Part shown: positions 1-64,000 of the stretch, in pieces | How the letters are laid out: every line of letters starts with the position of its first letter | How positions within the stretch are numbered: the stretch's first letter is position 1 | Translations under genes and position numbers: made by a program | DNA from: Astropecten irregularis | Lineage: Eukaryota; Echinodermata; Asteroidea; Paxillosida; Astropectinidae | Reading direction: 5' to 3' | Length of the DNA: 64,000 nucleotides | NCBI GenBank assembly: GCA_963971285.1 | Contig: OZ020248.1 | Span: forward strand, 4,402,001 to 4,466,000 | The notes under the pieces: generated by a model | Databases searched by the model: none | The model's input: the letters and a program-made list of their open reading frames with translations, nothing else | Told to the model about the DNA's origin: nothing

Positions 1-636
1 TTATGAGTTATTACTCAACTATTTAGTGAATCATCACATAATATTGTTACAATTTTCCATTCTTGTTTGTGACTTGTGTACAATACTTATTCAATTTTCC
101 TCATGCAGTTACAATACCATATCACATCATAGTCTATGTCAGCTATCTTTTACTCCAAAAAGTCATTGGTGTTTAACCCTTTCTGTTAAAAATGAATCTT
201 CTTTTTCATCTTTGGTCATTCATCTATTGCTGTTCTAAAGAACAAAGTGTTTTATCTGATTTCATCCTAATTTGAAGAAGTTGAAAAGTCACCTCAAAAC
301 GTTATCAAAGATTATGAGTTTGAGATGGTACTTATATGAATAACACTGCTACTACTACTACTGTACATGGTGTACATGTAGGTGCCTTTAAAAATGTGTC
401 TCAACAAAAATATGTGTCCCTATCTTTGTGGCCCGGAGCACCCAACGACCTAACAACAACAGATGAGTTGTGAAATTATTCAAAGCAGAACAGAGCATGA
501 ATTGCTCCACACATCGACCATACTCAAGCCGTGTATGGAAAAACTGTGGTAACCTTCACCTACGGATACTATAAACTAACTGATAACCAGCCGCAGACAA
601 CTATTTAGGCTCCCCTGGACAATGATCTCCAAATAC

Positions 637-854
637 CTTGGGTTCTGTTCCAGCAGGTTCTCCTCCGACCCGTCTCCGACTTCCTCTTCCTTGAGCGAGG
701 ACGTGCCTTCTTCCCCAACAGATTCCTCCCCTTCGTCCTCCTCACCTCTTGCAGGGACACCGTTCCCATTAGCAAGACCTTCAACTTCCCCATCGAGGAA
801 GGACACACGGTTTCCCTTCTTATTATCATCCTCAATGGACGACGACACCGACAT
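637..854 (-). CDS. probable coding exon of an unidentified minus-strand gene
   Basis: From ATG at 854 (A at -3; in-frame TAG four codons upstream, which also forms a possible acceptor) the minus strand encodes MSVSSSIEDDNKKGNRVSFL, then an acidic low-complexity stretch rich in Glu, Gly and Asp, ending ENLLEQNP at a donor CAAG|GTATTT. Codon choice and GC content stand out from the AT-rich surroundings. The acidic Ser/Glu tract suggests a disordered region. Not recognised; the gene would continue left of the window. Confidence 0.4.
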
Positions 855-867
855 GTTGACAAGCTAG

Positions 868-3800
868 ACCGGAAGCTGGGTACTCAAATCAAACTACCAG
901 TAGTACCACTGATGACGGCATTCTACACCAGACCTTAACATGAGGTTAGTACTACATTCATGCATGTGTAGTTTCTTCGGCTGTTTGAGAATGATACATG
1001 TACGTGAATGCAGAGTGTCTTTCTCAAGGCAGGGCAAGAACATTGTAAGTCCACATCTGTACTGATGCAATACATGTGGCACACTACCAGCACTCACTGC
1101 AGTATACAGTACCCAGCACTACTACCAGATGGTATCAATGGTATGTGGGTGGGAAGCACAGCTCCCAAGTACACCACCACTACCAAAAAACACACTCTGT
1201 GAAGAATACGGGTACATATTGTTGAATGACCTTTGTGGCTAGACTTATTGGGTTAGCTTGAGATCCTTGGCGCCCTCCTGCGAGCCAATAACAGGGTCAG
1301 GATGGGCACGCTGCCTCGGTTGGGGATCGGATGCCTTCTGGGGGATAACAACTTTCCAAAAAAAAAAAATCCAATCCAAAACAAATGCTGGTTCCAAATC
1401 TCTCCAGGGACAAATTGGTTTGTGTAAATATCCAGTTTTTAACATTTGACTAGAGATTCTATTTGGAAGTAGAGGGGGTGGGCGTTACAGTTTGTGACTT
1501 CTGTGACCTTGTGAGGAATTGGTCTCTACTGGCAAGACAATAAGAATTCCAGGAAGGGTTGGATCCAGATTCTTGAGACCCATCAATCCTGGTTTGAATT
1601 CCTTGAAATTCCTCTTTTTGTCAACAATGTCTGGTCTGAAAATGTGTGCATCAATTGGCATGTGACAATGTGTTTACTAGGGTAGTTGAATGACCCCATT
1701 CGACAATCAGACATAACTTCCACCACATAGTTCTACTCGATCGTTGGCAGCTAGGGCTTTCATTTTTCACAAATGCACGCGACTTCATTTTCCAAATTAT
1801 AGATATCCCTAAATCTGCAGAATCTGTATAAGTTTTACATCAAGCGGAAAAAGACAACTCAACTAAATGATAATCTGACTGAAAATCAACAACATAAACA
1901 CTAAACATTGCATACAGTAATTCAACTGATTGTGATTAGCCAACCATAGTGGGCACTTTCACCAACTGTGAGCTTAATCGTAGAATTGTATACAACTCTT
2001 TAAAACCTTTTACCAAAAAAACCCCTAAACCCCAAACAAGATGAACTGATTGCCTTCCAGTTGCTCCCAAAGACAAGTGCCAATTATAAGTTCAATATCC
2101 AACAGAGTCTAATCATGGACAAAACATTAAAGGTAACTTCATACAATTTTCGTTTTCAGGAAAATGTTAGCAGTATGTTCTACCATCACCATCTTTATAC
2201 CTATCCCTGTAATTGGTAAATCTGTGAAGTTTTCTGTTTTGGTATGCTACTAAAGTATGATAGTACCGTTAATACTGCTGCACCATTTAAACCAGTAAAC
2301 TGATCCAAGTATCTCAGGAACTGGCTCCAACCACAAAGTGGAAAACAAAATATTTCAGGGTCAAAAAACATGTATTTTACATAAGATTTTTTTTCAACCT
2401 TGAACTCAAAATGACTGTAATAGGATTCAAAGCTCACATATTCAATTAATACATAGGCATATTATTTTGGATGTAAGGGCCAATTCGACAGTATACATGT
2501 TTTCGGTTTGGGCAAGATGAATTTCATTTCAAGTTCTTCTTTCTATTAGTTTGTTACCCCTACCATTTTATTGGAGGGGTGTGGAGGGGTTGCAAAAACA
2601 TTCTGGCACATCTCCTGAATGAGGAAATATGTGCATGCACATTCTCTATGCTCCGCTTTTTGTTTTCATAGTCCAAAACTAAAGTCTCCTTCAACATGTT
2701 CACAGCAAAAATAAAACATGTAGGAAGTTCTGTACAGTCAGAAAATGAAAGAAAATGGCCAAAGAAAGGACATAGGCCTAACTAAAACCGATAAAAAAAA
2801 ACAGAGCCACAAGAGGCAAGCCATGGTCGGCAGGCAATGTTGCTTACCAAGTAAACTCCTGTGCTTATTTCAGTGATGGGGGACACCAGCCAAGCAGTTC
2901 CATACTTAAGCATTGCATAAATTTGTATTTCGGTTGGAAACACCTGCTTCAAATGCCAAACACAATTTGTGCCGTTTGCTCAAATTTTTTTCTCCTACAG
3001 AATAGCCATAATGAAATTGGCTCCCACCACAGAGCTAGGCCTAGCTCTATGCTCCCACGAAGGGAATGAATGTTTGGAATATCGACCTTATAATCAGGCA
3101 CTTATTTTGACTACACTTCTTCCCCCAAAACAGTGAACTAAAAAGCAGGAAATTGTATGTTTATTATACACATTCTAGGTATAATCGGTGTTATCAGCTG
3201 TGTTTCCTGTTGCAAGGGACACTGCTTTCTTGAAACTCATACACACACAAGGAAATGTCTGACATCTGTGCCAATAGAATGATATCATAAAGAACTCCAT
3301 ATTAATGAAGCATGTATACATGTGTACATGACATTTTTATTATGGGTCACAGTAGTTCAACTTTGTGCACACTTTGCACAAATGCATGAATCCCACTTTT
3401 AAATTCTCTTTAAATTTGTTTAAAGCAAGGTCACAAGAAACTTAATTCCCATAAAATGTGAACAAAAATAGTGGCATTTAGACTGTTCACCTAAATTTAG
3501 TGATGAAAGATCAGCCATAAAAACAATCCACAAGGGACACAGTAAAAAGAAAAAACCCATACTTTCTAGCTCACCGTCCCAAACTCTAAAAATATCAAGG
3601 TTAAAGACGTAAATTGTTTCTCCATTTCTCCCAGAATAGAAATCTGAAAAGGACTTTAGCAGCGAGAGAGAGTTTTGCCACGACTTGCAACCAGCATGGG
3701 GGAGAATGTGGAACTAAGATGTGCAACAGCTGCATGGACTTGGTACAGTATGTAAATTATCCTGACCTTCATATTCAAGAAATAAAAAAAAATATATTCT

Positions 3801-6800
3801 CTGGGGTCATGTTAGACTGGCATCAAGGGGGGTGGGGGAGAATTATTGCCCTGCAATGCCTTGTTGTATTGAAGGAAAGGCTTGTAGTTCTACTGCAGTT
3901 TTCATTGAGACTGACATAGGTGGTGGTATGCACAAATACGTCAGCATGCTACCAATACCAGTGAGAGTGGAGACCATGTTAGCGACTTGGTCTAGGCGAC
4001 TGACTGTGCAGTGTGGATCAGGACCGAACCATGAGCTGCCATCGATGATGAAGAGATCCGATATCATCTTGTCCTGTCTGTGTCACCAAAACTAAACTTT
4101 CCAGTCAGAGTTTGGTGAGCTACTCGGAGCAGATGGCACAGAAGGTAAGATCAAAGGGTTATCCAACTGTATGGATGTTTGCAGTGGTTTCATCTGACGA
4201 GGCGCGGTGGGCAAAATTGACTTTTAAAAAGAGATGTTTTATCTACAGTTGTTTTGAACAGCATTTAAGTAAATGGAACAGATGTACTGAACTTTCAAAG
4301 TACAGTATAAACCAAAGGAACATCATGTGTGTTTTGCTTAATTGATACATTACCAACTGGGAATTAATCTACAGTAAGATAACTTGAATCACTTCATTTC
4401 GCAACCACACATGTACATTATGCATGAAAACAAAATATGGTGTGGACTTCTGCCATTAACAGTTTGTACATGTAGCATTGGTTTGACACAATTTGGCCAT
4501 CATGAGAATGGTACTTGTGCCAGTGTGCATGCTACTGCATGGGAACATTTTGCAATGTGCAGTTGTGCACAGGCCGGATCAAAGCCTTCAAGGAATCTTC
4601 TGATGGAATTGAGACATCATCAGGCCCTAGCTCCCAATTCATTGGAAAGACCTCGCACTTCAACTCTGGCATAAAATGATGAATTTTTGGCCATGACTCA
4701 GAGAAATCTAGGTGAGGCTGGCACCGTGTGACTCTGGAAATTAGAGGGGATGTTAGGCCATAGGGTCCCTGCTGGCAAAAGTTCAGAATCTGTGAGATAC
4801 TGTGGGAATAAGTAGCATGTTGCCAAGCACTACTTTGCTTTGACAAAGTCAAACACTGCGGCAAATATAGATCTGTGACGAGGAATCTCATTTTCTTGAA
4901 GTTTAAAAAGTACCTGCACTACTTCTACTGAAGTACAGGGTGGGAATTTTATACAGGAGTGCGTGCACGTGTATATAGTGTACATACACATGCATATAAT
5001 TACGTGAACTGTATATGTGCACGTATATTACAATGTATACACTGTATTACGGTGTGTAGAAATCAAATTTCAAACTGATGAAAAACCAAATGCTACGATA
5101 TTAAATCCATGTTAAGCTCAGAAAGGCCTACATGTTGTCATTTTCTTCATTTATAATTTTTGGTGGACACCGAAAGTTTACGCACATGTAGCAAGTGGAG
5201 GCATTCCTTTTACAATATGATTTTGCAGAAATGCTCATAATGTACTGAATTTTAATAATTTTCACTGAATTTAATATAGCAGGCTGGCAGCGCCAGATAT
5301 TGCAAAGCTTTACAATTCACGTTTAGACTTAATCAGTCTGCATTGCCACGCTGTCGTGACTTGCATTGTGGCCATACGTGTACCGCAAGCATATTTATAA
5401 ATTTCAAGTCATTATTTTGGCCGATGAGCAGTTTGCAGCAGTTTATTACTTGTACACTTTAATATGCCGAACATCAAACTTAAATACTGTAGAGCCCTAG
5501 AGCTGAGTCACTTCTATACAATGCATAGAATGCTGTACCAGGTGCAGTTTATATGAAAATTAATGATTAATATTGGCTTTTCCAGGATACTACCATACTT
5601 GCACCAGCAAGGTGTGTAACCTTCTAATGAATCAATATTCATAACATAACAGATCCGTCTGGATAAATATTTGGAATTCCTCCATTTGCGATGTGAGAGT
5701 GTTGCTGGAAATTCAGTTTCGATACCGGCTCAAGTCGCTCGCTCTCACAGGAGCCGATGGGAGCGAGACAGGGAATGCATTTCTGCCAATTAAAATGTAA
5801 ATGACCGATGCCTATACTCACTGTGTACACGTTGTGTACAACCATGAGTGCATTTTAAATGTCACTTGCAACTGAACGACACGATCAGCTCCAGGGTAAG
5901 GGAAAAATGAGAAGTCAGGGAGACGCTCACAAAGCAGCAAGAATAGACACTTGACTCTCTGATGCAACCCTCTAGGACATGCTTAACCGGACCAACAGGT
6001 TGAACTTGAAGGATTGGAAGAAGAAATTGTTCACCCATAAGCAGAAGAATAAGACAGATGCAGTAACACACAATTTTCTTGTTTGTGACTACACGCCTCA
6101 GCCTGAATGTCGGAAGATAATACATTATAATACATGGATACACCTCATACATGCATTATCTAATACCATAGACTTGCTCTACATGTATGAGCTTAAAACA
6201 CTTCATGGGATATAAATAACAGCACCAATTAACAGCACAACTAGTGAAATATATCTGTAATCACATCCACTGGGATGTCTGTCAGTGCAGTACTGTATGC
6301 AGAGCAATCAATAGGACTTCTACTGGATACAGATTGTACTGTACATCATGTATAACCATGAAGCTATAGTATGCAATACCAGCATGACGGCATTTATGTC
6401 AACATAGTGCGAGTGATGAAGTGCCAGGATGACTGAATTAGCTTTTGTAACTCTATCTTCTCATATCATTCCTCGGATATATCAGTGAGCTCACCTCATG
6501 AATAATAAAACAGTCCACACGCAAATATTCATAACCAGGCCATAATTTTGAAAGTACATGTATACATATGTATAACCTATGATCAATTCTTTTTTAATAG
6601 ATGACCGCAACCATGACAAAATAAAAACAAACCATTAAAATATATTAATGCAAATCATTAGATGCAACTGTTACAAAACAGTGCAAAACTTTGTAATGTA
6701 GAGCTTCACATGACCTATATGAGGAACTGGATGTTTTACCTACATGTATGCTAATGGTTTACATGAATCAAGGTTCCCCACCTTAAAGATATCAGGGAAA

Positions 6801-6820
6801 TTAGAATCAATTCACAAACT
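868..6820. other. no supported gene
   Basis: AT-rich noncoding DNA with short TACATGTA-type palindromes. Fragments of known repeats occur at 2160-2274 (AAAGTATGATAGTACC end) and 5405-5456 (GATGAGCAGTTTGCAGCAG). Confidence 0.5.
4560..4800 (-). CDS. weak coding-exon candidate
   Basis: A long minus-strand open frame includes CQPHLDFSESWPKIHHFMPE and NWELGPDDVSIPSEDSLKAL, preceded by plausible acceptors. No good donor follows and no family is recognised, so it may be a chance ORF. Confidence 0.2.
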
Positions 6821-6827
6821 GAACCTT

Positions 6828-7220
6828 AAAGGCAGTATCATACTTTGGTTTTTGTCAAAGAAGTACAGATTCATGGGTAAATACATGTACATGTATATAA
6901 AGGAAGATACAGTCAGTCATCTGTGAAAATTTCAATACCATACCATACGGAATTGATCAATACCATACGGTGCCCACTTTTTGAGAAAGTCGTGAAAAAA
7001 CGGCCACAGTATTTTCTCTTTTATTTTTGATCTTTTAAAAAATCAAAAAGATTTTCGGTCGTTGTTTTACTCATTTCTGGATAAATACAGCATTTCAGGC
7101 AGAAACATTTTAACGGTAGGTTTCTACTACTGTAGCATCATCTTCATACCCTGAAAGTTATACGTAAATTCTATGAACATTTCTGGTTTGGTTTCTTACC
7201 AAAGTATGATACTACCTTTA
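6828..7220. repeat. full ~390-bp MITE with AAAGG(T)AGTATCATACTTTGG ends
   Basis: AAAGGCAGTATCATACTTTG at the left is mirrored by CAAAGTATGATACTACCTTT at the right. Interior GATCTTTTAAAAAATCAAAA palindrome and CTGGATAAATACAGCATTTC. Confidence 0.85.
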
Positions 7221-7286
7221 ATTTTAATGTACAGTGTAGGAGGTATTCATACAGAAGCTCCCATTTAATATTACTGGTCAACTTAC

Positions 7287-7408
7287 TTTCTCCATGTTCC
7301 AGCTTGGATGATGATGGACTGAGCTGGGGACATGGCATCGTCCGTCCCTTCCTCCGGTCCTGGGTCACTCATCTGGGAGTATCGAGCCCATTCTGGTGAC
7401 CCAGACAT
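7287..7408 (-). CDS. probable coding exon of an unidentified minus-strand gene
   Basis: The minus strand from an ATG at 7408 encodes MSGSPEWARYSQMSDPGPEE, then GTDDAMSPAQSIIIQAGTWR, and ends at a strong donor GAGAAA|GTAAGT. The frame is open about 55 bases further upstream, so 7408 is either a true start or internal to an exon. Composition and local GC content are coding-like. The plus-strand frame here is cysteine-rich and less convincing, although it also ends near a GTAAGT. I cannot name the family. Confidence 0.4.
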
Positions 7409-7642
7409 GACCTCTGACCTGTGTTGCTGCTGCAGCTGCCCACACTGGATGGGCGGGGCCCTGGACTATCGCAGACTGGTGCGGGGCAAAGGACAATCAC
7501 TCAGAGGGGCCGTTCTGCTGTTCATGAATATGCATCACTTGAAGAACCTGAGTTCAATGACAGAAACTGCAAGAAAACCAAATCAGTACATGTAAGTACT
7601 AAAATGTGATTAAGTGGAGACAGTCAAACCAGTATATAACCA

Positions 7643-7890
7643 GGGGCCAATTTCATAGAGCTGCTTAGCAGAAAAAATCGCTAAGCCATGATGACATTTC
7701 TGCCTTAATAAAAACAGGATTAACAACTAAATGTCCATGGTGTATCGCTGTTGTGATTGTTCTTTGGCTGTTGTTCGTTGACCATGAATATCACCCGTAT
7801 CAAATTTTCAATGGTGGTTTGTTTAATTGGGCAAGCCATTTTTGTGCTTAGCAATTTTTTTGTGCTAAGCATCTCTATGAAATTGGTCCC
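7643..7890. repeat. palindromic MITE, GGGGCCAATTTC family
   Basis: GGGGCCAATTTCATAGAGCT at the left, CTCTATGAAATTGGTCCC at the right. Interior GCTGTTGTTCGTTGACCATG. Confidence 0.85.
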
Positions 7891-8058
7891 AGTACATTCA
7901 TGCCTAGCTTATTGTGGTTTGTGGGTTCTCAAGATTATTTCGCACATATACACTACCGTCATGTTCAATGAGACACTGTGCCTTAATTTAAGCAGGCGGT
8001 ATGTGACGAATCAATTAAAAATAATGCCCATAGATGTAATAATAGACTTACGTCTACA

Positions 8059-8193
8059 GGGGTGGATTTCACCAAACTCATCGTAACATACTATCAATCG
8101 TAGGACTAATATGATGCATTGCAGCCCTACGTAGGATACGATGGGTTATCCTTCGTATCTCGAGTTCCGATCGATCGTAGGGCTTCGTGAAAC
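8059..8193. repeat. palindromic repeat, GGGTCGATTTCAC family, diverged
   Basis: GGGGTGGATTTCACCAAACT at the left; CGATCGATCGTAGGGCTTCG at the right; interior CTATCAATCGTAGGACTAAT. Confidence 0.7.
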
Positions 8194-9104
8194 AAACCAC
8201 AGGACACTTCAGGCAAACTGCTGATATTAATCTTTAAACATTTCAGGGTTATGGGTTAAATATCTAAGAAGAATACAGTCCATGGCTGTATTCCATATCT
8301 CCAAACTCCCACTCAACGAATTGCCTGAGGATGCATGCTACATGTACACGTACAAAGAATCTGTGCAAAATTTACAATGTGCGGAACTGCAGATCTATCA
8401 TCCAACATCAACAGTCTAGAAGGTCCGATCCTCTAGTCACAGCATTCACTGAATAAGTCCATTTAAATCCACTAGATGCATAAAGCATCTCACATCCAAC
8501 TACATCCTAGGACAGACGTTCATATGTATACATTCTATCGGTTATCTCGTGGAAGATTTCCGTCACCATCCCATGAGTAAAGCGCTCTTGATGACTAGTT
8601 CGGAGCGCGTTGATGAAGCGCACGTGAAGAATACCGATTAAAAAAACCTTGCTTTGCAAACAAGTAACAATTTTAACCGGTTTGAATCTGTGGGGACAGC
8701 AGGCGATGTGGATTCGCATTGACATTTCAGTCGACCAATTGGCATGCATGTACGTGTATGTGAGCAGGTCACAATAAGATGCGTGATACAGTGCACATGA
8801 AATGCCGCAGCTATGATCAAAGGTGTAATGATTTATAAGAACTCTTCAAAGAGAAAAAAACACCTGCTGTGTATTCATCTCAATTTCAAATACATATATG
8901 ATGCATACATGTACAAAATATGAGTAGAGGTGAAGTATAATGTACACTAGTCATTTGGTTAATTTCCTTGCGCACTGTGTAATGTGCAGTAAGGAAATGG
9001 ATTTGAGATGTGTGTACACACAAATAAAGATACTACGTTCACTTTGTACAGTGTGTATACATTCACTGTACAGTAAATTGAGTACAGTACATGCTAATCA
9101 GACC

Positions 9105-9385
9105 TTGATTTTTAAGGAGAGTGAGAGTGATGACTCTCCTCTGCTCTCCTTAATAATTTAAGGAGAGCAGCCTTTTTTTCAAAACATCACATACAATTTT
9201 CCAGCCGACATTAATTACCCTCAAATACAAAAAATACAAAAATTGTAATTATTTTTTAGAATTTTTTTCAACTGGCAAGCAAACGTTTGTGTAATTTTTG
9301 TTAGCGAGAGAAAATCATTCTCCTTAATTCTCTACGTTGCTTTGATTAGAGCGATTTGCAGCTCTCCTCATTTTTATTAAAATGA
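9105..9385. repeat. AAGGAGAG/CTCTCCTT palindromic AT-rich element
   Basis: Repeated inverted blocks AAGGAGAGTGAGAG, TCTGCTCTCCTTAATAA, TAAGGAGAGCAGCC and GCAGCTCTCCTC around an AT-rich centre. Confidence 0.5.
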
Positions 9386-9525
9386 AGGCCTATAGCTAAT
9401 AGATCAGTCTACAAACAAATGTGGACCCTAAATTACATAGGCCTACATGAACATGTACGTAAAGAAGGCATGAAGTGATCTGTGCAAAATTGGATTCAGA
9501 AAATCCCATACACAAACATGACAAA

Positions 9526-9639
9526 GGGCCTGTTTGTTTCAGGCACGTGATCAGTGATCCTGCTGCTCCGGATCCCATTTTATCGTATCCTGCATGGGAC
9601 GTGGATCTGCAAGATTGCGTACCTGAAACAAACAGGCCC
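9526..9639. repeat. MITE with GGGCCTGTTTGTTTC ends
   Basis: GGGCCTGTTTGTTTCAGGC and, inverted, CCTGAAACAAACAGGCCC. Same family as 18974-19063. The flanks are not obviously duplicated. Confidence 0.75.
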
Positions 9640-9699
9640 ATTGATGGGCTTTGAGCAGAATGGTCTCTCTACAATGAATGCCCCAGGTATTGTCAGTCA

Positions 9700-9810
9700 A
9701 TAGCATTCCGCACTATTGACGTCACACCATGCATGCACGCACACACATACCCCCACTCACCACACGTTTGCATGGCCGGTTGCAATGTTTGTCTGAGGTT
9801 CGGTGTACAG
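9700..9810 (+). repeat. dispersed inverted repeat pair, left copy
   Basis: CACCATGCATGCACGCACAC, CCCCCACTCACCACACG and GGTTGCAATGTTTGTCTGAGG are repeated in reverse complement at 13526-13630. Confidence 0.8.
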
Positions 9811-10844
9811 CACTATTGTTTAATACGCGTGGGGTCTCTGGAAAGGTCCATCTGTTATTAAAACACCCAAAGCATTGACAATAATCCGCTTCTTGGCTTA
9901 TCCCACATCATGACATGTCTTCATAATGTGTACCTCATTCCCACCAAACGATGATAACATAGAACGTGTTGTACATCATGACTATCTGTTACTCATCCCT
10001 TCATAACCATGAACTATGGTCATCCTGAATATGATCAAGGCTGTTTGCGTTAGCCGCTCCCATGTTATGCCTACTCCATGCGCCCCAGACAGTAGAGGAC
10101 TGGGACAATACGAGGTGTTATAATCATTAAGCAATCCAGCAGATGCTGCCTACTGTAGCTGGCTGATGTTATTTTTTGCCGCTGGCAGGGGCTGGGCTCT
10201 TGAGTTGAGGACACGGTGAAGGTCATTCTCTAGTCAGGATCTATTTCATTAAGATGATTAGCGTCAAAATGACTCTCACGTGTCTCAAGGTGCTGTGATG
10301 CAGGAACCATGGAGGAAGAAATAGACTTCCTCTATGCAGACACAGAGAGCTACAATTGTATGGTCTTGACCAGATCGATCTTGTCTCTGGTTGATCCTAC
10401 ATGTATGTTAGGGTTAGGGTTAGGACTATATGATAGACGCACTTGCCGTACAACGAGTGAGCGTTTACTACATGCACGCAGATTACCTGATTAATTATGC
10501 AAACCAACCCAGCACTGACCTCTAGGTTTGACCAATCAACATCCTCTGTCACGATCGAGACGGAAATGTTCTCAAAACAGATCTGATTGACTGATGTGCC
10601 GTGTTGCATAACATTTCCACGCACGCATGTATCAGACATTCGTACGTAGTGTGGCACGAAGTAGAACGGGTGATACTCAGACTAATGTTAGGGCTGAAAA
10701 GCCCTAGAAACTTCCACTAATTTCTTTTATTATTTCTTGTGAAACACATTGAGACCTTGGTGTCCCATCTTTTCTCTAAGATCAAAAATAACGTTTGATT
10801 TATTTTTCTAAATTACATAATAGAGAGACAGGTTAGCATCTGAA

Positions 10845-11065
10845 AGTTAACATTTGGGAGACACCGGTCAATAGGGAGACATTTTGTTGTCTCCCAAAAA
10901 ATGTTTCTACATCTTAAAGACATATTTTTAATGTCCATATTTTAATAGAAGACAGAGAATGCTCTCAATATGAACATATGTAAATTTCAAGTTCATTGGT
11001 TTGGAGGATGTTTAGAAATAGGTAAAGTTTGTGCACGTCCGTATGGGAATGTCTCCCAAAGTACC
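10845..11065. repeat. interspersed repeat with GGGAGAC motifs
   Basis: GGAGACATTTTGTTGTCTCCC and TTGGTTTGGAGGATGTTTAG, then ATGGGAATGTCTCCC. A second, shorter copy lies at 62840-62985. Confidence 0.7.
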
Positions 11066-11469
11066 CATTATTAGTAATTATTATAACCAAAACTACATTC
11101 ATAACAGTTTCCAAAACAGAGCATGCTACAAATATTTGACGTTATTTTCTATTTATTTAAATTTATTTTTTTAACATATATTACGAAAGTGACAATTCCC
11201 GAGGGGTGCAGACTAGAGCATTCCACACCACCGGATCATGACAGATAATATACAGGCCTTGGTGTCATATTCCAATTATCCAGAAATAGATCCAAACAGG
11301 CTTAGGAAGGATGTGCAAGCTGACTAATGTCCCTCTGATGTCTGCGAGATGGACTAAAATTAGACATGGCACGGTGAAATCGCCAATGAAGTGAACACGG
11401 TGAGAGAACACAAATTTAAAAAAAAAAAAATGTGATGATTCTTTTGTTGCAGAAATCAAACAATTCCAC

Positions 11470-11610
11470 CTGTAATCAGATTTATCCATTCTATGCTGTA
11501 GACTGATGCTTTCAGTGGAGCTAGTTAATTTGGGTGGTTTCCCGAACTGTGATGGTGTTCCATAGATGACCTGTCCTGCAATGATGTCCCCAGATCTAAT
11601 GCCTCGAATC
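11470..11610 (-). CDS. probable coding exon of an unidentified minus-strand gene
   Basis: The minus strand encodes RIRGIRSGDIIAGQVIYG, then TPSQFGKPPKLTSSTES and ISLQHRMDKSDYR, ending at a donor GATTACAG|GTGGAA. The frame stays open upstream through LEERH. The acceptor is uncertain (GACACAG at 11611 or earlier). The composition is protein-like, unlike the surrounding AT-rich DNA. I cannot name the family. With 7287-7408 and 637-854 it may be part of one gene transcribed leftward. Confidence 0.4.
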
Positions 11611-12293
11611 CTGTGTCTTTCTTCAAGATGTGGACATACATATACATGTATGTAGCACATCTTTGGTCTGCTTTAAAATCATAGTGTTGTTATTTACTGT
11701 TAATTTGAAGCAGTTTACAGACATTATACATGTAGTTTGCTGGATAATGACAGCATTCCAGAAATAATTATTTCACAGAAAGATTGGTGTTGAAAGTTTT
11801 CCGTTGGGAAGCTTTCAAACAGAAACTGAAAATCTAATTGGTATTTTTTTGGTTTTCGAGTGGTTATAAATTTTTCAATTTACTACCAGGCTTTTATTTG
11901 ATACCCTTGCAAAAAAATATTAAAAAACAAAAAATAATTACCGGTAAAAAAATCTATCAAGGATGGCTGCCAAAAAAAAAAAAAAAAAAATGAATAAAAA
12001 GCTTGCAAAGCCTTTCCATCGGAATGACAATCAGACCGAAGCCCATAAAAATATCAGGCACTTCACATTTGTACAGTTTTAGTGACACAAAAGTAACCAG
12101 TCTAACTTTGTTTGCTATCAAAAACTATTCCTTTCCACTCACTTTGGCCAAACATGCAACACATTTCACAATACCACACCCATTTCCTCAGAAGGACAAA
12201 AAACCCAAAACACTAGTCACTAGGTACTAACAACTAATTTTGTACAACATTCACAGCATGTACATTCATGTAGCCGATAAACATACATGTACC

Positions 12294-12441
12294 AGGGGTC
12301 GATTTCACGAAGCTCTACGATCCATCGTTAATCCAGTTACGAAGGATAACCTATCGTAGTAGGCCTATCGTACGTAGACTGCAATGCATCACAAGTCCTA
12401 CGATTGATAGTAAGTTACGATGAGATTGGTGAAATCGACCC
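12294..12441. repeat. palindromic repeat, GGGTCGATTTCAC family, full copy
   Basis: GGGGTCGATTTCACGAAGCT at the left, GGTGAAATCGACCC at the right. The interior has AGTTACGAAGGATAACC and CCTACGATTGATAGTAAG. Confidence 0.85.
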
Positions 12442-12578
12442 AAGCACATTTATGATCATCTAGGGATTATCAAACTTTGTCAAATACAATGCATAAACAT
12501 TGTAAAAAGGTGGCAATTATTAAATGAGTTGTACAAGAACAAGAACATTACCTGGCATACAGTATATATTCCTCCACA

Positions 12579-12807
12579 GCAGGCGTTACTCTGTAACATA
12601 CTCCGTAAACGACACTCCCAACTCCTAAAAACCCCTGCTATACATATTAACGGCCACCACACTGTTCACGTTAAGTTCAAAACTCCAAAAATAGAACCTA
12701 AAAGTTCGGCGCTTCACATGCACATCACTTCCACTGACTCACAGGGACACAACATGTACGTCAGACCCATCAGGATTACAGACCCAACAAGCCAGTGCTC
12801 ACAAAGG
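12579..12807 (+). CDS. possible isolated coding exon, unidentified
   Basis: Open from a good acceptor (TATTCCTCCACAG) to a donor CAAAG|GTAATC, encoding segments such as ALLCNILRKRHSQLLKTP and SQGHNMYVRPIRITDPTSQ. I recognise no family and found no partner exon. Confidence 0.2.
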
Positions 12808-13525
12808 TAATCTTGCAGTATAACTGCAAACCTATAAACCCCCCAAGGAGGGGATGCTGGTGGTGACGCAGTCTATGCGTGGGTCATGATACATTTCCTT
12901 CTGATTTTAAGGGTAGGGAGCAGGAGGGGGAGGGGTGGGGGGCAGGAGTAGGTACAAAAATAGCAGCTCTGACTTGTTGTCTTGGGCCCATGCACAAAAT
13001 GCTCACCGATGAGCTAATGCTAAGGAGAAAACTTCCCACAGCGAATGCAGTGGTTGAGGAAATGTGAAAAATTAGAAGCATCTTCCTCCATGAAAATTTC
13101 TAAGTGAGCGATTTCAAACAGTGTCCTTTGAATTATTAAATTCCAGGCATTTTCAAAGAACGGTTAAATATTGATCAAATGATATCCTAACAGCATGGAT
13201 ACACTCTAAACAATTTTTAAAGTCCTAAACCCCCCTTTTTTTAGACCACAGTGACTTCTTAATTCCTCAATAGGGCTCCGCCCTCGAGCTATTTATAGAA
13301 TGTGCCGTTTATATTGACAGCTATAGTTACCCGGATGTTTGAACAAATATCAGAACGTTTATGTGTATTAAGTTAAATGGGCAACGTGTGACTTGTTTGT
13401 CCAAACTTACCAAACTTCTGAATGTGAAGTCACGAGCGCAGAGCCCTATTACAGTTAAACCTTCTCTCTCTAAATGGATGCAGTATTGGTGAAATAGCAC
13501 TTCGCACTTGCGCTAAAAATAGCAC

Positions 13526-13630
13526 CGATTGACCGAACCTCAGACAAACATTGCAACCGGCCATGCAAACATGTGGTGAGTGGGGGTATGTGTGCACGTC
13601 CACGCATGGTGTGACGTCATTGGTGTGGAG
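13526..13630 (-). repeat. dispersed inverted repeat pair, right copy
   Basis: CCTCAGACAAACATTGCAACC and GTGGTGAGTGGGGGTATGTG are the reverse complement of the copy at 9700-9810, 3.7 kb away. Confidence 0.8.
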
Positions 13631-14184
13631 CGCTATTGAAGCAAGCGATTTCAGAAATAAGAAAATGTATATGTTGTACATGTATGGTAGGCCCTAATTC
13701 TTATCAAAGCCCTTCCAATGCAAACGGAAATGTAATGTTTGAATTAAATGATAACCCGGTATACTAGTATTTGAAGGCCCTCTTCCTCCAAGAGTATTAT
13801 AAATGTACACTGTACACATTACATTGTACAGTATACATAGTACCGTACATACCATATGAAACATTGATTTAAGATTCCATTACATCACGTAACGTCGCTG
13901 AATGTACACGTTCGTGTACTAAGTGAAAAATTACTTTCATAAGAAAAAAAGACACCTGTCTCCAGTCCAGGTAAGATCAACATACAAGGGCCTAACGTAC
14001 ATGTAGGCCTATTGACTTGGAATTTTTTTTCTCCACTTTTTGAATTGTTGTTTTGAAATTTACCGTACACTATAACCTTACCTATTCACATTGTATTTAA
14101 AAAGCCTACTAGTACCACAGAGCTACATGTAGGAACAGATGCTTGTACGATGTACATGTACATGTATAGGCCTATATGTTCATG

Positions 14185-15627
14185 TACAGTACCAGGGTTC
14201 TAGCCAGGATAAAATTAAAGGATAGGGGCATTTGACAACGATGGAGCCTGCGAGCGCGTAGCGCGAAGCCCTTGCGGCGTGGGGTGCGGGGCCCGCTTAA
14301 GGGCCCCGGAAAATTTGGTATTCTAGTTGCTCTGTGGTGCAATCTCAGGCCATTTAGAGGTATTATTGATGATGGAAATGGAACCAAATTTTAATTTTTG
14401 AAAAACCTTTCAATTCCTATACTTTTTATAGTGCATTATTAATTTTTTAAAAATGCAACACAGTAGTGTGAATGAACAAACGAAATAATGAATACAATTG
14501 ATAATAATATAGGTTTTCCCTGTCGTTTTCGGCAAATGAGCGGATATTTTAAACACTGCATGCGTCATTCCATTTCGCGTGAAACTGCAAGGCACCTCAA
14601 AATAGTCATTCGATTTCACTTCATCTGCAAGCAAATGTAAACAAGCGTCAAGCGAGTAAAAAGAATCGCCTTTAAATTCAAAATTCCATTGGAACAGCAA
14701 TAAAATTCGCAACGGCAGTTGCCAGCGTGCTAAATTGAAAATTGAATGCCGATTTTGCATGGCTAAACGAAACTGAACGACTGTCATGACTGTTGATGCT
14801 ATATATTAATACAGATGCAAAGTCCATGGTGAAATCGAGTGACGGTTTCAACCGGAAGCAAAATCACGTCAACACGAATGAGTGAAAATGAAATTGGCCG
14901 GTCATTTGCAGGAAATGACCGGGAAAACCTACATTAACCCTAATTACTGGTATAATTACAGCGAAAACGTAAACACGCTCGGTACATTTGACGTATGCTC
15001 GCGATTGTTTCGACTTCGCGTTCACCAGACCGCATGGTCAGCCATTTTGTACATACATAGTCTTGATCCAAGACGTTTGATCGCTGTTCGTAGCGCGCCC
15101 TCATTCGATAGATTCACACCATCACAATTTACCCACTGCTTACGCACGTAAAAAAAAAACACACTTTAAGTATTGCAAGGAGCAAGACAAGTCTATTAAT
15201 TCCGACCGCAACAAACCATGCATCGTGCATAGCACACGGTAGGCCTACACCGCGTGGTCGCTGTGTAGTCACCGTGCGATCGAGATGTGTATGCCGTTGA
15301 ATGAGCTCTGTTGCCCGTATTGGCAGTGTATTTTTTACGCTGCAGTGCAGTACGACGGTTTTTCGGCGCTTTACGACCGAAAAGTTGGCCTTTTCTTTCG
15401 CTTTTATCTGCCTATATATGGGTGCCTTTTGCAGGAATTACAAAGTTCTACGATTTTCAGCATGTTGTATAACAAAATATGTTGCAAAAATTGGGTGGGT
15501 TTTTTTTGTCATGGAAAATCTGAAGCGTATCGATTGCATATCGGCAAACTTCAAGCATATCGGAATTTTTTCACAGCGTATCGGCCCGATATCCTATTGT
15601 ATGCCTGGCTAGAACGCTGTACAGTAC
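14185..15627. mobile_element. 1.4-kb nonautonomous DNA transposon
   Basis: The ends GTACAGTACCAGGGTTCTAG-CCAGGATA and, inverted, GTACTGTACAGCGTTCTAG-CCAGGCATA match over about 25 bp. The left part is unusually GC-rich (GCGAGCGCGTAGCGCGAAGC). An internal inverted pair (AGGTTTTCCCTGTCG at 14511; GACCGGGAAAACCTAC near 14918) may be a second element inside. ORFs of 121 and 103 aa at the right end overlap each other and match nothing I know. Confidence 0.6.
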
Positions 15628-16049
15628 ATGTGTACATAGTATGGAATTAGGTTCCAGGCACAAGTCCGACCACACACACATATGGCCCTAATCCTGATAA
15701 TGAAAAGGAAGCAACATGACTGGCACAGATTACATGGTCTACATGACCACAGGCCCTATGATAACCTTACTATGAGGTCAGCCCATCAACAGCTCTACCT
15801 ACAGGCTGCAACACAAGACTCTTACATTAAATGCTATATTAGCATACAGGAACAAGTGACAAGCACACTTCCCTTATATTAATGTTGAGTACATTGTACA
15901 GTAAGTGTTCATACAGTGCACATTTACGTACATGTATGTACCACCTAAGTCTGCCTAACAGACTATGCATATTATGTAGTACTGATTGACTCATTCAGTG
16001 CATTGTACAATGTAATCACAAAAATACGGTGGAATGCAGCTATAACGTT

Positions 16050-16322
16050 CGTTGGGGTTCGAATGGGGAGCAGAGAAAGGAGCAGGATTTGAACCTGCAA
16101 CCTCCAGAACACTGTACCGGTGTTAACAATGCTTAATTGGTCCTTGGGATATAGCAGTATGTGAGTGGTTTCATGGCTTCTGACTGCCAAATGAACAAAG
16201 ATTATAATTGACTATTAGGGACACCACAAACTGGGTAGTTCAGTTGGTATAGAGCACCGAAACGGTATTCTGGAGGTCGCTGGTTTGAATCCTGCTCCAG
16301 TCAATTTTTCTTTCTTCACTTT
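16050..16322. repeat. head-to-head pair of tRNA-derived SINEs, family A
   Basis: A minus copy (16060-16135, GGAGCAGGATTTGAACCTGC) is followed by a plus copy (16155-16322) with head TTTCATGGCTTCTGACTGCC, A-box TAGTTCAGTTGGTATAGAGC and B-box CGCTGGTTTGAATCCTGC. Confidence 0.75.
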
Positions 16323-16602
16323 TCAATGACTATAAAGAAAATGGGTATTTATCATTCATTAATAAGTTACAGCGCTTGTCGGAATCCCTCATGCTGACCT
16401 TAAGCTTGATATGACTGTACGTGTATACGGTATTATGTTTACCTCTTGTTTCCAGGTCCACTCAACAGGTATAGGAACACGGAAGTGTTTAATTAGTATA
16501 CGTACATGTACTAACGAGGACTATACAGGAGATGTATACTACAACACCGAGGTTATTCCTCCAAGATGGGACACTATTTAATACTGTACAAAGGTATCAG
16601 CA

Positions 16603-16731
16603 GGGGTCGATTTCACGAAGCCCCACGATCAATTGTATCTTGAGATATACGAAGGATAACCCATCATATCCTTGGATTTGCTACGTGAGGCTGCAATGCA
16701 TCACATGGACATCCTCACCAAATCCTGACCC
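16603..16731. repeat. palindromic repeat, GGGTCGATTTCAC family
   Basis: It starts GGGGTCGATTTCACGAAGCC. Internal ATACGAAGGATAACCCATC and CTGCAATGCATCAC. The right end is diverged. Confidence 0.7.
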
Positions 16732-17854
16732 AACTCGGCAGAGGAATGACTCACCAAGCCAAACATCGTACATCGGAAGTTAGTTATAAAGAACTTGGTA
16801 ATAACACCTTCGTTTGAATAATAAAAAAACAAACATCAAAATTACTCATCGTACGCTGACCTAGTTTTCTAAAATCGCCTTTACAATCAGACTCACCCTT
16901 ATGGATGTATACTGTCAATCTGCACAGGATCCCGTTACGACAATTTTATTCGGTCTTTTTTTTGCAACTGAACTCTCAATTTCTTTTGACTCACGACTCA
17001 AATTTTACACGCATTCTACGTACACTGTATCCTGTTATTTGTCTGCACAACAGACTAGTCTGGGAACCTTTTTGATTTGTTCATGCTGCACATATACCTT
17101 CTATTCAAGTTGATTCATGCATTGTTTATTTAAATACAAACCCAACCATCTAGACAATGTTATCTGAAAATACTGATCAAAGTTCTTTGACCAACCCTTG
17201 TTTGTTGTTGGATTTTGTTTGCTCTCTTTTGTTAGTTTGATTGTTGTTATTTTGTTTGGTGGGTCTAATGTCATCCAAAGTGTTTAAATACAAGAAACTT
17301 GTCTCAATTTGCAAATTATTTTGCTATAATAAACAAAATTAGCCTCACTGCACTGAGCAAGGCAATTCATGTAGGCGCTAAAGGATCTTTGGTACGAACA
17401 GACTGTTTACATACTAACATTTGAGCCCTAGCAACAAAGCTTTACACAATGGGTTTCATCCACTGAACAGATAACTCTAGAGACAATAGGCCTAATTGTA
17501 CATGTTTAGTGTTGGATCTTATATTGGAACAATGCTTCACACACATTTAGCCGGGATGAATCATTTCAACATGACTAGCTCTGTCTTGTGCAGGGCACAT
17601 TCAAAGGTTTATTTGCACAGACAGTTCAGGTCAACAAATATTACAATGGTTGGGTTGGCATGTGACTAGCATGCACTACGTGTACAAAAACAAAGCATGA
17701 CTCATCACGGAGTTGTTGAATGATGTGAGAAATACTTACTTAGTTTAAACTTCCCTGTTAGCGCATTTTGCGGGAGTTTTCTTCCTAATTCTTGCAATGC
17801 TAAGCAAGGAATTTCAACAGCTATCAATAACTGCTATCTAGTGGACATTCAGAA

Positions 17855-17935
17855 TACTGCGGTACAGTATTCCAAGGGTAGCAGGTTCGAATCCCGCTCA
17901 AATTCTGATGTCATTTTTTGTTACTTCACTTTTTA
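17855..17935 (+). repeat. tRNA-derived SINE fragment, family A
   Basis: The B-box half only: GGTACAGTATTCC, GTAGCAGGTTCGAATCCCGC, then CTTCACTTTTT. Confidence 0.65.
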
Positions 17936-18239
17936 ATACAAAAATATGACTTAGAAACACAAACTTGTTGAAATTCCACAAAAGCCTACCCTTTAATTTT
18001 CATAATACTGCTCAAATGAAATCACAAAAAGCATTTAAGCATCTGTGACCACAGAGCAAGGATGGTAATTTGAGCAAAATGCACCTGTAGTTAAAACACA
18101 GCTGTTACATTCACATTACACCTGATTGAGTGATAAAACTGTCCTGGCAGTCAACCAGAAACTGCTATTTTACCGAGATTACCATATGACAACCCGGATC
18201 CAATACTGCCATGCAAAACTGTGAAATTAATTGGCCACA

Positions 18240-18379
18240 GGTCGAGTTCACAAAGACTTGCGATCCATTGTAACTCAAGTTACGAAGGATAATCCATTGC
18301 ATCCTATAGGACTGCAATGCATCATACTGTACGTCCTGTGATTGAAAGTAAGTTACGATGAGTTTGGTGAAATTGACCC
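18240..18379. repeat. palindromic repeat, GGGTCGATTTCAC family
   Basis: It begins CAGGTCGAGTTCACAAAGAC, ends GGTGAAATTGACCCC, and has the internal AGTTACGAAGGATAA and CTGCAATGCATCATA. Confidence 0.75.
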
Positions 18380-18904
18380 CTGAAAAGCCTGAATGGCCAA
18401 TTGTTTCAGTACAAGCAAGACCTTTTATCCAACTTTTCAAATGGAAAAGTGTTTAGAGGATCACAAAACATTTAAGCGTGTACATACATATAGCTCTCCC
18501 AAGTTTGAATAATTTAAATGTTGGTACATGCGGGGAAGGGTATAAGGGGAGGGGGCCATACAAATACATTGCGCACTTGAGGCAATGTTTATACACAGAC
18601 CGTGTAACTAACCTCCAGACTACATCCATGTGATGTGTTAAATGGATGCATAGACTGCAAGTCTATTAGCGCAACATTACGCTGCATGAATTCATGCAAT
18701 GCAAGTGCAGTCGCGAGCAGAAGTCACCCCATTTTATACATGATTATATGGGCCTCTTCCACACTATTAATTGATTGTTTTGATTTTCGCTGGGGGCAAA
18801 TTCCTAAAATGCAGGTTTTTAGTGGGCATGTGCGGGTCGGGTGGTTTGAACATATAACGATTGGTGGGTCAGACCTGCGAAATGTGGGTCACTTGGGCAC
18901 TCGT

Positions 18905-19170
18905 TTTTAATGCAGTAGGGATGATCACGACATTTTGTCTGACATGGTGATACTGCGATGATCGTAACCCTTGGGGCCTGTTTGTTTAACGCAAAGGATT
19001 CGACGCAAAAATTTGATCCGGATCTGCAATTTTCATGATCCTGTGCATTAAACAAACAGGCCCTTGGTCTGTCATGGTGATATGGACCTTTTGTAAGCAT
19101 CATGATGTTGTCAACATTAACTGAAGTGAAGGTTTAGGCTAATGCGATCATCGCAATGTCACCGTGATTG
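18905..19170. repeat. foldback repeat interrupted by a MITE
   Basis: Blocks TGATACTGCGATGATCGTAA, CTGTCATGGTGATATGG and GCGATCATCGCAATGTCACC are related to the 20530 repeat. The 90-bp insertion at 18974-19063 splits it. Confidence 0.65.
18974..19063. mobile_element. 90-bp MITE, GGGCCTGTTTGTTT ends, TTG target duplication
   Basis: The termini GGGCCTGTTTGTTTAA and TTAAACAAACAGGCCC are exact inverted repeats. TTG is duplicated on both sides. The 3-bp duplication and GGGCCTGTTTG end resemble PIF/Harbinger nonautonomous elements. Confidence 0.8.
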
Positions 19171-20019
19171 ATGAAGAAAAAGATGACAGAAACTGGTTAA
19201 GAATGTCTTCTCTTTGACACCACTTAGTAAAAATTGAGGGCAGGCTTCTCTGTAGTTTGTACTCTTACTGGTGTGAAATATCAAATCTGACCAATCAAAG
19301 ATTATCACTAGGCCTATATCACTCAGAAAACAAATGTGCACATCCATCTAAGTTACTGCTTTGGTCATCATTGACATTGCAAAACATTTCAAACATGTGG
19401 TCATGCGCATTTTCAAAGAGAATTCGAAATACTTTGCAGTCCAAAATTCATGTTCGTGGGTCTATGTTTTTCTTTTTAATGTTTCAACTCAGCTTTGGCA
19501 AATGGCCAACATTTGAAGATTTTAGTTTTCTTTTGAATGAAATAAAAACAACTTCGACAATCGTCCACAGGAACTCGTTCCCAAGTACGCCCTCAACAGG
19601 TCAATCCTTAATAACTCTACACCGCTGAAAAAAACGTTATGACACTCACGGAGGATTTCCTTATCACCTTGAAATGTACTAATTTCACGTTTTCATAACA
19701 TAATTTATCATATTACATTAAATCATAAGGGTATATCGTTTCACTTACCACTGTGCTAACTAGCGATCGACGTCAGCAATTTGCGCAAGAGTTAAAATTA
19801 AAACTTGTCCGGGCTTGTCAGGAAAAATTACCCACTTCAACACAAACATCCTACCATAGACATGCACGGTACCCGGGGATAGTTGGTAGCCGGTTACCTA
19901 ATTGTATGTGCTCGCGGCGACGTGGGTACCAGGAAAAGGTCAATGACATTTTAATATTGAACCCGGAAGAGATTAAGTGGTAGTGTCGTCTGCTCAGCAT
20001 TTTGCAGCATGTAGGTCGT

Positions 20020-20062
20020 GCTTGGTTGGGCTATGTTTATGGTTGGACAGAAACATAAAAAG
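20020..20062 (+). other. candidate 5' untranslated exon end of MPG
   Basis: A donor AAAAAG|GTAAAG at 20062/20063 lies about 0.9 kb upstream of the first certain MPG exon (acceptor at 20968). An ATG just upstream (encoding MFMVGQKHKK) would enter the next exon out of frame with the glycosylase, so this would be a leader exon with an upstream ORF. Only the splice-site match supports it, and the 5' limit is unknown. Confidence 0.25.
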
Positions 20063-20195
20063 GTAAAGATCTTTGGATGAGTTATGCAGAAACCCTCTGC
20101 TTTGTTGGCCGTCTAACGTTAGGAAATAATTTCCGGAAATAATTCCACTGACGAACAATGCAGAAGAAGAGGGGATAGTCTTTATAGCTGCTTTT

Positions 20196-20250
20196 ACTTC
20201 TAGATTTAGAAGGCTACTCGCTCACGGAGTAGCCTTCTAAATCTAGAAGT
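20196..20250. repeat. perfect 23-bp hairpin upstream of MPG
   Basis: ACTTCTAGATTTAGAAGGC with TACT is mirrored exactly by AGTA with GCCTTCTAAATCTAGAAGT around a 9-base loop (CGCTCACGG). A diverged relative occurs at 40715-40752. Confidence 0.9.
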
Positions 20251-20529
20251 AGTGTCTAAGTGTGCTTTAGTCCACATCACATGCCACAACTTGCACAAAA
20301 GGGTTATTTTCAAACATGACTTCTACAGTAAACTAACTCTCCTAAATATGTTGACCAGTTGTGATTTCCTCTTCAATATTATAAGCAAGGTTAATTTTGT
20401 GGAAAGAGTCCAGGGCATTGAGTTTTGACTGAGGGAAATTATGGGGGTCTGAAAATAATTGTTGTGGACTAAAGCACACTAACCCCAAAGTAGACCCAGT
20501 AAACTGGGGTGCTAAACTCCCTTTTTTAA

Positions 20530-20720
20530 TTTTGGGAGTCGACAGTCGGGCTCGACGGACCGTAGTAGTTGTGATGATCGTAACCCTAGGTCTGACATGG
20601 GGACTGGCAAAGGTCCCAGTCCACATGTCAGACCTAGGGTTGGGACCTTAGGTCCCAGTCCCCATGTCAGACCTACTAGGGTTACGATCATCGCAACTAG
20701 ACCGACCGTTAACCCTAAAA
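20530..20720. repeat. foldback repeat with GATCGTAACCCTAGGTC arms
   Basis: GATGATCGTAACCCTAGGTC and TGACATGGGGACTGG are mirrored by CCAGTCCCCATGTCA and AGGGTTACGATCATCGC, with an extra internal partial copy. A second copy at 18905-19170 is interrupted by a MITE. Confidence 0.8.
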
Positions 20721-21003
20721 CTAAACAAAAGATTTCAGTGCCCCAGCTACTGGGTCTACAGAAAAAGCATCATTTTCATGGATGCCAGTAATCCAGTATA
20801 TTGGCAGTATTAATGTCAATGATTAACATTGTGAACCTTTTGTCTGAGGTATGTAAAATAATGTAGACTACTGCTGGGGTTGCATACCTGAAAAGTGAGT
20901 ATGAAGGCAGACATTGATCATGTTTTTAAAAACTATTGTCTGATGTGAATGTTGTCATTTTTTGGCAGGTATTTCTCCAGTGGCAAAAGTGGCCGATGAC
21001 AAG

Positions 21004-23360
21004 ATGGGTCGAAAAAGGAAACACAGTTCTGCTTTGAGCAAGGAAGCAACAAGCTGCAGCAAAACGAGGATCAGGAGTCCTTACTTCACAACTTCAGATC
21101 ATGGTGCTCACTCTAACAAGACTTGTAGTGTCCAAGGTGAGGCCATGTACCAATTGACTGGCTGCGATGGCTGAATACGGCCGTTGCTGCAACAGGGTCT
21201 TCAAACTGGATTCAGGCAAAAGAATTGGGACGCGCCTTTTGGCCGCATAATTAGGACAATTTGAATTCATGTTTACAGGCATACAAACGCTGAGGTCGGC
21301 CCAGCCATAATGAGGTCACCTTCCTTTGTGGCTTGATAGTTGATATTTGTGATGTCTGCGGCCGAAGCTGAGGTCGAAGCCAGACAATTGGCACACGGCT
21401 ACAAAATGGTCGTTGCCAATTGCCACAGCCGCAGCCAGACAATTGGGACACGGCCTGAGTCAGTGATGATTAAGACCAGTAACTGGAATGACTAATAGAC
21501 CCTGTAATGAGTTTGAGTATTGGTGTCCTTTTTGACCGAAATTCCTAAATTTGACAAAGAGAAGTAACTAAGATTCAATAGATCAGTTATTTATAAGTGA
21601 ATCATTTTGTAGGAATCAAATCCTTGATTTTCTTTCACTGGTCGTTTAACAGAAGTTAACACTAAACGTCAACATTGAAATGAATATTAATAAGAGATGA
21701 ATATTAATGATACTAAAAAGTGAAAAAAAAACATGGGTTCTGACTGCCAAACGAACAAAGATAATTGACTATTGGAGTCACAACCAACTGAGGGCTGGAA
21801 AGCAATAGTTAGTAGTCTAGAGCACCTGTACAGTATTCAGGTCGCCAGTTCGAATCCCACTCCAGTCTGTTTTTCTTTGATCACTTTTCAAAAAACTGAG
21901 AAGAAGAATATATTTTTCAGGTACTTGAAGACTAGAAATCCGTGCCAGAGGCTAATTCGTGTTTTTTTTTTTTTGGTAAAAAGAGATGGAATAGTAAGAA
22001 TAACTTAGACTGCAACCTGGTAGATGTACTTTGAGCTGTACTCTTTTATCATTTGCAGATGATGCCAGATTACCAGCATCATTCTTTAATCAACCCTGCA
22101 AGGACTTGGCCAAGTCAATTCTAGGTCAAACGCTGACACGTTTACTGGACAACGGGGAACGCCTCTCCGGTACTGTCGTCGAGACGGAGGCTTACATGGG
22201 GCCGGAGGACTCAGCCTGCCACACCTACAAAGGTCATAGGTCAGATAAAGTAGAAGCCATGTACATGAGTCCCGGCACTTGCTACGTGTACCTCATCTAT
22301 GGGATGTATAACTGCTTGAACATCTCTAGCAGGGGTGAGTATAAAGATAATGCAGCATTTTTGTTTGATTTCAAGTCATGCCGAGTCGGTTTTTGTTCCA
22401 ACTTTCCTCATTTTACAGTGTGTCAGTTTTAAGTCTTGCTCATGCACAGCACAAAACTGTCTCGTACTTTTGTAGACAAGCAGAAGAAAATTTCCTCTCA
22501 CCACTAAATTGAGAATCCTTATCGTATTCTATTACAATTATTATAAAAGGTAATATCGTACTTCATTTTTTGTCAAAGAAATGCAGATTCATACAAAACA
22601 AATATCAAGAAAGATACAGTAAGATCAGTAACAGTCATCTGTGACATTTCCAGTCCCATACAGAGCCCATTTTTTTAGAAGACAGTGAAAAACGCTCACA
22701 GTATTTTCAAAACTTTTCACAGGAGTTTTGACCTCCCCGAGATCAAAACTGTTTTGGGGTATTTGATTTTACCCTTTCCTGGATAAATACAGCATTTCAG
22801 GCAGAAAAATATTAATATGTTTTTTTAGCATCACAACCTTTATATCCTGTAAGTTAACCCTGTTTTGAATTGTTTTTATTTAAAGAAAATACTTTTGTGT
22901 TGATATTGCAAACCTTACTTTGAGTTGAAGAAATTTGGAATGATTACTACGAAGTTGATTTACATTTTGTTTTATCTGTTACTAAGGTGATGGCCAAGCT
23001 GTACTCATCAGAGCCTTAGAGCCAAAGGATGGCATCTCGACGATGAGGAACCTACGAAGCAGACGGCGCAAGGACACCGCCAAGGAGCTCAAGGTTAAAG
23101 AGCTCTGCAGCGGACCGGGAAAACTGACAGAAGCCCTCATGATTACCAAGGCCGAGATGAATCAGGTCGACATGGCAACCAGCTCATCTCTGTGGCTAGA
23201 GAGATGCGAGACGGCCATCAAAGAGGAGGATATCGTCATGTGTCCTCGGATTGGAGTCGACTATGCCACACCGGAGTGGGTCAAGAAGCCACTAAGGTTT
23301 TATATCCGGGGTAATACTTGCATAAGCAAGAGGGATAAGAATGCTGAAGAGGGTTCCTAA
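21004..23360 (+). CDS. MPG: DNA-3-methyladenine (alkyladenine) glycosylase, three coding exons
   Basis: Base-excision-repair glycosylase that removes alkylated and deaminated purines in the nucleus. The coding exons are 21004-21136, 22059-22334 and 22987-23360. All junctions are GT-AG and all introns are phase 1, giving 260 aa. The exon-2 product has the AAG fold signature: FFNQPCKDLAKSILGQ, the catalytic-Glu motif VETEAYMGPED, then YVYLIYGMYNCLNISS. Exon 3 continues with GDGQAVLIRALEP, RELCSGP-like LCSGPGKL and the terminal KKPLRFYIRG. The start is the ATG at 21004, which has a good Kozak context (AAG before, G after) and encodes MGRKRKH, resembling an internal methionine region of human MPG. 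The containing exon begins at 20969, so 20969-21003 is 5' UTR or extra N-terminal coding. The N-terminal 45 residues are basic and poorly conserved, as is usual for the family. A tRNA-like SINE sits in the first intron. The gene converges on NPRL3. Identity is certain at family level; the start is less certain. Confidence 0.95.
21738..21895 (+). repeat. tRNA-derived SINE, family A, in MPG intron
   Basis: Head GGTTCTGACTGCCAAACGAA, then ATTGACTATTGG, a damaged A box, and the B-box CGCCAGTTCGAATCCCACTC with the tail CAGTCTGTTTTTCTTTG. Confidence 0.75.
22546..22860 (+). repeat. truncated copy of the ~390-bp AAAGGTAGTATCATAC MITE
   Basis: It starts AAAGGTAATATCGTACTTC and shares TTTGTCAAAGAAATGCAGATT, CAGTCATCTGTGA and CCTGGATAAATACAGCATTT with the full copy at 6828. 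MPG intron 2. Confidence 0.75.
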
Positions 23361-23747
23361 AATGAGATTTGATTGTTTTCGTGGCAAGGGGGAAGCAGCT
23401 TGATCTCTCTTTTCAAACATTGGCTCAGGATCCAGCTGACTTCATCTGTTTTATTTAAAAAATGAAAATACAGGTTGCTGTGTTTGTCAACATTGAAGCT
23501 CTATTTTTTTGTTCAAAATAGTGTCTGCGTGATCAAACCTTCATTCTGATGCCCGTTAATTTAAAACAGTTGCACCAGTATGAAATGGAGCCGAAACTGA
23601 AACCCAAAGCAAGACTTCATAGAAGACCTACGTAGTGATTGCACCGTGCGCAGAGTGTACTCTTCTTGATACCATCTGCTGTTCTGAATACTGTACAACC
23701 TTGTTTATCTCAACTACCAGGAGAACGAAAGAGTATTCGACTTGCCC

Positions 23748-23905
23748 TGCTGACCCCAGCTAGCTCGGTGGCTTTAACTAGCGGTATGGCATTTGCACTA
23801 GTAAGCAGGAGGTTGTGGGTTCGAATCCCACCTAAACCAGCATATTTGTTCATGTGCACTCAAGTTTACAGTACACTCATCTATGTCGGTGAAGGGCGAG
23901 CCTGA
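23748..23905 (+). repeat. tRNA-derived SINE, family B
   Basis: TAGCTCGGTGGCTTTAACTA is followed by AGGTTGTGGGTTCGAATCCC (A and B boxes), then a body with TCGGTGAAGGGCGAGCCTG. The same body occurs at 63650-63830, and tail fragments occur at 27975 and 43480. Confidence 0.75.
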
Positions 23906-24092
23906 TTTGCATAGAGTATTCTCTTTACATAACACTGCTGAATCAGTAGTACACAAACCAGCTGTGGAAACAATGCATGCGAACCTGCTGTGAATAGCAG
24001 ACAGAAATACACAGATCAACAGTCCAACAATTTCCCCCTACAAAAATGACACATTAAGATCACTGAAGTATGTATTCTCAATATACCTGTAA

Positions 24093-24179
24093 TTTATTTA
24101 CAACCATAGGAAAATTCTCTGCGTACGTCCACATTATTAACAACTTTGTGTATTCTTAGAAAAATCTTTTTAAAATAAA
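24093..24179. promoter_or_regulatory. candidate overlapping polyadenylation signals of MPG and NPRL3
   Basis: A minus-strand AATAAA at 24098-24093 could end NPRL3 (stop at 24777). A plus-strand AATAAA at 24174-24179 could end MPG (stop at 23360). If both are used, the two 3' UTRs overlap by roughly 100 bp. The hexamers are the only evidence. Confidence 0.35.
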
Positions 24180-24776
24180 TAAGAAAACTGCTCAGTACCC
24201 AATTATCATGCTTAGTGAACAATTTCTTGATATTCCTCAGTCTTGAATAATAAACATCATGTGGAATTCTGACTGATAACCTATCTTTGTGTATCGGTAT
24301 TAAACATGAGACTATTGGTGCTATTTTGTTTCTTGTTCAGCAGCTCTATGATATTAGCCCTAGGCCTCTGATGTCTATAGATCTTGGCCTGTAGGTTGGT
24401 GTGTGAAGGTTCCCAGGAAAGGACTAACTCTGTTCACTGGGCAACTGCTGGTACAGATCTGGCTGAATCTGGCAGCCTAGTATAAGGTTGGTATGAGATG
24501 GCCACCGGCAATATCTGGACCATTAGAGGCCTTGCTTGAAAAAGACTGCAGAAGATAGCGCATAGGCTTGAATGCGATAGCCACCAAGTATAGCTGCCTC
24601 CATCTGGACCAATGCAGGCCTAGCAGTAGAGGTGTAGAGGTTGGTATACAATGGTGTCCAGCAATGGCCGCCTCCGTCTGGACCAATGCAAGCCTGGTGG
24701 AAGAGGTCTAAACATTGGTATACAATGGGACCATGGCTGCCTCCGTCTGGACCAATGCAAGCCAGGCTGGGAAGTT

Positions 24777-27700
24777 CTATAGAAACTCCTTATATGCGAC
24801 AGTGGCAGCATCTTGATGCGTACAGACGACCAACACCTGCTTGAACTTCTCAAGCAACATGTAGACTTGTGAGCGGTTGACGTTCTCGTAATACATGATC
24901 TCCTCTAGGTGATGTCGACCACGGAAGTAGGGACTCAGTCTGCAAAGAATGGATTCAAAAACAAAGAGTGCATTTCAATTTCAACGTCAGAGGGTATGTG
25001 ATCAGTTCACAGGGAATTGGGTATTTGTGGAGACACCATGTATAACACTCATCTTGGAAGGTGTGTGGTCCTGAGAAGGACCGGTGAGAGTAAGTTCTGT
25101 AAGGAGCAAGGAGAACTTGCTCTCATTGGTCCTTCCAAAAAGAGAGTTGTACATGGTGTCTCCACAAGTCTTACTCAATTCTTGTTACTCTACAATGCAA
25201 AACGTCAAATCCTATTTCACAGGGGGTTACTGCAGAATGGCAAACCCATGATGCCTGTGCTATTTAGTGCAATAGTCTTACTAGTATGACTACAGTAGCA
25301 AACTCCATCAATAAAAGACTCCCTAAGAACAACAAGAACCCAAATGGACCGTTCCGGCTTACCCTCTTAAGCCCCGCCCACAACAACGGGCCAATTGGTT
25401 TGTGCATGTTTTACATACCGCATATCAAATCAGGTAATGGACGGAAACGACTGTTTAGCAACCACTGTTTAGCTTAAATGGTCACATGATTAAAAGGCCT
25501 CCTCCAATTGGTCAAAGCGCACAGTTTGATTGACAGACCGAAAGGGTCCATTCGCTGCTAAAGCACAGGGCCCAATTGAACGGCCCTGCTTAGCACAAAA
25601 ATTGGCTAAACATTTCTGTCTTAATAAAAAAACAGGATTAACAACCAAATTTCCATGCATTGTGTATCACTTGTGATTGTTCTTTGGCTGTTGTTCGCTG
25701 ACCATGATGGCAAAACAGAATTTTAATGGTGGTTTGTTTGATTGGGCAAGACATTTTTGTGCTAAGCAATTTTTTGTGCTGAACAGCTCTATGAAATTGG
25801 CCCCGGAACTTTTAACCCTAGCCAAGCTTTCACTGACCTTCCCGAGACATTTGCCTTTGCTCACCAAAGCTTTGAGCTTTTGAGTGAGCCTGAGCCTGAG
25901 CCCAAGACATTTGTCTTTGCTCACCTTGCGAATAACTTGAGGTCCTCTGGTTTCTTGGCTGCAGGTATGTTCATGACGCAGTGCCTCTCGGCTTCCGTCA
26001 GGTTCTCCTTTAGCATGTCCATGAATTTCTGTCGGCTGTGGGTATGGCCTTCGTCCAGGGACAGCGTGGAGTAGGAGTCCAGGCTCGTGCTCAGTTCGTC
26101 AGAGTCCACTACGGAGAGACACAAGTTCTGGTCAGAATTTACGTTTTGGTTTTTGACAATAACGACTGAAAGGTTCACGCTATACATTGTGATCGATTTC
26201 ACATTTGTAACCTGAGGTCAATATTTTATAGACTTGCTAAGCATACAAATCTGTTATTAAAGGTGCCTTCTATGTTTGGTTTTTGTCAAAGAAATGCAGA
26301 TTCATGGGCAAAATCATCAAGACAGATACAGTAACAGTCATCTGTGAACATTTCCAGTCCCATACGGTGCAAAATTTTTGACCTTTTCACCAATAGGTTG
26401 GAAGTGTGCAGTGAAGGTATATGAGAAATGCATTGTGGGACAGTTTGTGCAAAATCCCATATGCCAGCTATCCACCAAAAGGGTATAATGGCCGCTAGCA
26501 ACAGCCTACTGGTGTCTCCACCAATCTCTGTGTTGAGAATGAGGTGGTCCATTTTGGGAGGAAGAGAGGAGATTCAGGGCCTTTTCGAAGCGGAGGCTCA
26601 GGCTCAGGCTCAGGCTCCGGCACCATCTCGTGATTCCATTCTAAAATAACGGGTATCAAAATAGAGGCTTTTGGCAGCAGATCAAAAGTAGATTCTCTGG
26701 TTTGAAAAGGAAAACAGAGCCTCAGCTCCAATGAAAAACCACAATCCATATTTTCAGGATATGAATGCCGGAGCCTGAGCCTGAGCCAGAGCCAGAGCCA
26801 AAAGCCAGAGCCAGAGCCAGAGCCTGATCCTGCCCTGTGCCTAAGTTTCGAAAAGGCCCTCAGATAGGTAGAGGAGCTGGGGACAGAGACAGACTGGTAT
26901 ACTCACTGGACATGTTGTCTGCTACCAGGCCCGAGGAGCTATGATGCGACGGGTTAGTGCCAGCGGAGCTATGCTTGTCCTGAGAGACAGAAGACGATGG
27001 CGATGCTCGAGTGCGACTGTCTTGCAGATCCAGGAACTGACTCGGCTTCTCAGCTGGAATCATCAGGAATACATAGGTGTGGAGCTACAAAAACAAATCC
27101 AGACAGGATTGTACCGACATAGTTGACCTTTGGACCTTTGTCCCCACTTCCCCAACTCTCGGGGTAAGACCAAAACCATTCTTTATGTTTTATAAGAAAA
27201 AGTGAGTCGGTTTTTCGCTATTTTCTTGTGACTCAGATGTCCGATTGAGCTCAGATTTTCATAGGTTTATCATTTCATGTAAATGTACATGATGGATCAC
27301 ACAAAGTGTGAGTGCTGTTCTGTGACCTTTACCAATCATGTATTATAATAAGAGAATGATGATGCACACACACCTGTATGAGTAGTCTCTTTTGTAGAAG
27401 CCAGACAAGAATTTTAACCTTTTCAGCCTCGTTCTGCAAATACAAAACATGTTTTCATCATTAGGTAAATAATAGTGTTTATAATATATTCCTGTTAAAT
27501 CGTATTCACAGCCATTTAGATCCTTGGTCAACTGCATTTTAAGTCCACAACCTTTCAGTTTTGTGGCCTTCTAGATGCACACCATTTCATTTCAACAGCC
27601 ATCCAGTTCCACAGATTTTCAAATCCACGGTCATCCAGATCACAGCCTTCCTTAATCCAGTTTTAGATCCACACCCGTCTCGGTCTACAGAATTTTGAGT

Positions 27701-30700
27701 ACAGAACTCAAATCACCAGGGGCCAATTTCATAAAACTGTTAAGCGCAACAATTTGCTTAGCACAAAAATGTCTCGCCCAATAAAACAAACCACCATTGA
27801 AAATTCCATTTGATATTCATGGTCAGCGAACAACAGCCAAAGAACAATCACAAGTGATACACAACACATGGAAATTTGGTTGTTAACCCTGTTTTTATTA
27901 AGACAGAAATGTCATGCTTAGCAAAGTTTTGTGCTAAACATTTTTATGAAATTGGCCCCAGCATGCAATGCTGATACAGGTCAGTGAAGAGCAAGCCCTA
28001 TTAATTCAAATAATTCACCCCCACAGAAAATCAAAACTATGATTGATAAAAATAGCCATGAGGATACTTCTCAAATGCCTTTTGGTTTATACTGGTTTCT
28101 AAACCTCATTTCTTTTTGATTAATCTTGTTTGAAATGATGGCTGTGTTTCCTACCTGTTTCTCCCCGATGTTGACAATATCGCTGAATGGCGTGGGTTGT
28201 GAGAAGGCAGCTAGAACCTCAGTCAGACTCCCTCCTGCTGTGAGGTCCCGGAACTCTTCGTGGTAGGGTGAGCTCCTAGTGGAGAGAGAGAGAACGGGAG
28301 AGAATCCTCATTCCTCAGTCAATCAACGAATATCCAGTCAACCATTCCACAAGGTAACCATTGGCGCCGGCTATCACAAACCTGGGCTAATAACTTATAT
28401 GCCATTTGCGAGTTCAATCTGAACAGTATCTGGTACACAGACTTCTTTCATTGCCCATAAAGAATAAAGACCCCAGTTTGAATTTCATAGACTAAAGATA
28501 TCACAAAAAACCTCGAGTACATGACACACGCCATGATTGCTATGCTAACAATTTAGGGGCTTGAAAGCCGAATTATGCTATTAACCAAAAGAGCCAAATT
28601 GTATCCATCGGGACCATTTAGTACAATAATCCCACATTTATATCAAGAATGAAGAAAATCTACAAATTTAGTAAAATCATTTATATCCAAGCAATCATAT
28701 ATATTAAGGACCTCACATCCCTCATTTCAATCATCTCCTGATGATGACTAGAGCATGCTAGTCGAAACGTTGAGACGCTACGAAAATTGCAAACGAAATA
28801 GAAGTGCGAAAGTGGTGTTTCCGCAAACTGATCAACATAAAATCATTTAAATCTTTTAAATTCCCCCAAATCATGACACATCATTGTGATATCTTGTCGG
28901 ACGTAACTTAATGCTTGGTTCACCATCAGAGATGGTATTGACGTAGCGCCCTCATTAGGCTGCAAATAGAGAGGCCAATACTTACGGGGACGTTGGTGCC
29001 CGAGGTGAGAGAATGTACAAATTACTGCCACAGATGGGATAAATAATCGTGGCTTTTCCCCAGTACACCATGTGCCCAGCAATCTGGAAAATCTAGAAAT
29101 GAATGAAACAGTTTGACAGAGACTTATTTTTCATATTGTTATACAGCATGGCATTGAATAACTCTATAAAACAACCACTTGCATCATTTTGAAAACACTA
29201 CAAGGAGAACGTTTTACAATCTGCAGGATTAACTTCAAGCATTTATTTTGTTACCATTTTCTTATGTGGATAAGTTTGCAGAAACACCATGTAAGAATCG
29301 TTTGTACTTTCGCACTTCTCACAACGTCTCAACGTTTCGACTAGCCTGCTCTAGTCATCTGATGTCTCCTGATGATGAATAGAGCAGGCTAGTCGAAATG
29401 TTGAGACCTCACAAGAAGTGTGAACGGAATAGAAGTGAGAAAGTACGAACGATTCTTACATGGTGTTTCTGAAAACCGATCCACATACCAATTGTCACCA
29501 TGCAAAGCCTCAAATCTTTCTTGCCATTTTATTGGTAAACTTGGAAGCCTAGAACTTTATGTTCCCAGATGAAATGAAATTTGTGTCCAAATATTCCATC
29601 TTCGTCTGTGAACGGTAAATCTGTAAACTTTGGTGCTTTCCGACTCTACCAATCATGTCTTGAACCAATCCTCCGAAAGTCCTGAAAGATCACTTGTGTT
29701 TATCCTACATTCCAGGGAACCGGATGATATCTATCTATAAAAAGAAAAAGCAAGAGCGTCAAAGAGCCTGGAGTGCTGTACCTGGGACAATGCCAGGTCC
29801 GTATCTTGACTGAGCTGCTGGAGACTCTTGAGCGGGGACGACCACTTGATGACGCGGCGCAGGGATGGAGAGCAGTCCTTGGGAAGAGACTGCTTCATCT
29901 CCTTCTCGTCCTCCAGGAGGAGAATGGCATGGTAAGGTCTGATGGCCAGAAGGCTCTGCTCTATGATCTCAGGCTGGAGGGAAAGGGAGAGAGAGAGAAA
30001 GGACGGTGAGATGAGACAACGTTGGAGTTGGAGAGCTGTCGCAGAAAGTGAATGATATAGCTTCTGTTTGTTTTCACAGAATAGGGTAAAAGGGTCTGAT
30101 GGAACAACTCAATGGAAGCTCTACTCAACGTATCACAGACTCTATAAAGATGTGGGTTGTGGATCCAGAAGACATAGGTAGATTTAGAAGGTTTTGTATC
30201 TAGAAAGCAAAGAATCTAGAACCCAAAAACTCTGGCCTAAATCTATGAGGTCCTGACCAGCCTGGAGGACGACAGACCCAGCCTCTGCAGATGACAAGAC
30301 AGTTGAATGCCTTGTTGGCTGAGAATGCCATCAACGACAGGTCAAGGCAGAGTAGGGACTAAAAAAGTAGACCCAAGAGACTCAAGTCAATTACTAAATC
30401 ATCCTCACTTGAGATATTTACCAGGGTCTTACACTCTCCAACAGCTACAAAGCAGTGCCAAATTCGGGGTGGAGGAATTTCGTTGCTGTCTTATAATCAC
30501 TTCTTACCTCAATTACAAACATCTGGTCTACGTTGTGCACCTTGTGAGGCAGACAGAAGCTGACTTCGATCCAGCTATTGATGAAAACGTGGATCACTCC
30601 TTTCTCACACAACCTGTGGGCATAAACCGGCAAAATGCATCAAATACACACACGGCTTACAAATCTGTGGCTGCGACCATAACACACAAGTCTATGGAGG

Positions 30701-33700
30701 TGGCTGCAGTCACTGGCTAGTGGCTGCCATAGGTGCGTGTGTAATTTGCAGCCGTAGCCAGAAATTTGGGACACAGCCTAAGGTTTGCAGTGATTCCATA
30801 TGATACTCTTTAGCGCCAACTAGTATGCTCTGACCATCAAAGGCAGTAAGTTCATCTCAATCAAGGAGTAAATGGTAACTGGGGGCCAATTTCTCTAATG
30901 CTTCGCAATCATCTCTAAAGTCCAAATGCATCGCTAAATGGAATATCAATCGCTACTTTGTGTAGCAATTTTCCGTTTCGTGATGGATTTGGGCTTTAGC
31001 GATGATTGCAAAAGCGGTAGTGAAATCGGCCCCTGAACTCCATATCTGTGTCATAAATATGCATGAGATGAGGTCAAGTGAGGTCACATACCCTGTATAC
31101 ACATCTCTGAGGTCTCGACACAGCTTGCTCTTCATCAGCATTATGGAGAATGGAGACTCTTCAGCATCTGAAACAAACAAACAAAAGAACAATAACACCA
31201 GTGAGATAACACTCCTAAAGTGCAATTTATATCAAACATGAGCAGAGATTGGAAAGATCTGTCATTCTTTTCTTCTTAAACTTTGCACAGACCGAGGATC
31301 CTATACAGGGTAACTCCCCTAATTATAGCCATTTAGGGTACATTTATTGTTCTCTCATTTGGTCTACTGTTCTACAACCTTCCATAGATTTTAGGTTCCT
31401 CTTTAGGATACCTCCCCCTAATAAGATACCTCTCATTTCTGCTCTTTGTTCTCCTATTTCCCATAGGTTCATTGGGTACCTCTCTTCATAGGGTACCTCA
31501 ATTGACTCTTCGCTTTGTTCTTTCGTTCTCTAAATTCCCGTAATCTTAAGTAGAACCTCTATTGCTCTCCTCTTTGATCTACTGTTCTTCGACCTGCGAT
31601 ATACTTTGTGTGCCTCAATGTGATACCTTCCTCTTATAGGAAAGCTCTTTTGTTCCTCCCATTGGTTTCTCAAGGTTACTACCCCTTAAGGGTATCTTTG
31701 CATTGTTTTCCCTTGGTTCAGTAACTCCCTAACTCCAATACACAGGGCATACAATTTTACATCATTTGACCTCCTGGCTTCTTGAGCACAAACTCAACAA
31801 AAAGAACGTTTGCAACAGGTGTGACATTGTACTCCTTAAGTTTACCTTCTGGCATGGCAGCTACTTCATCGTGAGCGGACATCATGACCACCGCTTGATG
31901 GCTGAGATACCCACAACGTCTCTCTTCGTGTTTCAGGGCCAGGACAAGACGCTTGCTCAGGTCATGATAACAACCAACCACTGAGGGATCAGCGCTGGCC
32001 TAAAATAAATGAATATTCATGATAACAATCAATGACTGACTAATCAGCACTGGCCTAAAGAAAATGAATATTCATAATAACAACCAACCGCTGACGGATC
32101 AGCACTTGCCTAAAGAAACTGAATATTCATGATAACAACCAAACAATGACGGATGGCCTAGAACAAAAATGAATATTCATGATAACAACCAACCACTGAC
32201 AGATCAGCACTCGCCTAAAATAAATGAATATTCATGATAACAACAAAGTTGGGCCATCAAGCCCCATGTAAAGTTACAGTGCCCTGACACTACAGAAGCA
32301 TCCTCCAAAGTCCTACTGAGCCATGAGTTAGGATGGTTTCACAGGGCCAAATTTGTTTAATCTCTTTCTGACATTGCAGTTTCCCCGAAAATGATATTGA
32401 CAGGTGTATCTGTAATAAATGCAAGGTTGTAGGAAGGTATGTGAGGTTTAACTTACATGAAGCACAAATACTAGATTGAACATAGTCATGGTGCGACTCT
32501 CTCGTCTTGATACTCCGTCCTGACGTCTCTGTCACAGTCAAAGAAACATGGAATTACAAAGGCTTGCCAGAACAACGGTGAGGCAAAATATTTTGAATCG
32601 TCAGCAGTTTGAACACAAAAATCTGCTTTAATTTAAAATTATCATCAAATAACCACAAAGGGTAACCGACTGGATTAATTCAAGTCATTGAAAAGTGATA
32701 AGAGAAAAATTGACTGGAGCGGGATTTGAACCAGTGACCCCTGGAATACCGTATCGGCACTCTACCAACTGAGCTAATCCAGTTCCCCTGTGGAGACTGT
32801 GGCAATCTGTGGTAAGCAGCTCTTATCATGTGTGATAGATGCAGAGGGTTAGGGTTAACAAAGTCACTAATACAATATGGATTAATCAATCTTCTGGCTC
32901 ACTACCAAGTTTGTTCTTCTAAAAAATAATTACATGCTCACCCATTTTCTGCCACCTCCGACTATAAGGGTAGGCTGACCAACAAACTTGACATCGTCAA
33001 TGGTCAGTTCAAATCGGTGGTCACAGAGACCCGTCTCAGTGGTCAGTATGTGGGCCAGGATTTCATCTGAATATCTAAAGGTCAAGACATCAACAAAAAG
33101 AGAGAAGAGCATCAGATATTGAAGTGAGAGAAATCTCAGCGGCACAAAGATCTTGTACCAATCTGGTGGTGCCATTCAAAATTAGAAGGTAGGTGCAAAT
33201 GGTTCTTCATATATTCTGCATCATCGAAGTCACGCAACCAGTTACTCTCCTGAGGACGAACAGAGCACACTGTTCGGAATGTCGAGATAATACCTACGGT
33301 TCTTCTCAGAACCACACACTCTCACAGAAGAGAACATGGTGTCACCGCAAACCTACCTTCCTTTCATGGATGGATATCGGAGAGCCTGGGGATGATTTTG
33401 GAAATCAGAAACAAATTGATGACACAAAAATTTGTTTCTGTTTTTCATTTCCAACACATCCTCTTTAACTGTCCTCTTAAAAAGTGTTTTCTCGTAATTT
33501 ACTGATTGCGACCAATTTTGACATGCCATCAAATGACTTATAGTGGGTATTTTTTCACCTTATTTTGCACAGAGCCGAGGTGGAAACGTCGAAAGAATGT
33601 AGACGATTTAACATTCTTCTTTTGCTCGTTTTCAATGCCGCGCGCTCTGTGCAAAATAAGGTTAAAAAATACCCACTATAAGTCACGTGTCATGGCATGT

Positions 33701-36700
33701 AAACATTGGATGCGCAAACTGGTCTATTGCAGATGTTTCAACTATCTTGAGTTCCTTGTTCAGTGCACGTTTTTCGTAGTAATATATTGCGGGGATATAT
33801 TTTGCCCCCAGTGGCATTTTTCCTGCAAATGCTATTTTCAAGAAAGATTTGAGGCTTTGCATGGTGACAATTGGTATGTGGATCGGTTTGCGTAAACACC
33901 ATGTAAAAATTGTTCGTACTTTCACACTTCCATTTCGTTTGCATTTCTCGCAATGAAGGTCTCAACGTTCCCACAAGCCTGCTCTAGTCCTCATCAGGAG
34001 ATCCAATTACATCCAATTACTCCAATTGATTGATCAATTTGCAATATGTCATGCCAGCAGGAACGAAACTCTGGCAAAATAACATTATATTTTGCCAGCA
34101 CTGGCATTATTCTGATTTCCAAATTCTCAATACGTTATACCGGCCTAATTTTAAGGAAAAGAAGGCCAGTATGACGTATTGAGAATTGGCAAATCAGAAG
34201 AATGACAGTGCCGGCAAAATATTATCCCCACTGCAGTATTTTACCCGACAAGCTGGCCATGCTTGATGCTTGAAGATGGTTTGCAGTCATTCGGATCATC
34301 ATCTGCTACTTGCAAGGCATACGGATTACAGGTTTTATCTGCAAACAAAAAAAATATCACAACTTTATAGAATGTATTAATTTCATAATTCACCAGAGTA
34401 ATCAGACCTAGTATCTTGGACACTGTTTTTTTCTTCCAATTTTGAGTTCTTGACAATCATATTTTAATCATCAAATAACCACCAGTCATATTTTAATTAT
34501 GAAAAAGGGAATATAGAAGTAGTAGCACAATAACTTGGTGGGGGCTGTGTACTCCACAGGGAGCTGAGATTGTTCCAGGAATGTTTATGGGGCCTGATGA
34601 CCAGGGATAATAATAATTGCGTTGTGAATTAGTTTACTAAAAAAGCATTTCAAATGCAGGTTCTTGTTATTACAGTATACAGCGTGTCCCCCCAAAAAAA
34701 CGCAACACTTTGGTGGGAACCTTTATTTTAAAATCAAACTGTTTATCACTTCAAGATTCAGCTAATGTATATATGATACAACCATGTCTTGGTTATCACC
34801 ATGTAGAATTTAAGCAAAATCGGGCTGAAATTGGCGAAAATATGACCAATTGAAAGAGTACTATTTAAAAACAAATTTGAAGTATTCCAGAATAAAGAAA
34901 GATGAAAATTGGGTTTTGAGGTTGGGTGATTCAGTCTTACTTTTTCCTCTACATTTCAGTCCAATTTTGCTCAAATTCTACATGGTGATAAACCATTTAA
35001 TTTTTATCTAATAGTTCTCAACACAAAGTGTTGCATTTTTTGGGACACCCTGTATACTAATAATTTTAAGTTATATTAATTATAACCCTTAACAAAATGC
35101 ACCAAAACATCAAAGACATGGGGAAAACATCTAGGCTTTTCTCCCCTGTCATTATCGCCAGCACTGACTGATTGTACAGTAAAACCTCAATAACTCCAAC
35201 CTCAAGGAAATGAATGTAAACTTTGAGTTATCCAGACTTTGACTTACATGTTTCGTCAAAATACATGTTTCATTGATAAAGGTCCTGCTAGAATCGAAAT
35301 GCATCAGGCCCTCCTAATTAACTCCAGTCCAAGCATTTTATAAATTTCAGCCTTTTTTCAGGTCATTTTGGCTGATGAGCAGTTTGCAGCAGTTTATTAC
35401 TTGTAAGTTGTCTCCTTTTATCTTTCATAAATTCAAATGTGGTTGTGTCCCTTTTTGTTGTTGTGGGTTTATTTTTTAAGAGTCTATGTCTCTTTCTTGT
35501 TGGGTGAGATTTGGCTACGCAATGAACATGAAAGCTCGGCGCATTTCCAGCACCGCGACGGGGACGCATCTCACATGGTACCATGTGGTCTTGAAAAAGA
35601 CCGTTTGGGTTTCATGGTGTTTTCAGTTCTCAGTTAAAAAATGTCAGTTATCCTCTTCTACAGAGATTTGGTTTTCCGGATCCGGTCGATAACTTCTTCT
35701 ATATCAATAATCAGGTCGAACATGTGGGACGCGTTTTCATTCTGAAGTGCAAAGTTGCGCAGTTTGTCCAGTGAAAGCATCGCTTCAGAAATGGAGACAA
35801 TCTCAGGCGGGGGTGATGTGCTTTCTTCATTGTCTTCCTCTTCATTCTTAACTGAGCTTGAGATCTCATCAATGGCATCGTCATTGAGTACGATTGTGTA
35901 ACTGATATTGTCATCGATAGCAGCATAGGATTCCAGGGTTGTATCTTGTGGAACATCGAGCCCAGCTTCTCGGAGCTGATCAAAGAGGTCATCATCTTCA
36001 GGGATGTTGTTGTTCTCAGGCACAGCATCCTGTTCATCCTCGTCTGTGTCTTCAGTGTCCTGGATTGCGTCTTCACTGTCCTGGGTCGTGGCTTCCATCT
36101 TGAAACCGGCAAGCTGAAAGCAGTTGGCGATTGTGGTGTCCTTGACCTTCTTCCAAGAGCTCCGAAGGAGAATCATTGCATCAAGCACTGTAGGGTTGTA
36201 CCGCTCATTTTTTCGCAATGCTTCAAGGAGGGCCGTGATCATGTGATGACGGAAGTGGGTCTTCAGGTTTTGAATGATGCCTTGGTCCATGGGTTGGAGC
36301 TTAACCGTCGTGCTCAGCGGAACAAAGACAAGCTTGACATTCTTCAAACCGGTGATGTAGGGATGTGCGGGACAGTTCTTACTGACGATGGCAATCTTGC
36401 GCTTTTTCTTATGGTAGAGCTCGTCAACGTCGCGAACCCATGCTTCGAAAATGTCAGATGTCATCCAAGCCATCTCGTTCGCCTCGTACTGAGTTGGCAA
36501 CGACTTTACATTGGTGAAACACAGAGGCTTTTTTGACTTGCCGATGACGAGTAGGGGCAGCTTTTCGCTTCCGTCCATGTTGGCGCAGACCATGACAGTC
36601 AGCCGTTCTTCATGTTCTTGGCTACACTTCTCGTCACAGCAGGTCTCTTCATTGCAAATGGGTGACCCGTCCGGTAGGAGCTGGTAAAAAATGCTCGTCT

Positions 36701-39700
36701 CATCTGCGTTGAAGATGTCCCTTGCTTCGAACATGCTCAGAACATCAGGAAGGCCTTTCGTCATCCAATCAGACGTCATTTCCTTTGTTGTTGCTGCTGC
36801 ACCTTCTCCGGCAATCACACGACCACGTCGGAATATGATGTTATTCCGTGTCTTGAATCGATCAAGCCACCCAGAGCTGCAGGTAAAATCGCCATGACCC
36901 AACATCTTCGCCAGCGAGCGAGCCTTTTCCTGGATGACTGGCCCCGAAATCGGGATGTTCTCGACACATGCAGCTTTGAACCACATCATCAGAGCTTCTT
37001 CGACATCAGGGTGAGCTGCCGTTTTCATCCGCTTCCTGTCCGGTGCGCAGGATTGCTTCTCAAACAGAGCAATCAGGGTTTCCTTGTTCTTCATGATCGT
37101 CGAAAGTGTCGACTGAGGGATGTTCCATTTTTTAGCGATGTCGACCTTCTTTCTCTTGACGCCACGGTTGTCGACTTGACCGATGAGTTTAATCTTTTCG
37201 CCGAGAGACAGGCACTTTAACTTTCTTGGTGGTTTATTCATGGCGGTAAGAAGATCGCTTCTGGTTCGCAAATTGAGAAACCTCGAAGTGAAATGATGCT
37301 CCAAACGTTTAAAATCAACTGCGACAAAACACACTTTCCGCGCGAAGTTACGAGTGTCTGCAACCAGGAAGTGCCATGTGTACACACAGTTACCACAGGC
37401 CGCAAGCGCCAGCGTTTGCAATAGACGTGTCTCCAGACGCTCGGTCAATAACGATCTCGGTGGAGAGCGCCCTCTTGGTGCAATTCGTACCCGAAATCGT
37501 CTTCGCTTTAAACGTACGCGTGGGATCTCTGACTTGAATCACTTCTACCAAACTAAGATAGACTGGCTTCTGGTCCTTGCGTTGTTCAACTCAAGTAAAT
37601 TGTACAGCCAAAAAGTTTTACAATAAAGTAATTAACTGCTGCAAACTGCTCATCAGCAAAAATGACCAGAAATTTATAAAATTCCTTTGAGAAAGATCCT
37701 GCCGGAATCGGAATGCGTCAGGCCCTCCTGATTCCAAGCATAGACATTTTTAATTGATCCAGATAAAAGTGCTACTTGTATTTTTCTCTTTTATCGTAGA
37801 GGTAATATTAATACCCCTCCCCTGCATAATATTTAGTATTTTAGTATTTAGTATTTATTTCATATCTCGGGAAGAACAAGTTACAAAGCACAAGAACAAC
37901 AATAAACACTTTCAGTAGAACAGGACAAAACAAATACATAACTACATAAGAATCCAATTAGCTCCCGAAGGATTGCCCAAAAGGAATTATTCCTGTCAAA
38001 GGGGCTCTCAGTCCAGACTATTATAAATTAATATAAATAATCGTAAATTACAAATAATTTAAATAATCATAAATGAAAAAAATAATGACCAACTGGAGTA
38101 AAAAATGTGCACATAAGCTTTTGTAGCAACTACATGTACTATTTCATCAATTGCAATGAAGTGGCATCATAAGTGGAATCTAGACAAAAGGTAATGATGA
38201 GTCACTAATGTAGAGTGACAAAAAGCCAGAGTCCCTGTTTTAATAATCCTCTATTGATACAGTCTAGTCTATGGACCATCTTTTGTTCAGCTGCTTCTCT
38301 CTCCATCCAGTTCTTGAATCCCCTTTGTTGTAGTACTGCAACTGATAATTGGCTGAGTGAGTGGCCTGGAAGGTTGCATGGTTGAAGTGTTCAGCCATGG
38401 AGGAAGGAAAAGTCTTTTCTTTCCTCCATGGTTCAGCAACTTTAGCCACAGGTTTTTCTGTGTTTCTGCTCCCGTGGCTATTCATACATAGGGCGTTTAC
38501 GAAACGGAGGCTTAGGCTCAGGCTCCAGCTCTGTAATCCATGCTGAAAATTTAGGTTGTGGTTTTTCACTGAAGCTGAAACTCTGTTTTCCTTTTCAAAC
38601 CAGAGAATCTACGCCATAACTGCAGCCAAAAGCCACTATTTTGACACCCGTTTTTGTTTCAGAATGGATTCACGAAATGGAGCCAGAGCCTGAGCATCCG
38701 TTTCGTAAACACCCATAGTCTGTCCAATGCACTCAGCAGTATGGCAAAGTCTTCAGGTTATGGCTAAAACAACATTGCTGGATGTGCAGTCGAATGATCC
38801 CTTGATGGAGTACATTTCATTGTTAGGTCCAGTAATATCCTTGCTGGTGTTTAACTTTATGTGTGGGCAAAGTTGACATCTGGGCCTGTTGCATGGGGTG
38901 GTATCATTGTTGGTGGGAAGGGTGAGGGCACTGCTGACCAGATGGGCTCGGAGGTTAGGAGGCTGTTTGTAGGCCACAATGGGTTTTTCCTTGAAGATGT
39001 GCTTCAGGGTGTCGATCGTCATCTCGAAGGATGGGATTCAGCTCAAGACAGGACCCCACTTGTTGTTACATACCCTATACTCAACCGCCTGCAATGCATT
39101 ATTAATGAGCTGAACCCCATCTACTTCTCCAGCCATCACACCATCTTCAGCAGCAGGGGACGCCATGATGTTTACGTTCTTATGTCCTGATGCGAAATGC
39201 GATCTGTGATTGGTTCAGACGTATCACGTGGGCCGTGGGGTTCCTCACCTCGTTGAAAAAATTACATTACAATTTTTCTCTGGTTTATATCTCGCTTGTG
39301 TGCAAATTTTTCGAGTGAAATCCTGTAAAATATAGGCGTATTTTTGTATATTTTTAAGATTATATTGATGTGGAGATTATTTAGACTGTGTAATGGAACA
39401 GAGTGGAAAGAATGATTTTTATCCGATTGCCTATAGCTTAATAGCCAGCTTTACCCGAAATAACTGCAGCGGTGCAGCCTTTCGCTGAAACTTGAAAGTT
39501 TGCTGTGCAAAATGCTCAAACATATCCAGCCCACAGTATGGCCGCCGCAAAGAGAAGAGATTTTATGATAACACTGCCAATACCCGATCGATGAGTGTGG
39601 CTTTTACAGTCACATTCGAGCAATCTCAACGCAGTTGTGACTTAATTCATTCACAATTAGAGTGCGAAAGCCAAATATCAACATTGAAATAGACACCGTG

Positions 39701-41013
39701 GAGTTTGTAGAAAAGTTGTCACGTTCTTTTTAGCACCTGATTAGGACGGTAACAGGTCAACTCGCCCCCTAGCCGACTCGCCCCTTACCGACTCGCCCCT
39801 TACCGACTCGCCCCCTGACCGACTCGCCCCCTGACCGACTCGCCCCTTACCAACTCGCCTCCTGGCCGACTCGCCCCCTGGCCGACTCGCCCCCTGACCG
39901 ACTCGCCCCCTGACCGACTCGCCCCCTGGCCGAATTTTGTGTTTTTGTCCTTATGACGATGTTTTTGAGTTTTTGTGACTCTTTGAGATAAAATGACAAT
40001 TTTGTTGTTTTATTATTCGATGTTCTTTCTTAACATATTTTTGTATCATTTTGTTTTAAAATGTCTTGCTTTAACTTGAAGTGTTATTGTTGACATTTTT
40101 TGTAGACTTGTTTTTATTATGACGATATGTTTTGTTCTATGGTTTGTTTTAAGTGTTGTTGTTCACTTGTTTTTCTTGTTTTTAAGTTGCGTTTTTGAAT
40201 TTTTGATGTTTTTGGTTCTGCAAAGGAAATATTAATTAAATTGCTTGAACTGCAATCGAACCATGCAGGAGTTTGTGTGTGGACTTTGTGCATTTTTCAT
40301 TCTTAATCATAAAATGTTTGACATAAACACATAGTAGGCCCTACAAAAGGGTGAGAAGCATTTGGTTATTAATTATGATGCCTAATTAACTTCGCATTTT
40401 GCATCTCATTTCTGAATAAATTAGGGGGCGAGTTGGCCAGGGGGCGAGTCGGTCAGGGGGCGAGTCGGCCAGGGGGCGAGTCGGCTAGGAGGCGAGTTGG
40501 TAAGGGGCGAGTCGGTCAGGGGGCGAGTCGGTCAGGGGGCGAGTTGGTAAGGGGCGAGTCGGTAAGGGGCGAGTCGGCTAGGGGGCGAGTTGACTTGTAA
40601 TCATTAGGACAGACTCGCTCAGCCGCAAATGTTTTCATTATTCAGGAAAAAAAATTCACAAAAAAAAAAGCTTTGACCTGCTTTTGACCGCAGGTAATTT
40701 GACTATAGAGCCTAGAAAAGTAGAAGCTCGCGGAGGAACCTTTCTAAATCTAGTATCTGAGTTCGAATTATCGAGGTTTTACTCTGTACGTGCACTAGCT
40801 ATCTACCAGTACCACCCCACCGTACCAGTCCCCATCCCGATGGGGTTACCGTAAATAACGATCTCCAGCTCCGCTTTTAATGTCGGTGTACTCACTCTTT
40901 TGCACCACCTCTTTGTCACTTTCCTCCTGGTAAGGATATCGGAAGAGAAGTCGGTTGCCCTTTGAACCTGAAGACACTAGAATCACGCTGAGTGGGCTCG
41001 GTTTTCCAGGCAT
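24777..41013 (-). CDS. NPRL3: GATOR1 complex subunit NPRL3, 14 coding exons
   Basis: Subunit of GATOR1, the GAP complex that inhibits TORC1 at the lysosome when amino acids are scarce. In transcript order the exons are 40896-41013, 34245-34338, 32942-33074, 32457-32528, 31846-31999, 31092-31167, 30508-30613, 29782-29973, 28986-29092, 28155-28275, 27374-27433, 26907-27084, 25925-26108 and 24777-24939. They sum to 1758 nt (585 aa plus stop) with every phase matching; human NPRL3 is of similar size. The N-terminal longin-like domain opens with [20 protein letters not shown]. Further blocks are [97 protein letters not shown] and the C-terminal [16 protein letters not shown]. Intron 1 is 6.5 kb and holds a Tigger-like element. 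Exon 5's acceptor lies in a tandem array. The gene is divergent from the 41459 gene and convergent with MPG. Confidence 0.96.
25025..25168. repeat. foldback related to the ACATGGTGT family
   Basis: TTGTGGAGACACCATGTA at the left is mirrored by TACATGGTGTCTCCACAA at the right. The centre holds GGTCCTGAGAAGGACC-type inverted tracts. NPRL3 intron 13. Confidence 0.8.
25568..25804. repeat. palindromic MITE, GGGGCCAATTTC family
   Basis: Ends are GGGCCCAATTGAACGGC (diverged) and AGCTCTATGAAATTGGCCCC. The interior matches the 7643, 27719 and 58710 copies. NPRL3 intron 13. Confidence 0.8.
26577..26859. mobile_element. 283-bp MITE with GGCTCA hexamer-expanded ends, TCA target duplication
   Basis: The ends are GGGCCTTTTCGAAGCGG and the inverse of GGGCCTTTTCGAAAC. 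TCA flanks both sides (26574-26576 and 26860-26862). The subterminal regions are runs of AGGCTC/GAGCCT hexamers of different length at the two ends. It sits only about 50 bp from NPRL3 exon 12, in intron 12. Confidence 0.8.
27719..27959. repeat. palindromic MITE, GGGGCCAATTTC family
   Basis: It begins GGGGCCAATTTCATAAAACT and ends ATGAAATTGGCCCC. Internal landmarks are GCTTAGCACAAAAATG, GTCAGCGAACAACAGCC and TGATACACAACACATGG. NPRL3 intron 10. Confidence 0.85.
28738..28830 (+). repeat. hammerhead-core-like repeat, copy A
   Basis: CTGATGA (28738-28744), one base, the stem GACTAG-agcatg-CTAGTC, then GAAACGTTGAGACG, and downstream the GTGGTGTTTCCGCAAAC terminus. NPRL3 intron 9. Confidence 0.65.
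29264..29488. repeat. long foldback with hammerhead-core-like centre, copy B
   Basis: A near-perfect hairpin. The left arm (TGTGGATAAGTTTGCAGAAA, ACACCATGTAAGAATCG, TCTCAACGTTTCGACTAG) is mirrored by CTAGTCGAAATGTTGAGAC, CGATTCTTACATGGTGTTTC and CGATCCACAT. The centre contains CTGATGATGAATAGAGCAGG. NPRL3 intron 8. Confidence 0.85.
30882..31034. repeat. palindromic MITE with GGGGCC(A/G)ATTTC ends
   Basis: It starts GGGGGCCAATTTCTCTAATG, ends GTAGTGAAATCGGCCCC, and has mirrored GCAATCATC/GATGATTGC arms. NPRL3 intron 6. Confidence 0.75.
31260..31740. repeat. degenerate pyrimidine-rich tandem repeat
   Basis: Loosely repeated blocks of about 100 bp (GGGTACCTC, TTTGTTCTCCTATTT, CATAGGTT). NPRL3 intron 5. 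Old and diverged. Confidence 0.45.
31965..32247 (-). repeat. 55-bp tandem array containing the NPRL3 exon-5 splice acceptor
   Basis: There are five units, at 31965-32019, 32020-32074, 32075-32129, 32130-32179 and 32180-32234, plus a short partial. Unit 1 contains the real exon-intron junction (exon 5 begins at 31999). The others repeat both the TTTAG acceptor and the start of the coding sequence for ASADPSVVG upstream in intron 4. Confidence 0.92.
32693..32795 (-). repeat. tRNA-derived SINE, family A, minus strand
   Basis: The reverse complement has an A-box-like AGCTCAGTTGGTAGAGTGCC and the B-box GGTTCAAATCCCGCTCC, followed by AGTCAATTTTTC. The B-box and tail are shared with the copies at 16155, 21738, 43196 and 62540. 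Confidence 0.75.
33230..33360 (+). repeat. hammerhead-core-like repeat, copy C
   Basis: CTGAGGACGAACAGAGCACA then CTGTTCGGAATGTCGAGA, followed downstream by the ACATGGTGTCACCGCAAACC terminus. The stem GAACAG/CTGTTC differs from the GACTAG/CTAGTC stem of other copies on both sides. Confidence 0.6.
33536..33683. repeat. foldback element, 37-bp arms
   Basis: The left arm ACTTATAGTGGGTATTTTTT with CCTTATTTTGCACAGAG is mirrored by CTCTGTGCAAAATAAGG with AAAAAATACCCACTATAAGT. NPRL3 intron 2. Confidence 0.85.
33880..34010 (-). repeat. hammerhead-core-like repeat, copy D
   Basis: Reading minus, CTGATGA is followed by GGACTAG...CTTGTG and GGAACGTTGAGACC. The other end carries the ACACCATGTAAAAATTG terminal motif shared with the 29264 and 48470 copies. 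Confidence 0.6.
34081..34224. repeat. foldback element
   Basis: Inverted arms: TTTTGCCAGCACTGGCATTA and AATTCTCAATACGTTATAC on the left, mirrored by GACGTATTGAGAATTGGC and ACAGTGCCGGCAAAATA on the right, with a short centre. NPRL3 intron 1, just past exon 2. Confidence 0.75.
34680..35052. mobile_element. mariner-type MITE, TA target
   Basis: The ends are CAGCGTGTCCCCCC...CGCAACACTTT and, inverted, CAGGGTGTCCCAAAAAATGC...AACACTTT, flanked by TA on both sides. Internal inverted similarity (ACCATGTAGAATTTAAGC against the GCTCAAATTCTACATGGT tract) makes the whole element fold back. It lies in NPRL3 intron 1. Confidence 0.78.
35277..35402. repeat. two-module interspersed repeat, copy left of the transposase
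   Basis: Module X (contains GCTGATGAGCAGTTTGCAGC, then TTTATTAC) is joined to module Y (contains GGCCCTCC and a CAGGACC/GATTCTAG palindrome-like tract). X recurs in inverted orientation at 37627-37680, and related copies lie at 5405-5456 and 54100-54215. Confidence 0.7.
35658..37241 (-). CDS. Tigger-like transposase, intact ORF but missing one catalytic Asp
   Basis: A 527-aa ORF starting [16 protein letters not shown]; the frame is open further upstream, but this is the natural start. Residues about 7-57 form a psq/CENP-B N-terminal helix-turn-helix ([19 protein letters not shown]). Residues about 70-135 form the second CENP-B-type DNA-binding domain ([15 protein letters not shown]). The DDE/DDD catalytic domain follows with [11 protein letters not shown] (Asp ~180), then [10 protein letters not shown] where the family normally has DNCPAH (Asp replaced by Lys at ~288), and [10 protein letters not shown] (Asp ~319). 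The C-terminal 150 residues are strongly acidic. Known Tigger enzymes need all three acidic residues, so this copy is probably catalytically dead even though it has no stop or frameshift. It could be a recent immobile copy, a trans-mobilised copy or a DNA-binding protein under retention. Coding density and GC content differ clearly from the surrounding intron. Confidence 0.9.
   Translation of the reverse strand: MNKPPRKLKCLSLGEKIKLIGQVDNRGVKRKKVDIAKKWNIPQSTLSTIMKNKETLIALFEKQSCAPDRKRMKTAAHPDVEEALMMWFKAACVENIPISGPVIQEKARSLAKMLGHGDFTCSSGWLDRFKTRNNIIFRRGRVIAGEGAAATTKEMTSDWMTKGLPDVLSMFEARDIFNADETSIFYQLLPDGSPICNEETCCDEKCSQEHEERLTVMVCANMDGSEKLPLLVIGKSKKPLCFTNVKSLPTQYEANEMAWMTSDIFEAWVRDVDELYHKKKRKIAIVSKNCPAHPYITGLKNVKLVFVPLSTTVKLQPMDQGIIQNLKTHFRHHMITALLEALRKNERYNPTVLDAMILLRSSWKKVKDTTIANCFQLAGFKMEATTQDSEDAIQDTEDTDEDEQDAVPENNNIPEDDDLFDQLREAGLDVPQDTTLESYAAIDDNISYTIVLNDDAIDEISSSVKNEEEDNEESTSPPPEIVSISEAMLSLDKLRNFALQNENASHMFDLIIDIEEVIDRIRKTKSL
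37627..37735. repeat. two-module interspersed repeat, copy right of the transposase
   Basis: Module X is inverted relative to the 35277 copy (AACTGCTGCAAACTGCTCAT), followed by module Y in the other relative orientation (AAAGATCCTGCCGGAATC, then GTCAGGCCCTCC). Confidence 0.7.
38391..38432. repeat. short perfect-looking hairpin
   Basis: CCATGGAGGAAGGAAAAG is followed after two bases by its near-exact reverse complement CTTTTCTTTCCTCCATGG. Confidence 0.75.
38491..38714. mobile_element. 224-bp MITE, ATA target duplication
   Basis: The ends are GGGCGTTTACGAAACGG and the reverse complement of GGGTGTTTACGAAACGG. Both sides are flanked by ATA (38488-38490 and 38715-38717). It shares its interior with the element at 26577-26859. 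Its ends run into GGCTCA/TGAGCC-type hexamers. Confidence 0.75.
38740..39740. other. no gene beyond the Penelope fragment
   Basis: From 39190 to 39740 I see no coding or repeat structure that I can support; it is the interior of NPRL3 intron 1. Confidence 0.5.
38753..39135. pseudogene. rearranged Penelope-like retroelement fragment
   Basis: On the minus strand 38753-39010 encodes [20 protein letters not shown], then [13 protein letters not shown] and [11 protein letters not shown]. This is the linker and start of the GIY-YIG endonuclease domain of Penelope-like elements. Immediately beside it, on the plus strand (39043-39130), is [14 protein letters not shown], which matches the segment that normally precedes that linker (TPLVVTYHP-type). 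The two pieces of one protein are thus inverted relative to each other, so the copy is broken. Family assignment is from motif memory. Confidence 0.7.
39748..40602. mobile_element. 855-bp palindromic element with iterated terminal repeats, 8-bp target duplication
   Basis: The terminal inverted repeats (39748-39935 and 40424-40602) are each about 12 degenerate units of CGACTCGCCCCCTGAC type (15-16 bp). The order of unit variants in the right arm mirrors that in the left, so the arms are homologous. The outermost bases are GGTAACAGGTCAACTCGCC at the left and the inverse of GATTACAAGTCAACTCGCC at the right. ATTAGGAC is duplicated at 39740-39747 and 40603-40610. The 490-bp AT-rich centre has no ORF. 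An 8-bp duplication fits hAT-like elements. Confidence 0.88.
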
Positions 41014-41458
41014 ATTTCGGCGTTTGACTCAAATTTGAGTGCACCATTTCGGAAAAAAAACTAAAGGATACATTGACAAGACTGGTACCGTGTGCATTCG
41101 TGTTTTTATAACACTGAAATGAGCAAGGTACTAGTCCAGATAATATGTTGTCATACTCCCAGACGTCTACACGTTGAACGGGTTATACATTTGCCAAATT
41201 GGACGCACCAGTCTGAGTTATCAGGAAAATAGTTGGTGTGTACTTCCTGTTCAAGCACATACGATTTTCCGAGTACAGCACGTGGATCTGCCTATTCATT
41301 TGTACAGTACTTCCGGTTAAAAATGACGTGTACTTGCAACAAGTGCACAACTTGTAAACATAAACAGTAGCACGTGAATGATGAAATCGTTTGAAAGTTT
41401 TAAGTTCTGGAGGTGATGTTCCCACTTTGTAGGCGTTTTCTGCAATCGTTCGTCGGAA
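41014..41458. promoter_or_regulatory. bidirectional promoter interval between NPRL3 and the 41459 gene
   Basis: The NPRL3 start codon (41013, minus) and the neighbouring start codon (41459, plus) are only 445 bp apart and face away from each other. The interval must therefore contain both 5' UTRs and probably a shared core promoter. I saw no convincing TATA box. This is inferred from gene arrangement. Confidence 0.6.
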
Positions 41459-44400
41459 ATGGAAGTTGCTCTGCTAAAGGTACATATTTTATACTTACCC
41501 GTCCTTGTCGTTTGATTTTATATTCCCGGTTCTAATTCCAAGTTCTGTGGCAAAATAAAACCCATTGAGGAGAAAAAAGGTCTGTCAGAAAACCTATAAC
41601 TAAAACAACCGCAACTGTTTGTGCACAAATCAATTGGGTTACTACAGTTTTTTATTGGCACATGTCCAAGCCATAATATTCCCATTGCAGAGACCCTTTA
41701 AAAATGGTAAGATGAAAGCAAGTTATTTAACTATTGCTTACCAGGTAAAAATTATGTGTACATGCATAGTTTGAATTGAAAAGTCAAAACCTAATTGAAA
41801 AGGAAACCCTTTTTTTGACTTAGGTCATTCACAATTTGAAGGGCAGTGTGCTGGATGAAAAAGACATTGCTGCACTTCTGCAAGATGATCATGAAGATAA
41901 GAACTCTTCAGCATCCTCATCGTCGGCTGAAGGAGGCAGTGATTGTTCCTCCATTGGCACGTACCCTTCAAGTCCATTCTATAAATACATTGCTCGTCTG
42001 TTGCTGGCTTGGATGGAAACAGGGTAAGTGGGTCACCCCTAGAAAAAAAAACTCATTCCTGGCCTAATTGGTCCTCGTCTTTCCTGCTTCAAAACTACCA
42101 AACTGAAATAATAATAAAATAAGGTAGATTTGTGGTAACACCATGTAGTCTCTTCTGTGAGAGTGTGTGGTTCTGAGAAGAACCGATGGTATTTTCTTGA
42201 CATTCCAATCAGTGTGCTCTGAAACAAAATATATCATGGAAATAATGCCTTGTTTGAATGAGTGTGGCATTATTTGAGATGTGCTGGAAAGTGGAATCAT
42301 TATGCCGTTTTTAATTTTGTGCTTTAGACTCTAGGGCCTGACATTTTGACCCTAGTAGGATCTTTCTCAAAGGCTAAAAATTGTCAGCTTTTGAGAAAGA
42401 TAAAAATGTCAGGTCCACTGTTCCACTAACTCTTTAGGTTTATACATGTACATGTATTAGTAATTTAGTACATTGGTTATATAATAACTTGCAGCTTGCA
42501 GCAGTCTTGTTGCTTATATTGAACCCCTTAATAATATTGTAAATCTATAATGCTTTCCATCTTTTGATTGTGAAATTTGTTTCAGGATTTCGTTTTGAAG
42601 AGAAAGAAATATATAAGTTGAACTTGTATGAAGTTGAACTTGTATTTGAATTCCTTTCAGGTTGATATTAAATGTGTAGGCCTATCCATTTTGTTTCTGT
42701 AGAGAGTGCCCAATTTCCAAGCTTTCAGCCTTTGACTGTTTACAAGAAGGAGACAATGTGAGCAGAAGGTAATTTTAAAATAAATTGGTTTTAACTGTAA
42801 GCTTTTCTTAAAAAAAGAAATTTAAACTCACAAATGTTTTGAATTTTCAAAACTGTATTAAATACCAAAATCCTGAACGCGAAATAATGCTTGATTATAT
42901 AAAACAAAACACAGGTAATTGCCTTTTTGTTTTGGTGTTGTTTAAAAATGTTTATATTCACTTATCTCAATTGATTGTAGGAAGAAGGTTTTTAGATTAG
43001 TTGGTGAGAGGCTTCTGTTACTCAAAGCATCCTGGACTGACATTGATGAGGAATGGTTGCAAGCTCAGCTCTATGGCATGATTGAGGTGAGTGGAAATTT
43101 GTGACTTTCTAGGGAAATAATGTCAAATTTGACGAGATAGAAACCGTTCTCAGGTTGCAGCATTGCTGCACGTATCAATGAAATGATACTTGGGGTATGG
43201 CGGTGTGTGCGTGGTTTCATGGCTTCTGACTGCCAAACGAACAAAGGTAATTGACTGCTAGGGACACCACCAACGTAGGGCTGGATAGCTCAGTAATAAA
43301 GCGCCTGTACGGTATTCAGGAGGTCGCTGGTTCGAATCCAACTCCAGTCAATTTTCTTTGTTCACTTTTAAATTCAGTCAGTTTCCCTTGCGGTTATTTG
43401 ATGAGATAGAAACGAGATAGAAACTTGCAATCTTGCTAAGATTGCTTGTATTCGATTAAATGATTTATAGTGTAGTGCTCATCTACGTCAGTGAAGGGTA
43501 ATAAATAATTTGCATAATGCAATTATCTTTGTTCGTTTGGCAAAAGAATCACTAATAACAACGATATAATGTGGGTATTTTACAAAAACCTGAAAACAGA
43601 AAACTTATGTTGATGGCAACTTAACCCAACAGGGATTTCTGTGACCAAATTCCCCAGCTCCGGCTCTTTTTATTTTTGTTTAAAACTGTTTTCTTCTTTT
43701 TCGATAGTTTGTCCCAAATGAGACTGTTTCCCGTACTCTGAAAGTGTCCACATTGCCCCATTAGTAGCATCTGGAATTGGACATTTTCTTCAAAACCAAT
43801 CATACTTTCTTAAAAAAATGAAATAGTTTCCTTTCCCTATAGATCATGATTATAAACAGGCCTTCCTTTTTGGCCTTGTGCATTTTGACTCCAGCTACTT
43901 TGCAAAGTCTGCAACTATGTCAGGAGAATTTCTCTTTGGAGCTATCAGTCATGCTGTATTGACAAGTCAAGCCTTTGAGTCCACTGAAAATGTAAATAGC
44001 GCCCTCTTGCAGGATTGTGTGTACCGTATAATAGTTTAGAAGTTCATTGATTTGTGTGAGAGTAGTTTCATGTAGAGTGCCATAAAACACTTACTGTACT
44101 GCACTCTGTACCTGTCATAGGGCGTTTAAGAAATGGAGGAGAATTTCTCTTTGGAGCTATCAGTCATGTTGTACGGTATAGACCGATCTGACGGCACGAT
44201 ATACTGTCCGCCATTACTGGAGTGTCCCCGCCTGCCTTTTGTCTGGCAACAAAATAATTTACGCTCTGCCGCTCTCTATAATTGCAGGGTGTATGTCCCA
44301 TGATTAGGGGACGTATACCCTGCAGTATAGAGTGCGGTGGACGGAGGACACACCAGTAATGGCGGGTGTTTCCTACCTCCATGCATGGTCGCACCGTCTG

Positions 44401-47400
44401 ATCGGTGTATTGACAAGTGTGCCTTTGAGTCCACTGAATATGTAAACAGCGCCCTCTTGCAGGATTGTATTCTTTAGAAGTTCATTGATCTGTGTGAGTG
44501 TAGTTTTATGTGGAGTGCTATAAATCACTCACTGTGCCGTACTCCATAGCTGTCATAGATGTGGAGTTTTTATGTCAATGTATTTTGTGCGTTTGGCTTA
44601 TCAACGGATCTAGCTGAGGCACTTGATACACAGACATGACGATTCAAATAATAACCTTGAAAATGAAAGGTTTGTGCAAAACAATGTAAAATGTAACCTG
44701 CCGGCACCGAATGATTATTAATGAGACACTGGGTGTCATTTTATACCTAAGGCAACATTCTGTAGGAAAATATCAAGCTTTGAACTGACAAAATTAATGG
44801 AAACAGCATCTAAGTGCATGATACCACTGGAAAGCTATTTTCCAACTAGTACTAGTGGTAAGCAGGTTCAGGTCGAGGGGACCCCTTTTTCTTCCAGCTA
44901 AAAAAAAGGAAAAGAAAAGACAGAAAGAGGAAAAAATAATATAAAGAGAGGGAGAAAGACTCAAAAAGAGAAGAAAAAGAGGGGGAGACAAAATGAGCTA
45001 GCTTTGAATGGCCCAAAATGCATCCGTCGCTATTGAATTGGCGCATTTTATTTCCATGCCCCCTTTTGGAAAATCCTCGATCCGCTCCTGGTTAGGCAAT
45101 CAATTTGATGGGTGACTTTGGACACATTTTGATGGGTCAGATGGGTCTCTGGTTTTTTTTTTTCATTTGATTTCTTTTTTATTCACTTTCCTCTGTTAAG
45201 TATTTGAACCTACAACCCAGCCCAAGAAGATTAAATCAGTTCAGTACGTACATTTATGATACCATGAGAAATTGATATCGTGGGAAGAAATATTGCCCTG
45301 CAAAAACGTCTATTGAGAAACAAATTGACTGACATCATCCCCAGGGTCCGTTTCAAATAGATCCTGCCGAACCCCAAGGTCAAAGGTCAGCTGTTCACTA
45401 GGGACCCAATGGCAGTGGTAGTTAATCATTATTAGGGTAATTGCTATCACAGATGGGATATATGTTGATTTTTTGTTTTTAATAGAATTTCTGAAGGGAA
45501 GTTAGGAAACTTTCTCTATAAGGAAAACTCCCAAAATGACATCTTTTGAAATGAAAATGGTCTTGGTTGCTTGATATTCAATTTGTGAAAGGATTTTTTG
45601 TTTGGGGGTTTGTACTGTACAATCAATTGTACTAATTAAAGTTAGTCTTGTTATCAAGTTATTAACTGCGGTTTTGTACCAGGGACTTATGGGCAATGTT
45701 GGAAACGTTTGGCATCCGACCATGTGGCGGTAGCCTTGGCCATACTATAACGCAGATATTAGGCCTATGAAATGCCCACGAGATATGAGCATTTTTTTAA
45801 TAAGATTACCATCTTGGCTACCGAGGCAGAAAAAAGTCTTGATTTATCGTGCCAGTGCCAGAGCAGAGCATCTGGGTTGTACATAGAAAATCTCAAGGAC
45901 CCTAGTACCGTCAGTGCCAGTTTCTTCAATTAACGTGTAATCCCAACGGGTGATTGGCAGTAATTTCTTTTGATGGTTTTGTCCGTGAAAACATCCAAAT
46001 GGTCACCACCTGGTAGTGGTAGCTTGGTGCTTACGGACAGGGAGGAGGAGGGAGAGGGGGGGGGGTGAAGGTACACATCTAAGGAATCACAACCAACATA
46101 AAACTTCCTTACTCTATGATCCAACATTTTGTAGATTGTTGCGGTTCTGTCATTTTGGGGTTATGGCAGAACCAGGGATGGGGGGGGGGGGCTGGAGCTT
46201 CCAATACAAGGGTTCACAGAGGCAGACTTTAAGGCAAGGGGGAACAGGATGACAGGAGTATTTGCTTTATTTATGTGTAAATTGTCCACTTCAGGCCTAC
46301 AGTAATATGGTGAAGAGAAACAGAAAACTGTATCACAGTATTGCTGTTGCCCCGGAGCTGGAATAATTTTACTAAAATCCTGTTAGATTTAAACAAGTTA
46401 CAGACCTTTTTGGGGTGTCAAAAAGACTAGAAAAACTATCATAAAGGCTCAATTACTATGGTGCTTGAATTGAATTTGTTTGGGGCAAAACTTCAAATTG
46501 ACCTGACAAAGTTACCTTGAACATCATTTTTGGTTAAACTCATATTGAAGTTATATAGACCCTTGTTGGAAAAAAAATATGCATTGATGCAGACTCAATT
46601 AGACGTCCAGTCGCACAGTCACACTGAAAAAAAAATGTTGTGGATATTATTGACAAAGTGCAACAGCATCACGAACTGAAAAAAAATATAAGACTCCTTT
46701 TCCTTTGCATCTGTTCATGTCTGCATAAGTGTCATTGAGCTTCATTACATTGCATGCAAGAAGGAAAGGTTTATGTGAATCTGTGATGTACATCAATTCA
46801 ATCAAATCATGTAGGATGAAACTCAAGGCTATCTAGTGCCAGCAATATAATGTGGTCTTGTAATTTACGTCTCAGTCATGCATTTTCACTGAGCCAGTCT
46901 TAGACATCTTTCCTACTCTTCATCTTATAAACTGTCAAACGAATCAAAATTTCATACCGAGCCCATATAGCTTGCTGAAGAGTTGATAAGTTGCTCTGCA
47001 TCGGTCTTTTCATGTTGTTCCCAATATCTTTCTCTTTTCTAAAATGCTGGATGAGACAGAAAGATGCTGCAGGGAGCAACACTGGAACAAACAGAAGATA
47101 CAAGGAACAAAATGGAGGGCCTGTGATTGCCTCGAAGGCTAAAGGAATTCTTTGCATCCAGAAAATAAAAACGAATTTCACAATGTCCTCTCAGAATTTC
47201 TGAACCCAGTCCCAAATCTGTGCTGAGAGATTTTTCCAAGCATGTCAGAAATGAAATGATTTACTACCAGTCTATAAAACGCAGCCAGTGCAGAGGTTAC
47301 TTGTATATTGCCTAAAATATCTCTTCAATCTTTACCCCTAGTGGAGAAAATGTGCACTAGGAGAATATAAAAGCAACATTTTCACTGATGGAGGAAGGAT

Positions 47401-50400
47401 GTCTTGTCAGATTTCAAGCAGTTAACATTATTTTTCCCCCTGCATAGCCTACCTACCTGTAGTTAGCAAGATACATCGAGTGCTTGCTAGGCCCAAGGAG
47501 TACACAGATAAAGATATAATTCATGGTTGGTAAAGGTCTTACCCCAAGATCAAAACTGTTTTCGGTCTTTTTTTGACTAATTTCTGGATAAATACACCAT
47601 TTTATTTGGAAATATTTTAACGGTATGTTTCTACCAGCACCATCTTCATATCCTGAAAGTTATACACAAATTTGTCAACATTTCTGTTTGGGCATGTTAC
47701 CAATCCTGTACTCTTACTTTAAGAGAAAGCATAAAATTAGCTCTGTCACATTTTTTGACCACAAGTTTTCGAAGCCAAGTCTGATGCTGTGCACCTGATT
47801 TCACCTTGGTAATCATTTACATCGAGAGAGAGGGGGAGAGAGTCATCACTTCACACGATTGCAGAAAGAGATCAATTCAGACTTCAAATCAATTGGTACC
47901 TGGTTTTCTCATTAGCACGGACTCCTCAAACTGCGGCCTCGTCAAATTTCAGTGACTCTGATACCACCCCTCCTTCTGTCAGGACAAGAAAACCAGGGCT
48001 CGCTGTCGCTGAGGTTACAGAAGGTCGTTCATTGTTTACTTTAATCATAATTCCACATTTGTTTCTTGGTCTGCTCCTCCTTTTTTTTTCTCGGTTTTGT
48101 GATCAACGAGTGAACAAATGTCTGCCTTGCAGGCGGATAGATTAGAATGATGATATCAGGATATGTTTAGTATAGCAATTGAAGTATATGTTTGTCATTA
48201 GAATCTGGGAATGCTCAGAATGTTGTCATGTTAGAAAAACAATTTGATGAATGAGCAATTTGGTCATTCCCCTAAGAGAAGTTACACTGTATCAAGGTCA
48301 CTCTGGATGTACTGTACATCAGTAACTGCTCAAGATTTTGCCATGAAAAAAAAACATCTGTGTTTGTAGATCTGTTCTAGATTTCTTGTTCAAATTTTTG
48401 TTTTGTTTTTTGCACTTTACAAGAACTTTTTTCTTGGAAGATTTGAGGCTTTTTGAGGATTATTACATGGTGTTTCTGCAAACCGATCCACATAAACTGT
48501 TTTCTTCTTAGAATGAATTGTTGATTCAGTGAAACTTTGTTTTGCCATTTATTTAGCATCATTCTTAAGTTATTCTCGGGGCAGCTTCAAGGAAAATGTG
48601 CTTAATAGCTGAACATGGCTTGCAATTTAAAGGTAGTATCATACTTTGGTAGGAAACCTAAACAGAAATCTTCACAGATTTTCCTATAACTAATACAGGG
48701 TATAAAGATGGTGCTGGTAGAAATAAATAGATGTAGGCCTATTTATCAAGAAATAAGTCAAAGCAACGACCAAAAATATTTGTGATCTTTAAAACTAGAT
48801 AAAAATAACTGTGAAAAGATTAAGAAAATTCTGTGGCCGTTTTTCACTGTTTCCTCAAAAAGTTGGCACCGTATGGGACTGGGAATTTCACAGAACTATG
48901 TCTTTAATTGTATCTTTCTTGATATTGTTGCCCATGAATCTGCATTTTGTTGACAAAAACCAAAGTATGATATTACCTTTAAAAAAGCTTAGGTTGTAGG
49001 TCATGATGGCACTTGATGCTTATTGCTTGTTGCTTAGTCACTACGATTTATTTTTTGTTCTGTACATATCAGGCATGGAACATTTCCTCAGATCGGCTGA
49101 TTTCCTCGTTTTTCTCATTAATACTCATGCCATTGATTAAAGAAAGACACTTCAAAGATAAGAATTTCCTTGTTTTGTTAAGTCTGAGCGGCATGCCTGA
49201 CATATTTTGTAAAAATATGTTTTATTTTTGTTTTCCTGGACAGAAGAGTTGTATCAGGAAAGATTTTTGTTCATCATCTTCACAAACTTGGTCTTATTTT
49301 TGTCTCACTCAGGACATTGGAAAGCGAGGACTGCTCGACCTCCTTGCCATGAGGCAGACTGTTGGTAGTTTGGATTTGTTTCCTCCACTCAGGCAGATTC
49401 TGGAAGGCGGCTTCAGACAACAGCACAAGTGAGTCGCCGAGAAGCTGTAGCTCCAACATTTAGGTCATCAGTTCTTTGGGTTTTCAGGACTTCAGTATGG
49501 GAATCAAACCTTTATTGGATTTTCCAGAAGGTTTAGTTGTTGTCTTTTCCCTCTCTGGTCATCATGATGGGATTGTCAAAATGCTGAGAAGGGGGTCCCT
49601 CCAGATGCATGTTCAAGGAGCAATCAGGGGTTTTGCCAGATTTATTCTACCCACATCAATTTGTTCTCTTGAGACCAAGTTCTTGGAAGTGCATGAATCC
49701 TGAGAAAGGGGTCCTTTGAGATCTATGGCTTCATCATTGACATCTAGGAGTAGGAAGGAGTTCCATCTTCCAGATGTGGGACTGGAAAACCTCTTCTAAA
49801 AGCAGAGTCCATCCATTTACTGTTACCACCACCCACTTCTAAGTTTTGTGCTACATTTCTCTCCCTCTGTTCCCAGACCAAGTGCCAGGTTGACCGTTGG
49901 GGCCAGAGCACTCTCCAAGCACTGCCACCGGGACCAGACTAGCAGTTGGTGGGGTGTGTCAACAGGAAGTAAGAGCATGAATCTGTCTAACCCATGAGTA
50001 CCTATAGACACAACAAGATATCATGTTGTAATAGCATTCTTGACTTGGAAATGAAGAAAATTCATTGATAACCTTTGGCCTGAGATCCAGGGAAAAGATT
50101 GATTTCTTGGCAATATCTGAACATAGGTTCATAAAGTGTCATCTGTCGGAAATTTGGTACAGGATCGTCTGAAATTTAGTACAGGATCGTCTGAAATTTA
50201 GTACGGGATCATCAGAAATTTAGTACAGGATTGTCAGAAATTTAGTAAAGGATTGTCAGAAATTTAGTACAGGATTGTCTGAAATTACAGGATTGTCTGA
50301 AATTACAGGATTGTCAGAAATTTAGTACAGAATTGTCTGAAATTTAGTACAGAATTGTCCGAAATTTAGTACAGAATTGTCCGAAATTTAGTACAGGATT

Positions 50401-52908
50401 GTCTGAAATTACAGGATTGTCTGAAATTTAGTACAGAATTGTCAGAAATTTAGTACAGGATTGTCAGAAATTTAGTACAGGATTGTCAGAAATTTAGTAC
50501 AGGATTGTCAGAAATTTAGTACAGGATTGTCAGAAATTTAGTACAGGATTGTCAGAAATTTAGTACAGGATTGTCTGAAATTACAGGATTGTCTGAAATT
50601 ACAGGATTGTCTGAAATTTAGTACAGAATTGTCTGAAATTTAGTACAGAATTGTCCGAAATTTAGTACAGAATTGTCCAAAATTTAGTACAGGATTGTCT
50701 GAAATTACAGGATTGTCTGAAATTACAGGATTGTCTGAAATTTAGTACAGAATTGTCCGAAATTTAGTACAGAATTGTCCGAAATTTAGTACAGAATTGT
50801 CCGAAATTTAGTACAGGATTGTCAAACCTGACTGCAACCTTTCCTGCTCATATGTCTCAGAGTTTTCTGGTCGCAGATGTTTAATCTCTCACGGGCACAT
50901 CCTTCCTGTATCTGACGAGCCCTAATGTTACATAATACCTGTCACTGTGCAGTCTGCTTATCAAAATCCCATGGATCATATCTGTATTTCAGCAGACATT
51001 GCCATAATATCTTCTTGTGTTTTTTGTTTGTTTCTTGAATGATTTATCTCCAGCTTTTATTAGTAGAAAGGATTTTTATCAGGTTGTCCTTGCAAGAAAT
51101 TGGTAGGCTGATAGTGTTCGTCACAGGGATCTAGTGAAACATTCCTCCAAGTTCTGCACAGCTGCATGCACTGGAGCAGAAATGTAATTTCATAGCTGAA
51201 AAGCAGCTGGCATAGAATTGGGGGAGGGGGTGGGGGAGGGGGAACTTGGCAGTTCCCATCAGATTTGTAAGAAAAAAGCACCCATGTGGCTATCTTTCAG
51301 ATTTCATGGAGCCGTTAAGCAAACAAAAAATGCTTAGCACAAAATGTCTTGATCAATTAAACAAACCACCATGAAAACTAAGTCCATTTGATATTTATGG
51401 TCAGCGAACAACAGCCAAAGAACAATCACAAGTGAAGTGATACACAACACATGGACATTATTTGTTAATCCTGTTTTATTAAGACAAAAATTTCATACTT
51501 AGCAAATGTATGTGCTAAGCAGGGCTGTGAGATTGGCCCCTATTGTCTCCTTCAACTTTGCTGAGCTCCGTTTTCAAGTTTAGAGTTCTTGCATGCCTAT
51601 AATCAGGGGCCAATTTCATAGAGCTGCTTAAGCACCACCATTTGCTCAAGCACCAAAAACCTTGGTAAATGAAATCAGTATGCCAACCAAATCTCCTTGT
51701 GAATGTTATGCTCAGCAAACAATGGCCGAATAAAAGTCAAATGTAGTAAACATCACATGACAATTTAGTTGGTTATCCTGTTTGATCAAATGAGACTATT
51801 ATTCATGCTTAGCAAATTTTGTGTTGAAGCAGCTCTATGAAATTGACCCCAGGTTGGTCCTTCTCTCCTTACCATGCGGTGAATCTTCTGGGTCCTTACA
51901 ATGTCCGCACTTCCCTTTTCTTGTTAACATCTACTTAGCTGAACAAGCCAAGAATGATCATGCTGACGATATACTCCTGAGGATTCTTGATGATGTGGCC
52001 TGGATAAACATCCACAGCCTGCCTGTAAGTTGTTTTACTCTCCGACCACAACCTAGTTTTCAACCAAAGATCCTATAGTCTACTCAGGTCAAAGAGTGAA
52101 GTGTCACTCGGCCGCCATTTTAGTAAGCAACATAGCTACCTCTGGTGTTGTAAACGTCAATTGTATGAGGACGAACCTTTCACCCGAACAATGATTGTTA
52201 TTATAATTAAGGCCCATTATTATTTCTTATTCCGCAAGAATCACACAAGAACTGAAAACAGTAAATTTGGCTTACTAAAATGGCCGCCTGTGCGTGCTTC
52301 CTCTGGTTGCGCGTGATTTTGAAAGAGAAGACTATCTTGCACAGCTATAGGATCTTTGTTTTCAAATAACTTGCTAAAGCTGCATTTGAACTTTTATGGA
52401 TGTATTTTAGATTGTTTGGGCATGGAGTATTAAGGCTCCATGGTTTAGGTAATATGCATCCTTATATGTTTTTTTTTTCACAAGCAATTTAGATTTATTC
52501 AATGAAATTTGAAATGACAATTTTCAATTTTGTGGTGATGGATTCATATTCAATTCTTTTCTGGGCTAAACAAGCTGAACTGATATTTAATAGCCACCTG
52601 CCTCCAAGGACATGTAATATCCATTTTTCTATTACTATGCATTTCGAATTAGAAGAGAAACAAGACTGCTGAAAATGTCCATTCGTTGAAATTATTGAAG
52701 GTTACCTCTCTTAGATCTAGTGGCAATTAAGTCATTCCTCTTAAGATACAAGGTACTTGATGTTTTGTAATTACAGCATGAGGTTCAAACTATAGAGGTG
52801 AGGAATACTTTGGGATATGGTGCTCGTTGGTCTGAGGATGGTAGTACCTTTAGAGGATTTCTTGAGCCTCCTATGGAGGATGGGCACCAGGCTGGCTGGA
52901 AGCACTGA
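41459..52908 (+). CDS. conserved-looking protein of unknown function, 272 aa, eight exons
   Basis: I cannot name this gene. The exons are 41459-41479, 41824-42023, 42703-42768, 42981-43086, 49313-49428, 49877-49968, 51939-52024 and 52777-52908. They are GT-AG throughout, all phases agree, and they give 819 nt. The start has G at -3 and +4. The first exon encodes only MEVALLK. Residues ~30-52 are acidic/serine-rich (DDHEDKNSSASSSS), followed by a helical, leucine-rich middle (FYKYIARLLLAWMETG, LVGERLLLLKASW) and a C-terminal half with many Trp, His and Gly: ARALSKHCHRDQTSSWWG, DDILLRILDDVAWINIH, then LGYGARWSEDG, FRGFLEPPMEDGHQAGW and a stop. The dense conserved-style C-terminal motif suggests a soluble, widely distributed family. 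There is no signal peptide or membrane span. The end of the last exon seeds a 3' UTR minisatellite. I am sure it is a gene but not of its function. Confidence 0.88.
42127..42235. repeat. fragment of the ACATGGTGT / hammerhead-core-like family, copy E
   Basis: TTGTGGTAACACCATGTAG, GTGTGTGGTTCTGAGAAGAACC, then CATTCCAATCAGTGTGCTCTG, which is the reverse complement of a truncated core. Confidence 0.6.
42327..42412. repeat. module Y repeat copies, inverted pair
   Basis: GGGCCTGACATTTTGACCC, AGGATCTTTCTCAAAGGC, then inverted TTTTGAGAAAGATAAAAATG and TCAGGTCC. Intron 2 of the 41459 gene. Confidence 0.65.
43196..43375 (+). repeat. tRNA-derived SINE, family A, best-preserved copy
   Basis: Head TTTCATGGCTTCTGACTGCC and AACGAACAAAGGTAATTGAC; A-box GGATAGCTCAGTAATAAAGC; B-box CGCTGGTTCGAATCCAACTC; tail CAGTCAATTTTCTTTG. 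Intron 4 of the 41459 gene. Confidence 0.82.
43919..44530. repeat. direct duplication of ~170 bp, second copy carrying a MITE
   Basis: GAATTTCTCTTTGGAGCTAT through GCGCCCTCTTGCAGGATTGT and GTGAGAGTAGTTTCATG is repeated (43922-44090 and 44147-44525). The second copy is interrupted by the element at 44174-44407. Confidence 0.8.
44174..44407. mobile_element. 234-bp MITE, TA target duplication
   Basis: The ends carry inverted GACCGATCTGACGG and CCGTCTGATCGGTG. TA flanks at 44172 and 44408. The empty site is preserved in the upstream duplicate (GCTGTATTGACAAG). Confidence 0.8.
47536..47725. repeat. partial AAAGGTAGTATCATAC MITE
   Basis: GATCAAAACTGTTTTCGGTC, CTGGATAAATACACCATTTT, then TACCAATCCTGTACTC; left end missing. 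Confidence 0.65.
48440..48500. repeat. terminal fragment of the ACATGGTGT repeat family
   Basis: GATTTGAGGCTTTTTGAGGA, TTACATGGTGTTTCTGCAAA and CCGATCCACAT match the ends of the 29264 and 33880 copies. Confidence 0.65.
48629..48982. repeat. AAAGGTAGTATCATAC MITE, full copy
   Basis: AAAGGTAGTATCATACTTTG at the left; CAAAGTATGATATTACCTTT at the right. Intron 4 of the 41459 gene. Confidence 0.85.
50140..50826. repeat. minisatellite of mixed 18- and 22-bp units
   Basis: About 32 units of AGGATTGTCAGAAATTTAGT-AC (22 bp), with interspersed short AGGATTGTCTGAAATTAC units (18 bp). Blocks of variants recur in the same order, showing higher-order duplication. Intron 6 of the 41459 gene. Confidence 0.92.
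51301..51540. repeat. palindromic MITE, GGGGCCAATTTC family, diverged left end
   Basis: ATTTCATGGAGCCGTTAAGC at the left; GGCTGTGAGATTGGCCCC at the right; interior GTCAGCGAACAACAGCC. Confidence 0.75.
51606..51850. repeat. GGGGCCAATTTC MITE, second subfamily
   Basis: GGGGCCAATTTCATAGAGCT and CTCTATGAAATTGACCCC, with a different interior (CAAGCACCAAAAACCTTGGT, ATGCTCAGCAAACAATGGC) shared with 56573-56816. It ends only ~90 bp before exon 7. Confidence 0.8.
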
Positions 52909-53990
52909 GGATTGGTCATCTAAGGATGGTAGTCCTCTCAGAGGGCTCTCTCAGAGGTTTCTTTAGTCTCCCTTGGAGTATGGGCATCAGGCTGGATGGA
53001 AGCACCAAGGATTGGTCATCTGAGGGTGATAGTCCTCTCAGAGGGCTCGCTTAGGGGGTTTCTTCAGCCTCTCATGGTGGATGGGCACCAGGCTGGATGG
53101 AAGCACTGAGGATTGGTCATCTGAGGATGGTTGTCCTCTTAGAGGGCTCTCTTAGAAGGTTTCTTTATCCTCCCACGGAGGATGGACACCAAGCTGGATG
53201 AAAGCACTGAGGATTGGTCATCATCTGAGGATGGTAGCACTCTCAGAGAGCTCTCTTAGAGGGTTTCTTTTATCCCACGGAGGATTGGCATCATGGCTGG
53301 ATGAAAGCACTGAGGATTGGTCATCTGAGGATGGTAGTCCTCTCAGAGGGCTCTCTCAGAGGGTTTCTTTAGCATCCCACGGAGGATGGGCACCAGGCTG
53401 GATGGAACCACTAAGGATTGGTCATCTGAAGATGATGGACCTCTCAGAGGGCTCTCTCAGAGGTTTCTTTAGTCTCCCACAGAGGATGGGCATCAGGCTG
53501 GATGGAAGCACTAATGATTGGTCATCTGAGGATGGTACTCCTCTCAGAAAGCTCTCTTAGAGGGTTTCTTCAGCCTCCCATGGAGGATGGGCATCGGTCT
53601 GGATGGAAGCACTGAGGATTGGTAATCTGAGGATGGTAGTCCTCTCAGAGAGCTCTCTTAGAGGGATTCTTTAGCCTCCCACGGAGGATGGTCACCAGGC
53701 TGGATGGGAGCACCGAGGATTGGTCATCTGAGGATGGTACTCCTCTCAGAAAGCTCTCTTAGAGGGATTCTTTAGCCTCCCACGGAGGATGGGCATCAGG
53801 CTGGATGGGAGCACCGAGGATTGGTCATCTGAGGATGGTACTCCTCTCAGAAAGCTCTCTTAGAGGGATTCTTTAGCCTCCCACGGAGGATGGGCATCAG
53901 GCTGGATGGAAGCACTGAGGATTGGTCATCTGAGGATGGTAGTCCTCTCAGAGAGCTCTCTTAGAAAGTCTCCTTAGCCACCCACACAAA
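52831..53990 (+). repeat. 101-bp minisatellite derived from the last coding exon, about 12 units
   Basis: Units start near 52831, 52919, 53019, 53120, 53224, 53324, 53425, 53525, 53626, 53727, 53828 and 53929. The first unit (88 bp) is the end of the coding exon of the upstream gene, including its TGA at 52906. The later units are about 101 bp because they gained about 13 bp of TCAGAGGGCTCTC type. The array runs through the presumed 3' UTR to a possible AATAAA at 54029. Confidence 0.9.
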
Positions 53991-54099
53991 GTAAATAGTT
54001 TCAAATGTACATAAATTATGAGCAAGTAAATAAAAATATTAATATCAATATAAATTTGCATATTATATTTTTTAATTATGATAATTTTATCAATACTAG

Positions 54100-54215
54100 T
54101 AATAAACTGATGCAAACGGCTCATCAGCGAAAATAATGACCTGAAATGTATAAAATGCTTGGAGTTTAGGAGGGCCTGACACGTTTCGATCCAAGCAGGA
54201 TCTTTATAGAAGGCT
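54100..54215. repeat. two-module X-Y repeat copy
   Basis: GTAATAAACTGATGCAAACG and GCTCATCAGCGAAAATAATG, then GGAGGGCCTGACACGTTTCG and AGCAGGATCTTTATAG. Confidence 0.7.
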
Positions 54216-54219
54216 AAAA

Positions 54220-56090
54220 AAAGATAATTTTGATAAGTTAAGACTTAAGATGTTCCCCAGTGATTTCGAGATCATAACTCTCGCCAACCATGCATGAGTT
54301 TGGCTTGGATAACAGTTTTTCTTTGAGAACGTCTATTGCATTCGTCCATCCTTTACGTTTAAAGACCACAACTGAAATAAGTGACTGTACTTTAATTTGT
54401 AGTGTCAGCACTGGAACGTGTTAGAGTACAAAACAGCACCAATCATTATATTTAGAAGAGAATGTATAGATGCACGGAGTGAGTTATCTGACAGGAACTT
54501 TGACAGAAAAATTGTGTTTTGGGCCTATTGTCAATTTCCGTGAACGGAGTCCTTGAGATTGTCAAAGAGATCCGGTGTGGGATTGTATAGTGATCTATTT
54601 CGTGAGAATATCTGAATGGAGTAACGTGTGACCGCGAGTAGCTAATGGCGTGTAATTTAGTTTGAGACCTTGGACCAGACAAAAAGTCCCGGATGGGAGA
54701 CACGGCTGGCTGGTCATGTCATTCATTCGCTGGAGATTCGCATGGATAATTTTGAAAATCAGTTTTCCCAGAACTTCGTTTTGTAGTTTCGGTGAATTCC
54801 ACCCCGGGTGCCCTATGCGCGCATTATAGTCGTCACAGGGGAATGTGATTGGCTGGAAACTTTTGAGACGTCATCATTATGTTGCGAGGGGAGTCGAGAT
54901 TGTAGAGGGTGTGTATTGTACACACCACTTATATGCTGTGCACTCATTGGTTGAAAGCCTCTGCCATAGACCTCTTTGGTTAACTTACACTTATTCGACA
55001 AAACTGATTCGTGAGCATTCAAGTATAAGGGCAGTCTTCTTGGTATAGTTCACTTTTGTGCTGGGGACATAATGACAAAATAATAGTATAAGGATCGTTC
55101 ATACAATTCTCTTATTCTGTTTCAAATTCATTCGTCGTGCTTAACTACTGCCAGGGTTAGATTTCCGGGGATTGCATTGGTCACTTTAGAACGTCAATCC
55201 CTGCGGTTGTCAAGAGGCTTATTTGTCCTCGCGTGAGAGCGCTGTGTTGGGCACCATCTCTATCTGGGTAGGCCCCCTACTGTTTGGAAGAGAATCACAC
55301 GAGTCCACCGTCAAAAGTAAAATTTTCAAATCACTAACTTAAAATCACGTTTATTCAGATATAATTACACTACACAAAAGCATCATCTCGATATTAATAT
55401 TAACATTGTGGGCATCATTTTCGTGTCATGTGTTCCCTCAAATATAGCGTCAATCGAGCGCCCCCTTGAGGGCAAACTAATGCCTTAAGCGTCTGAAATA
55501 TTATCACTTATTGACGATTACACCCATCCAGCCAGTCGCTGGTGGATTCACTCGACCTCCGAGGCTGGAGTTCACGGTATAGGCCGCGTCTGACATTGAT
55601 ACACGAGCGCAACCTGTGCGTAAATAGGGCGGCTGGAAACGCACGAAAAGAAAAATCGGGGAAACATTTTGCGTGTCGTTTACAACAGGTGACAAAATGT
55701 TGTGTATTCCATGTCAAGTATACCGGACCAGTCGAAGCGGATTTTGACTTGAGAGAGATAGGGCATACCGTCTGCTCCCGTAGGGCAATGCTCGGTGTGG
55801 AATTCACCGCAGCAACTTGATTTTCCCTAGAGAAAGGAAACACATTGACGGGATACTTGTATTTAGGGCACTAACTCATGTTGTACTGTAAGAGGAATTA
55901 ACGATAAATAAATACAAATCACTCGTTAATCCTTGTTTTAATTATTGCGAATGTTGAAACGAGTAACCGAATTTTTTTTTAACATTGACGAAGCCGGAGC
56001 CGAAGCCGTAAGCTTGTAGTTTAAAGCGTAGTTGGCCAATTAAGGCTCTCATCGTGCATCTGATGTGAGTTGCTTAGCTTAAATCCTGTC
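54220..56090. other. no supported gene; CpG-containing stretch near 55.5-55.8 kb
   Basis: Between 55500 and 55830 the sequence is richer in CpG and carries a 92-aa plus-strand frame with a donor-like AACAG|GTGACA. It could be a promoter or first exon of a downstream gene, but I recognise nothing in it. Confidence 0.35.
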
Positions 56091-56096
56091 TACCTT

Positions 56097-56571
56097 GGGC
56101 CAATTTCACGGCGCTGCTAAGCACAACAATTTGCTTAGCACAAAAATGCGTGCCCAATAAAGCAAACCACAGTTAAAATGTTCATTTCATTTGAAGTTCA
56201 GGGTCAGTCAAAGAACAATCACAAGCGAGACACAACACATGGATATTTGGTCATTAACCCAGGGGCCAATTTCATAAAACTGTTAAGAACAAGAATTTGC
56301 TAAGCATGACATTTCTGTCTTAATAAAAACAGGGTTAACAACCAAATATCCATGTGTTGTGTATCGCTTGAGATTGTTCTTTGGCTGTTGTTCGCTGACC
56401 ATGAATATCAAATAGAATTTTCAATGGTGGTTTGTTTTATTGGGCGAGACATTTTTGTGCTAAGCAACTTTTTGTGTGTAACAGTTTTATGAAATTGGCC
56501 CCTGGTTTTATAAAGACTGAAATGTCATGCTTCGTAAATGTTTGTGCTAAGCAGTGCCGTGAAATTGGCCC
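56097..56571. mobile_element. GGGGCCAATTTC MITE inserted into another copy of the same family
   Basis: The outer copy runs 56097-56260 (GGGCCAATTTCACGGCGCTG ... GTCATTAACCC) and resumes at about 56504 (TTTTATAAAGACTGAAATGT ... GTGAAATTGGCCC). The inner copy, 56262-56503, is in the opposite orientation. Confidence 0.75.
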
Positions 56572-56572
56572 T

Positions 56573-56816
56573 GGGCCTAATTTCGTAGAACAGCTTAAGC
56601 ACCAAAACCAAAATCCTTGGTAGATAAAATCAGTATGTCTACCAAAACTCCTTGTGAATGTTATGCTCAGCAAACAATGGCTGAATACAAGTCAAAGCAG
56701 TAAACATCACATAAAAATTTGATGGTAAAATTGTGGTAATCCTGTTTGATCAAGGAAGACTTTTCCTGCTTAAGCAAATTTATTTGCGCTTAAGCAGCTC
56801 TATATGCATGGCCCCA
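56573..56816. repeat. GGGGCCAATTTC MITE, second subfamily
   Basis: GGGCCTAATTTCGTAGAACA at the left, GCATGGCCCC at the right; interior ATGCTCAGCAAACAATGGC as at 51606. Confidence 0.75.
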
Positions 56817-56832
56817 GGCCGACCAAGTTTAC

Positions 56833-57011
56833 TATCTAGAGCGTCTTTCCTGCTGAGTTCAATGGGAAGGGTGCTGGCTGGCCCAGATTCTGTCGGGGAG
56901 GTAGGGAGTGGAGTGGAGGGGGGAGTCACGGACTGCCGTTGCGTGCGGCGGAAGGCAGAGCGGCTTTGCGTGCGGCGAGAGGATTTTCCCGGGTCACGGT
57001 CTCCAAGGAGT
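56833..57011 (-). CDS. weak coding-exon candidate
   Basis: The minus frame encodes GDRDPGKSSRRTQSRSAFRR, TPPSTPLPTSPTESGPAST and LSRKDALDS, ending at a donor GATA|GTAAAC. This resembles a disordered basic/proline-rich region. The proposed acceptor (57012) has a purine-rich upstream tract, which counts against it. Confidence 0.2.
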
Positions 57012-57563
57012 CTGCCTCAGCTCACTCCAAGCCCCCCCCCCTCCCCCACCCCCTCCTCCTTCATACACCTTGGACAGTGATGGTTGTACAAGTGTGTACA
57101 TGTATTCCTCACAGGGAGGATGCCGACCCCCAATCGTGGAGCCGATGCAAGTATATTACACAACCAGGCTCATTCAGCTTAAACAAAAAAAAATCGAAAT
57201 TCGTGACTAATCCCCTCTCGACCGAACTCGAAGGGGCTTATAGACACGCTACTCTCACGGAGGATGTAGCTCTTATAGGGTCTTGACTTGGGGGGGGAGG
57301 GGGGGGGGCTGCCCCGGATGCATAACGACTCATAAGACGGTGCACTGTATCAAATGATATGTATTAAAGTGTCTCAGAGGTCACTGTCACCGAAGACCTT
57401 TTTGGTTTGCTTGATCCTTGGAAGGAGGGCAAGGGGGTGAGAAGTGTTGAGAGTGACGCACCGTATACACGCAGGGGAGGGGCAAAGAGGGAGGGGGGGG
57501 GTTACACTCTCTGAGCACACGCATGCAATGGTCTGGGTAGTTAGCAGGCCTCTGAGTGATGCC

Positions 57564-57716
57564 ATGGAGGAACCACCCCTTTGCAATGGATCGTCATCCC
57601 CAAGAAAGGAAATCCCCCTATATGCTGCTCACGGAGAGGCATCTCACGCAATGTACACGTCGAGGGATCATGATTCATGTCAGTTTGCTCGAAGACGCTG
57701 GTGGAGGAATGTTTAG
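57564..57716 (+). CDS. weak candidate for an N-terminal coding exon
   Basis: A strong Kozak (GCCATGG) starts a 50-codon frame MEEPPLCNGSSSPRKEIPLY ... DHDSCQFARRRWWRN ending in TAG. An acceptor-like TTAGCAG lies just upstream (57547). A donor inside (CTG|GTGGAG) would let it continue. No family is recognised. Confidence 0.22.
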   Translation: MEEPPLCNGSSSPRKEIPLYAAHGEASHAMYTSRDHDSCQFARRRWWRNV

Positions 57717-57979
57717 GGGGAGGAGCCTTCTAGGTATAGTAAAGGGGGATGGTTTGAAATGATCAATCGAAAGAAACGTTGGGCAGCTAGCTTCCGCGGC
57801 TATCATAAGTTGGTTCTTTTGCCATGCACCATGGTAGCAACTTCAAATAGGCCTATGGTAATGAAACCAAGGATTCCTCAAAAGCGCCCTAGCTCGAAAG
57901 CCTGATGAAACCTTTTATGGAAAGATGACGAGAAGAAGATACAGTTTTAGAGGTGGGAGGAAAACCCCAGAGTAATATT

Positions 57980-58115
57980 CTGGGTAAAACCCACAGAATT
58001 ATTGATAGGGACTAAACACCCAACCCACTTGTGGACGGGGTCGGATTCGAACCCGGGCCACCAGAGGTGAAACGCGAGGAAAGAACTATACGCCCACCTG
58101 ACTCCCTAATATTAT
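57980..58115 (-). repeat. possible tRNA-derived repeat fragment
   Basis: GGTCGGATTCGAACCCGGGCC is a reverse-complement B box inside a GGAGGAAAACCCCAGAGTAA context. No foldable tRNA is seen. Confidence 0.4.
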
Positions 58116-58709
58116 ACGCCGGTGCCGAAGGCCAATGAGAGGTTTAGGAACAGTAAGAACACCTATTGCGGCCTTAGTTGCCATTCAACAAAGTGGGAAA
58201 CATTGTAATGACTAAACAACTACAAAACAAGATCGAATGTCCCTTTCTCAAACCGAGGCTCTGGACTCGATTTGGTTTCATGCGCGAGAAAACGGTCGTG
58301 TCAGACATTTCAAAATGAACTGGGAAGCCGGCAACATGAATGAATCCCTTCAAAGCCCTGATTAGACACATCATGCATCCTTTTTCCGGAGTCTCATACA
58401 GGCATAATCTTTCCCATCAACTACCAACCCAATTAGAACAGATCTTTGTGTTGACATATGAAAACTTCCCGATCATTCTTGCCACAACTCGGTAATTAAT
58501 TGGATAGCGGAAGACCATAATAGCGATACGAAACTCCCAGAGGGGGCAAAGCTCTCAAAAGTATACCGAATTGAAAAAAAAAGAGGAAATAAGTGTAGCA
58601 CTGCGTTCTGTCATGCGTTTGCCTAATCACGGATCTAGTTTAATTTGAAGGATGAACTTGGATTAATATAAGTCACACACACGCATACAAAATCACTCGA
58701 CTCTAGCCT

Positions 58710-58977
58710 GGGGCCAATTTCATAGAGCTGCTTAGCACAAAAAAAATGCTTAGCACAAAAAAATTACTTAGCACAAAAATGGCTTGTCCAATAAATTAAA
58801 ACAAACCAGCATTGAAAATTCGATTTTATATTCATGGTCAGCGAACAACAGCCAAAGAACAATTACAAGTGATACACAACACATGGAAATTTGGTTGTTA
58901 ATCCTGTTTTTATTATTAAGACAGAAATGTCATGCTTAGCGAATTTGTGTGCTAAGCAGCTCTATGAAATTGGCCCC
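58710..58977. repeat. palindromic MITE, GGGGCCAATTTC family
   Basis: GGGGCCAATTTCATAGAGCT and AGCTCTATGAAATTGGCCCC are perfect inverted ends; the near-terminal GCTTAGCACAAAAAA is triplicated. Confidence 0.88.
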
Positions 58978-60100
58978 TGTTCCGTGCGGGACCAGTAAAG
59001 CAGTCCACAAAGCCCCCGGGTTACCGGTTACACGTCCGTGCGGAGAGCTCCGATCGCGTGTCCGCCCCATTACGCCCGATTTGCACGGCAGCTATAGACT
59101 GCTCGGTCGATAATAGATTGATGCCCGGATCGCGTGCCAACTCGCTACGTCCACAACACCGTACTATGTACACCATACAGTAAACCACGCAATCGAGTTT
59201 ATAATCACGTTATATACTGCAAGTTCATGACCGCATTATGTTATTATTATATACACGTACACAAGGGCTTGCCTTTGAGCCGGCAACATACCGTGTAACG
59301 ACCAGTCACGCCAATGAGACATTTTATTTTTTTTCTGATTTGTCATGGAAAATATTAGATTTATTTTTCATGCGTGCGTGTGGTTATACTGTCTTGTGCG
59401 TTCAAACCCGAATTTTACGGTTTGGTTTTTTTTTTAACTTTAAACTGTAGCCTTGTTAAATTTCCGCTAACCGTTAACCGAAACTGAAAGGGAAAAAAGG
59501 GACCAACCTTTGGCTCATGCTCAACAACCCCCAAAGTGTAAACTGTTGAATTTCAGTAATTGTTTTGTCTTATTTTGCCAAGTAGAAACACGCTTTTCAC
59601 ATAGGCAACTGGATCTAAAAGAAACATTGTGTACTTGATCTAAATGCTTGATCTAAAGAATAACATCGTAAAAAGCATTCTGAAAGCCAAGATCACATTG
59701 AAGAAGACGTAAATGTATATCGCATACGGTTGCACGTGATTACATTTTTTTTATCAGTAATCGGATATGAAATTATCCGATTTTGCCCAGCACTAAAATT
59801 ATTACAAGTTGCATGTTTCATAGAATGAACTATATTTAGTTGAGTTTTTTACCGAATTTTGAGGTCACCCAATGTCACCATGCACTTTAAGCCCAGCCAA
59901 GTTTGTATCCTATCAGAAATATTTTACCTGGTGATTATTTTCTCTCAAACTATGAGATGTATTTAGACCGATTTTTCTCTAAGATCAGGAATCTCATTTC
60001 ATGATCTTCAGTTTCAGGCTCTGAGAATCTTGTTATGATGAAGATGACTTACTTATACCATTCAAGGATAATTTGCTTTCGAGTAAAAATTCTGCTCACA

Positions 60101-60425
60101 GGGGTCGATTTCACGAAGCCTTACGATCGATCGTAACTCGAGTTACGAAGGATAACCCATCGTTTCCAACGTAGGGATGCAATGCATCATAAGTCCTATA
60201 CCAGTAGTGTAGACACGTCCTCAGACCTGGGGGGGGGGGGGGGGGTGATCTTGTATCTGGGTCGTACTTCCATATACGTTTGTGCACAAAATCATTTTTT
60301 ATATAATATAAAAAGTGAGAACCTGGGGGGGGGGGGGGGTGTTGCAACCCCCCTAGCCCCCCGGGCCTATGCCAATGTCCTATACGATTGATAGTAGTTA
60401 CGATGAGTTAGATAAAATCGATCCC
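60101..60425. repeat. GGGTCGATTTCAC palindromic repeat split by an insertion
   Basis: GGGGTCGATTTCACGAAGCC at the left, AGATAAAATCGATCCC at the right, interrupted after AAGTCCTATAC by 60202-60385. Confidence 0.85.
60202..60376. mobile_element. 175-bp G-tract-bearing insertion, 9-bp target duplication
   Basis: GTCCTATAC occurs at 60193-60201 and again at 60377-60385, and a single copy is expected from sister repeats. The insert has two long G runs (about 15 each) and no clear inverted termini, so its class is unknown. Confidence 0.78.
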
Positions 60426-61279
60426 AGATCAGCTTTCGAATCTGCAGCTTCTCCTATGTGCGTGCAATGCATGCCTCTAATAACAAACTTAAAATCAACC
60501 CTTTCCCTAAACAAAATATGTTCTCTATTAAAAAAAAAATAAAAAAATAAGTTGATCAGTTAATAAACATTTCCTTTTTAATTGGTTTGCATGTAGTCCT
60601 TAAAGTGAGACCGTTGAGTTAGATTTGGGCGCCAAAAAGGACACCATATACCGAGCGGAAATTATGTTGATGTCACCCGTGACGTTATCGCATACATCAC
60701 GAACGTGAACAGTGCAGTTGACCCCCGGTTCGCTCCTTCCCTCCCCACCCCACCCCACCAAGAAGCCTGTCCTGCACTGATTCAGACGGGCTGTACGTCC
60801 GCTAAGAAGTTGTCACGATAGCGACTTCCCATAGCTTATAATTAAATTGACTAATTAATCAATCCGTGGTGGTTGCGTGTGTAGCATCATAGCGTGAGCA
60901 ATATCTAAAGAGATCTGCTTTCTTTTAAACCGGTTCTGATCTCTGAGCTTTGATTACTATAATAGGTGATGGGGGAAACCGGTTGCTAATAATATTACGG
61001 TTAGAGATAATTGAAGTAATGGTTGAGATAGAATAATTACAGTCAGGTGCTCGGTGTACCATATTTAGTAACTTGGGAAACGAGAGATGGTTGTAATGTG
61101 AAACCGGATTTTAGTTAGGTCCAAACCCCCTCTACGCTAAACACTACCATTGCCCCGCGAATTTAATAACAGTGTGATGAGGGGAAACCCCACATCCACC
61201 ATAACTTAACAGATAGAACTGTATTCTCGATCCTAGTCGAACTTATCCGATTAATACCGATTTGTCGTCATAATGGAAC

Positions 61280-61645
61280 CGCTGCACTTCTATAACCGTT
61301 TAAAACCGAATCAATCCGAGCTATTTTAAGCCGAGTCAAACCGAGCCAATTTTAATAAACCGAATCCGAGCTAAGTTAAGCCGAGTAAAACCGAGCCGAT
61401 TCAAACCGAATTAATCCGAGCTAATTTAAGCATTGTTAAACCGAGCCGATTTAAACCGGATCCATCCGAGCTAATTTAAGCCGAGTCAAACCGAGCCGTA
61501 TATAGTCCCAGCCGAATTCAACAAAGCCGAATTCAACCAAGCCAAACCAAGCCGATTTTAGCCGAAACAAACCGAATTGTGACCGAAGAATGCCGACTTA
61601 CACCGAATCACTCTGAAACGAACCGATTCAACTCCGATACCACTG
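61280..61645. repeat. degenerate CCGA-periodic array
   Basis: About 30 CCGA/CCGAG boxes are spaced mostly 9-12 bp apart (AAACCGAGCCGATTTAAACC, AATCCGAGCTAATTTAAG). There is a higher-order repeat of roughly 50 bp. No ORF. Confidence 0.8.
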
Positions 61646-61949
61646 AACCGGAAATTGCATAACATATCAACACATATCAGAAACGAATTGGACACAAAAC
61701 TGCATTGATAAAAGAAAAAAGCCTGCCAAAGGCAAAGTTGGCGACATGCCAAAATAAGAGTATCATTGCAGCCATAGCCATTGGTGCTATGCAATCAGTG
61801 TGATTGGTTCTACGGGCAATCCCCTCGTACTGGAAGTAAGTAGCAATCACAGATATTGCTTCATATACTGAGCTTAGCTCTGTGATGTACTGACCGTATA
61901 CGCAAACTGTTACAGTTTCTTCCAATCCTATGGCTTTAAAATAATGTTT

Positions 61950-62310
61950 AAAGGTACTATTATACTTCGGTAGCATACCGAAACAGAAATCTTCACATAT
62001 TTACCTATAACATACAGGGTATAAAGATGGTGATGGTATAGAAACATACCTTGAAAAACCGTTTTCTGCCTGAAATGCTGTATGTATCCAGAAAAAAGTA
62101 AAACCAATGACCAAAATTATTTTTGATCTTTTAAAGATCAAAAATAAAAGAGACAAGACTTAAGAAATACTGTGGCCGTTTTTCACTGTTTTCTCAAAAA
62201 GTGGGCACCGTATGGGACTCAATTTTTCACAGATGACTGTTACTGTATCTGTTCTGATATTTTTGTCAATGAATCTGCATCGACAAAAACCAAAGTATGA
62301 TATTACCTTG
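61950..62310. repeat. AAAGGTAGTATCATAC MITE, full copy
   Basis: AAAGGTACTATTATACTTCG at the left, CAAAGTATGATATTACCTT at the right. Confidence 0.82.
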
Positions 62311-62539
62311 AAGACAATTCATTGTGGTCAAGAACGGTTTGTGTGATTTAGGTTTTAATGTGAGTGTGGCGGACTGGCTGTTTTTTGTTGTTGGTGACTT
62401 TTGGACCCTTAGCGGTCCATTTCCGTTTTCCCCCGTTTGTTGGTCATTATCTTCTTGTGATTTTTTTAAATCTTAAATTATTATTTTCGCATTCATCAAT
62501 CACCGTGGTATTAATTATTGAAATTCAATTGTCTTGTGG

Positions 62540-62680
62540 TTTCATAGCTTCTGACTGCCAAACGAACACCGCCAAAACATGGCTGGATAGCTAAGTTGAT
62601 AGAGCGCCGGTACGGTATCCTGGCGGTCGCAGGTTCGAATCTCGCTTCAGTCAGTTTTATTTATTCAACTTTAACGAACA
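62540..62680 (+). repeat. tRNA-derived SINE, family A
   Basis: Head TTTCATAGCTTCTGACTGCC; A-box GGATAGCTAAGTTGATAGAGC; B-box CGCAGGTTCGAATCTCGC; tail CAGTCAGTTTTATTTATTC. Confidence 0.8.
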
Positions 62681-62839
62681 TATAAATGTTGTCTTGAAAT
62701 ATAAAGTTCACTTATTTCTTACTCCCGTCCCGTTTTAATAATCTAAGGGAATGAACGGTTAGAAATGTGTTACACATAATAATTAAAAATGGGGTATTAT
62801 TAGGGTTGCATAGGCATAGTACATACGCGTCTAAAAGTG

Positions 62840-62985
62840 ATCGAGAATTAGGGAGACATTTTCTTTAAGTCTCCCTAAGGTACCAGCTACCTTTTAAGTT
62901 CATTGGTTTGGAGGATGTTTAGAAATAGGTAAGTTAAGTTTGTGCACGATCGTATGGGAAAGTCTCCCTAAGTACCCATCAAAGA
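62840..62985. repeat. GGGAGAC interspersed repeat, second copy
   Basis: GGGAGACATTTTCTTTAAGTC, TTGGTTTGGAGGATGTTTAG and AAGTCTCCCTAAGTACCCATC, as at 10845-11065. Confidence 0.7.
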
Positions 62986-63304
62986 TTGTTGGATAACTGT
63001 TTCCACGTGCCGTTGAGTTGTGCACGGGTGTCCGTTGGTAGTTGGTACGGGTACACACCTCGCGTGCCACCGGGCCACAGCCCTTGCAGCACGTGCTTGT
63101 CACGGTACGCTAATTACTGTCGACTACTTCCTAATTCCATTTAGCATCATCAACCCCCTTCCCCCTTAACGGCGCTCATCAAGGACGATCACTGGCTAGG
63201 AATGCTGTAAATAATTGCGGAAATCATAACTAGATTCAAGGTAGTTTGTTGATGTACACGCCCAAATTATTGAGTAATATAGGCGGTCGTCACGTTCCTT
63301 TGTA

Positions 63305-63512
63305 TGGTCCTCTTTGTTATCTTTTAAAAGATCAAAAATAATAGAGAAAAGACTTAAGAATTACATTCGCCGTTTTTCACTGTTTTCTCAAAAAGTGGGC
63401 ACCTTATGGGACTGAAATTTTCACAGATGACTGTTAATGTATCTGTCTTGATATTTTTGCCCATGAATCTGTATTTCTTTGATTAAAACCAATGTATGAT
63501 ACAACCTTTGAT
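63305..63512. repeat. partial AAAGGTAGTATCATAC MITE
   Basis: TCTTTTAAAAGATCAAAAAT, TCACTGTTTTCTCAAAAAG and AATGTATGATACAACCTTTG; left part missing. Confidence 0.7.
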
Positions 63513-63649
63513 TATAGATTTCAGTTAGATACTGTGAAATTCAGGACAAAGGACGTCCACATAAAAGTGCAGGATCCCAAAACGTTATGTGGATTCGCAA
63601 AGGGCTACATAATTTTTCATGGAAAAGAAAAGAAATCGGTTGGATTCGA

Positions 63650-63830
63650 TTCACCCCGCTGACCTCAGCTATAGCTTGTTGGCCTTTAACGGTATGGAAT
63701 CTGCACTAGTAAGCAGGAGGTCGTGGGTTCGAATCCCAACTGAGCCAGCACTTGGTGGTTTTTTTTACACCCAACAATCACTGAGTATGCAGTGCTTACA
63801 AAATCCAAGTCGGTGAAGGGCAAGCCTCGC
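63650..63830 (+). repeat. tRNA-derived SINE, family B
   Basis: CTGCACTAGTAAGCAGGAGG, TCGTGGGTTCGAATCCCAAC, then AGTCGGTGAAGGGCAAGCC, as at 23748. Confidence 0.75.
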
Positions 63831-63858
63831 TTGCAAATCAGGATCTCGAGCTATTTAA

Positions 63859-64000
63859 CCTGCAACCTGTGGATTGCAACCTGTGGATTGCAACCTGTGG
63901 ATTGCAACCTGTGGATTGCAACCTGCGGATTGCAACCTGTGGATTGAAACCTGTGGATTGCAACCTGTGGATTGCAACCTGTGGATTGCAACCTGTGGAT
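63859..64000. repeat. 14-bp tandem repeat running off the window end
   Basis: About ten units of TTGCAACCTGTGGA, with single-base variants (CTGCGGA, TTGAAACC). Confidence 0.95.

Follow-up and report, generated by a model that had tools for sequence, protein, structure and literature searches.

Beyond the stop codon of a predicted gene in the starfish Astropecten irregularis lies a tandem array whose units resemble the coding end of this very gene. The locus is part of a stretch of 64,000 nucleotides, the window, and all coordinates given here refer to it. It raises the question of how copies of a coding end could accumulate behind a stop codon and whether they have any consequence for the protein. 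The locus is informative since the likely seed is still located beside the minisatellite and is readable as codons, which makes the order of duplication, insertion and amplification traceable. It also suggests how a coding end can become 1.1 kb of likely untranslated region while the frame of the gene itself stays open.

Gene model and last coding exon

A gene model of eight exons and 272 amino acids was assembled manually, with open frames and splice sites as guides. It extends from 41459 to 52908, ends with a TGA stop codon at 52906-52908 and comprises the following exons:

41459-41479, forward strand: exon 1 (MEVALLK), ATG (start assumed), donor AAG/gtacat; the shortest and weakest part of the model
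41824-42023, forward strand: exon 2, acceptor acttag, donor gtaagt
42703-42768, forward strand: exon 3, acceptor ctgtag, donor gtaatt, phase agrees
42981-43086, forward strand: exon 4, acceptor ttgtag, donor gtgagt, phase agrees
49313-49428, forward strand: exon 5, acceptor actcag, donor gtgagt, phase agrees
49877-49968, forward strand: exon 6, acceptor tcccag, donor gtaaga, phase agrees
51939-52024, forward strand: exon 7, acceptor cttag, donor gtaagt, phase agrees
52777-52908, forward strand: last coding exon, acceptor ttacag followed by CAT, open and in frame to TGA, ending FRGFLEPPMEDGHQAGWKH-TGA

The predicted product has the C-terminal end ...SEDGSTFRGFLEPPMEDGHQAGWKH. All seven introns are of the GT-AG type with consistent phases, a consistency that is not independent proof because the exons were picked for phase agreement. 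Since the protein has no match in Pfam, NCBIfam or PDB, the coding nature of the last exon rests on splice phase and on the openness of this model, which together make it plausible that the exon ending at 52908 is coding sequence, as the original prediction had stated. In detail, the 272-residue protein gave no Pfam or NCBIfam match and only a chance line in PDB (E 3.9). Its C-terminal pieces gave no Pfam match either, and the one other PDB line reached E 1.3. Ten other open frames compared with Pfam yielded three weak lines below the cut-off (uDENN, DUF3272 and PELP1_HEAT). An assignment of the gene to DUF4504 proved to be wrong, as the DUF4504 match sits on another contig. Searches of prokaryote genomes and viral contigs with short peptide patterns, which reach close relatives only, detected no relative. 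The C terminus may belong to a protein that is conserved among eukaryotes and has no known function.

A genome search with the whole protein found no paralog: its 16 matches correspond to seven exons of the gene itself and nine array units, the seven-residue exon 1 being too short to appear in such a search. When the last exon was used as query, 10 of the 11 matches fell into the exon and the array, and the other (E 1.0) is located on a different contig.

Two further elements were noticed within introns of the model. Intron 4 contains a tRNA-Thr-like sequence with the anticodon ggt (43279-43350), and intron 6 harbors a second minisatellite with a 22-bp unit in about 32 copies according to TRF (50144-50823), for which a 243-bp query found this one locus only in the genome search.

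Organisation and sequence of the array

The tandem arrangement was defined by TRF and by an alignment in which units were cut directly after the position of the stop codon. Behind the exon copy, ten full units and a partial one are arranged head to tail 3' of the stop (52909-53985):

52850-53985: minisatellite array (TRF: period 101, 11.2 copies, 87% matches, score 1641)
about 52823-52908, forward strand: part of the last exon common to the array units, 5' limit approximate (alignment)
52909-53918, forward strand: ten full units (100-103 bp), all carrying a 12-13-bp insertion and starting at 52909, 53009, 53110, 53211, 53314, 53415, 53515, 53616, 53717 and 53818 (TRF and alignment)
53919 to about 53985, forward strand: partial terminal unit of about 67 bp (TRF, alignment and genome search)

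Each unit is related to the last 86 bp or so of the coding exon. The tandem copies of the coding end and its stop that had been described beyond the gene are thus real and comprise ten full units and one partial unit. Copies of about 101 bp had also been said to shift the frame, which holds for the full units of exactly 101 bp (7/10); two units have 100 bp and one has 103 bp.

The exon shares 73-79% identity with the ten full units, and these share 81-98% with each other; both ranges exclude the partial unit, whose cut piece includes sequence beyond the repeat and reaches 54-75%. By alignment column, the TGA at the exon-equivalent position is kept in five of the ten full units, replaced by TAA in two and lost in the other three. 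A consistent difference is an insertion that is absent from the exon and present in every full unit (13 bp in eight, 12 bp in two); its sequence suggests a direct duplication of local origin. On reading the sequences by eye, three extra bases also seem to precede TGAGG in the units, where the exon has TTGGTC-TGAGG and most units have TTGGTCATCTGAGG; the alignment opens no gap at this point and scores mismatches instead.

The head-to-tail units, within the size range of about 10 to more than 100 bp, place the array among the minisatellites or VNTRs. The full units likewise show two features of pseudogenic exons, as they resemble an exon of the gene beside them and are disabled, by the insertion throughout and by a TAG in place of the glutamate codon of FLEP in 6/10.

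Among the units, U09 and U10 are the most alike (98%) and U07-U10 share 87-98%, which points to the 3' half of the array as the probable site of the most recent amplification. Identity neither rises nor falls systematically as distance in the array increases (Spearman 0.055, permutation p 0.63). The unit alignment and tree that had been proposed as a check set the exon, which lacks the insertion, outside the units: it forms the longest branch when analysed together with the ten full units in IQ-TREE, the tree being unrooted and having supports of only 36-72%.

A single locus

Searches of the 476-Mb genome gave 11 matches for the exon and 8 for a query of two units, all of them within the exon and the array; these counts are lower bounds, and very common words were skipped. 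The same tool recovered a dispersed repeat when queried with it (129 matches, 591 candidates). With one candidate region, the array behaves as a single-locus minisatellite and not as a dispersed satellite. Within the same lower-bound counts, the genome search showed no satellite elsewhere from which the coding copy could recently have been derived, a finding that would have spoken against the original prediction.

Origin of the array

We consider it probable, at roughly 0.8, that this is a local minisatellite that arose when part of the terminal exon was duplicated in tandem, the copy then becoming noncoding. What counts for this reading is the continuity of exon phase, the exon without the insertion, the single locus and the missing paralog. 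In such a scenario, about 85 bp, roughly the last 28 codons and the stop, would have been duplicated head to tail 3' of the stop codon. The daughter copy, free of coding constraint, would then have gained the 12-13-bp insertion and, if the reading by eye is correct, three further bases, the order of these gains being the one that we infer. Slippage or unequal exchange may subsequently have amplified this copy into the ten full units and the truncated terminal one, leaving the present array between the stop and the first AATAAA, with no evident function. The insertion shared by all ten full units and absent from the exon indicates a single common founder, by then already distinct from the exon. 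As a source of the founding event, slippage between the TGAGGAT copies at 52833 and 52906 was considered and does not fit, because these are 73 bp apart and a unit without its insertions measures about 85 bp.

The codon positions of the changes were examined as a possible trace of constraint. In a count that omits the first seven alignment columns, the exon and the unit consensus differ at 14 of 84 columns, namely at eight third, four first and two second positions. Changes among the ten units fall on 24 first, 20 second and 18 third positions (third 18/62), and the excess of third positions in the exon comparison is borderline (one-sided Fisher p 0.048, binomial p 0.058). As the alignment scores mismatches at the putative 3-bp insertion, the count was repeated without the ambiguous 5' columns, which left third positions at 6/10 (Fisher p 0.061); restriction to the part 3' of the insertion gave 4/6 (p 0.107). 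The test is small and fragile, and the pattern leans towards an exon under constraint and units free of it.

An alternative reading runs the other way: a tandem repeat already present 3' of the gene would have been recruited as exon sequence when one of its units lost the insertion and turned into the coding end. The divergence of about a quarter between exon and units, the need for an outgroup sequence to polarise them and the lack of robustness in the lean towards third positions leave some room for this course of events. We nevertheless regard it as unlikely: the common insertion, missing from the exon, has the look of a local duplication in a derived state, the coding frame extends from the part shared with the array a further 46 bp upstream to a consensus acceptor, and the genome search, with its lower-bound counts, showed units at this locus only. 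From these sequence features, the direction from exon to array is the likely one.

Probable placement in the 3' untranslated region

The first AATAAA after the stop codon lies beyond the array:

54029-54034, forward strand: candidate poly(A) signal (AATAAA)

Neither AATAAA nor ATTAAA occurs in 52909-54028, and the variant AGTAAA is present at 53990 and 54025, both past the array. A transcript of the gene would therefore be expected to carry the array as its 3' UTR, and we assume that it is probably retained there untranslated. VNTRs in the 3' UTR after the stop codon are present in SLC6A3 and other human genes; to our knowledge, such human VNTRs are not recognised as copies of a coding end.

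Its probable transcription, as judged from the position of the poly(A) signal, and the variable unit number of many minisatellites would suit a regulatory 3' UTR element, acting through structure or through protein or miRNA binding and dosed by copy number. The remaining evidence makes such a role improbable. Three of the ten full units were folded and were no better than shuffled sequences (z -0.76, 0.60 and 0.82; exon end -0.37), the whole array having been folded without a shuffle control. No Rfam family reaches its gathering score within the array, so that on three folded units and Rfam at gathering scores the array does not class as a structured RNA. In addition, the changes among units are spread over all codon-equivalent positions.

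Proposed exchange between array and exon

The original prediction had proposed that template switching or unequal exchange within the array could rewrite the C terminus of the protein. The array would then be a reservoir from which gene conversion or unequal exchange occasionally alters the coding end. The units do adjoin the exon in direct order, and two of them, U02 and U07, would be able to supply a near-native end that is open and terminated by a stop. However, all ten full units lie within 73-79% identity to the exon, none being conspicuously nearer than the rest, so that this comparison of identities reveals no recent exchange, and the exon is free of the insertion that all ten carry.

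Hypothetical joins, placed by alignment column, would mostly cut or alter the end. With a join 5' of the insertion, FRGFLEP...GWKH is lost with every one of the ten donor units. With a join 3' of the insertion, six of the ten donors bring a stop right after FRGFL (TAG for the exon GAG), U03 gives a short end and U04 a run-on, and only U02 and U07 keep ...GWKH-stop; an end of this kind is thus denied by 10/10 donors for the 5' join and by 8/10 for the 3' join. The proposed rewriting is therefore not borne out, and we hold a reservoir function to be very improbable. Rewriting from the two suitable units is possible in principle: if a unit of the U02 or U07 type were on rare occasions to exchange sequence with the exon 3' of the insertion, the last 15 or so residues would be swapped together with the stop and C-terminal variants would arise in the population, although we give such spare C termini equally little credence. 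If exon and units had exchanged sequence, this would be relevant to protein evolution; nothing in the present data shows exchange.

Open reading frame within the array

One frame stays open across several units:

53156-53560, forward strand: 134-codon stop-to-stop frame with an ATG at 53198 (ORF listing)

The stretch of 120 codons at 53198-53560 that had been pointed out earlier is the ATG-to-stop part of this frame and is real, but its length is not clearly beyond chance. Frames of at least 134 codons occurred in 3.45% of 2000 arrays with shuffled unit order and in 6.1% of 2000 column-resampled arrays, both control sets being built from the ten full units, which puts the observed length at the edge of chance. 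Translation of this ATG-open frame into a separate protein is the least credible reading of all, given the equally long frames in 3.45-6.1% of control arrays and a position downstream of the gene's stop, where readthrough of the TGA would append only the four residues GLVI before a TAA.

Relation to known systems

Two models of minisatellite initiation by local duplication have been put forward, and one of them predicts an incomplete terminal unit from slipped mispairing at noncontiguous repeats (PMC3389668). As far as the parts of that work considered here go, the present array is similar in its head-to-tail unit of about 100 bp, its local expansion and its incomplete terminal unit, although a truncated last unit can also have causes other than slipped mispairing. 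The seeds described there come from transposable elements, whereas here the seed would be the end of a coding exon with its stop (PMC3389668). Pseudogenic exons near genes include 45 human cases embedded in UTRs (PMC2718932). Like the array units, they are degenerate copies of an exon from the gene next to them and have been disabled through stops and frameshifts; in contrast, the copy described here became a tandem array, and the word tandem is absent from the main text of that report (PMC2718932). A partial tandem duplicate of coding sequence that retains the stop codon is known from su(f) in the Drosophila simulans complex (PMC7919458). According to the portion of that study used here, su(f) has one duplicate lacking only the first 12 codons, unlike the array of 101-bp units (PMC7919458).

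Among the titles and beginnings of abstracts listed by literature searches, none described a minisatellite originating from a coding exon end, which is no proof of absence in print. Taken beside the published initiation models, the exon copies in UTRs and the duplicates that keep a stop, the array is probably an ordinary case of tandem-repeat birth, of a known kind and with an unusually readable seed.

Further observations

Upstream of the gene model, a foldback-like element (39752-40598) has 176-nt arms that are 97% complementary and 495 nt apart, and it is made up of 16-bp tandem units. It has 591 candidate regions in the genome, and the 40 of these that were scored, its own copy included, matched over about 830-910 bp at 95-100%; with so many near-identical copies, the element looks recently active. 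A 14-bp satellite of ten copies (96%) occupies 63861-64000 and reaches the end of the window. Two weaker tRNA matches (16229-16303 and 62581-62653) are perhaps tRNA-derived repeats. A match to the histone 3' UTR stem-loop is located on the minus strand at 25042-25087 (35 bits against a cut-off of 34), and neither of the two listed ORFs of at least 90 amino acids in 24900-26400 looked histone-like.

Outside the window, three contigs carry COX1 sequences. On contig C131, which may be bacterial, a COX1 frame without internal stops occupies 32162-33484. A partial COX1 with seven TGA codons on C25 may be a nuclear insertion, and a COX1 with ten TGA codons lies on C168, which was taken as mitochondrial. 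The COI of C168 reads FFSTNHKD at what we take to be a conserved position, where AAA is Asn under table 9 and K under table 5, pointing to a code of the echinoderm/flatworm type; taken together, these features would suit an echinoderm. The same locus on C168 also holds frames taken for ND4L and COII.
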